From: Dehalococcoidales bacterium | GTDB lineage: Bacteria; Chloroflexota; Dehalococcoidia; Dehalococcoidales; Fen-1064 | Assembly (NCBI GenBank): GCA_035529395.1 | Contig: DATKWT010000018.1 | Span: 1 to 36,160 of the forward strand | Direction: 5' to 3' | Length of the DNA stretch: 36,160 nucleotides | Shown here: in pieces, positions 1-36,160 of the stretch | Numbering within the stretch: position 1 is the first letter of the stretch | How the letters are laid out: each line of letters begins with the position of its first letter | Translations under genes and position numbers: made by a program | The notes under the pieces: model-generated | Told to the model about the DNA's origin: nothing | Seen by the model: the letters and a program-made list of their open reading frames with translations, nothing else | Database searches by the model: none

Positions 1-1197
1 CTCCAGCACCCGCTCTTTCTCCCGTGAGCGCAGGTCATATGTAGAAATATAGTACCTGGGTATCTGACCACCCTCGCGGTCGGTTTCAAGACCGACCATA
101 ATGTCCCCCCAGATAGCCTGCTGACCATACTCCCATTTCTCGCCAACCTGCCAGCTCTCAGTTGATGGTTCTTTGCTCTTTTCCGCATTGGCAGCGTACT
201 TATAGATATTACCTGTGTAGCTAAGAACCCAAAGATGCAGATTATCCACGAGGCATATATCCACGAAGGGGTCACCCCCGCTATCCAACCGGGAACTCCA
301 CGAAATACCGCCATCCTCCGTGTAGTACAATCCACTCATGCCTAGCAACCAACCAACATCCCCATCTACCAAACTGATACGCCTCAGCCACTTGTCCGGC
401 GGTGATGCCTGCACGAACCATGACTCGCCACCATCTGTGGTGTGGAGGAGAGGTGAGTAGGTTACTCGTGAATCAGAGCTTGCCATGGTAGTAGTGGTTA
501 TCCATCCGTTCATACCATCAATAAAGAACACATCAGTGAACAGGGTTCCACCGGGTAAAGACAGATTAACTTCTGCTGTATTCCAGCTATTACCGCCATC
601 GGTTGTGATAAGAACAATCCGGTTGGTTGCTGTTGCCCATCCCTTTTCAGAATTCAGGAAGTGAACTGACGTAAGAGCGTAGTGAGTACCGCTATCCTGG
701 GATACCCAGGTCACACCACTATCTTCGGTATGGAGTATTTTCCCGTAATTATTTACCAGCCAGCCGGTGGACTCATCTGTAAAATAAATATCCGTGAACG
801 AGCCACCGGAGCCTTCTCTGGGCCGCTGCCATGCCCAGGTATTTCCACCATCCGTGGTGATGCCAAGCGTACCTTCAGAACCGGCTATCCAACCTCTTTG
901 CTTGCTGGAGAAGTGGATGCAGTTCAGGTCACTCTCTGTCCCACTTTCCCTGACCTCCCACGAATAACCGCTGTCCCCGAAGTGCAGAATAGCACCGGAA
1001 TCGCCGACTGCCCAGCCGTTGTTCACATCGGTAAAATACAATGCGTGATAGTGCTGGTTATCTTCAGCTTCGTAAACCAACTCCCATTCACCTTGAGACG
1101 TATCGGCACCGGCGGGCTCAGTAGTACCAGCGTTATTCTCACATCCAGCGGCTATGATTAACAGCAGCGCAAGGATACCTGTTATCAGCTTTTTCAC
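1..1197 (-). CDS. YCF48/BNR-repeat-like lipoprotein, 3' end beyond window
   Basis: I translated this frame directly; it stays open from a GTG at 1197 to the window edge (399 codons). It starts with a lipoprotein signal peptide (KKLITG, a run of L/I/A, then IAAGC, cleavage before Cys19), so the product is probably an anchored exported lipoprotein. The body holds repeated units of the kind seen in YCF48/BNR beta-propellers: an FTD or VD turn, GWAVG / GWIAG / GWLVN / GWATA / GWITT / GWLLG, then a TTDGG.SW or TEDSG.TW turn. At least six such units are visible. After about residue 340 the repeats stop and a different region begins (ESWQVGEKWEYG). A SD-like AAAGGA precedes the GTG; the only nearby ATG (1199) runs straight into TGA. 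In YCF48-like proteins the propeller is a scaffold; the partner here is unknown. It lies 87 nt downstream of another lipoprotein gene, probably in the same operon. Confidence 0.8.
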   Translation of the reverse strand, partial: MKKLITGILALLLIIAAGCENNAGTTEPAGADTSQGEWELVYEAEDNQHYHALYFTDVNNGWAVGDSGAILHFGDSGYSWEVRESGTESDLNCIHFSSKQRGWIAGSEGTLGITTDGGNTWAWQRPREGSGGSFTDIYFTDESTGWLVNNYGKILHTEDSGVTWVSQDSGTHYALTSVHFLNSEKGWATATNRIVLITTDGGNSWNTAEVNLSLPGGTLFTDVFFIDGMNGWITTTTMASSDSRVTYSPLLHTTDGGESWFVQASPPDKWLRRISLVDGDVGWLLGMSGLYYTEDGGISWSSRLDSGGDPFVDICLVDNLHLWVLSYTGNIYKYAANAEKSKEPSTESWQVGEKWEYGQQAIWGDIMVGLETDREGGQIPRYYISTYDLRSREKERVLE

Positions 1198-1284
1198 ATC
1201 AATCCTTTTTAGAGTTATTCATGCAGCAGTAGCGGTTCTTATGACCCTGGCATCCCCTGCATATCAAGGCAAAAGAACTGTGCC

Positions 1285-1731
1285 CTACCGTATTTCAAAG
1301 GGACGGCCAACAACCCCTTTCAGTGGCTGTAGTACTATCTCGTTCTCTCCTGAATAGGTTAGAATGAACCGCCCGGAACGGTAATAGTGCTTCCGCCCTG
1401 ACAATATTTCTGTAACGGGGGGTTGGTCTTCTTCAAAGAAAACCAACCCCGGACCGCCCCCGGCCAACGCTTCGGTTTCCATCTTAGCACTGGTAACATC
1501 TTCATACTCGAAGACCATGACATTTTCTTTGTTTACCGTAATAAGTCTACCAACCACCGAGAGGTGCAAGCTGCTTCCTGTACGTGTACTGACCTCAACC
1601 GCCGCTTCTGCCTGGCGTAATCTATCAAGTAACTCATCGAAATTATCTACAGGCTCAGGCACACGACACGCCGTCACCATAACAGGTGTGATGATACTGA
1701 AAATAAGTGCCAGTTTAAAGAACCGTTGCAT
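1285..1731 (-). CDS. small lipoprotein of unknown function
   Basis: 148 residues. The N-terminus is a typical lipoprotein signal: MQRFFK, a hydrophobic stretch, then MVTAC with Cys22 as the probable lipidated residue. The mature part starts with a short helical segment (NFDELLDRLRQAEAAVEV), followed by a strand-rich region with alternating hydrophobic residues (SLHLSVVGRLITV, NVMVFEYED, GRFILTYSG). I do not recognise a named family. SD is weak (GGTGTG close to the ATG). A good promoter lies about 90 nt upstream and the leader can fold as a pseudoknot. The repeat lipoprotein gene follows on the same strand, so the two may form one envelope-related unit. The function is not predictable from the sequence. 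Confidence 0.72.
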   Translation of the reverse strand: MQRFFKLALIFSIITPVMVTACRVPEPVDNFDELLDRLRQAEAAVEVSTRTGSSLHLSVVGRLITVNKENVMVFEYEDVTSAKMETEALAGGGPGLVFFEEDQPPVTEILSGRKHYYRSGRFILTYSGENEIVLQPLKGVVGRPFEIR

Positions 1732-1760
1732 TTCACACCAGCCGTTACGGGAGCCTTAAC

Positions 1761-1809
1761 CGGGATTTCCCACTTCAACTCGCGGTGAGGCATCCCGTTC
1801 CATCACCGC
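1761..1809 (-). promoter_or_regulatory. possible H-type pseudoknot in lipoprotein mRNA leader
   Basis: Read as minus-strand RNA, GCGGUGA (1809-1803) pairs perfectly with UCACCGC (1788-1782). Within that loop, CGGGAU (1797-1792) pairs perfectly with AUCCCG (1766-1761) downstream of the first stem. This gives stems of 7 and 6 bp with connecting loops of 5, 3 and 15 nt, the layout of an H-type pseudoknot. It sits wholly inside the predicted leader. It matches no riboswitch consensus I know. Confidence 0.4.
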
Positions 1810-1820
1810 TCTTGTCCGAA

Positions 1821-1849
1821 ATAGTATATCCATGGCACTTGGTTGTCAA
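1821..1849 (-). promoter_or_regulatory. sigma70-type promoter for lipoprotein operon
   Basis: On the minus strand a perfect TTGACA (1849-1844) is followed after 17 nt by TACTAT (1826-1821). An overlapping TATACT would give only 15-nt spacing. The start of transcription would be near 1814, leaving a leader of about 80 nt before the ATG at 1731. Confidence 0.65.
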
Positions 1850-1881
1850 TCTCCCACAGCACTGACAGTCCGGTCGGCGTC

Positions 1882-1935
1882 GACATAGCCGGAAGTGCCC
1901 TCTCATCTGGACATAGCTGCCGCCAGCTAGACATA
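1882..1935. repeat. three spaced GACATA repeats, possible IS-end remnant
   Basis: GACATA occurs at 1882-1887, 1910-1915 and 1930-1935, each followed by GCC, GCT or ACT. Spaced short repeats like this are known at the ends of elements with Mu/IS21-type transposases, where they act as transposase binding sites. There is no transposase nearby and no second end was found, so this is only a possible relic. Confidence 0.25.
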
Positions 1936-2182
1936 ACTGCAGAAACAAATCACGCCTGATCAGCCTCGAATTGTTTCCCTTTTCGGCGCTTTTCGTCGTC
2001 CCGCCTGTCGCCGCCACCCCCTTTTTCAGCACCCTGTTAGAGGATTACTCTATCGGTGGTGAAGTTAGAGATGAATAGACCAGTATATTAATTCTGCCAA
2101 TTACAAAGACTATGGGCTACATGGGGAGTTTCTGACAGTGAGCCACCAACTAAGATTGAGTAAAACCGATGTTCGGTATTCC

Positions 2183-2211
2183 TTGACCGATTTACGGCTT
2201 GTTGCTACACT
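2183..2211 (+). promoter_or_regulatory. sigma70-type promoter for nnr-coaX block
   Basis: TTGACC (2183-2188), 17 nt, then TACACT (2206-2211). Transcription would start near 2218, giving a leader of about 75 nt before the GTG start of nnr at 2293. Confidence 0.6.
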
Positions 2212-2292
2212 GCAAATAAAGCTTCACATGAAGGGGGTATCCGGAATAAGGCATGATGGTCAGTCACCGACGGTTTATCTGAGGGCAACTCT

Positions 2293-3873
2293 GTGAAAGT
2301 AGTAACTGTTGACGAGATGCGCAGTATCGAAGAGGCCTGTGCCAGCATTGGCCAACCTGCCAGCGTGCTCATGGAGAATGCCGGGAAGGCAGTGGCAGAG
2401 CAGGTCAGGGATGCAGTGGGTATCGTTGAGGGACAGGGTATTCTCCTCCTCATCGGACCGGGAAACAACGGCGGCGACGGCCTGGTCTCTGCCCGTTACC
2501 TGCACGATTGGGGAGCGCGTGTCAGCCTCTATCTTCTCGGTAACAGGCACTCAGACGACCCGAACCTGAAACTGGTCCAGGAGCGTAAAATCACCTGTGT
2601 CCAGAAAACCCAGGATGAGAACCTGACCACGCTTGGGGCAATGCTCTCATTAGCGAGTGTCGTTATCGATGCCGTATTCGGCACTGGCCGGAGCCGTCCC
2701 CTCACAGGTATTTTCCGGGAGGCGCTTGAGGCGGTGAACCGTGAACAGGCAAGTCGCCCGACCCTCCGTCTTTTCGCGCTGGACCTGCCGTCCGGCCTCG
2801 ACGCCGACACCGGCTCGGCTGATATCGCCTGCCTCCACGTTGACAACACGATTGCGCTCGGTTTCCCCAAGGTCGGTCTTTTCAACGCCGCTGAAGCGGC
2901 GAGGGCCGGCCAAATCACCACCGTTGACATCGGGATACCAGACGGTCTGGCCGATGAGGTAGCCGTGGAGCTTATCTCCGATGCCTGGGTCCGGTCTGTA
3001 CTCCCGAAACGCCCACTGCTGGCCAACAAAGGGAGTTTCGGCAGGGTCATGGTCGTTGCCGGCTCCGAACGATACATCGGTGCTGCCTATCTCGCCTGCA
3101 GCGGTGCGATGCGGGTCGGTGCCGGACTGGTTACCCTGGCCACGACGCCGACAGTGCAGTCAATCGTAGCCTCCGCACTTATCGAGACAACCTATCTGCC
3201 CCTGCCTGAAGCCCATCGCGGCATTGTTTCACCAGAGGCCGCCGGACTCCTGCACGAGGAACTTGACAGCTACGGCGTCCTCCTGATGGGCTGCGGCCTG
3301 GGGCAAAGTCCACCAACGGTGGAATTCATCAGGGAAGTCCTGTTCGGACAGCACCCGGCACGCTTGCCCCTGGTGCTGGATGCCGATGCCCTCAATACCT
3401 TAGCAGGGATTCCAGACTGGTGGCAACAGCTACCCGATGATGCTATACTTACTCCACACCCCGGCGAAATGTCCCGGCTGGCCGGAGTCACTGTCGACGA
3501 GGTGCAGTCGGACAGGATAGGGACTGCCAGAAGGACTGCCCGGGAGTGGCGGAAAACGGTCGTGCTCAAGGGTGCGTATACTGTTGTCGCCGCACCGGAC
3601 GGACAGTGCATGGTGAGCGTGATAGCCAACCCTGGACTTGCCTCGGCAGGTACCGGCGACGTTCTGGCCGGTGCTATAGCCGGACTGCGGGCGCAGGGCC
3701 AGTCGCCTACAGAGGCCGCCGCTTGCGGTGTCTATCTACACGGTCAGGCCGGAGAGAGTGTTAAGGCCAGGTTAGGGGATACCGGCATGGTAGCCAGCGA
3801 CCTGCTCCGCGCGCTGCCGCTGGTAATTAAACAGCTTAAAGAGAATATTAATGACACTACCTCTGCGAAGTAA
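2293..3873 (+). CDS. nnr: bifunctional NAD(P)HX epimerase / ADP-dependent NAD(P)HX dehydratase
   Basis: 526 residues, normal for the fused bacterial enzyme that repairs hydrated NADH and NADPH. The N-terminal half (about 1-230) is the YjeF_N epimerase domain, with GPGNNGGDG at 55-63 and the DAVFGTG turn near 126-132. The C-terminal half (about 240-515) is the ribokinase-like YjeF_C/CARKD dehydratase, with GCGLGQS near 333-339, DADALNTL at 363-370, LTPHPGE at 386-392 and GTGDVLAG at 453-460, where Asp456 is the expected catalytic residue. The start is GTG, chosen because GAGG lies 8 nt upstream and MKVVTVDEMR is the usual family start. The gene overlaps the coaX start by 23 nt, which suggests coupled translation. 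The product is a cytosolic metabolite-repair enzyme. Confidence 0.95.
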   Translation: MKVVTVDEMRSIEEACASIGQPASVLMENAGKAVAEQVRDAVGIVEGQGILLLIGPGNNGGDGLVSARYLHDWGARVSLYLLGNRHSDDPNLKLVQERKITCVQKTQDENLTTLGAMLSLASVVIDAVFGTGRSRPLTGIFREALEAVNREQASRPTLRLFALDLPSGLDADTGSADIACLHVDNTIALGFPKVGLFNAAEAARAGQITTVDIGIPDGLADEVAVELISDAWVRSVLPKRPLLANKGSFGRVMVVAGSERYIGAAYLACSGAMRVGAGLVTLATTPTVQSIVASALIETTYLPLPEAHRGIVSPEAAGLLHEELDSYGVLLMGCGLGQSPPTVEFIREVLFGQHPARLPLVLDADALNTLAGIPDWWQQLPDDAILTPHPGEMSRLAGVTVDEVQSDRIGTARRTAREWRKTVVLKGAYTVVAAPDGQCMVSVIANPGLASAGTGDVLAGAIAGLRAQGQSPTEAAACGVYLHGQAGESVKARLGDTGMVASDLLRALPLVIKQLKENINDTTSAK

Positions 3874-4642
3874 GGACATGCTGCTGGCAATAGACATCGG
3901 CAACACCAATATCACCTTTGGTGTCTTCGACGGGGAGAATCTGCTGGCTACCTGGCGTATGGCTACCAACGTCAACAAGATGCCGGACGAATACGCAATC
4001 GCAATGCTGAGCATGCTCGGCCACCGGGACCTGACACCATCCAATATCACGGGAATAGCCATGTGCAGCACTGTCCCGCCCCTGATTGTCATTTTTGAGG
4101 AGCTCTTCCAGCATTACTTCGGTATTACCCCGCTGATAGTGAGTCCGGGTGTCAAGACCGGAGTACGTATCCGCTTCGACAATCCCCGGGAGGTTGGGCC
4201 GGACCGGATTGCCAATGCTGCTGCCGCCCATCACCTCTACGAAGGACCCGTAATCGTGGTAGACGTCGGGACGGCAACCACATTCGACGTCGTGTCCCGG
4301 GAGGGTGATTGGGTCGGCGGGGTGGTTGCGCCCGGCATTGCCGGCGCCGCCGATGCCTTATTCACACGGACGGCGGCACTGCCCAGGATAGAGCTGGTCG
4401 CCCCGGCGCAGGCCATTGGCAGCAATACGATCTCAGCGATGCAGGCCGGCGTCATCTTCGGTTACGCCGGTCTGATTGAGGGAATACTAGCCCGCATCCA
4501 GAAACAGTTGGGGGAGAAGGCCAAGGTCGTGGCCACCGGGGGATATGCCCGGTTGATAGTGGGCGAGACCCCTGCACTTGACATGGTCAACCCGGATATC
4601 ACCCTGATAGGACTGAGACTTATCTACCTGATGAATGCCTGA
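3851..4642 (+). CDS. coaX: type III pantothenate kinase
   Basis: 263 residues from the ATG at 3851. It phosphorylates pantothenate, the first committed step of coenzyme A synthesis, and belongs to the ASKHA fold. Visible motifs are DIGNTNITFG (phosphate loop) just after the start, the GPDRIANA segment mid-protein, and VDVGTATTFDVV followed by GGVVAPG, all typical of CoaX. The start is uncertain. ATG 3851 has an AAAGAG-type SD about 7 nt upstream and overlaps nnr. ATG 3878 would give the canonical MLLAIDIGNTN start (254 residues), but its AAGG is only 2 nt away. The gene is followed by a hairpin array and coaBC, so two steps of CoA synthesis are adjacent. Confidence 0.95.
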   Translation: MTLPLRSKDMLLAIDIGNTNITFGVFDGENLLATWRMATNVNKMPDEYAIAMLSMLGHRDLTPSNITGIAMCSTVPPLIVIFEELFQHYFGITPLIVSPGVKTGVRIRFDNPREVGPDRIANAAAAHHLYEGPVIVVDVGTATTFDVVSREGDWVGGVVAPGIAGAADALFTRTAALPRIELVAPAQAIGSNTISAMQAGVIFGYAGLIEGILARIQKQLGEKAKVVATGGYARLIVGETPALDMVNPDITLIGLRLIYLMNA

Positions 4643-4697
4643 TGTCACCTAACGGTGCCATCAGGTTGGCCTGACGCGGACGTCAGGTTCGCCTGAC
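4641..4697 (+). promoter_or_regulatory. tandem hairpin array between coaX and coaBC
   Basis: Three small inverted repeats follow one another. A: GATG-CACC pairs with GGTG-CATC (4641-4662) with one mismatch. B: TCAGG-ttgg-CCTGA (4661-4674). C: GTCAGG-ttcg-CCTGAC (4682-4697), a UUCG-type tetraloop hairpin. B and C are near-direct repeats of each other. A fourth stem, CCTGACG-cgga-CGTCAGG (4670-4687), uses the 3' arm of B and the 5' arm of C and excludes both. No U-tract follows, so a simple terminator is unlikely. The coaBC SD (GGGAGGTGG) starts at 4703. Confidence 0.5.
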
Positions 4698-4715
4698 TTA
4701 CCGGGAGGTGGGAAG

Positions 4716-5906
4716 ATGCTAACTGATAAGACAGTAGTACTGGGAGTGACCGGAGGCATTGCCGCCTATAAGGCGGCCGACCTGGCGAGCAAGCTTACCC
4801 AGGGCGGGGCTATAGTGAACGTTATCATGACCGGGTCCGCCATGGAGTTCGTTGCGCCGCTGACATTCCGTGCCATCACGCACCGGCCGGTAGTCACCAG
4901 TATGTTCGAGCTTAACTCCGAGTTCAGCGTTGAGCATATCGCTCTGGCCGAGGCGGCGGATATAGTGGTCATTGCCCCGGCAACAGCAAACATCATCGCA
5001 AAAATCGCCACCGGCATTGCCGACGACATGCTGACCACTACCGTCCTCGCCACCAAAGCACCGGTGGTCGTGGCACCGGCGATGAACGTCAATATGTGGC
5101 AGAACCCGGTCACCCAGGAGAACGTCCTCCGTCTGAAGGAGAGGGGCTTCACATTCGTCGGGCCGGGGTACGGGCGTCTCGCCTCGGGCAGTATGGGCCT
5201 GGGACGCTTCGTCGACATCAGCGAAATCATGGGCACCGTGCAGCAGGTGCTGGGCAGAAAGGGCGACCTCGCCGGGAAAGGCATCGTTGTTACCGCCGGC
5301 GGTACGCGGGAAGCTATCGACCCGGTGCGCTATATCGGGAACCGCTCCTCGGGCAAGATGGGCTTTGCCCTGGCGGAAGCAGCCCGGGACAGAGGGGCGA
5401 CGGTTACATTGATTACCGCCCCGGTATCGCTGCCGGTACCGGCAGGCATGGAGGTTATCAACGTAGAATCAGTCGTTGAAATGAATGAGGCGGTAGCCAA
5501 GGCCACTACGAAAGCGGATGCACTGATAATGGCGGCCGCTCCCGCCGACTACGTGGCGAAGAGTGTCGCCGACCAGAAGATAAAGAAGGGGTCTGCTGCC
5601 CTCACCGTAGACCTGGTGAAGGCACCGGACATCATCAGCGAAGTCAGCGGGGACTTTATCAAGGTGGGCTTCTCCGCCGAGACGGAGAACCTGCTGGACA
5701 ACGCCAGAGGGAAGCTGGAGCGAAAGCGGCTTGACCTGATGGTGGCCAACGATGTTACCGCCGCCGACAGCGGCTTCGGGGTCGATACCAATAAGGTGAC
5801 CATCATCGATAGAGAGGGCAAGACGGAAGACCTGCCCCTGATGACCAAGCGAGAGGTAGCCGACAGGGTGCTGGACAGGGTGGTGGGGTTGTTAACATCC
5901 GGCTAG
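4716..5906 (+). CDS. coaBC: phosphopantothenoylcysteine decarboxylase / phosphopantothenate-cysteine ligase
   Basis: 396 residues, full length for the Dfp fusion that carries out steps 2 and 3 of coenzyme A synthesis. The FMN-dependent CoaC half (about 1-180) shows GVTGGIAAYKA (10-20), the active-site His74 in VEHIALAEA, APATANIIAKIATG and PAMNVNMW (121-128). The CoaB half shows GGTREAIDPVRYIGNRSSGK (195-214), AAAPADYVA, a KIKKG segment near 288-292 and VGFSAETENL. At the substrate-clamp site the sequence is LASGSMGLGRF, with Ser157 where E. coli and plant enzymes have Cys (ACG..G.GR). A strong SD (GGGAGGTGG) precedes the ATG. Confidence 0.96.
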   Translation: MLTDKTVVLGVTGGIAAYKAADLASKLTQGGAIVNVIMTGSAMEFVAPLTFRAITHRPVVTSMFELNSEFSVEHIALAEAADIVVIAPATANIIAKIATGIADDMLTTTVLATKAPVVVAPAMNVNMWQNPVTQENVLRLKERGFTFVGPGYGRLASGSMGLGRFVDISEIMGTVQQVLGRKGDLAGKGIVVTAGGTREAIDPVRYIGNRSSGKMGFALAEAARDRGATVTLITAPVSLPVPAGMEVINVESVVEMNEAVAKATTKADALIMAAAPADYVAKSVADQKIKKGSAALTVDLVKAPDIISEVSGDFIKVGFSAETENLLDNARGKLERKRLDLMVANDVTAADSGFGVDTNKVTIIDREGKTEDLPLMTKREVADRVLDRVVGLLTSG

Positions 5907-5930
5907 TCAGATGGCGGGACACCTGGAGGG

Positions 5931-6257
5931 ATGTTGTTTGACACTTCCTGGCTAAGAGCGAGCCCTGAGATCGTGGCATGGCTTATTGGTATCGTGCTGG
6001 CGATTGTGATGGTCAGGCGAGGCGGGCGTAGGGCAGAGAAGCTGTTGCTGGCGGGCTGTAGCCTGATGCTGGCCGCGCGGCTGATCTCATTATTACTGAC
6101 CAACGTCATGCCCTGGATACGTGAGCAGGCAATGTCAGCAGCAGAGTTCGGCCTGGCTCTCTCCCTACTAGCTGGCGTTCCGGCTCTGGCGGGTATCATC
6201 TGCCTTGGTCTTGCCTTCTGGCTGAGATTCAGGCCGAAGAGACCGGAGACGGCCTGA
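5931..6257 (+). CDS. small membrane protein, paralogue of the next gene
   Basis: 108 residues with about three membrane segments: roughly 14-28 (EIVAWLIGIVLAIVMV), 38-58, and 74-100 (LALSLLAGVPALAGIICLGL), ending in a basic tail (RFRPKRPETA). A cytoplasmic-looking RRGGRRAE loop follows the first segment. The same pattern (first segment, R-R-G-G-R-R-x-E, then CSL and AA) recurs in the gene that follows, so the pair arose by tandem duplication. I recognise no family. It lies 24 nt after coaBC, with GGAGG upstream of the ATG, and its stop overlaps the next start by 1 nt (TGATG). Confidence 0.75.
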   Translation: MLFDTSWLRASPEIVAWLIGIVLAIVMVRRGGRRAEKLLLAGCSLMLAARLISLLLTNVMPWIREQAMSAAEFGLALSLLAGVPALAGIICLGLAFWLRFRPKRPETA

Positions 6258-6646
6258 TGGATATTGCGATATTCTACGGCGGCCTTATTGGCGCGGCTCC
6301 AGCGCTGGTGTTCTGGGTCGCCATTCTGATTCTGGCTATAATCATGCTGCGGCGTGGTGGGCGCAGAACGGAGCAGTTCCTCATCGTGGCCTGCAGTCTC
6401 AAGATAGCCGCCACTGTCCTCGGCATCTTTTCGGTTGCGATCAGCCTCTGGCGATTCGAGGCGGGCGACCCCCTTGATACCATGAGTCTGACCACCAAGG
6501 GCTATAGGGCATTTGTCAGTCTTGTTGACGCGGCCGGCACGCTGGGATTCCTGTACGCCTTCTGGACGAGATTCCGGCAGGGGCGTGCCGCGCCTGCGAA
6601 ATTGTCGGTGTTGGAAGCGAATTATGACGCAGACCCCACATCTTGA
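6257..6646 (+). CDS. small membrane protein, paralogue of the preceding gene
   Basis: 129 residues with about three to four membrane segments: roughly 5-30, 38-62 and 88-108. The first half aligns with the preceding protein around LRRGGRRTE and the ACSLKIAAT helix. The C-terminus is longer and polar. The start overlaps the previous stop as TGATG, so the two are probably translated together by termination-reinitiation and may form a hetero-oligomer; that is inference. It is followed by valS after 57 nt. Function unknown. Confidence 0.74.
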   Translation: MDIAIFYGGLIGAAPALVFWVAILILAIIMLRRGGRRTEQFLIVACSLKIAATVLGIFSVAISLWRFEAGDPLDTMSLTTKGYRAFVSLVDAAGTLGFLYAFWTRFRQGRAAPAKLSVLEANYDADPTS

Positions 6647-6703
6647 GCTTCTGGCTCAGGGCGTGAGAGTAACCCGGACAAGAAAAATCTCGGAGAAACA
6701 AGC

Positions 6704-9535
6704 ATGACACATGTCCCACAAATCGAACCGGAGATGCCCAAAGCCTACGAAGCCGTCAGAGTCGAGCCGAAGTGGTTCAGATTCTGGTTGGAGAAGGATT
6801 ATTTCCGGGCCGAGATAGACCCCGATAAGAAGCCCTTTACTATAATGATGCCTCTACCCAACGTCACCGGCGACCTGCACATGGGGCACGTCTGCTTCCT
6901 GACCCCGGAGGACATCCTGACCCGCTGGCACCGGATGAAGGGCGATTCAGCCCTGTGGCTGCCCGGTATCGACCACTCAGGTATCGGTGCCCAGGTGGTC
7001 GTGGAGCGGATACTCGCAGAAGAAGGCCTTACCCGGCAAGATATCGGCCGTGAGAAGTTCCTCGAGAGAATGCACCGGTGGGCGGAGCAGTGCCGCAAGA
7101 CCATAACCGAGCAGGAGCAGCGGCTGGGCTCTTCGTGCGACTGGAGTCGGGAGAGGTACACCCTGGAAGAAGGGCCCTCACGGGCAGTACGCACCGCCTT
7201 CGTCCGCCTCTACGAGAAAGGCCTCATCTACAAGGGAGAGCGCATCATCAACTGGTGTCCGCGTTGCGCCACCGCTATATCCGACCTCGAAGTGGACCAC
7301 AAGGACCTGACCGGCCACCTCTGGTACGTCCGCTACCCTCTTACGGATGGTAGCGGCTACATCACTGTGGCCACGACACGACCGGAGACCATCCTCGGTG
7401 ATACCGCCGTAGCCGTGAACCCCGACGATGAGCGGTTCAAGGACATGGTAGGCAAGAAGGTCATTCTGCCCGCCGTCAAACGCGAGATACCCATAATCGC
7501 CGACGACGCCGTCGACGCCGCATTCGGTACCGGTGCCGTCAAGATAACCCCGCAGCACGACCCTGTGGACTTCGAGGTAGCCCAGCGCCACAACCTTCCC
7601 CTGGTGAACATTCTTAACAACGATGCCACCATGAACGAGAACGCCGGGCCTTATGAAGGCATGGACCGGTTTACCTGCCGTGAAATGATAGTAGCCGACC
7701 TGGAAAAAGACGGCTTGCTCGTGAAGATAGAGCCCTACTCCCACTCGGTCGGGCACTGTGACCGTTGCCAGACAATCATCGAGCCGCTGGCCAGCAAACA
7801 GTGGTTCGTCAGCATGAAGCCGCTGGCCGGACCGGCGATAGACTCCGTGGTGGACGGCCGTATCAGAATCCTCCCGGAACGCTTCATCAAGGTCTACCTG
7901 AACTGGATGGAGAACATCCGCGACTGGTGTATCAGCCGCCAACTCTGGTGGGGGCACAGAATCCCGGTCTGGTACTGCGGGAAGTGCGATGGCCACAGGA
8001 TTCACCTCAGGCTTTCGGATGCGGTCCTGAGGAAGCACGGTCTGACCGAAACCATACATGACTACTTGGCGCTGGAAAACACGGGCCTAAGTCGGCAGGA
8101 GATAGCGGACAGTATAGAGTCGGGCTACGTCGACCTGGGGACGGCCAATATAGTAGCGGTGGAGGAACCGGAGGTGTGCCCTAGCTGCGAAAGCCGGAGT
8201 CTCATCCAGGACACGGATGTGCTTGACACCTGGTTCAGCTCCGCGCTGTGGCCTCATTCCACACTGGGGTGGCCGGACGACACCGAGGACCTGCGCTACT
8301 TCTACCCCACCTCGGTCATGGAGACCGGCTATGACATACTCCCCTTCTGGGTTGCACGGATGATTGTGATGGGGCTGGAAGACGCAGGCGACATCCCCTT
8401 CCACACCGTCTACCTGCACGGCCTGCTGCGCGACGCCCACGGCGAGAAGATGAGCAAGGTCAAGGGCACGGGCATTGACCCGATAGGCGTCGTCAACAAG
8501 TATGGTGCCGATGCCCTGCGCTTTGCCATCATGACCGGCACATCCCCCGGAAATGACATCAAGCTGGGAGAGGAGAAAGTGGAGGCGGGCCGCAATTTCG
8601 CCAACAAGCTCTGGAACGCCACCCGGTTCGTCGTCAGGAGCATCGAGTCCGCAGGCGGCGACCTCACCATAGAGTGGGACCGACTTCCCCGTGAAGACCG
8701 CTGGATTCTCAGTCGGTTGAACCGTACCGTGTCCAGTGTCACCGGTCTCCTGGATGACTTCCAGCTCGGTGAAGCCCTAAGGCAGATGCACGATTTCCTG
8801 TGGGGCGAGTTCTGTGACTGGTATATCGAGATAGCCAAGATACGCCTTAACCCCGAAGCCGGTACGTCTCCCTCCCCGATACCCGTGCTGGTGCACGCGC
8901 TGGAGACATCGCTCCGCTTGCTGCACCCCTACATGCCCTTCATCACCGAGGAGTTGTGGCAGCACCTGAGACAACGCCTGCCCACCGACTGGCAACCCAC
9001 GGAATCGATAGTGGTAGCGTATTATCCGGAGGTTGACACGAGTACTTTCGATGCCGAGGCAGAGCGCATCATGGAATCCGTGGTGGAGATAGTGCGCGCC
9101 ATCCGCAACGTCCGCACGCAGCATAAGGTAGAACTGGCACGGTGGGTCGAGGCCAATGTTTTCGGTGGTGAGTTGACCGGGTCTATCCGGGAGCACGCAG
9201 CGGCTATCGAGACCCTGGCCAGGGCCAGGCCGGTGACCTTCCACGATAACCGCCAGCCGGAGCAAGCCAGCGACAACGATATCGTTCTGGTGCTGAAGGA
9301 GACCGAGGTCGTCATCCCGATGGAGAGCATGGTTGACATGGTCGCGGAACGGGAGCGCCTCGGCAAGGAGATAGCAGAGGTCGCGGCGGATGTTGCCCGA
9401 CTGGAAGCCAGGCTGAAGGACCAGGCATTTCTAAGCAAGGCACCGGAAGCCGTTATCGAAAAGGAACGTGGTCGACTTACCGAGCGAAAGGACAGGCTGG
9501 AAAGACTGCGGCAGGAACTCAGGCGGCTGACTTAG
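6704..9535 (+). CDS. valS: valyl-tRNA synthetase
   Basis: 943 residues, a full-length class Ia synthetase that charges tRNA-Val. The ATP-binding signatures are PLPNVTGDLHMGHV (HMGH at 59-62) and KMSKV (from residue 582). Between them lies the editing (CP1) domain, with the TTRPETILGDTAVAVNP segment. Zinc-binding Cys pairs are visible as WCPRC, CGKC and CPSC. The anticodon-binding helical domain follows KMSK. The last 65 or so residues are a charged coiled coil (MVAERERLGKEIAEV, LERLRQELRRL), typical of bacterial ValRS and absent from IleRS. The SD is CGGAGAAA upstream of the ATG. The gene ends convergently with a broken methyltransferase gene; I see no good terminator in the 40-nt gap. Confidence 0.97.
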   Translation: MTHVPQIEPEMPKAYEAVRVEPKWFRFWLEKDYFRAEIDPDKKPFTIMMPLPNVTGDLHMGHVCFLTPEDILTRWHRMKGDSALWLPGIDHSGIGAQVVVERILAEEGLTRQDIGREKFLERMHRWAEQCRKTITEQEQRLGSSCDWSRERYTLEEGPSRAVRTAFVRLYEKGLIYKGERIINWCPRCATAISDLEVDHKDLTGHLWYVRYPLTDGSGYITVATTRPETILGDTAVAVNPDDERFKDMVGKKVILPAVKREIPIIADDAVDAAFGTGAVKITPQHDPVDFEVAQRHNLPLVNILNNDATMNENAGPYEGMDRFTCREMIVADLEKDGLLVKIEPYSHSVGHCDRCQTIIEPLASKQWFVSMKPLAGPAIDSVVDGRIRILPERFIKVYLNWMENIRDWCISRQLWWGHRIPVWYCGKCDGHRIHLRLSDAVLRKHGLTETIHDYLALENTGLSRQEIADSIESGYVDLGTANIVAVEEPEVCPSCESRSLIQDTDVLDTWFSSALWPHSTLGWPDDTEDLRYFYPTSVMETGYDILPFWVARMIVMGLEDAGDIPFHTVYLHGLLRDAHGEKMSKVKGTGIDPIGVVNKYGADALRFAIMTGTSPGNDIKLGEEKVEAGRNFANKLWNATRFVVRSIESAGGDLTIEWDRLPREDRWILSRLNRTVSSVTGLLDDFQLGEALRQMHDFLWGEFCDWYIEIAKIRLNPEAGTSPSPIPVLVHALETSLRLLHPYMPFITEELWQHLRQRLPTDWQPTESIVVAYYPEVDTSTFDAEAERIMESVVEIVRAIRNVRTQHKVELARWVEANVFGGELTGSIREHAAAIETLARARPVTFHDNRQPEQASDNDIVLVLKETEVVIPMESMVDMVAERERLGKEIAEVAADVARLEARLKDQAFLSKAPEAVIEKERGRLTERKDRLERLRQELRRLT

Positions 9536-9575
9536 TTCCTGGTTTGGGCTCAGGACTTGATGGTCTGGAACGCTC

Positions 9576-10355
9576 TCACGGCAGTCTATCGCAGACAAAA
9601 CAGACGATGAGATTCTTCCCGTCGTCCGCTTGCTCCTCATAGTTAATCAAAGCATTCGCAGAAAATCCGGCCTCAGAGAACAAGGACGAATAGTCATCCA
9701 TCGACATCACCGGCGCTTCCGAGACGAATTTTTCTACAGCCTCACTACCGTCCTTGTGTCTTGTTTTGTAATAGTAAACAGTGACTGCCCACTTCCCGTC
9801 TTGACTAAGCTCACTCACAACCTTCCGCTCGACTGAATCGCGGGTTACTGGATGACTGACAGGTTTTGACCACTCAGGCATTCGTTGGTCGCCACCAAAT
9901 CCCAGGGTCCCCGAGCGACGTACTGCTACCAGGAGTTTTCCACCCGACCGTGAATGCCGATGGACATACTTCAAACACGATAACTGTTATTTCCCGGTAT
10001 TAAGTTCACGAAAGGAATTATCCGCGATGATGACGAGGCCAAAATGTCTGTCAAGCTGAAAATCAGTCATGTCCGCACGATGCAGAAAAATCCGGGATGC
10101 AACTTCAGAAGGCATTCCAGAAACACGCTCGCTGGCTATATCAATCATGTTTTGTGACAGGTCAATGCCTTCGACTGTATAACCAGCCCGGGCAATCGCT
10201 GTGAGCAGTCGAGCCGTGCCACAGGTAAGTTCCAAGACTGGGCCGCCGGTTCTCCGCGCGGACTTCGTATACCAGGCAATCTCTTTATCCGCAAGAGGAT
10301 TTAGATATGGATAGTCCCAACCGAACAACTCGTATCGTTCAAGGTGCGCATCCAC
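9576..10355 (-). pseudogene. class I SAM-dependent methyltransferase interrupted by in-frame TAA
   Basis: One reading frame covers a whole small methyltransferase but has a TAA at 9989-9987. The part before it starts at GTG 10355 (AAGG 8 nt upstream) and carries GWDYPYLNPLADKEI, the SAM-binding VLELTCGTARLL and the acidic-loop VEGIDLS, ending RELNTGK. Directly after the stop, in the same frame, come QLSCLKYVHRHSRSGGKLLVAVRR (motif region after strand 4) and a normal C-terminal half ending CFVCDRLP. No bases are missing or added. A single change from CAA or GAA to TAA would explain it. TAA is used as a normal stop nearby (nnr, ftsK), so recoding is not expected. It lies at the decayed end of the secA-SDR run and is probably a recent pseudogene. 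Confidence 0.85.
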
Positions 10356-10410
10356 AATAGATACCTTACACTGATGGAGTATGATTGATCCTGGCATTAG
10401 CCCGATATCG

Positions 10411-10512
10411 CTACCTGCCAGTTACCGAACGCCCCAGAAGACCATTATTATGCAGCCAGTCCAGACCCTTCCTGGTATCAATGGCCACGCTGCCCTTGTC
10501 GCTGCGATTCAG
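10411..10512 (-). pseudogene. C-terminal remnant of a second copy of the 244-residue gene
   Basis: Starting immediately after the SDR stop codon, 34 codons read as the C-terminus of the protein encoded at 11349-12083: RSDK..VA.DTRKGLDWL..NGLLGR is shared, and this copy ends at its own TAG (10413-10411). At DNA level 10430-10512 matches 11398-11480 with 9 mismatches in 83 positions by eye and no gaps. There is no start and no upstream part. The SDR gene is thus flanked by two direct copies of this segment. Confidence 0.85.
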
Positions 10513-11352
10513 CTAGTTCCGGTTGCGCCCGCCGTCAACGTTCAGCGTCTGGCCGGTGATATTCTTCCCCTCGTTGGAAACCAGAAACAGGACCGCCTCG
10601 GCGATGTCCTCTGCCGTCTGCTCTCTCCCCAGCGGAGTCGGGGGGGCAAGCTCGGGGAACTTTCCCTCGTTCAGGGCATCGAACCACTCTCGCGGCGTCA
10701 TGCCCTTGTACTCCGGCCTGGTCTCGACCATCCTCTGCGCGCTTCTCTTCCAGGTATCCGTGTAGACGTATCCCGGACAGACACAGTTGACGTTGACATC
10801 GTATGGGCCTAGCTCCTCCGCCAGCGAGTGAGTGAACCGGAGCAGGCCGGCCTTCATGGCGGCGTAGGACAGCGGTGATGTGTGTGAGGTGTAGGTGTCA
10901 CGCCCGGATACCGACGATATGTTCACGATTTTACCGCTCTTCTGCGCCATGAAATGGGGAGCAATCGCACGGCACATCAGCACGGGCGCCCTGAGGTTCT
11001 GCTCATACATCCCGTCCCACTCCGCCACGACACGGCCCAGAGAACCGCTATCGGGTTCCTTCGGGACCGGCGGACCGCCTCCGACATTGTTCACCAGGAT
11101 GTCTATCCTGCCGAAGGCAGCGACAGTGCTATTGATGACACGCTCGACCACTTCTACCCTGGTGATATCGCCGGGTAGCGCCAGAGCACGCCTGTCCATG
11201 CCCTTAATCTCGGCCACGACGGCCGCCGTCGTTTCTTCCTGGTAGGAGTTGACGGCAAGGTCCGCTCCTTCCCTGGCAAGACAGAGGGCGATGGCCCGAC
11301 CGATTCCCCGTCCTGCCGCGGTAACCACGGCTACCTTACCTTCCAGTTTCAT
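10513..11352 (-). CDS. short-chain dehydrogenase/reductase (SDR)
   Basis: 279 residues, classical SDR length. The NAD(P)-binding glycine motif is TAAGRGIGRA (11-20). NNVGG (88-92) follows strand 4, ISSVSG holds the catalytic Ser near 147, and SYAAMKAG gives the Tyr163-x3-Lys167 catalytic pair. The C-terminus has the usual GQTLNVDGG. An insertion between NNVGG and the active site (GPPVPKEPDSGSLGR) is longer than average. It oxidises or reduces a carbonyl/alcohol with NAD(P); the substrate cannot be told. ATG overlaps the upstream stop as ATGA, so it is translationally coupled to the 244-residue gene. It abuts a duplicated fragment of that gene downstream. Confidence 0.92.
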   Translation of the reverse strand: MKLEGKVAVVTAAGRGIGRAIALCLAREGADLAVNSYQEETTAAVVAEIKGMDRRALALPGDITRVEVVERVINSTVAAFGRIDILVNNVGGGPPVPKEPDSGSLGRVVAEWDGMYEQNLRAPVLMCRAIAPHFMAQKSGKIVNISSVSGRDTYTSHTSPLSYAAMKAGLLRFTHSLAEELGPYDVNVNCVCPGYVYTDTWKRSAQRMVETRPEYKGMTPREWFDALNEGKFPELAPPTPLGREQTAEDIAEAVLFLVSNEGKNITGQTLNVDGGRNRN

Positions 11353-12083
11353 CGGTGCCTCCTGTTGTCTTCCAGGGTCTGTCCACCCGACAGGGGGCGC
11401 CCCAGAAGTCCATTACTACGCAGCCAGTCCAGACCCTTCCTGGTATCACTGGCTACCCTGGCCTTATCGCTGCGTTTCAGCCGGTATTTAAACAGCCAGT
11501 AGGTGAACTCCTTCATCTCCAGCAGGCTGGTAGACCTGCGGTGGGGATAACCCTTTTCCATGCGGAATTCTCTCAACAGAACAGCCATCTCCTGCCGGTA
11601 GATACGCCGGTAGACCTCGTCGGACGGGTCCTGCTCTCTGGCGAGACCGGACACCCACTTCTCTTTGCGGACTTCGTCACGCACTGCCCAGAACAGCGCT
11701 TCCTCCACGGTGATACCGTAGAAATAGTTCAGGTACTGGTGATAGCGAACACTACCGATAAGCTCCTTGAACTGCTCTGTGGTTATATCAGAGGGGAACT
11801 CACCGTGAAAGAGAAAGGCCAACTTTTCGCTCTCAGGCAGGAGGCCGTCTACCGCGGCGCACAGACGTTCCGCAACCACCATCCAGTCCAGTGCTTCCCC
11901 GGCAATAACGTAACGGTAGAGGTGCCCGTCATACGTTTCTTCGGTAATATCCCACAGGGCAATTGCTTCCAGCAGGGCAATGTGCCAATCCCTCCCGGTG
12001 GCGACAGCCTCCTCCAGGTGCCGGATGGCCGCGTTTTCTGCCGTCAATTGAGTTGATAATTGCTCGCTATCCAGGCCAGTCAC
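11349..12083 (-). CDS. conserved-looking protein of unknown function
   Basis: 244 residues, acidic in the N-terminal half and basic near the C-terminus. It looks all-helical and soluble, with aromatic-rich helices (HQYLNYFYGITVEEALFWAVRDE, EMKEFTYWLFKYRLKRSDK). No catalytic motif, membrane segment or signal is visible and I do not recognise the family. The start is GTG in a GTGA overlap with the HhH gene. The stop overlaps the SDR start as ATGA. A remnant of a second copy lies beyond the SDR gene, so the family was duplicated here and one copy decayed. Base composition is like its neighbours, so recent transfer is not indicated. Confidence 0.75.
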   Translation of the reverse strand: MTGLDSEQLSTQLTAENAAIRHLEEAVATGRDWHIALLEAIALWDITEETYDGHLYRYVIAGEALDWMVVAERLCAAVDGLLPESEKLAFLFHGEFPSDITTEQFKELIGSVRYHQYLNYFYGITVEEALFWAVRDEVRKEKWVSGLAREQDPSDEVYRRIYRQEMAVLLREFRMEKGYPHRRSTSLLEMKEFTYWLFKYRLKRSDKARVASDTRKGLDWLRSNGLLGRPLSGGQTLEDNRRHR

Positions 12084-12394
12084 TTCTTGTCCTCGCCTGC
12101 TTCTGCCCGTAGCTTATCGTAATACTGCAAGCTGCCCGTGGTTACCAGCTCGGTGACCTTCTTTGTGATGGCCTCACCGACTCCGGGGATTTCCCTCAGT
12201 CTACCTTGGGCAACAAGCTGCTCCACGGCGACTGTCTGGCCTTCAATGGCATCGGCTGCCTTGCGGTAAGCCCGTATCTTGAACCAGTTCTCCTTCTGCT
12301 TCTCCAGCAGGTCGGCAATCTCCCGAAACACCCCGGCGATTTCAGTGTTGTTCATGGCTGATATCGCGTGACGGCCTATACTGATGTCCCTCAC
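12080..12394 (-). CDS. helix-hairpin-helix protein (PolX/Pol beta N-terminal-like domain)
   Basis: 104 residues from a GTG at 12394 that overlaps the secA stop as GTGA. An internal ATG at 12355 (MNNTEIAGVFREIADLLE, 91 residues) matches where the domain itself begins. Neither start has a clear SD, which fits coupled translation. The sequence resembles the 8-kDa-type N-terminal domain of family X DNA polymerases: helix IADLLE, NWFKIRAYRKAADAIE, then the HhH motif LREIPGVGEAITKKV. Such domains bind DNA through the backbone. No nuclease or polymerase part follows; the next gene is unrelated. It could be a free-standing DNA-binding protein. Confidence 0.82.
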   Translation of the reverse strand: MRDISIGRHAISAMNNTEIAGVFREIADLLEKQKENWFKIRAYRKAADAIEGQTVAVEQLVAQGRLREIPGVGEAITKKVTELVTTGSLQYYDKLRAEAGEDKK

Positions 12395-15078
12395 TTACCA
12401 CAGCAGTGCTTGTACTTCTTGCCGCTGCCACAGGGGCAGGGGTCGTTGCGCCCTATCTTCTTACCGGCCACCTTCACCTTCTGTGGCTGCCTGGGGCCAT
12501 CATCGCCCCGGCTGGCAATCATTTTCGCCATCTCCTTCGGCACCTGCCTTTGCACCGGTTCCCTGGCAAGACTAACATGGAAGATAGAGTGGATGACATC
12601 ATGCCGGATACTGTCCAGCAGGGCCTGGAACTGGGCGGCGCCTTCACGCTTGTAGGCCACCAGAGGGTCACGCTGGGCATACGCTTGAAGCCCTATCCCC
12701 TGGCGCATGTAGTCCATCTCGGTAAGGTGCTCCACCCAGAGGCTGTCGATGATGCGCAGCATCAGCAGACGCTCCAGCATCCTCATGTTGTCCGCACCCA
12801 GTTCCTGCTCCCGTTGCTCGTAGACAGACTCTCCAATCTCAATGAGCTTATCCTCAATCTGCCTGGGCTTCAACTCGGTGAGAGCACCGGCATCGATGGT
12901 CGGGGGTAACGGCATAACCGTGGCGACCTCGGTAAGCAAGCCGGCCATATCCTCTTCAGGGTTCTCATTCCGCGTAAAGCTGCCCACGACTCCCTGTATC
13001 TCCTGGGCCACCATGTCCTGGATGTTAGCCTTGAGGTCGGCGCCGCTGATAATCTTGCTGCGCTCGCTGTAGATAAGCTCGCGCTGGGCGTTGATTACAT
13101 CGTCATAGTCGACCAGGTGTTTCCGTATGTCGAAGTTGTAGCCCTCCACGTTGACCTGGGCACTCTCGATGGAACGGTTCACCAGCCGGTTCTCAATGGG
13201 TGTGTCTTCGCCAATACCGGCCCACTCCATGACGCCCTTCACGCGGTCGCCGCCAAAACGCTTCATCACGTCATCTTCCAGGGACACGTAGAAGCGGGAG
13301 CTTCCCGGGTCGCCCTGCCGTCCCGCTCTACCCCGGAGCTGGTTGTCGATACGTCTTGCCTCATGGCGCTCGGTGCCCACTATGTGGAGTCCGCCCAGGC
13401 CGACTACATCGTCATGTTCCTGCTGCCATTCCTTCTGATCCCGGTCTTCGGGATTGCCGCCGAGGACGATATCAACACCGCGCCCCGCCATGTTGGTAGC
13501 AACGGTCACGGTACCCAGCCGGCCCGCCTGAGCAATGATACCGGCTTCCTTCTCGTGCAATTTGGCATTCAGTACCTGGTGCCGGACCCCTTTCCTCGTC
13601 AGCCGCGCACTCAGGTCTTCCGACTTCTCAATGGAGACCGTGCCGATGAGCACCGGCCGCTTCTCGTTATGAAACTGCTCAACCTCCCGCACAACTGCGT
13701 TAAACTTGGCATTTTCGTCCTTGTATATCTGGTCGGTAAAATCTTCCCGAATCATCGGCTCGTTGGTGGGGACAACCACCACTTCAAGCTTGTATATCTT
13801 GTGGAACTCCTCTGCCTCGGTAATCGCCGTGCCCGTCATTCCAGCCAGCTTTTCGTACATACGGAAGTAGTTCTGGAAGGTGATGGTAGCATAGGTCATG
13901 CTCTCCCGCTGTACCTTCACCCGCTCTTTGGCCTCAATCGCCTGGTGCAGTCCCCCCGAAAAACGACGGCCGAACATCAGACGTCCGGTGAACTCGTCGA
14001 CAATGACCACCTGGCCATCCCGTACCACGTACTCGACATCCCGATGGTAGAGCAGTTGTGCCTTGAGTGCGTTGTCCATATAGCGCGTCAGGGATGCATT
14101 CGCCGGGTCGTAGAGACTGGGCGACTTCAGGACGCCATCACGGGACAGCGCTGTCTCGACGGCATTGATGCCATCGTCAGTCAGGCTAACCGCACGCCGC
14201 TTTTCATCTATGGTGAAGTGCTCGTCCTGGCGCAGCCGGGGGACAAGCCGGGCAAAGACCTGGTACTTCTGTTCCGCCTCTTCAGCCGGGCCGCTGATAA
14301 TCAGCGGGGTACGCGCTTCATCGATGAGGATGTTGTCCACCTCGTCAACAATGGCATAGTGCAGCGGACGCTGCACACACCGTTCCAGTTCGACAACCAT
14401 GTTGTCGCGCAGGTAATCAAACCCGAACTCGTTGTTGGTGCCGTAGGTAATATCGGCCTGGTACGCCTCCCGGCGCGAGACCGGACGCATGAAACTCCAG
14501 GTCTTGTCATCTGTTTCGTGGGTGGGGTCATAGACAAACGAGGACTCGTGCTGGAGGCTGGCGACACTGACACCCAGGGCATGGTATATCGGCCCCATCC
14601 AGCGCGATTGCCATTTGCATAGGTAATCGTTCACGGTGACCAGGTGGCAGCCCCGACCGGTCAGAGCATTGAGATAGAGCGGCAACGTGGCCACCAGGGT
14701 CTTACCCTCGCCGGTCTTCATCTCGGCAATCTTACCCTGGTGCAGAACGATACCGCCCATAAGCTGGACATCGAAATGGCGCTGTTTCAGAGTCCGCTTG
14801 GCCGCTTCCCGCACGGCGGCAAAGGCCTCCGGTAATAGTTCATCCGGCGTGCTCCCCGCTTGACACCGTCCCTTGAACTCGTTCGTCTTGGCATGAAGCG
14901 CCTCATCACTGAGTCGCTCGAACTCCGGTTCAAGCTCATTTATCTTCGCCACCAGTAGCTGGAGACGCTTCAACTCCTTCTCGTTGGAATCAAGCATTCC
15001 ACTCAGCAAACTGAGTGGTGCACGCAGCAACCTAAATAGTAACTTAAGCAATGCGCTGAGCCATTTAGGCATCGTCAT
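12391..15078 (-). CDS. secA: protein translocase ATPase SecA
   Basis: 895 residues, full length. SecA drives secretory proteins through SecYEG with ATP. Walker A is MKTGEGKT (120-127). The DEAD-like box follows as VDEVDNILIDEARTPLIISG, and the second nucleotide-binding fold has TNMAGRGVDIVLGG and LRGRAGRQGDPGSS. The C-terminus has the zinc-binding SEC-C motif (RNDPCPCGSGKKYKHCC), which binds SecB or ribosomes in other bacteria. The N-terminus has an amphipathic hydrophobic stretch (LLKLLFRLLRAPLSLLSG), longer than in many SecA proteins. The start is ATG 15078, with 15072 as an alternative. It overlaps the 74-residue gene upstream by 14 nt and the HhH gene downstream by 4 nt. Confidence 0.97.
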   Translation of the reverse strand: MTMPKWLSALLKLLFRLLRAPLSLLSGMLDSNEKELKRLQLLVAKINELEPEFERLSDEALHAKTNEFKGRCQAGSTPDELLPEAFAAVREAAKRTLKQRHFDVQLMGGIVLHQGKIAEMKTGEGKTLVATLPLYLNALTGRGCHLVTVNDYLCKWQSRWMGPIYHALGVSVASLQHESSFVYDPTHETDDKTWSFMRPVSRREAYQADITYGTNNEFGFDYLRDNMVVELERCVQRPLHYAIVDEVDNILIDEARTPLIISGPAEEAEQKYQVFARLVPRLRQDEHFTIDEKRRAVSLTDDGINAVETALSRDGVLKSPSLYDPANASLTRYMDNALKAQLLYHRDVEYVVRDGQVVIVDEFTGRLMFGRRFSGGLHQAIEAKERVKVQRESMTYATITFQNYFRMYEKLAGMTGTAITEAEEFHKIYKLEVVVVPTNEPMIREDFTDQIYKDENAKFNAVVREVEQFHNEKRPVLIGTVSIEKSEDLSARLTRKGVRHQVLNAKLHEKEAGIIAQAGRLGTVTVATNMAGRGVDIVLGGNPEDRDQKEWQQEHDDVVGLGGLHIVGTERHEARRIDNQLRGRAGRQGDPGSSRFYVSLEDDVMKRFGGDRVKGVMEWAGIGEDTPIENRLVNRSIESAQVNVEGYNFDIRKHLVDYDDVINAQRELIYSERSKIISGADLKANIQDMVAQEIQGVVGSFTRNENPEEDMAGLLTEVATVMPLPPTIDAGALTELKPRQIEDKLIEIGESVYEQREQELGADNMRMLERLLMLRIIDSLWVEHLTEMDYMRQGIGLQAYAQRDPLVAYKREGAAQFQALLDSIRHDVIHSIFHVSLAREPVQRQVPKEMAKMIASRGDDGPRQPQKVKVAGKKIGRNDPCPCGSGKKYKHCCGK

Positions 15079-15289
15079 CCTCTCTCACCAGTTCTCTGGC
15101 TCTGCGTTGCCACTCGACCCAAGCCACAAGCCTGTCCCATTGTTGGGGAGTACAGATAAACTCGTTCTTCCTCAGTCCGCTTTCCTTGAATTTGGACCAC
15201 ATCTTGACTCCTCGGTCTTCGGTGACTTGGGCCATGATATCCGCCTCATACATCTTGTAGGTTTTAGTTACTCTCAGCGGTTCCATCAT
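15065..15289 (-). CDS. small protein of unknown function upstream of secA
   Basis: 74 residues from ATG 15289, chosen because AAGGAGGG lies 5 nt upstream; the frame is open further upstream but without SD. The sequence (MMEPLRVTKTYKMYEADI, then WSKFKESGLRKNEF, TPQQWDRLVAWVEWQRRARELVREDDDA) looks soluble and helical, with many Trp residues. I do not recognise a family. It overlaps the secA start by 14 nt and so is probably made together with SecA. The upstream neighbour is a truncated copy of the secA 5' end. Confidence 0.65.
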   Translation of the reverse strand: MMEPLRVTKTYKMYEADIMAQVTEDRGVKMWSKFKESGLRKNEFICTPQQWDRLVAWVEWQRRARELVREDDDA

Positions 15290-15314
15290 TCCATCCCTCC
15301 TTCTCTTTCTCACG

Positions 15315-15362
15315 GAGTTCCTTCTCGTTGAAATCAAGGAGTACACTCAGCCATCTAGTCAT
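15315..15362 (-). repeat. truncated copy of the secA 5' end
   Basis: On the minus strand this reads MTRWLSVLLDFNEKEL, matching secA residues MPKWLSAL plus LDSNEKEL with 12 of 16 identities. The 18 codons of the hydrophobic stretch between them are missing in frame. The DNA also matches (CTTGATTTCAACGAGAAGGA against CTTGATTCCAACGAGAAGGA). The frame continues for another 16 codons with no SecA similarity and stops inside the 74-residue gene. No SD precedes its ATG. It is either a duplication relic or a short leader peptide. Confidence 0.65.
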
Positions 15363-15403
15363 GGTAGCAGGCTGCTTTAAGACTCTCTCGACCATCCCCC
15401 TGA

Positions 15404-15482
15404 CCCCCTTCCTAGCCAGGAAGGGGGGAGAGATTATTTCTGGGGGACACCCCCAGACCCTTGCCAAAGGGGCTTAGCCCCT
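15404..15482. repeat. hairpin-rich intergenic repeat element
   Basis: Three perfect inverted repeats stand in a row. CCCCCTTCCT-agcc-AGGAAGGGGG (15404-15427) has a 10-bp stem. TCTGGGGG-aca-CCCCCAGA (15439-15457) has an 8-bp stem. AGGGGC-tta-GCCCCT (15468-15482) has a 6-bp stem. It lies between the DUF2007 gene and the secA group. The layout resembles interspersed mosaic-type repeats. It would strongly structure the mRNA and may dampen read-through from prs. No U-tract follows, so classical termination is not evident. Confidence 0.65.
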
Positions 15483-15513
15483 CTGGACTCCCCTTCTTCA
15501 GCGCCCTGCCGGC

Positions 15514-15729
15514 CTATCTCACCAGTTCTCTGGCTTCATCTGCGGTAGACTCATTGACCATGACCCGAACCTCACCCATCCCGTCAATGGCGAAGGCATG
15601 CACCGAAGGTGCCGCCAACGACCTCAGCAGACAGGGTATCCCGTAGCTCTCCAGCAAGCCCTTGATGATGTTCGCTTCGGCCTCACCTCTCGCCCGGTAC
15701 ACCTCAACAAGACGTTCACTGTTGCTCAA
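15514..15729 (-). CDS. DUF2007 (putative signal-transducing) protein
   Basis: 71 residues from a TTG at 15729, which overlaps the end of prs by 14 nt. A frame 33 codons longer exists, but that extension is only the shadow of prs. The core LVEVYRARGEAEANIIKGLLESYGIPCLL, then GMGEVRVMVNESTADEARELV, is the ferredoxin-like DUF2007 fold: a strand, a long helix, then a second strand and the typical ADEAREL helix. Pfam calls it a putative signal-transducing protein by its resemblance to PII-like folds; its ligand is unknown. A G-rich stretch before TTG may serve as SD. GTG at the fourth codon of LVEV is an alternative start. Confidence 0.78.
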   Translation of the reverse strand: MSNSERLVEVYRARGEAEANIIKGLLESYGIPCLLRSLAAPSVHAFAIDGMGEVRVMVNESTADEARELVR

Positions 15730-16666
15730 ACATCGCCCCCACGGAAAGTCCGGTATGGATACGGTGAATAGCCTCGCCCAGCAGAGGGGCGATAGGCAGC
15801 ACGGTGACCTTGTCCAGCTTCTTCTCACCGGTTACCGGGATGGTGTCAGTGACGACAACTTCCTTGACCGGGCTTGCCACTATTCTCTCCGCTGCCGGAG
15901 GGGTCAAGAGAGGATGCGTACAGCAAATGTAGACCTCTCTGGCCCCCTTGTCCAGCACCGTATTGACGGCATTGAGTATGGAGCCTCCGGTGAGAATCTC
16001 GTCATCAAAGGCCAGGGCTACTTTCCCCTTTACATCGCCGATAACATTGAGTATTTCGCTACTGCCACTGTTGTCCAGGCGACGTTTCTCCATGATGGCC
16101 AAAGGCGCATACAGCCTGGCGGCCAGGTCCCGAGCCCGTTTGGAAATACCGATATCAGTGGCCACTACCACCAGGTCCTCCAGGCCCTTCTCCCTGAAGT
16201 AGTCGCTCTGCAGGGTGAGGGCGGTAAGTTCGTCAACCGGGATGTTGAAAAAGCCCTGTATCTGAGAGGAATGCAGGTCAACCGTGAGTACACGATTGGC
16301 GCCGGCGGTGGTCAGTAAGTCCGCCACCAACCGGGCAGTAATCGGGACCCGGGGCTGGTCCTTGTGGTCCGTGCGGCCGTAGCCATAGTAAGGAATCACC
16401 GCCGTAATCCGGCTTGCCGAGGCCCTCTTCAGAGCGTCAATCATAATCAGCAACTCCACCAGGCTCTTGCTGACCGGGGAGCAGATGGGCTGGACAACAA
16501 AGGTATCCCTCTCCCGAACGTTATCCAGGATTCGCACGAAGATGTTCTCGTTGGTGAACTCGAAGACCTCGGCTTTCCCCAGAGGCATACCCAGGTAATC
16601 GGCAATTGCCTGCGCCAGAGCGGGGTGGGCATTACCAGTGAACACTTTCAGGTCGTCCATAGCCAT
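15716..16666 (-). CDS. prs: ribose-phosphate pyrophosphokinase
   Basis: 316 residues, the usual class I PRPP synthetase length. It makes PRPP from ribose 5-phosphate and ATP for purine, pyrimidine, His, Trp and NAD synthesis. Visible are FTNENIFVRILDNVRERD (substrate loop), YYGYGRTDHKDQPRVPI (ATP-binding region), VDLHSSQIQGFFNIPVDEL, the flexible-loop KRR in IMEKRRLD, and the PRPP-binding loop FDDEILTGGS. The last differs from the common VDD..DTGGT form but keeps the two acids and the TGG. GAAGGAAGG precedes two close ATGs (16666 and 16660); either could be used. It heads the minus-strand run toward secA and has its own promoter. Confidence 0.96.
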   Translation of the reverse strand: MAMDDLKVFTGNAHPALAQAIADYLGMPLGKAEVFEFTNENIFVRILDNVRERDTFVVQPICSPVSKSLVELLIMIDALKRASASRITAVIPYYGYGRTDHKDQPRVPITARLVADLLTTAGANRVLTVDLHSSQIQGFFNIPVDELTALTLQSDYFREKGLEDLVVVATDIGISKRARDLAARLYAPLAIMEKRRLDNSGSSEILNVIGDVKGKVALAFDDEILTGGSILNAVNTVLDKGAREVYICCTHPLLTPPAAERIVASPVKEVVVTDTIPVTGEKKLDKVTVLPIAPLLGEAIHRIHTGLSVGAMFEQQ

Positions 16667-16710
16667 TTCCTTCCTTCATACATCATACAAACTCTTTGAC
16701 TCCAAAGGCA

Positions 16711-16738
16711 GTTATATTATATCACTATCTCTTCTCAA
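16711..16738 (-). promoter_or_regulatory. promoter for prs
   Basis: Minus strand TTGAGA (16738-16733), 16 nt, TATAAC (16716-16711). A perfect TATAAT also sits at 16721-16716 but is only 11 nt from the same -35. Transcription would begin near 16704. Confidence 0.5.
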
Positions 16739-16804
16739 GCTCACCCCCCCACCCAGGCTTCCCGGGAAGACTTGACCCTGTGGTATGCAATGGTCTCTCC
16801 AGAT

Positions 16805-16833
16805 TTGCCGAAATATGACTGGCATGATATAGT
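16805..16833 (+). promoter_or_regulatory. promoter for thiolase gene, extended -10
   Basis: TTGCCG (16805-16810), 17 nt, TATAGT (16828-16833), with TGA directly before the -10 (extended -10 form). It lies about 70 nt upstream of the thiolase start. With the prs promoter it forms a divergent pair. Confidence 0.6.
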
Positions 16834-16855
16834 CCACAGAGTGCATAAACAACAG

Positions 16856-16874
16856 GGTGAATCAGGTATTCACC
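16856..16874 (+). promoter_or_regulatory. perfect palindrome in thiolase leader
   Basis: GGTGAAT-caggt-ATTCACC, a 7-bp inverted repeat with a 5-nt centre, placed between the predicted transcription start (about 16840) and the SD (16894). Position and symmetry fit an operator for a dimeric repressor or a small mRNA hairpin. Confidence 0.4.
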
Positions 16875-16903
16875 ACACGGTAATAATCCGAAGAAGGAGT
16901 GAA

Positions 16904-18166
16904 ATGAAGGAAGCAGTAATCGTAGACGCCTGCCGCTCAGCCATTGGACGGGCAGGAGACCGCGGGGTATACCGGGCTGTCGGTCCCAACGACCTGATGG
17001 TACCGGTACTGAACGCAATACTGGAAAGGAACAAGCTGGACCCAAATCTGGTCGATGAAATCGTTATCGGGTCAGCAGGAACAGTCAGCGGGGCGATGAC
17101 CAGGAACATACTGCTGGTAGCTGGCTTTCCCAACACCGTAGCCGGTAGTGACACTGCCCGCCAGTGCGCTTCATCTTCCAACGCCGTGGCAATTGCGGCC
17201 CATTACATCATCAATGACGATGCCGACATCATCATCGCCGGCGGGTTGGAGACCATGGACCGCCGCGGGCCGGTACAGCCCTCACAGATCGGACGTCGTG
17301 GAGCCGGTGGAGGGCCCGGTGATCTGTCACGGCTTCTAGGCAGCCAGCAGAAGGAGGAGTATCCCGAAGGCTGGAAGACGGCCAAAGTGTTACCGCCATT
17401 CCTGCCCGAGGGGATACCGATGTGGATTTACGACATGGGACGCACTGCCGAGGAGCTTTCCGAGCGGTACGGTATCAGCAGGGAGGACTCGGATGCCTTT
17501 GCCCTGACCAGCCATGATAAGGCTCTTGCCGCTCAGGATAACGGGCTTTTCAAGGATGAGATTGTCCCTATCACAATCAAGTATGAGGACGGCAGTACCG
17601 AGGTGATTGACACCGACCAGTGCCCCAGACGTGGCACAACTCTGGAGAAGATTGCGGCCGTACCCGCCGCCTACAAGGAGAATGGACTGGTATCGGCCGC
17701 GAATTCGTGTCCGAGAAGCGATGGCGCCGGAGCCGTGCTCATCATGTCCAAGGACAAAGCAAAAGAGTTGGGCTACAAGCCAATGTGTACCTTCCGGCAT
17801 GCCGTGGCAATTGGTGTTGACCCCACCGTCATGGGCATCGGCCCGGTGCCGTCCACCCAGAAAATACTGAAGCGGACCGGCATGAGCATAACCGATTTCG
17901 ACATCATCGAAATCAATGAGGCATTTGCCTGCCAGGTGGTCTACAGCATGCGCGAACTGGGCATGGGACCGAAGGAAGCCGAGAAGCTGAACCCCAAGGG
18001 CGGAGCTATTGCCATTGGCCACCCGCTGGGAATGACCGGCTCCAGGCAGACAGCCGTAATCGCCCACGAAATGGTGCGCCGTGACCTCGAGTGGGGTCTG
18101 GCTACCCTGTGCGTCGGTGGTGGGCAGGGAATGGCAACCATTTTCCAGCGCGAGAATTACAGCTAG
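16904..18166 (+). CDS. thiolase (acetyl-CoA acyltransferase type)
   Basis: 420 residues from ATG 16904, chosen because AAGGAG lies just upstream and MKEAVIVDACRSAIGR is the normal thiolase start; the frame is open another 44 codons upstream without meaning. The nucleophilic Cys is Cys88 in DTARQCASSSNAV. NEAFA, His373 in GAIAIGHPLGMTG and Cys403 in CVGGGQG complete the active site. Thiolases cleave 3-ketoacyl-CoA or condense two acetyl-CoA; which direction and chain length cannot be told. It includes an insertion around PSQIGRRGAGGGPGD and IPMWIYDMGRTAEELSERY. It is a single-gene unit with promoter, palindrome and terminator. Confidence 0.94.
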   Translation: MKEAVIVDACRSAIGRAGDRGVYRAVGPNDLMVPVLNAILERNKLDPNLVDEIVIGSAGTVSGAMTRNILLVAGFPNTVAGSDTARQCASSSNAVAIAAHYIINDDADIIIAGGLETMDRRGPVQPSQIGRRGAGGGPGDLSRLLGSQQKEEYPEGWKTAKVLPPFLPEGIPMWIYDMGRTAEELSERYGISREDSDAFALTSHDKALAAQDNGLFKDEIVPITIKYEDGSTEVIDTDQCPRRGTTLEKIAAVPAAYKENGLVSAANSCPRSDGAGAVLIMSKDKAKELGYKPMCTFRHAVAIGVDPTVMGIGPVPSTQKILKRTGMSITDFDIIEINEAFACQVVYSMRELGMGPKEAEKLNPKGGAIAIGHPLGMTGSRQTAVIAHEMVRRDLEWGLATLCVGGGQGMATIFQRENYS

Positions 18167-18203
18167 GTGTATGCGCAGGTCCGCTAGCCTGCTAACACCT
18201 GTG

Positions 18204-18231
18204 AAAAAGGCCTCCTTCCGGAGGCCTTTTT
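18204..18231 (+). terminator. bidirectional intrinsic terminator
   Basis: A-tract AAAAA, then GGCCTCC-ttcc-GGAGGCC and TTTTT: a perfect 12-bp inverted repeat counting the A/T ends. It ends the thiolase unit, and the A-tract would let it also act on minus-strand transcripts from glyA. Confidence 0.92.
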
Positions 18232-18325
18232 ACATGCCGGGAATCTCAGATTGCGGATGGGTGCAACCTGCGGATGTCCAGTTGCAGAAGGATGACCGGG
18301 CACGACCCGCGGTACAAGAGCGGAT

Positions 18326-19570
18326 TCAGTCGTCTATTCCGGGTACCGGGAATCGCGAAGACAGGCTTCGTACTTCCCCGGCTACCTGGTCCCGGACCTC
18401 TGTATTCCCGATATTGCTCACCACGCGTACCATCAGTGCGGCAATCTGCTTCATCTCCTCCGTGCCGAAGCCACGTGTGGTTACTGCCGGAGTGCCCAGC
18501 CGGATACCGCTGGACGCCCACGGCGGACGCTTGTCAAACGGGATACTGTTCCGGTTGGTGATAATACCGGTGGCCTCCAGGGCTTCCTGCGCATTCTTGC
18601 CGGTGACACCGGTCTCGGAGAGGTCCACCATTATCATGTGGTTGTCCGTACCACCGGATACCAGCCGCCACCCCAGTTGGTGGAGTTCTCCGGCCAGAAC
18701 CTTCGCGTTATCCAGTGTGGCCCTCTGGTAGTTGACGAACTCCGGCTGCATCGCCTCGAAAAAGACTACCGCCTTGGCGGTGATGGCATGCATCTGGGGA
18801 CCGCCCTGCGTTTCCGGGAAAACTGCGGCATCGAGCGCTGCCGCCAGCTCTTTTCTACAGAGAATGAAACCGCTACGGGGACCACGCAGTGTCTTGTGTG
18901 TTGTTGAAGTAATCACATCGGCATATGGAACAGGACTGGAATGAAGACCAACGGCTACCAGTCCGGCGATGTGCGCCATATCCACCATCAGCTTTGCCCC
19001 GACCATATCCGCAACGTACCGGAACCGCTCGAAGTCAATGACCCTCGGGTAGGAACTGGCCCCGGCAACAATCAGCCTGGGCTTATGCTCCAGAGCGAGC
19101 CTTTCCATCTCCCGGTAGTCGATTCTCTCCGTCTCCCGGTCGACACCGTATCCTATGAAGTTGTACAACTTCCCTGAGAAGCTCACTGCATCGCCGTGAG
19201 TAAGATGGCCACCGTGAGCAAGCGGCATGGCCATGACGGTATCGCCCTGCTTCAGTAAAGCAAAATAGGCCGCCATGTTTGCCTGGGCCCCGCTGTGTGG
19301 TTGGACATTGGCGTGTTCGGCGGCAAACAGTTCTTTGGCCCGCTCGATTGCCAGGCTCTCCAGCAGGTCCATGTTCTCACAGCCACCGTAATAGCGCCGC
19401 AGCGGGTAGCCTTCGGCGTACTTGCTGGTGACAAACGACCCCTGGGCCTCCAGCACAGCCCGGCTGGCATAGTTCTCCGAAGCAATAAGGTTGATTGTCT
19501 CTTTCTGGCGTTTTCTCTCCAGTCCCAGAATTCGTCCCGTTTCGGAGTCAATCTTGTTTATAAAGCTCAT
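18326..19570 (-). CDS. glyA: serine hydroxymethyltransferase
   Basis: 414 residues, normal bacterial length. It interconverts serine and glycine with tetrahydrofolate, the main source of one-carbon units. PLP-binding Lys226 sits in TSTTHKTLRGPRSG. Other family blocks are LIASENYAS (28-36), YAEGYPLRRYYGGCE (51-65), PHSGAQANMA, and VDMAHIAGLVA with the cofactor Asp. A strong SD (GGGGAGGAG) precedes the ATG. The predicted transcription start is only about 11 nt upstream of the ATG, so the SD lies at the very 5' end of the mRNA. It is divergent from udg. Confidence 0.97.
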   Translation of the reverse strand: MSFINKIDSETGRILGLERKRQKETINLIASENYASRAVLEAQGSFVTSKYAEGYPLRRYYGGCENMDLLESLAIERAKELFAAEHANVQPHSGAQANMAAYFALLKQGDTVMAMPLAHGGHLTHGDAVSFSGKLYNFIGYGVDRETERIDYREMERLALEHKPRLIVAGASSYPRVIDFERFRYVADMVGAKLMVDMAHIAGLVAVGLHSSPVPYADVITSTTHKTLRGPRSGFILCRKELAAALDAAVFPETQGGPQMHAITAKAVVFFEAMQPEFVNYQRATLDNAKVLAGELHQLGWRLVSGGTDNHMIMVDLSETGVTGKNAQEALEATGIITNRNSIPFDKRPPWASSGIRLGTPAVTTRGFGTEEMKQIAALMVRVVSNIGNTEVRDQVAGEVRSLSSRFPVPGIDD

Positions 19571-19587
19571 TTCTCCTCCCCTTAGAA

Positions 19588-19616
19588 AGTCTACAACCGT
19601 ACCCGAAAGGTGTCAA
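19588..19616 (-). promoter_or_regulatory. strong promoter for glyA
   Basis: Minus strand perfect TTGACA (19616-19611), 17 nt, TAGACT (19593-19588). Transcription should start near 19581, only about 11 nt from the ATG at 19570, leaving no room for a leader riboswitch. Confidence 0.75.
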
Positions 19617-19681
19617 CAGGAATTTTAAAAAGGCCATCGCTCCGAAACACGGCTACTGAAGTCGACTAGGCTCGGTGTAGA

Positions 19682-19710
19682 TTGACTTACCGTAGTGCCC
19701 GTGCTATTAT
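19682..19710 (+). promoter_or_regulatory. strong promoter for udg-rnj-ftsK
   Basis: TTGACT (19682-19687), 17 nt, TATTAT (19705-19710). Predicted start near 19717, about 55 nt before the udg ATG. The promoter is back to back with that of glyA. Confidence 0.75.
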
Positions 19711-19772
19711 TTAGAACAGATTTATGTCTTCTGCATGAGGCTTTTGTCTCCTGGTTGAACCTGTAAGATAAC

Positions 19773-20375
19773 ATGTCAGCACTAACTGAGCTTAATGAGG
19801 AAATCGCTCACTGTAGCCTCTGCGAAATAGCCGTAGACCGTACCCGGGTAGTCCCCGGAGAGGGCGCAGAGGACGCTGACATACTCTTCATCGGCGAAGC
19901 GCCGGGCTGGCACGAAGACCAGCAGGGACGTCCCTTTGTCGGAGCGGCGGGCAAGTACCTTGACGAGTTGCTGGCCCTGGTGAACCTGAACCGCAGTCAG
20001 GTATTCATCGCTAACGTCATCAAATGCCGTCCACCGAGCAATCGCGACCCCCTCCCTATAGAAATTAATAACTGCTGCAAGTGGCTGGACCGCCAGATTG
20101 AGATAATCCGCCCCAGAATAATCGTAACCCTGGGTCGTTATTCGATGGCCAGGTTCTTTCCCGGTAAGTCAATAAGCAAGATACACGGTACCGTGCAGAA
20201 GTGGAATGACATCACCTGCTACGCCATGTACCATCCTGCAGCGGCCCTCCACCAACAGAGTCTGCGCCGCACCATAGAGGAAGACATGAGCAAGCTGCCA
20301 TCGCTGCTAACCCAGACGGATAGCGTGCCGGAAGTCCAGCCCCAGCCACAGCAACTGAATATGTTTGAGGTCTGA
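19773..20375 (+). CDS. family 4 uracil-DNA glycosylase with 4Fe-4S cluster
   Basis: 200 residues. It removes uracil from DNA at the start of base excision repair. Cys14 and Cys17 (HCSLC), Cys85 (IKCRPP) and Cys101 or Cys102 (NNCCKW) match the cluster ligands of family 4 enzymes. Motif 1 is [17 protein letters not shown] (41-57) and the later motif is [10 protein letters not shown] (152-161). The C-terminal tail past residue 180 is extended and ends QLNMFEV; QLNMF (194-198) resembles the sliding-clamp binding pentapeptide QL(S/D)LF. SD is weak (GTAAGAT). It is the first gene of the udg-rnj-ftsK unit, with 4 nt between its stop and the next ATG. Confidence 0.94.
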
Positions 20376-20379
20376 CATC

Positions 20380-22038
20380 ATGGCACAACCACGGTTGAGA
20401 GTAATCCCCCTTGGCGGGCTGAGTGAAATCGGTAAGAACATGATGGTCCTGGAGTGCCAGGAAGACATCATTGTCATTGATGCCGGTCTCATGTTCCCCG
20501 AAGAAGGCATGCTCGGGGTAGACCTGGTTATCCCCGACATCAGTTACCTGCTGGAAAGGCGCGACAGGATAAAGGGTATGCTGGTCACTCACGGTCACGA
20601 GGACCACATCGGCGCGCTGCCCTATGTCCTGCCCCAGTTGGACGTACCCATCTACTGTACGCAGTTGACCCACGGTCTTATCTCCGTGAAACTCAAGGAG
20701 CGAAAGGCACTGGCTAAGGCCAGTCTCAATGTATTACCTCCCGGCGGGCGGGTCACGCTGGGATGTTTTCAGATTGAGTTCTTTCCCGTCTGCCACAGCA
20801 TCCCTGATGCAGTGGGCCTGATAATAAACACCCCGGTGGGCACCATAGTCCACAGCGGGGATTTCAAACTAGACTTCACGCCGGTGAGCGGCAACCCCAC
20901 CGACCTCTCCCGGCTGGCACAGGTCGGGCGGGAGGGCGTCCTGCTCTTGCTTTCCGATTCCACCTATGCCGAACTGCCCGGCTATACGCCATCGGAGAGG
21001 GTAGTCGGTGAAGCCCTGGACCACATCATGGCTGAGGCACCGGGGAGAGTAATCATCACCACCTTCTCCTCCCTGATATCACGTATCCAGCAGGTCATCG
21101 ACTCGGCAACCAAGTACGAGCGCCGTGTCTTCGTCGTGGGACGCAACATGACCAACATCGTTCACATGGCTATGGAGCTGGGCTATCTGAGAGCACCGGA
21201 CGGACTGCTGGGACGTCTCGACGAACTTAAAGATATGCCCCATGACAAAATCGTCTTCGTTACCACCGGGAGCCAGGGAGAGCCGACCTCCGCCCTCGTC
21301 CGCATAGCCAATCGGGACCACCACCAAATCCATATAGTCCCCGGGGACACTGTGGCTATTTCAGCTACACCCGTTCCCGGAAACGAGGCGCTGGTGGCCA
21401 AGACCATGGACAACCTTCTCCGGCAGGGCGCCAACGTGGTGTACAACAGCATGGCACCGGTACACGTCCACGGACACGCCAGCCAGGAAGAACTGAAGCT
21501 CATGTTGAACCTCGTGAGACCACAGTACTTCGTCCCGATACACGGTGAATACCGCCACCTGAGCCTCCACGCCAAACTGGCTGAGTCCATCGGTATTCCC
21601 AGGGAGAGTATCTTCCTTATGGACGACGGTGATGTCCTCGAGATAGGGCCGCAGATGGCGAAAGTAACCGGCAAGGTCTCCTCCAGCAACGTCTACGTGG
21701 ATGGCCTCAGTGTCGGTGACATTGGCACCGTTGTCCTGCGTGACCGGAAGATGCTCTCCAGGGATGGTATGGTGGTAGTGATTATTGCCATCAACCGGCA
21801 GACCGGAAAGCTGGTGGGGCGTCCCGATATCGTATCAAGGGGCTTCGTTGACACCAGGGAGGCCAAGGAAATGCTGGACGAGAGCCGTGACCTGGTGGCG
21901 CGCGTCCTGGACCGTGGTGGTGACCACCCGGCGCAGTGGAGTTTCGTCAACGTCAAGGTAAGGGATACATTGAACAAGTTCTATTATGAGCAGACCAAGC
22001 GCCGTCCGATGATTCTTCCCTTCATGGTCAAGGTCTAG
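20380..22038 (+). CDS. rnj: ribonuclease J
   Basis: 552 residues from ATG 20380, with GAGG 9 nt upstream inside the end of udg. The frame opens five codons earlier with TTG, which I reject because the ATG gives the family start. RNase J is a metallo-beta-lactamase/beta-CASP nuclease with endo- and 5'-exonuclease activity in mRNA decay and rRNA maturation. LGGLSEIGKNM is followed by the metal-binding HGHEDHIG (71-78). HSGDFKLDF, SDSTYAELPG, the beta-CASP segment TTFSSLISRIQQ, then TTGSQGEP and the HVHGHASQEEL block follow in family order. The C-terminal domain is full length. Confidence 0.96.
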   Translation: MAQPRLRVIPLGGLSEIGKNMMVLECQEDIIVIDAGLMFPEEGMLGVDLVIPDISYLLERRDRIKGMLVTHGHEDHIGALPYVLPQLDVPIYCTQLTHGLISVKLKERKALAKASLNVLPPGGRVTLGCFQIEFFPVCHSIPDAVGLIINTPVGTIVHSGDFKLDFTPVSGNPTDLSRLAQVGREGVLLLLSDSTYAELPGYTPSERVVGEALDHIMAEAPGRVIITTFSSLISRIQQVIDSATKYERRVFVVGRNMTNIVHMAMELGYLRAPDGLLGRLDELKDMPHDKIVFVTTGSQGEPTSALVRIANRDHHQIHIVPGDTVAISATPVPGNEALVAKTMDNLLRQGANVVYNSMAPVHVHGHASQEELKLMLNLVRPQYFVPIHGEYRHLSLHAKLAESIGIPRESIFLMDDGDVLEIGPQMAKVTGKVSSSNVYVDGLSVGDIGTVVLRDRKMLSRDGMVVVIIAINRQTGKLVGRPDIVSRGFVDTREAKEMLDESRDLVARVLDRGGDHPAQWSFVNVKVRDTLNKFYYEQTKRRPMILPFMVKV

Positions 22039-22068
22039 CCTCAGTGCGCTGCCCCACCAAGGAGTAGT

Positions 22069-24255
22069 ATGGCCAGTAAGAAACCCGGTTACCGGGAGAT
22101 ACACAGAGATCTGGAGAGGGAGAAGGGTCGAGGAGTGTCACGCTGGGACTGGATACTCTGGTTTGTAATAGCACTGGCAGTAATCGCACTGGTCGTGCTG
22201 ATGCTGTGGTTTGGAATGTGGGAACCGGTCAGCGCTGTCGCGGTCAGCATCTGGGATACACTCGGCTGGGGCATCGTGATAATCGCGGTTGCCGTCCTGA
22301 CCCTCGTAGGTCTGGGGTGGTGGCATCACCTCTCTCTGCTGATACGTTACTGGAACCAGTGGCTCGGCGGACTCGTCGTTCTCATGGGTTGCTGGGGAAT
22401 ACTGGCGTTATTCGACCTCGGAGGCAGCTTTGGCCTGGCCATCATCGGCCGCTCGGAGGCTATCGGCTACCTCCGGATACTGGGGATATTCGTTGTAAGC
22501 ATTCTCCTGATTGCCCCTGAGGTTGGCTACCATGTTTTCATCAGGCCGGTACGCTGGCTGGTAAGGCGCTCCCCCAGACCGAAAGCCCCCGCTATAACCC
22601 GCCGCAGGAAGGTGCCGTTCCGTAACATCAAGTCGACTCCAGTGGAGGAAGAGACCACCGCGCCAACTCCTGTTGCCACCACGACGACTCCGGTGCCGAC
22701 TACTACTCAATCCCAGCGGGGACTGCGGCAGATAGCCCAGGATGTGTGGAAGAAGTACGGTGAGTCATCGAATGCCGTCATCGTGGATGGCTGGAAGCTT
22801 CCGCCAATCGATATTCTCGACAAGACGGTCGAGGTTGAGTTTGGTGAGGCCGACAACGCGCAACGGGCCCGGCTGATTGAAGAAGCCCTGGCCAGCTACG
22901 GCGTTGAAACCAAGGTCGTCCAGATAAACACCGGGCCGACGGTCACCCAGTTCGGCGTGGAACCGGGTTGGGACCGCAGGAAGAGGGAAGTGCGGGAGAA
23001 GGATAAAGAAGGCAATGTCCACACGCGTACCGAGGAGGTTTCCAAGACCAGGGTCAAGGTGGATAGAATCACCTCCCTGGCCAACGACCTGGCACTCGCC
23101 CTGGCAGCACCGAGTATCCGGATTGAAGCTCCGGTGCCCGGTAAATCGGTGGTCGGCATTGAGGTACCAAACATAGTCAGTAGTGCCGTCAGCCTGCGCG
23201 GTGTGGTTGAGACCAGCACCTTCCAGAAGATACTGAGCAAGTCCAAACTGGCGATAGCACTAGGCAAGGGTGCCGGTGGTGAAGCCGGAGCCGGAGACCT
23301 TGCCAAGATGCCGCATCTGCTCATCGCGGGGTCTACCGGCAGTGGCAAGACCGTCTGCCTCAATTCCGCCATCTGCTGCCTGCTGATGCACAACACCCCG
23401 AACGACCTCCGGCTTATCATGATTGACCCCAAGAGAGTGGAGCTGACGCCTTTCAACAGCATTCCCCACCTGGCCGTACCGGTGATAGTGGACACGAACA
23501 AAGCCCTGGACGTGCTCCGCTGGCTCAACGCAGAGATGGACCGGCGCTACCAGCATCTGGCCAAGGCCACGTCACGCAATATCGACAGCTATAATAAGAA
23601 CCGGCAGGGCAAAGATAGACTACCCTACCTGGTGCTGGTTATCGACGAACTGGCCGACCTGATGATGGCCGGGTTCGATGAAGTGGAACACATTCTCTGC
23701 CGGCTGGCCCAGCTTTCTCGTGCCGTGGGCATGCACCTGATAGTGGCTACACAACGGCCGTCGGTGGACGTCGTCACCGGCCTAATCAAGGCCAATTTCC
23801 CCACCCGCATCAGTTTTGCGGTTACCTCCCAGGTAGATTCCCGAACGATTCTCGATGGTGCCGGTGCTGAGAAACTGCTGGGCAGGGGTGATATGCTCTA
23901 CATGCCCACCGAGGCCGCCAAACCGAAACGCCTCCAGGGCTGTTTTGTCTCTGATGCCGAGACGGAGAGGCTGGTCTACTTCTGGGGGAGCCAGAAGAAC
24001 GACGAAATGTCGGCGTTGAAAATAGAAGAAGCCCTTCAATCACCATCCTTCACCAGAATACGCGAAGTGCCGAAAGACACCCTGCTCGAGGCGGCCAGGC
24101 AACTGGCCAGCGAGCACGAAAACATATCCACCTCTTTCCTCCAGCGCCGACTCCAGATAGGCTATCCACGAGCAGCCCGGCTCAAGGAGCAGCTTGACGA
24201 ATCGCTGGCCGAGGACGAAGAGCAGGAAATGACGTCTGACGAGTCGACCGAGTAA
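22069..24255 (+). CDS. ftsK: DNA translocase FtsK/SpoIIIE
   Basis: 728 residues. The N-terminus (about 25-170) has four membrane segments, which anchor the protein at the septum. A linker rich in Thr and Pro (about 190-225) is followed by the alpha/beta motor domain. Walker A is GSTGSGKT (421-428), Walker B is VLVIDELADLM, and ATQRPS follows. The C-terminal winged-helix gamma domain (about 660-710, SFLQRRLQIGYPRAARLKEQL) reads chromosome polarity in E. coli FtsK. It moves DNA during cell division. The SD AAGGAG is well placed. It lies 30 nt after rnj. Confidence 0.96.
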   Translation: MASKKPGYREIHRDLEREKGRGVSRWDWILWFVIALAVIALVVLMLWFGMWEPVSAVAVSIWDTLGWGIVIIAVAVLTLVGLGWWHHLSLLIRYWNQWLGGLVVLMGCWGILALFDLGGSFGLAIIGRSEAIGYLRILGIFVVSILLIAPEVGYHVFIRPVRWLVRRSPRPKAPAITRRRKVPFRNIKSTPVEEETTAPTPVATTTTPVPTTTQSQRGLRQIAQDVWKKYGESSNAVIVDGWKLPPIDILDKTVEVEFGEADNAQRARLIEEALASYGVETKVVQINTGPTVTQFGVEPGWDRRKREVREKDKEGNVHTRTEEVSKTRVKVDRITSLANDLALALAAPSIRIEAPVPGKSVVGIEVPNIVSSAVSLRGVVETSTFQKILSKSKLAIALGKGAGGEAGAGDLAKMPHLLIAGSTGSGKTVCLNSAICCLLMHNTPNDLRLIMIDPKRVELTPFNSIPHLAVPVIVDTNKALDVLRWLNAEMDRRYQHLAKATSRNIDSYNKNRQGKDRLPYLVLVIDELADLMMAGFDEVEHILCRLAQLSRAVGMHLIVATQRPSVDVVTGLIKANFPTRISFAVTSQVDSRTILDGAGAEKLLGRGDMLYMPTEAAKPKRLQGCFVSDAETERLVYFWGSQKNDEMSALKIEEALQSPSFTRIREVPKDTLLEAARQLASEHENISTSFLQRRLQIGYPRAARLKEQLDESLAEDEEQEMTSDESTE

Positions 24256-24282
24256 CCGCGGAGACACGGAGGCGCCGGAGAT

Positions 24283-24531
24283 ATGATGGAAAATGCCGTT
24301 ATGCTGTCCGTTGGACAGGACTACCACCTGAAAAGGGGCAAGGACCGCATCACCTACGCAGGTATGCCATCGGAGGAGGTCTACTCCATTGCCCAGAGAA
24401 AGACTTCCGGCTACCAGGGTTTTTCCTGGAACCTTTATTTCCCCAGGAGAAAGAGGGACATCACAATTGACGGCGTTAGCCTGCACGTGGAGAATGTCAC
24501 TCCGGACGAGATAAGCTTCAGGGTGGTGTAG
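24283..24531 (+). CDS. small protein of unknown function downstream of ftsK
   Basis: 82 residues. The sequence looks like a real compact beta-rich protein: AVMLSVGQDYHLKRG, RITYAGMP, GYQGFSWNLYFPRRKRDITI, GVSLHVENVTPDEISFRVV. No family is recognised. GGAG stands 2 nt before the ATG at 24283 and 5 nt before the ATG at 24286, so the second may be the actual start. It follows ftsK by 27 nt and is probably cotranscribed. No terminator is evident in the gap before the convergent VOC gene. Confidence 0.6.
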   Translation: MMENAVMLSVGQDYHLKRGKDRITYAGMPSEEVYSIAQRKTSGYQGFSWNLYFPRRKRDITIDGVSLHVENVTPDEISFRVV

Positions 24532-24600
24532 GACATACACCTGTGCCTGCTGCAGTACTTTGACTTGATGAACACCTGAACTACATAGGGCGGCTTGGCA

Positions 24601-24924
24601 TCATCCTTCTGCCTCAAATTGCAGGAACTCAACTGGCGCCCCATTATCAACGATAAAGGCCACAGTGACGCCAGCGGAAGGACTATTTGGCTCAATCAAC
24701 ACGTCTTTTCCTTTCAGTTCTTCGTCCAGGTTGTCAACTTTGAAAGCAACGTGGGGTACTGTCTTGACCAGCTCCGGCAGGGGGCAATCGGGTTCATATC
24801 GCATCCACTCGATACCGTAGGGACTGTCATTATATCCGGAAACGTATACCTTGAAATCTTTTAAATATATTTCATTTTCCAGTTTAATGTCTGTGGGTAT
24901 ACCCAGATGATGATATTCTCTCAT
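24601..24924 (-). CDS. VOC (glyoxalase/dioxygenase fold) family protein
   Basis: 107 residues, one VOC-type unit. It opens with MREYHHLGIPT and has the typical PHVAFKVDNLDEELKGKDVLIEP block, then VAFIVDNGAPVEFLQF at the end. The end-strand Glu (VEFLQF) and the HVAF His are where VOC proteins place metal ligands, so a dimeric metal-binding enzyme is possible. The substrate cannot be inferred. The N-terminal half (NEIYLKDFKVYVSG, GIEWMRYEPDCP) fits a small lyase- or isomerase-like subfamily. AGAGG lies 9 nt before the ATG. It is convergent with the ftsK unit. Confidence 0.83.
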   Translation of the reverse strand: MREYHHLGIPTDIKLENEIYLKDFKVYVSGYNDSPYGIEWMRYEPDCPLPELVKTVPHVAFKVDNLDEELKGKDVLIEPNSPSAGVTVAFIVDNGAPVEFLQFEAEG

Positions 24925-25001
24925 TTGCGATAACCTCTGTTAAATAACACAATTACCCGAAACCAAAGCTGCCAGCATGTCTCGCGCGGCACAAGGTTCC
25001 A

Positions 25002-25166
25002 CTATTGCTCTCTTCTCCGTGCACCCCTCAGCCGCTTGAGAATCACCCGCCGGTACATCTCGGCAAGGCCGCGTCCGTGCTTGGGTACACGCTCACGCTT
25101 TTTCTTGAGTTTCCTCTGTCGCCGGTCCTGTCTCGTCTCAGCTTTATCCGGTGACTCATCACTCAT
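25002..25166 (-). CDS. small basic protein downstream of uvrB
   Basis: 54 residues, read by hand from ATG 25166 to TAG 25002. It is strongly basic: acidic MSDESPDKAE, then a run of Arg and Lys (RQDRRQRKLKKKRERV), then PKHGRGLAEMYRRVILKRLRG. The charge and the conserved-looking GRGLAEMYRR block suggest nucleic-acid or ribosome contact, but I recognise no named family. It lies 63 nt downstream of uvrB on the same strand. SD is weak (GGGGTAG). Confidence 0.6.
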   Translation of the reverse strand: MSDESPDKAETRQDRRQRKLKKKRERVPKHGRGLAEMYRRVILKRLRGARRREQ

Positions 25167-25229
25167 GGTACTACCCCGGTCAGCGCTTACATTCTTACTG
25201 GTAGATTTCCACAGTTATCCGGACGGGCA

Positions 25230-27230
25230 TCACCGCACCAGGGAGTGCTCGTCCTGACTGCGCCGCAGCTCGATGATGCGGTCGCGCAAGAGGGCCGCTT
25301 TCTCGAACTCCAGACTCCTGGCCGCTGCCTTCATCTGTGATTCGAGGTCTTTGATTAGTCGGGCTATCTCCTGCCTGGTAGCGGGAGTGGCAACGTAGGG
25401 AGTGCGCGTCTCGGCCACAGCCTCAACCCGTTCCGTGATGTCTCTGACCGCCTTTCTTATGCTCTGCGGCGTAATGCCATGCTCCCGGTTATACTCTACC
25501 TGAATCTGGCGGCGGCGCTGCGTTTCCTCTATCGCTTCCTTCATCGAACGTGTCATGGTGTCGGCATACATGATGACATGACCGTCAATGTGACGGGCCG
25601 CCCGCCCCATCGTCTGAATCAAGGCCCTTGCGGACCTCAGGTAGCCTTCCTTATCGGCATCAAGGATGGCCACAAGACTTACCTCGGGCAGGTCCAGGCC
25701 CTCACGGAGCAGGTTAATACCAACAACGACATCATGGACTCCCAGACGGAGGTCGCGCAGTATCTCCACCCTTTCCAGTGTCTGAATCTCGGAGTGCAGG
25801 TAGTGGGTCTTCACTCCCAGCTCGATCAGGTAGTCGGCCAGCTCCTCGGCCATCCTCTTGGTGAGAGTGGTCACCAGGCAACGCTCTCTCTTGCTGACGC
25901 GCTGCCTAATCTGGTCGAGCAGGTCATCAATCTGTCCCCGCGTCGGTTTGACCTCCACGGTAGGTTCGAGGAGCCCGGTGGGACGGACCAACTGCTCGGC
26001 TACCTGCTGGCTTTGCTCATACTCGTAGGGGCTGGGCGTAGCCGACGTGTAGATAACCTGGTTAATGCGCTCCTCAAACTCTGCGAAATTCAGCGGGCGG
26101 TTGTCCAGGGCCGAAGGCATGCGGAAGCCATGCTCCACCAGCGTCTCTTTGCGGGAGCGGTCGCCGTGGTACATGCCCCGAATCTGGGGCAGGCTCATGT
26201 GGGATTCGTCGATAAACACCAGGTAGTCATCCGGGAAGTAGTCAAGCAGCGTCCAGGGCGCGCTTCCCGGCGGGCGCTGTGCCAGGTGGCGGGAGTAGTT
26301 CTCCACGCCGGAGCAGTATCCCGCCTCGCGGAGCATCTCCAGGTCATAGTTGGTGCGTGCTTCGAGGCGAGCCGCTTCGAGTACCTTCTCCTGCTGCCTC
26401 AGTTCCCGCAACCGCTCCTGCAACTCCTCTTCGATGCTGGTAATGGCTAGTTGCAGCTTCTCCTGCGAGGTGACGAAGTGCTTGGCCGGATAGACGTCGA
26501 CCGATGTCAGTTCGGCAAGCAGCTCTCCGGTGAGCGGGTCTATCTCGACGATGCGCTCGACCTCGTCGCCGAAGAACTCGATGCGCAGGGCGAGCTCTTC
26601 ATAGGCCGGCTGTATCTCCAGGGTATCGCCCCGGATGCGGAACTTGCCCCGGCTGAAATCATAGTCATTGCGTTCGTACTGCATGTCCACCAGCTTGTGG
26701 AGCAGTCGCTGCCGGTTGTAGCTCTCGCCTTTGCTGAAGCTGAGGACGAAGCTCTGGTACTCTTCCGGTTCTCCCAGGCCGTAGATGCAGGACACCGAGG
26801 CGACTATCAGGACGTCACGGCGCGTAAACAGGGCACGGGTAGCGGCGTGGCGCAGCTTGTCAATCTCCTCATTGATATCGGCCTCTTTCTCGATATAGGT
26901 GTCAGTACGGGGGACATAGGCTTCCGGCTGATAGTAATCATAATAGCTGACGAAGTACTCCACGGCGTTGTTGGGCAGAAACTCGCGGAACTCCGAGTAG
27001 AGCTGGGCGGCGAGGGTCTTGTTGTGACACATCACCAGGGTTGGTCTCTGCACGCGCGCCACGATATTGGCCATGGTGAAGGTCTTGCCACTGCCGGTAA
27101 CACCGAGCAGCGTCTGCTTCTTGTGGCCTTCTTCCAGACCGGCGACCAGCCTGTCAACGGCCTGGGGCTGGTCACCCGTCATTCCGAAATCAGATACTAC
27201 TTCGAACTCAGGCACAACACCACCAACCAT
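25230..27230 (-). CDS. uvrB: excinuclease ABC subunit B
   Basis: 666 residues from ATG 27230; GTG 27215 would give the closest match to the usual family start ([17 protein letters not shown]). The frame is open to a TTG at 27275, but the promoter lies inside that extension, so I exclude it. UvrB verifies DNA damage handed over by UvrA and loads UvrC. Walker A is GVTGSGKT. The beta-hairpin region is [12 protein letters not shown], and helicase motifs include [30 protein letters not shown] and QTMGRAARH. The C-terminal UVR domain ([25 protein letters not shown]) contacts UvrC. Confidence 0.96.
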
Positions 27231-27245
27231 ACGTTCTCTGTGAAT

Positions 27246-27275
27246 AGTATATCCCCTGAGCGGAAGGGGGTTCAA
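27246..27275 (-). promoter_or_regulatory. promoter for uvrB
   Basis: Minus strand TTGAAC (27275-27270), 18 nt, TATACT (27251-27246). Transcription would start near 27239, leaving a leader of only about 9-24 nt depending on the uvrB start used. No LexA-type box was recognised by eye. Confidence 0.55.
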
Positions 27276-27303
27276 AAGTTTTCCTGAAAAATTCTACGCG
27301 CAG

Positions 27304-27843
27304 CTACTGCATCGCCACGGCCAGCTTCGCTTCCATGGCTTGTCCCGTCATGGCACCGATGGCCACTGCCCGGATTACGCCCTTCCTGTCAATGAAGTAG
27401 CTGGCGGGTATACCTCTCACTTGGTACATGCTTCCAACCTTACCGGTGGTGTCCAGCAGGAACGTCCAGGTGTAACCGCCCTCTCCAATGAATGCACGTA
27501 CGGTACTTACGCTCTCCCGGAGGTCTATACCGAGGACAACCACATCGCGATCGCGGTACTTCCGGTGCACCTTTTCAATGTCCGGCATCTCGGCACGGCA
27601 TGGGGGGCACCAGGTAGCCCAGAAGTTCAGGAAGACCACCTTGCCGCGAAGGTCGCTCAGGCGGACGGTGTTGCCATCGAGGTCTTTGAGGGTGAAGTCC
27701 GGGGCCGGCTTGTCCAACTCCGCCATTCCTGATGACGCCGGTCCAGACTCGGAGCCGCAGGCCTGGAGCCCAAGTGTGAGTATGGCAAGCAACAGAATTG
27801 CCATGACAGGACGAAACGATAGATTCTTCAGTCTTATGCTCAT
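27304..27843 (-). CDS. TlpA/ResA-like thiol-disulfide lipoprotein
   Basis: 179 residues from ATG 27843, chosen because AAGGAA lies 5 nt upstream; the frame is open eight codons further. The signal peptide is FRPVMAILLLAILTLGLQAC, with Cys29 as lipidation site. The mature domain is a TlpA/AhpC-TSA-type thioredoxin: PAPDFTLKDLDGNTVRLSDLRGKVVFLNFWATWCPPC, active-site Cys79 and Cys82, then the central insertion (DIEKVHRKYRDRDVVVLGIDL) and the cis-Pro loop RGIPASYFID. In other bacteria such proteins reduce apocytochrome c or other envelope proteins on the outer face of the membrane. No ccm genes are near. Confidence 0.92.
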   Translation of the reverse strand: MSIRLKNLSFRPVMAILLLAILTLGLQACGSESGPASSGMAELDKPAPDFTLKDLDGNTVRLSDLRGKVVFLNFWATWCPPCRAEMPDIEKVHRKYRDRDVVVLGIDLRESVSTVRAFIGEGGYTWTFLLDTTGKVGSMYQVRGIPASYFIDRKGVIRAVAIGAMTGQAMEAKLAVAMQ

Positions 27844-27981
27844 ATATTTCCTTATCTTGTAGCACAACTGGAAGGTAGCTGTCTACCTCATCGCCACCGC
27901 CCGCTTTTCCTTCACTGCCAGGGCATGCACGACCTCCCATCAACGTATCAGGGACGTCCTGGGCCACACGGTGTGTGAGGC

Positions 27982-28725
27982 TCACCCTGGACTGTTGGCT
28001 ACTCTCGTGCACAGTTCCAGTACCCTCTTGACGTATCTCATGTGAAGCCTCTCGTGGTCCACCAGTCTTCTCAATACCTTTCGGGCAGTCCACAGGTTGC
28101 ACACGGGACTCCGATACTTGCGGGGCTGAAAGACGCCCTTCATCTTTCGTTCAGGAAAGCCACGCAGGCCCGCAAGAGCTACATCGCGACTGTGTTCCAG
28201 AAGCTCAAGTGTGGTTTCAGGTAGTCTTACCGGCCATGGAACGACACTGATACGGGTAAGGTACCAGAGTTCAACGTGTGCTATGTGGACCAGGCAGTTT
28301 CTTATGGTGCGAGGCTCACCGGGCGGCTCCCAATCAAGACAGTCGTCAGTAATGCCAGCGACGGCGGCCATCAGGTCATTCCGTGAGTATTCCATCAGGC
28401 GAATCGTCCTATCGATGTCCTCTCTAGCTATGGGAGCGACTTCGGACCAGAACAGCGGTTCGGGCTTACGCGCCTCGGCAGGATTGTAATCGACCCGAAG
28501 CATCTCAGCGCCCTCGATCTCAACATCCCTCTTCATGAACGGGGGCACTTCGCCATTGCTCCTGAGCCATTCAGCCCACTCCAGGACTACCATCCTGACC
28601 TTTACCATGGCACGTTCTTTGGTGCTGCCGAACACCCAGCAGCCCGGGCAATCTGGCACAAAGGCACCTGTCGCTTCCGGTCCGATCTCAAGACATACTG
28701 ATATGCTGTGTTTCCCCCGAACCAC
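27982..28725 (-). CDS. HicB-like domain fused to DinB-like domain
   Basis: 247 residues from a GTG at 28725, preceded by GAAGGAAGG at 6 nt; the frame is open 12 codons further without SD. Residues about 1-62 resemble the HicB fold (SVCLEIGPEATGAFVPDCPGCWVFGSTKERAMVKV, then EWAEWLR): three strands, PGC, then a helix. Residues about 100-245 resemble the four-helix DinB/YfiT-type fold (RLMEYSRNDLMAAVAGITDDCLDWEPPGEPRTIRNCLVHIAHVELWYLTR, then a late DHERLHMRYV helix with His). DinB-like proteins bind a metal through three His residues and many transfer thiols; His residues are present at matching places. No hicA toxin gene is adjacent, so a toxin-antitoxin role is not supported. Confidence 0.72.
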   Translation of the reverse strand: MVRGKHSISVCLEIGPEATGAFVPDCPGCWVFGSTKERAMVKVRMVVLEWAEWLRSNGEVPPFMKRDVEIEGAEMLRVDYNPAEARKPEPLFWSEVAPIAREDIDRTIRLMEYSRNDLMAAVAGITDDCLDWEPPGEPRTIRNCLVHIAHVELWYLTRISVVPWPVRLPETTLELLEHSRDVALAGLRGFPERKMKGVFQPRKYRSPVCNLWTARKVLRRLVDHERLHMRYVKRVLELCTRVANSPG

Positions 28726-28783
28726 GATTGACCTTCCTTCAGCTACTGTTCCGTCTCTCAAGGAGAGGGAGGGGTCTCTCTTA

Positions 28784-29074
28784 GACTCTTCTCCATTTTG
28801 TACCTGTCATTGCGAGCCCTTTACCTGTCATTGCGAGCCGAAGGCGAAGCAATCTCATTAGTGCCCTCCAGATTGCTTCGTTGCGTTGCTCCTCGCAATG
28901 ACACAAGTGTTCAGATTGCGTCTTTCTTTGGACTCTTCTCAATTTGTACCTGTCATTGCGAGCCGGAGGCGAAGCAATCTCATTATTGCCCTATCATTTC
29001 CTCCCTGCTCTCCAGATTGCTTCGTCGTGTTGCTCCTCGCAATGACACAAGTGTTCAGGCTGAGCCTCTCTTTG
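28784..29074. repeat. tandem duplicated palindromic CATTGCGAG repeats
   Basis: Two units, 28784-28930 and 28931-29074, begin GACTCTTCTC and carry the same order of blocks. Each holds a long palindrome: TGTCATTGCGAG with CTCGCAATGACA as outer arms (28826-28903 and 28951-29047) and GAAGCAATCT with AGATTGCTTC as inner arms. The first unit also has an extra half-copy at 28805-28817. Related repeats are common and scattered in many bacterial genomes. They lie between the DinB-fusion gene and ruvA, in about 420 nt without a gene. Short frames across them are repeat artefacts. Confidence 0.9.
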
Positions 29075-29145
29075 GACTGCTATTTGTATAGAAAAATAGA
29101 GTTACCGACTTCAAATCCACTTCCCCGGTACAACTGCATCCATCA

Positions 29146-29727
29146 CTACCCCCCGTAGTACTGCAGCGCCAGCTTGACCCGCTCCTCAAGGGTCAGCTTG
29201 GAGTCGCGGGGGAGGGTGGCTACGGCCTGGCTGGCCTCGGTGACGGAATAGCCGAGGGAGGTCAGTGCTGCCAGGACCTCGGCGTGCTCCTCGGCTATCT
29301 GCGCTGCCGGTATGGCTATCAGCCCTGCGCCTATCTTGTCTTTGAGTTCCAGCACCAGGCGCTGGGCCATCTTCTTACCGATTCCGGGAACGCTGGTCAG
29401 TAGGTCGGTGCTGCCGGTGGCAATCGCCATGGTCAGTTGCTCAACATTCATCGTGGAGAGCATCGCCAGGGCCAGTCGCGGGCCCAGTCCGGAAACCCCG
29501 ATTAAGGTCTCGAAGAGTTGGAGTTCATTCGCTGAACTGAAACCATAAAGGGAAACATCGTCTTCCTTGACATGAAGGTGGGTATGCAGCTTGACACTTT
29601 CACCAACCGCCCCCAGGGTGCTCAGCACCGATGTCGGCATATAGACGCGGAAACCGACCCCGCCAACGTTGATGATTGCCCAGTCGCTGCCCAAAGACTC
29701 CACGGCACCCTGAAGGCTGGCTATCAT
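29146..29727 (-). CDS. ruvA: Holliday junction helicase subunit RuvA
   Basis: 193 residues. The tetrameric junction-binding subunit targets RuvB to four-way junctions. Domain I is the N-terminal barrel (MIASLQGAVESLGSDWAIINVGGVGFRVYMP), with LYGF at its end. Domain II has two HhH motifs (LIGVSGLGPRLALAML and LTSVPGIGKKMAQRLVLELKDK). The flexible linker (IPAAQIAEEHA) leads to domain III (VLAALTSLGYSVTEASQAV), which contacts RuvB. The SD AAGGAG is clear. It follows ruvC by 10 nt. No ruvB is in the window. Confidence 0.96.
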   Translation of the reverse strand: MIASLQGAVESLGSDWAIINVGGVGFRVYMPTSVLSTLGAVGESVKLHTHLHVKEDDVSLYGFSSANELQLFETLIGVSGLGPRLALAMLSTMNVEQLTMAIATGSTDLLTSVPGIGKKMAQRLVLELKDKIGAGLIAIPAAQIAEEHAEVLAALTSLGYSVTEASQAVATLPRDSKLTLEERVKLALQYYGG

Positions 29728-29737
29728 GCTATCTCCT

Positions 29738-30238
29738 TCATGTCTGCTCCGCGAGGAGGTTACTCAGGTGTACCTCACTGATGTGGCAGAGGGCCGTTGC
29801 CAGGGCATCGGCAGCGTCAGCCGGTTCGGGGACTTCGGACAGCCCCAGTTGGAGACCGACCATCTTCTGGACCTGCTCCTTACTGCTTGTTCCGTAGTTG
29901 GCCACCCGCTGCTTTATCTGGGCCGGGGTATACTCGTAGGTCGGGATGCCTTTGTTGGCTGCGGCAAGAATTGCTATCGCCTGGGCTTTGCCAATCGCCA
30001 GCGCCGAGCTGACATTCTTACCCACGAATGGCTGCTCCACGGCCATGACATCGGGCTGATGACGAGATACTATCTCGCAGAGCTGGTTGTAGAGGTTGCT
30101 CAGCCTTTCGCTGATAGGCAGGCGTGCCGGGCTGGTCAGGGCACCATATTCAACCATGCTAACCCCATCATCGGTGCTGTCTATCACCCCGTAGCCGATG
30201 ACCACTGTACCAGGATCTATGCCCAGGACTCTCATCAT
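29738..30238 (-). CDS. ruvC: Holliday junction resolvase RuvC
   Basis: 166 residues. This RNase H-fold nuclease cuts four-way junctions symmetrically. The four acidic catalytic residues are visible: Asp8 in LGIDPGT, Glu68 in AVEQPFVGKN, and Asp141 and Asp144 in PADAADALATALCH. The central ALAIGKAQAIAILAA and YTPAQIKQRVANYG.SSKEQV segments are typical. GGCGGAG precedes the ATG. It stands between yebC (gap 129 nt) and ruvA (gap 10 nt), the common yebC-ruvC-ruvA order. Confidence 0.96.
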   Translation of the reverse strand: MMRVLGIDPGTVVIGYGVIDSTDDGVSMVEYGALTSPARLPISERLSNLYNQLCEIVSRHQPDVMAVEQPFVGKNVSSALAIGKAQAIAILAAANKGIPTYEYTPAQIKQRVANYGTSSKEQVQKMVGLQLGLSEVPEPADAADALATALCHISEVHLSNLLAEQT

Positions 30239-30367
30239 TATACTCCGCCTGCCGTTACGGTCCCCTCCGGCAGTGCCTTTCTCTACTGGAAAATAGTGGC
30301 AGTCTGACCGGAAGGTGTGTCATGGATACCCGGACAAGCAATCAGATGGAACACGACCGGGCCAAGG

Positions 30368-31123
30368 CTAGCCCTGCTCCTGGTACTTCTCTGTGATTTC
30401 ATCAGAGAAGTCAACATTACTGGCGACATACCGGACATCGTCCACTTCGTCCAGCTTTTCCATCAGCCGCAGTGTCTGGATGGCTGCTTTGTCATCGAGC
30501 TGGATTGTAACCTTGGGGACCATGGATACCTCGACCGAACCTATGGGGATTTCCTCCCGCTCCAGGGCTTCTCTGACAGCTTCCAGTTCCTCGGGCCTGG
30601 TATATATCTCGATAAACCCTGTCTCGACGGTTACATCATCGGCACCGGCGTCGATTGCCTTCAGTGCCAACTCCTCGGTATCCAGGTTTTCAGTTTTTGC
30701 AGTGATAACACCCTTGGACTCGAAGAGCCAGGCAACACAACCCGTCTCCCCCAGGTTACCTCCACCGCGTGAAAACAGGTGACGTATGTTCTGTACTGTC
30801 CGGTTCTTGTTGTCACTCAGCGTCTGTACGAGAATAGCTCCGCCACCGGGTCCATACCCCTCATATACCACTTCTTTCAGGTTGGCTCCCTCGGCATCAC
30901 CGCTGGCCCGTTTTATAGCCCGCTCGATGTTGTCCATGGGCATGCTGCTGTCGCGAGCCCGCTGTACCGCCAGTCGCAGTGAGAAATTGGCATCCTGACT
31001 CGGGCCCCCCTTCCGCACGGCGACAATTATCTCGCGAGTCAACTTGGTAAACAGCTGGCCCCGCTTGGCGTCAGTAGCTGCTTTCTGGTGCTTGATTGAG
31101 GCCCACTTAGAGTGTCCCGACAT
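30368..31123 (-). CDS. YebC/PmpR family protein (TACO1-like)
   Basis: 251 residues, full length. It begins MSGHSKWASIKHQKAATDAKRGQLFTKL, the family signature, followed by the three-domain layout: AVQRARDSSMPMDNIERAIKRASG, YEGYGPGGGAILVQTLSDNKNRT, then the GNLGETGCVAWLFE block. Members act either as transcription regulators or as ribosome-associated factors that help translate difficult proline-rich stretches; the sequence does not decide which, though YebC proper is the better documented translation factor. AAGGAGG is well placed. It probably shares a transcript with ruvC and ruvA. Confidence 0.95.
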   Translation of the reverse strand: MSGHSKWASIKHQKAATDAKRGQLFTKLTREIIVAVRKGGPSQDANFSLRLAVQRARDSSMPMDNIERAIKRASGDAEGANLKEVVYEGYGPGGGAILVQTLSDNKNRTVQNIRHLFSRGGGNLGETGCVAWLFESKGVITAKTENLDTEELALKAIDAGADDVTVETGFIEIYTRPEELEAVREALEREEIPIGSVEVSMVPKVTIQLDDKAAIQTLRLMEKLDEVDDVRYVASNVDFSDEITEKYQEQG

Positions 31124-31213
31124 GGCTGACCCTCCTTACGCAGGTAGAAACAAGCTTGTTATTCTCCCGTCATTACACCCCGGCAGACTATCGACGGTGC
31201 AGATTCCGGTACA

Positions 31214-31531
31214 CTAGAGAACCGAGTCAATCTTTTCCGCCAGCACCCGTTCCGGTACGGCACCAATCACCGTTTCCACCGCTTCCCCGTTCTTAAACAT
31301 CATCACCGTCGGTATGGACATAACGCGGTACCTGGCAGGTGTCATCGGATTCTCATCAATGTTCAATCGGAAGCACTTGAGCTTTCCGTCGTATTTCTCT
31401 GCCAGTTTCTCAACAATAGGTGCAATCATATGGCACGGTCCACACCACGGAGCCCACATATCTACCAGTGCCGGCAGGCTAGATCCAATAACTTCCTGTT
31501 CAAATTCCTGGTCGGTAACATCAGTAACCAT
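31214..31531 (-). CDS. trxA: thioredoxin
   Basis: 105 residues from ATG 31531, chosen because GGAGG lies 6 nt upstream; the frame is open 11 codons further without SD. It has a single thioredoxin fold with active site WCGPC (Cys30, Cys33) in LVDMWAPWCGPC, LNIDENP after strand 3 and cis-Pro in MSIPTVMMFKNG. No signal peptide, so it is cytosolic and reduces protein disulfides using thioredoxin reductase, which is not in this window. It has its own promoter. The symbol is by similarity; other thioredoxins may exist in the genome. Confidence 0.94.
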   Translation of the reverse strand: MVTDVTDQEFEQEVIGSSLPALVDMWAPWCGPCHMIAPIVEKLAEKYDGKLKCFRLNIDENPMTPARYRVMSIPTVMMFKNGEAVETVIGAVPERVLAEKIDSVL

Positions 31532-31569
31532 GAAATGCCTCCCCTCCAAACTACGTTGCTCCACAGTCT

Positions 31570-31599
31570 ATGTTAATCGCTGATGCTCCGGCATGTCAA
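31570..31599 (-). promoter_or_regulatory. promoter for thioredoxin gene
   Basis: Minus strand perfect TTGACA (31599-31594), 18 nt, TAACAT (31575-31570). Predicted start near 31563, about 32 nt before the ATG at 31531. Confidence 0.65.
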
Positions 31600-31750
31600 G
31601 ATAATATTGTGCGGTGTCCGGTACATTAGCGACACTCCAGTACAGCCGGTGCCGGTTGCCACACAAGAATAAAACTTCTCGTCCCTTCAGAGAGTTATGT
31701 CACCTTTCTGTCTGAACGAGAGCAGAAAAAGAGCAGCATGCTGGCCGGCC

Positions 31751-31780
31751 TTGCCACCGTACCCCGCCTGATGGTAGAAT
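31751..31780 (+). promoter_or_regulatory. promoter for MBL hydrolase gene
   Basis: TTGCCA (31751-31756), 18 nt, TAGAAT (31775-31780). Predicted start near 31787, about 60 nt before the TTG start. The same two hexamers with the same spacing occur at 35806-35835. Confidence 0.5.
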
Positions 31781-31847
31781 TCGCTTCAGTTGCAGTACGA
31801 GTAAGAGGTCAGTATCGCCACGCCGGCACGATGGAAAGGAGCCTGGG

Positions 31848-32483
31848 TTGATTATTCGGAAGCTTGAATTTGGACCGTTTGCGGGCAACTGCTATATCGT
31901 TGGCTCGGAATCTACCGGAGAGGGAATGATAATCGACCCCGCCACCCAAGGAGAAGACATCGTCAGGCAGGTTGAGGAATTGGGACTCAAGGTCAAGGTT
32001 ATCGTGCTGACCCACGGGCATATGGACCACACCGGCGCCCTGGCCGAGGTAAAAGAAGCCATCGGTGCAGAGGTGGCCATCCATGCCAATGACGCCCCTT
32101 ACCTCCAGGACAAACACCCCATGATGCAGATGTTCAGCCGCTCATCAAAGGAGATGCCGGCACCAGACCGGCTTCTCGAGAATGATGACACTATCGACAT
32201 CGGCGAACTGCGTTTCCGTGTGCTCCACACGCCGGGGCACACACCTGGCGGCATATCGCTAGTCGGGGAAGGGGTAGTCTTCACCGGCGACACCCTGTTT
32301 CAGTTCAGCATCGGCCGGGCTGACTTTCCGGGGGCAAGCTACGAGGATGAGATGGAGAGCATCCGCACCAGGCTGCTGACTCTCCCCGATGAGACTACGG
32401 TCTATCCCGGCCACGGTCCGGACACTACCATCGGCGTCGAGCGGAAATTTAACCCGTTCCTCCAGGACGACGTGGTATTCTAA
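31848..32483 (+). CDS. MBL-fold metallo-hydrolase (glyoxalase II-like)
   Basis: 211 residues from a TTG preceded by AAAGGAG at 6 nt. The metallo-beta-lactamase metal site is complete: HGHMDH (His56, His58, Asp60, His61) in VLTHGHMDHTG, a third-ligand His in LHTPGHTPGG, the bridging Asp in FTGDTLF and a final His in YPGHGPDTT. The size and the FAGNCYIVG start match the short YcbL/glyoxalase II-like group that hydrolyses thioesters such as S-lactoylglutathione; the true substrate is unknown. It is a single-gene unit between its own promoter and terminator. Confidence 0.92.
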   Translation: MIIRKLEFGPFAGNCYIVGSESTGEGMIIDPATQGEDIVRQVEELGLKVKVIVLTHGHMDHTGALAEVKEAIGAEVAIHANDAPYLQDKHPMMQMFSRSSKEMPAPDRLLENDDTIDIGELRFRVLHTPGHTPGGISLVGEGVVFTGDTLFQFSIGRADFPGASYEDEMESIRTRLLTLPDETTVYPGHGPDTTIGVERKFNPFLQDDVVF

Positions 32484-32502
32484 AACCGCTACGGGAAAAA
32501 TG

Positions 32503-32537
32503 AAGGGGCTCCCTGTTCAGACAGGAAGCCCCTTTTT
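32503..32537 (+). terminator. intrinsic terminator
   Basis: AAGGGGCTCCCTGT-tcag-ACAGGAAGCCCCTT, a 14-bp stem with one mismatch, followed by TTTCTT. It ends the MBL unit. The A-rich upstream side (GGGAAAAATG) may let it also stop the convergent hppA transcript. Confidence 0.88.
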
Positions 32538-32554
32538 CTTATCCCGGTATCCGG

Positions 32555-34927
32555 TTAGCCTATCAACCGGGTGAAGAAGAGGCTGGCACTGCCGGCAACC
32601 GCAGCGAAGACGATTGATATCATAGCCATCAGCTTGATAAGGATATTCAGAGATGGGCCGGACGCATCCTTGAGCGGGTCACCAACGGTATCGCCGACAA
32701 CCCCTGCCTTGTGAGCCTCCGAGCCCTTGCCGCCGTGGGCGCCCGCCTCGATGTACTTCTTGGCGTTGTCCCACGCTCCTCCTGCATTGGCCAGCATGAT
32801 GGCCAGCACGAACCCCGATGTCAGACCACCGAAGAGAAGCCCCATTACCGCTGCGGGGCCGAGGATGATACCGACAAGTATGGGAACTACTATCGCCAGC
32901 AACGCCGGCATTATCATTTCCTTCTGGGCCGCCGTGGTAGCGATATAGACACACCGGGCAGAGTCGGCCCGGGCGGTGCCTTCCATCAGGCCGGGTATCT
33001 CCTTCCACTGCCGGCGGACCTCTTCCACCACCTTGCCGGCATTACGCCCGACGGCTTTGTTAATCAGGGCGCAGAAGACAAAGGCCAGCATAGCACCGAT
33101 GAGCATACCGGCGATGACCCTGGGATTCATGAGGTGTATCTGATATACATCAACAAACTGCCCCAGGCTCGCGTCGGTCGCTTCCTTGGCAGTCCAGAAC
33201 ACTCCCGGCACCACCTCGACCAGTCCGTTGACACTGTGTTCCGCTATTCGTATCAAGCCTGCCCGTATCTCTTCAATGTAGGCAGCCACAAGAGCCAGGC
33301 CGGTGAGCGCCGCCGAACCAATGGCAAAGCCCTTGCCGGTGGCAGCCGTGGTATTACCTATCGCATCCAGTTTGTCGGTGCGCTCACGCACCTCCGGGTC
33401 GAGTTTACTCATGGTGGCATTACCGGAGGCGTTGTCCGCAATCGGGCCGTAGGCATCGGTGGCCAGCGTAATCCCCAGTGTCGACAGCATACCTACTGCT
33501 GCCAGCCCGATTCCATACAGGCCCTGAAACGGTTCCTGGAATCCGCCGGCAAGCCCGTAGCTGAGCAGTATGCCGATGGCAATGGCCGCCACCGGGATAC
33601 CGGTGGAAAGCTGGCCGACCGATATTCCCGCGATAACAACAGTCGCCGGGCCGGTAGCGGACTCAGCGGCAATCTCTTGAGTCGGCTTGTGGTCGTAGGA
33701 AGTGTAGTACTCGGCCGATTTCCCGATGATTATGCCCACCAGAAGTCCCACCAGGATGGCCACCCAGATGCGGATAGCCGGGCCGACTCCGAGGTCGGCC
33801 TGAACGCCCAGGAGGTACACCACCAGTCCCCCGGAGGCCAGGGCAATCATCACTGCACTGGCATTCACCCCCAGGCCGAGGGCTTTAAGGAGACTCGATG
33901 TAGAGGCGCCCTCCTTGGTCCTCACCAAGTATATGCCGACAATGGAGAAGACGATACCCAGGGCAGCGATAAGCATCGGCAGAACAACGCCGAATATACC
34001 AAATCCGGCGGCAACTCCCAGGGCCGCCGCTGCCAGAATGGAACCGCAATACGATTCATAGAGGTCGGCACCCATACCGGCTACATCACCGACATTGTCA
34101 CCAACATTATCGGCCAGGACACCCGGGTTCCTCGGGTCATCTTCGGGGATACCGGCCTCCACCTTACCCACCAGGTCGGAACCGACATCCGCCGCTTTGG
34201 TGTATATCCCACCGCCGACACGTGCAAAGAGGGCCTGCGTGCTCGCCCCCATGCCGAAGGTCAGCATGGTAACTGTTATCGTTGCCAGACTGTAGTCGGT
34301 CAATGTCTGCATGAGGATAAACCACAGGCAGATGTCCAGCAGTCCGAAGCCCACGACTACAAGCCCCATCACGGCACCACTGCGGAAAGCGACCTGAAGT
34401 GCCTTATTCAGCGAATTCCGTGCCGCATTCGTTGTTCGCACATTGGCGTAGGTGGCCGTCTTCATGCCCAGCCATCCGCACAGGGCGGAGAAGAAACCAC
34501 CGGTTAGAAAGGCAAACGGCACCCAGGGATTCATCACCGGTATCGCCATCCCGAAGGCCAGGTACGCCAGGATGGCCGCCAGCACAACCATGACAATGGC
34601 GACAACCTTGTACTGCCTCTTGAGGTAGGCGTTAGCCCCCTCTCTCACACCCTGGGCAATAATCTGCATTTCTGCGGTGCCTTCCGGCTCCTTCTTCATC
34701 CCGCGATAGAAGATGTAGGCGAAGACAAGGGCCAGGACAGCGCCCACGGGAGCCAGATACCACAGGGCTGGAATTGCCGCCGTATCGACGGCCTCAGCAG
34801 CAGCACTACCAACCTGGGCAGCCGTGCCACCACCTGTGAATACGGAGATGATAAGGACCATGATGACGGCAATCACGCCTACTATCATCAGCCTTCTTCC
34901 GTTTCCTCGGAACAGGGATACTCTCAC
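32555..34927 (-). CDS. hppA: membrane-bound ion-translocating pyrophosphatase, K+-dependent type
   Basis: 790 residues with about 16-17 membrane helices. It hydrolyses pyrophosphate and pumps H+ or Na+ across the membrane. The substrate-binding motifs are DVGSDLVGKVEAGIPEDDPRNP (248-269), DNVGDNVGD (273-281) and the C-terminal GDTVGDPLKDASGPS. In the K+ determinant GNTTAATGKG (524-533), positions 528 (Ala) and 531 (Gly) match K+-dependent enzymes; K+-independent ones carry Lys and Thr there. H+ against Na+ specificity is not resolved by eye. The start is GTG, with AAGGAGG 7 nt upstream, overlapping the translin-family stop by 1 nt (TAGTG). The extended hydrophobic N-terminus (residues 13-31) is an added helix. 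Confidence 0.95.
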   Translation of the reverse strand: MRVSLFRGNGRRLMIVGVIAVIMVLIISVFTGGGTAAQVGSAAAEAVDTAAIPALWYLAPVGAVLALVFAYIFYRGMKKEPEGTAEMQIIAQGVREGANAYLKRQYKVVAIVMVVLAAILAYLAFGMAIPVMNPWVPFAFLTGGFFSALCGWLGMKTATYANVRTTNAARNSLNKALQVAFRSGAVMGLVVVGFGLLDICLWFILMQTLTDYSLATITVTMLTFGMGASTQALFARVGGGIYTKAADVGSDLVGKVEAGIPEDDPRNPGVLADNVGDNVGDVAGMGADLYESYCGSILAAAALGVAAGFGIFGVVLPMLIAALGIVFSIVGIYLVRTKEGASTSSLLKALGLGVNASAVMIALASGGLVVYLLGVQADLGVGPAIRIWVAILVGLLVGIIIGKSAEYYTSYDHKPTQEIAAESATGPATVVIAGISVGQLSTGIPVAAIAIGILLSYGLAGGFQEPFQGLYGIGLAAVGMLSTLGITLATDAYGPIADNASGNATMSKLDPEVRERTDKLDAIGNTTAATGKGFAIGSAALTGLALVAAYIEEIRAGLIRIAEHSVNGLVEVVPGVFWTAKEATDASLGQFVDVYQIHLMNPRVIAGMLIGAMLAFVFCALINKAVGRNAGKVVEEVRRQWKEIPGLMEGTARADSARCVYIATTAAQKEMIMPALLAIVVPILVGIILGPAAVMGLLFGGLTSGFVLAIMLANAGGAWDNAKKYIEAGAHGGKGSEAHKAGVVGDTVGDPLKDASGPSLNILIKLMAMISIVFAAVAGSASLFFTRLIG

Positions 34928-35574
34928 TATTTATCCTCCTTCGCTACATCATATTTCCCCAACCGGTTCTCCAGTTCATTCTGTCTTATCGTCAGGGTAA
35001 GGTCACTGCGCGTTCTTTCCAGGACACCCCTTACCATATCCGTAGCCCGACGCAGCCCACCGGTAAGAGCATCCGGGAAATCTATGGTGACCAGTACGTT
35101 GTAGATATCGTCCATTGCTGCCAGGAGTTCCTCACCACGGGAGAGGTCGCCCTTTCTCATGCTGTCCAGCAGGTACCGCCGTACCTCACCGACGGCATCC
35201 CCCAGTCCGTGCAGGTAGGCCACAGGGTCGACACCCAGTTCTTCAGGTTCGGGAAGCTCCTGTCCGGTTACCAGGGCAAGGACAACATTACCTTCGGTGA
35301 ATTCCTTCTGGGCGTCCCGGAAATAGCCGGCACGGGCAAGCTCATTCTCTGCACCCACCGACTGAGTTGCTTCGTCAAGAAGCCTGCGAGCCGTCTGTAA
35401 AAGCGTTCCGGCCTCGTCCAACTCCTGGCGGTGCACCGCCCGGATAGCATTGCTGCAATACCTGATGGACTCGCGACACCGGGGCAGTACCTTCTCCCTG
35501 GCGGCGTCTCTGGCGGACAGGGTTTCCCTGATTCGGTCGGCAATGGCGTCAAGGTTACTTGTCAGTCTGCCCAC
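34927..35574 (-). CDS. translin family protein
   Basis: 215 residues, all helical and highly charged. The pattern (NLDAIADRIRETLSARDAAREKVLPRCRESIRYCSNAIRAVHR, LLQTARRLLDEA, FTEGNVVLALVTGQELPEPEELGV, YLHGLGDAVGEVRRYLLDSMRKGDLSRGEELLAAMDDIYNVLVTIDFPDA) matches the translin/TRAX superfamily as found in archaea and some Chloroflexota; members are often mislabelled haloacid dehalogenase. Eukaryotic translin-TRAX (C3PO) binds and cuts small RNA; the bacterial role is unknown. The start is GTG 35574, with GAGGTG upstream, overlapping the ThiE-like remnant by 20 nt. It is followed by hppA with a 1-nt overlap. Confidence 0.72.
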   Translation of the reverse strand: MGRLTSNLDAIADRIRETLSARDAAREKVLPRCRESIRYCSNAIRAVHRQELDEAGTLLQTARRLLDEATQSVGAENELARAGYFRDAQKEFTEGNVVLALVTGQELPEPEELGVDPVAYLHGLGDAVGEVRRYLLDSMRKGDLSRGEELLAAMDDIYNVLVTIDFPDALTGGLRRATDMVRGVLERTRSDLTLTIRQNELENRLGKYDVAKEDK

Positions 35575-35791
35575 TGTTCACCTCATGTCTTTCCACTATC
35601 TGACGAGCGGCCTCCTCCGGGTTATCGGCGCTGATAATCAAGTCCGAGTCCACACCGGCAGCAATAACTTTGGCAACGTTATCCATGTTGATACCGCCAA
35701 TCGCCCGCAGCGCTTCGCCTATCCGATTCATACCGGCATCGATGATACGTAGTATCTGGCTTGGCATTCTATCAAGCGAACTCACAGTCAA
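35555..35791 (-). pseudogene. internally deleted thiamine-phosphate synthase-like ORF
   Basis: 78 codons from TTG 35791 (GTG 35785 or ATG 35767 also possible, none with a clear SD). The first part, ILRIIDAGMNRIGEALR, matches the start of the N-terminal domain found before ThiE in several bacteria (LRIIDAN.NRAREGLR type). The rest, AIGGINMDNVAKVIAAGVDS, then ADNPEEAARQI, matches the very end of the ThiE barrel (the IGGIN.DN...AGAD turn). Everything between, some 250 or more residues in a normal protein, is gone without loss of frame. The barrel is absent, so it cannot be a working enzyme. It carries the promoter and overlaps the translin-family start, so it may persist as a translated leader. 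Confidence 0.72.
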
Positions 35792-35805
35792 ATCCGGGAC
35801 GTTTC

Positions 35806-35835
35806 ATTCTATCACGACTGTGTAAAAGGTGGCAA
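35806..35835 (-). promoter_or_regulatory. promoter for remnant-translin-hppA operon
   Basis: Minus strand TTGCCA (35835-35830), 18 nt, TAGAAT (35811-35806), the same hexamers and spacing as the MBL promoter. Predicted start near 35799, only about 8 nt upstream of the remnant TTG. Confidence 0.55.
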
Positions 35836-35885
35836 GCGATAGTACTGGCCGAGGATATTAGCGACATTTGATATCCGTACCGACC

Positions 35886-35958
35886 GTCATTGCGAGCGAA
35901 GTGAAGCAATCCACATGGTGGGTGAGATTCTTCGTCGCCATGCTCCTCAAGAATGACA
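35886..35958. repeat. degenerate third copy of the CATTGCGAG palindrome
   Basis: CGTCATTGCGAGCGAAG at the left and a decayed right arm (GCTCCTCAAGAATGACA) flank GAAGCAATC and GATTCTTC inner arms. It is the same repeat family as at 28784-29074 but more diverged. It lies in the gap between the YraN-like gene end and the hppA operon promoter. Confidence 0.8.
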
Positions 35959-36014
35959 TTGGGGTGATGTAAGCTACCTCACCACGAAGCTACTTAAGAA
36001 TGAGAAGGTGCTCT

Positions 36015-36160
36015 TTAATCTTCGCCGACGGCGTTCTCAATAACCTCGATACGCGAAGGTCTATTACGCCTGTCCAGCTCCACGGCCACTACATCGATAC
36101 GCCAGGAATCAGGCAAGTCTTCGTGGGTTTCCCGATAGCGGGCAGCAACTACGCGGAGCT
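36015..36160 (-). CDS. YraN/UPF0102 family protein, C-terminal end only
   Basis: The last 47 codons of a gene that enters from beyond the window; the first full codon is 36158-36156 and TAA is at 36017-36015. The translation LRVVAARYRETHEDLPDSWRIDVVAVELDRR, followed by SRIEVIENAV, matches the C-terminal part of the UPF0102/YraN fold: helix, RIDVVAVE strand, and a final hydrophobic strand leading to an H- or N-containing end. The family is related to endonuclease-like folds; its biological role is not settled. In many genomes yraN lies near rnhB. The start and the catalytic N-terminal part are not visible here. Confidence 0.75.
   Translation of the reverse strand, partial: LRVVAARYRETHEDLPDSWRIDVVAVELDRRNRPSRIEVIENAVGED

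What the first reader, a model, noticed from the sequence alone, without database searches (positions are those of the whole stretch)
20340..20375. UDG ends in a sliding-clamp binding motif
The last residues include QLNMF (194-198) at the end of a flexible Pro/Gln-rich tail. This fits the bacterial beta-clamp pentapeptide consensus QL(S/D)LF. It would tether uracil repair to replication forks, as PCNA binding does for nuclear UNG2 and some archaeal UDGs.
Basis: partly seen in the sequence, partly recalled or inferred. Interest (0 to 1): 0.5.

Follow-up and report, generated by a model that had tools for sequence, protein, structure and literature searches.

The report
Uracil-repair enzyme with sliding-clamp tail
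A bacterial enzyme that removes uracil from DNA ends in a short, strongly conserved tag that matches the signal used to dock onto the replication machine's sliding clamp, so uracil repair is probably tethered to DNA copying across much of this bacterial phylum.

Summary
[quoted passage not shown] residues 194-198 (20352-20366) are QLNMF, then EV and stop. This fits the published clamp-binding motif (CBM) Qφx[L/M][F/L] and ends an apparently disordered tail.

It is far above chance: 161 of 188 distinct sampled UDGs of the same phylum (Chloroflexota, inferred) carry the motif in their last 15 residues, against under 1 per 100 for shuffled tails, while the linker is hardly conserved and the codons vary. 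The motif is in 0 of 76 relatives from other phyla, 1 of 29 from a Bacillota phylum, 0 of 18 same-phylum UDG-superfamily paralogues and 0 of 5 archaeal UDGs. Deinococcota have another fixed ending (QEPLF-like, 29 of 29). The genome's DnaN keeps 15 of 23 checked cleft residues; its MutS has QIPLF and a DnaE the looser QTTMF.

Best explanation: the tail docks in DnaN and couples uracil excision to replication, as archaeal family-4 UDGs do with PCNA. Binding was not tested. The listings of eight literature searches showed no report of it in bacteria.

The parts
19773..20375 (+). Family-4 uracil-DNA glycosylase gene, 200 aa; Cys 14, 17, 85, 101 (Fe-S ligand pattern, role recalled), GEAPG 41-45, Asn90, His154
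   Evidence: TIGR00758 198.7 bits over cut-off 125.3, PF03167, nearest solved structure 4zbx; invariant columns of the 39-row alignment
20313..20351 (+). Codons 181-193: Pro/Gln-rich linker [13 protein letters not shown], predicted disordered
   Evidence: pLDDT 71 and 53 for residues 181-190 and 191-200; positions -20 to -6 of relatives have pairwise identity 0.10-0.29
20352..20366 (+). Codons 194-198: QLNMF, predicted DnaN (beta-clamp) binding motif
   Evidence: Fits Qφx[L/M][F/L] (PMC11139829); 161 of 188 phylum sequences; varied synonymous codons
20367..20375 (+). Glu-Val extension after the motif, and stop codon; many relatives stop right after the motif
   Evidence: Read from sequence and tails

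Best explanation
[quoted passage not shown] The Q-L-x-M-F peptide most likely inserts into the hydrophobic cleft of DnaN, tethering the enzyme to clamps on newly made DNA, so that uracil misincorporated from dUTP or met near the polymerase is excised close to the fork and handed to clamp-bound repair enzymes. Shown here: the motif, its conservation against a variable linker, its restriction to certain lineages in the samples taken, a largely kept DnaN cleft in the same genome, and a canonical motif in that genome's MutS with a looser one in a DnaE. Inferred: binding, affinity, fork recruitment and the benefit of it.
For: Motif meets the review's CBM definition; E. coli Pol V QLNLF, named there, differs by one residue. 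Conserved in 107 of 130 class members, 53 of 57 other distinct members of the phylum and 1 of 1 Thermoflexia. Canonical form in 0 of 76 relatives of other phyla, 0 of 18 same-phylum UDG-superfamily paralogues and 0 of 5 archaeal ones, and 1 of 29 in a Bacillota phylum. In 188 C-termini not selected on the motif, positions -5, -4, -2, -1 have pairwise identity 0.73, 0.49, 0.44, 0.52 against 0.10-0.29 for positions -20 to -6. Codons at the motif vary in 161 genes (position 2 uses all six Leu codons besides Met, Ile and Ala codons), so selection is on the protein. Tail predicted disordered and an addition: median 51 residues from HPx to the end against 33 in other phyla. DnaN keeps R152, L155, G174, R176, L177, F241, P242, N320, Y323, S345 and V360-M364 by E. 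coli numbering, 15 of 23 checked (the list is recalled, in part confirmed). Own MutS has QIPLF near its C-terminus, own DnaE QTTMF. Archaeal family-4 UDGs bind PCNA (PMC4894655 passages).
Against: No binding, docking or in vivo evidence. 27 of 188 phylum sequences lack the canonical form in the last 15 residues; most are near variants (QGRLF, QLSFF, QLKFF, QPSLF, QRALL, QLSMW), but L106, L110, L128, L129 and L130 have nothing similar. Six of the nine class genomes with matches that I did not fetch belong to the same genus as L130, so the class fraction may be overstated. Eight of 23 checked DnaN cleft residues differ: T172A, H175F, R246Q, V247L, F278S, V344S, S346P, R365Q. The own DnaE motif has Thr at position 2 and was found only with that position left free. 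A scan for gene ends with the motif found 3 places in the genome against 5 for the reversed control pattern, so such endings alone are not diagnostic.
Confidence: 0.87

Rival explanations
1. The terminal peptide is a conserved docking tag, but for another partner (for example a different replication or repair protein), not for DnaN.
For: Only sequence has been examined; tail endings with Gln and hydrophobics could serve other pockets. Deinococcota have another fixed ending, QEPLF-like, 29 of 29, which does not meet the strict CBM form. Eight of 23 checked DnaN cleft residues differ from E. coli.
Against: The residues used at each position in the phylum (Q; L/M/I; any; L/M; F/L) are those of the CBM definition, and the same genome's MutS holds a canonical motif.
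Confidence: 0.08
2. The conservation is at DNA level, for example a ribosome-binding or regulatory site for the downstream RNase J-like gene, whose likely ATG is at 20380.
For: Four bases separate the UDG stop from that ATG, and a homologue of that gene is found beside the UDG in 13 of 30 near loci, the window included.
Against: Synonymous codons vary widely at the motif in 161 sequences; the neighbour is detected in fewer than half of the near loci (flanks are short, so some may be missed).
Confidence: 0.02
3. Chance: a Gln- and hydrophobic-rich tail that happens to match a short motif.
For: Five-residue motifs are common in proteomes; the scan of the genome for such gene ends showed no excess over its control.
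Against: 161 of 188 sequences against shuffle means of about 1-2; 0 of 76 in other phyla and 0 of 18 paralogues.
Confidence: 0.02

Closest known systems
Archaeal family-4 UDG bound to PCNA (Pyrobaculum aerophilum; Sulfolobus solfataricus PCNA3)
   Same: Same enzyme family, bound to the replication clamp (statement read in passages of PMC4894655; the primary papers were not read, one is not held)
   Different: Partner is PCNA; the tail here does not fit the PIP consensus Q-x-x-[LIM]-x-x-aromatic-aromatic quoted in PMC3950489 (passages) and instead fits the bacterial CBM
Nuclear UNG2 of mammals
   Same: Uracil glycosylase with a clamp-binding site in an unstructured tail (PMC9266487 passages)
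   Different: Family 1 enzyme (passage), N-terminal tail, PCNA partner
Bacterial beta-clamp clients with C-terminal CBMs (E. coli Pol II, Pol IV)
   Same: CBM in a C-terminal tail (PMC11139829 passages)
   Different: Those are polymerases; binding there is measured
Mycobacterium tuberculosis Nei2 and XthA
   Same: Bacterial base-excision enzymes reported to use the beta clamp (PMC9690074 passages)
   Different: Different enzymes; that review's table lists UNG2 for PCNA and no uracil glycosylase for the beta clamp

Membership tests
Family-4 uracil-DNA glycosylase | Curated profile above its cut-off | tested here: met
   TIGR00758 198.7 bits, cut-off 125.3
Family-4 uracil-DNA glycosylase | Four cysteines for the Fe-S cluster and the catalytic motifs | tested here: met
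   C14, C17, C85, C101, G41, E42, P44, G45, N90 and H154 invariant in a 39-row alignment. N90 and H154 line up with residues 89 and 155 of the Thermus chain; N89 and H155 are named as catalytic for a family-4 UDGa in the abstract start of PMC5387724. The role of the cysteines is recalled
Family-4 uracil-DNA glycosylase | Fold of solved members | tested here: met
   4zbx TM 0.86/0.90, 1ui0 0.85/0.89, 1vk2 0.84/0.88
Family-4 uracil-DNA glycosylase | Uracil excision activity | not testable with these tools
   Needs an enzyme assay
NCBIfam NF040953 archaeal type-4 UDG equivalog | Score above curated cut-off | tested here: not met
   212.4 bits, cut-off 250
Beta-clamp (DnaN) client with CBM | Peptide fits Qφx[L/M][F/L] | tested here: met
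   QLNMF; definition from PMC11139829
Beta-clamp (DnaN) client with CBM | Motif lies in a flexible region and is conserved | tested here: met
Beta-clamp (DnaN) client with CBM | Clamp of the same cell has the binding cleft | tested here: met
   15 of 23 checked cleft residues identical to E. coli, 8 differ; the list is mostly recalled, part of it is
Beta-clamp (DnaN) client with CBM | Direct binding lost on motif mutation | not testable with these tools
   No complex prediction offered; needs a binding assay
PCNA client with PIP box | Q-x-x-[LIM]-x-x-aromatic-aromatic | tested here: not met
   Tail is Q-L-N-M-F-E-V-end; consensus from PMC3950489

The most novel reading that the evidence does not exclude
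Family-4 UDGs have repeatedly and independently become clamp clients, with the tail written in whichever clamp's code the cell uses: PCNA in some archaea, a DnaN motif in most sampled Chloroflexota, a separate QEPLF-type ending in Deinococcota and sporadic endings (QLKLF, QMKIDF, QLSWDF) in a Bacillota phylum. Chloroflexota UDGs group next to archaeal ones in a weakly supported tree, so the tail may even mark a switch of clamp code after a transfer between domains.
Probability: 0.35. Interest if true: 0.66.

Novelty: new variant of a known kind. Interest (0 to 1): 0.5.

Why it matters
Clamp binding is reported for UNG2 and for archaeal family-4 UDGs with PCNA, but the listings of my searches showed no report of a bacterial uracil glycosylase tethered to the beta clamp. 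A motif kept in most sampled members of a phylum, on a linker that drifts freely, makes a specific, cheap prediction. If true, clamp-coupled uracil repair exists in all three domains, and the list of beta-clamp clients, which a 2024 review says may be incomplete (PMC11139829), gains a uracil-repair enzyme.

Tried and rejected
Chance match: rejected by shuffles, other phyla and paralogues. DNA-level conservation for the downstream gene: rejected by codon variety. PIP box: tail does not fit. Genome-wide scan for gene ends with the motif: uninformative, 3 hits against 5 for the control pattern, and it cannot see this gene because of the EV extension. Own Pol IV as a positive control: its frame is short (185 aa) and its C-terminus could not be judged. 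DnaE: no match to the first pattern, QTTMF found only with position 2 left free. Viral relatives: one distant locus, no motif. Phage records were listed and not examined further. Plasmid records: 2 fetched, Collinsella and Mycetohabitans UDGs, no motif. Tree: Chloroflexota form one cluster apart from one archaeal row inside it, but the branch has support of only 41, so the archaeal link is a lead, not a result. A UDG-DnaN complex could not be asked for, since the tool folds single, unchanged window or locus proteins.

Full report
What is there. The ORF at 19773-20375 (+) encodes 200 residues ending in [12 protein letters not shown]. [quoted passage not shown] nearest solved structure Sulfolobus tokodaii 4zbx. 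It stays below the cut-off of the archaeal equivalog model NF040953 (212.4 against 250). AlphaFold2 on a 39-row alignment gives mean pLDDT 93.3, with blocks of 95-98 through residue 180 and then 71 and 53 for residues 181-190 and 191-200; a four-residue helical turn is drawn at 195-198. So the core is compact and the last 20 residues are probably a flexible tail.

The motif. QLNMF is residues 194-198, bases 20352-20366. The definition in a 2024 review of the beta clamp (PMC11139829, passages read) is Qφx[L/M][F/L], with QLxLF the tightest form; E. coli Pol V uses QLNLF. QLNMF meets this. It is the only match to Q[LIMVA]x[LM][FL] in the 27 ORFs of 120 aa or more that I kept for the window.

Conservation inside the phylum. 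A search of 148 genomes of the class found a match in 139; I took one UDG from 130 of these. A search of 121 genomes of the phylum found matches in 117; I took 68 loci, of which 58 were not identical to the class set and 57 were distinct. The motif lies in the last 15 residues in 107 of 130, in 53 of 57 and, for a named Thermoflexia bacterium, in 1 of 1: 161 of 188. In an earlier count with a slightly wider pattern, 113 of 130 class tails matched and 98 of those ended exactly on the motif. Shuffling the last 25 residues gives means of 0.96 of 130 and 0.35 of 57. A looser Qxx[LMF][FLWM] is met by 123 of 130 and 57 of 57. Without selecting on the motif, pairwise identity over the 188 C-termini is 0.73, 0.49, 0.25, 0.44, 0.52 for the last five positions and 0.10-0.29 for the fifteen before. 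Codons at the five positions vary in 161 genes. This is protein-level selection on a short linear motif at the end of a drifting linker. The rows are related, so they are not 188 independent cases.

Exceptions. Twenty-seven of 188 lack the canonical form. Most are variants (QLSFF, QLKFF, QISFF, QGRLF, QGRLL, QPSLF, QRALL, QLSMW, QMSLW, QLKLI, QLRLM, QMSFL, QRSLF, QKTLF); L106, L110, L128, L129 and L130 have no such ending, and L065 has a shortened end. Nine class genomes with matches were not fetched (G002, G054, G065, G073, G088, G103, G117, G128, G144); six of them share a genus with L130, so losses in that genus are under-sampled. Many of the 117 matching phylum genomes were not fetched either (68 loci taken).

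Outside the phylum. Three are Deinococcota and one is Thermoflexia; 0 of the other 76 has the canonical motif. A wider penta-plus-hexamer pattern hits 2 of 75 (one frame-broken row, L257, dropped), neither at the end of a tail, against a shuffle maximum of 2. In a phylum reached from Caloramator (Bacillota, recalled), 46 of 61 genomes match; of 29 tails read, 1 has a canonical ending (QLKLF) and three have hexamer-like endings (QMKIDF, QLSWDF, QLTLGW). Five archaeal UDGs from the phylum of an Altiarchaeales record have none. Within the window's phylum, 18 of 20 fetched UDG-superfamily paralogues gave a closed matching frame, and 0 of 18 has the motif. The added tail also shows as length: median 51 residues from the HPx motif to the end, against 33 in other phyla.

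Deinococcota. In the phylum of a named Meiothermus record 41 of 41 genomes match, and 30 were given as loci. With the other loci of this phylum, 29 of 29 distinct sequences end in Qxx[LM][FL]: QEPLF, QESLF, QDPLF, QGTLF or QEPLL. Position 2 is Glu, Asp or Gly, so the strict CBM is not met (0 of 29), though the review notes that position 2 is tolerant and that E. coli DNA polymerase III alpha uses QADMF. I regard this as a candidate second lineage of clamp-bound UDG, not shown. Many of these sequences are close relatives.

The partner. The genome's DnaN aligned with E. coli DnaN keeps R152, L155, G174, R176, L177, F241, P242, N320, Y323, S345, V360, V361, M362, P363 and M364; T172A, H175F, R246Q, V247L, F278S, V344S, S346P and R365Q differ (15 of 23 kept). 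The list of cleft residues is mostly recalled; part of subsite I is named. The same genome's MutS has QIPLF 42 residues from its C-terminus, and one of its two DnaE proteins has QTTMF around residue 915. MutS and Pol III alpha are named as clamp partners.

Phylum. Match places coincide, and one search was centred on a genome holding a named Thermoflexia record, a class that NCBI places in Chloroflexota. So the window is very probably from Chloroflexota. That its class is Dehalococcoidia is a guess from small single-contig genomes in its order, not shown.

Mechanism. Shown: an enzyme core of known family, an added tail predicted flexible, a conserved CBM, a clamp with a largely kept cleft. Inferred: the tail docks in the DnaN cleft and brings uracil excision to newly replicated DNA. 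Archaeal family-4 UDGs bind PCNA in P. aerophilum and S. solfataricus (statement in PMC4894655, passages), and UNG2 has a PCNA site in its N-terminal tail (PMC9266487, passages). The tail here does not fit the PIP consensus (PMC3950489, passages). Because the clamp differs between the domains, the same enzyme family seems to use a different short code in each. A quick tree of 165 rows (the window and 70 other phylum rows drawn at random) puts Chloroflexota UDGs in one cluster beside archaeal ones, with one archaeal row inside and support of only 41; this is a lead only.

Literature. In those eight I saw listings of 20 of 49, 25 of 174, 8 of 8, 9 of 9, 10 of 26, 10 of 45, 8 of 828 and 15 of 24 papers, and by title and abstract start none of those listed was a report of a bacterial uracil glycosylase binding the beta clamp. 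The review PMC11139829 holds no word beginning with 'glycosylase', 'uracil' or 'UDG'; PMC9690074 names Nei2 and XthA as bacterial base-excision partners. The library holds open-licence papers only, so this absence is weak evidence.

Verdict. It is a new variant of a known kind: a uracil glycosylase predicted to be clamp-tethered, a trait of most sampled members of a bacterial phylum.

Noticed in passing
L309-L337, L207-L209 (Deinococcota UDG C-termini): All 29 distinct sampled family-4 UDGs of this phylum end in a fixed QEPLF-like peptide, a possible second, separate clamp-docking ending.
   Followed up: partly
L376, L394, L397, L374 (phylum of Caloramator): Sporadic UDG endings QLKLF, QMKIDF, QLSWDF, QLTLGW resemble penta- or hexameric clamp motifs.
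   Followed up: partly
window 20380-22038 (+): An RNase J-like gene (named from recall; no family search was run; likely ATG chosen by me) starts four bases after the UDG stop; a homologue is found beside the UDG in 13 of 30 near loci, the window included.
   Followed up: partly
L103 (phylum relative): This UDG tail holds an internal QLDMF besides a terminal QMSFL, as if it had two clamp motifs.
   Followed up: no
own genome DnaN, L001: His175 of the clamp cleft (E. coli numbering) is Phe and Arg246 is Gln, which may tune motif preference in this lineage.
   Followed up: no
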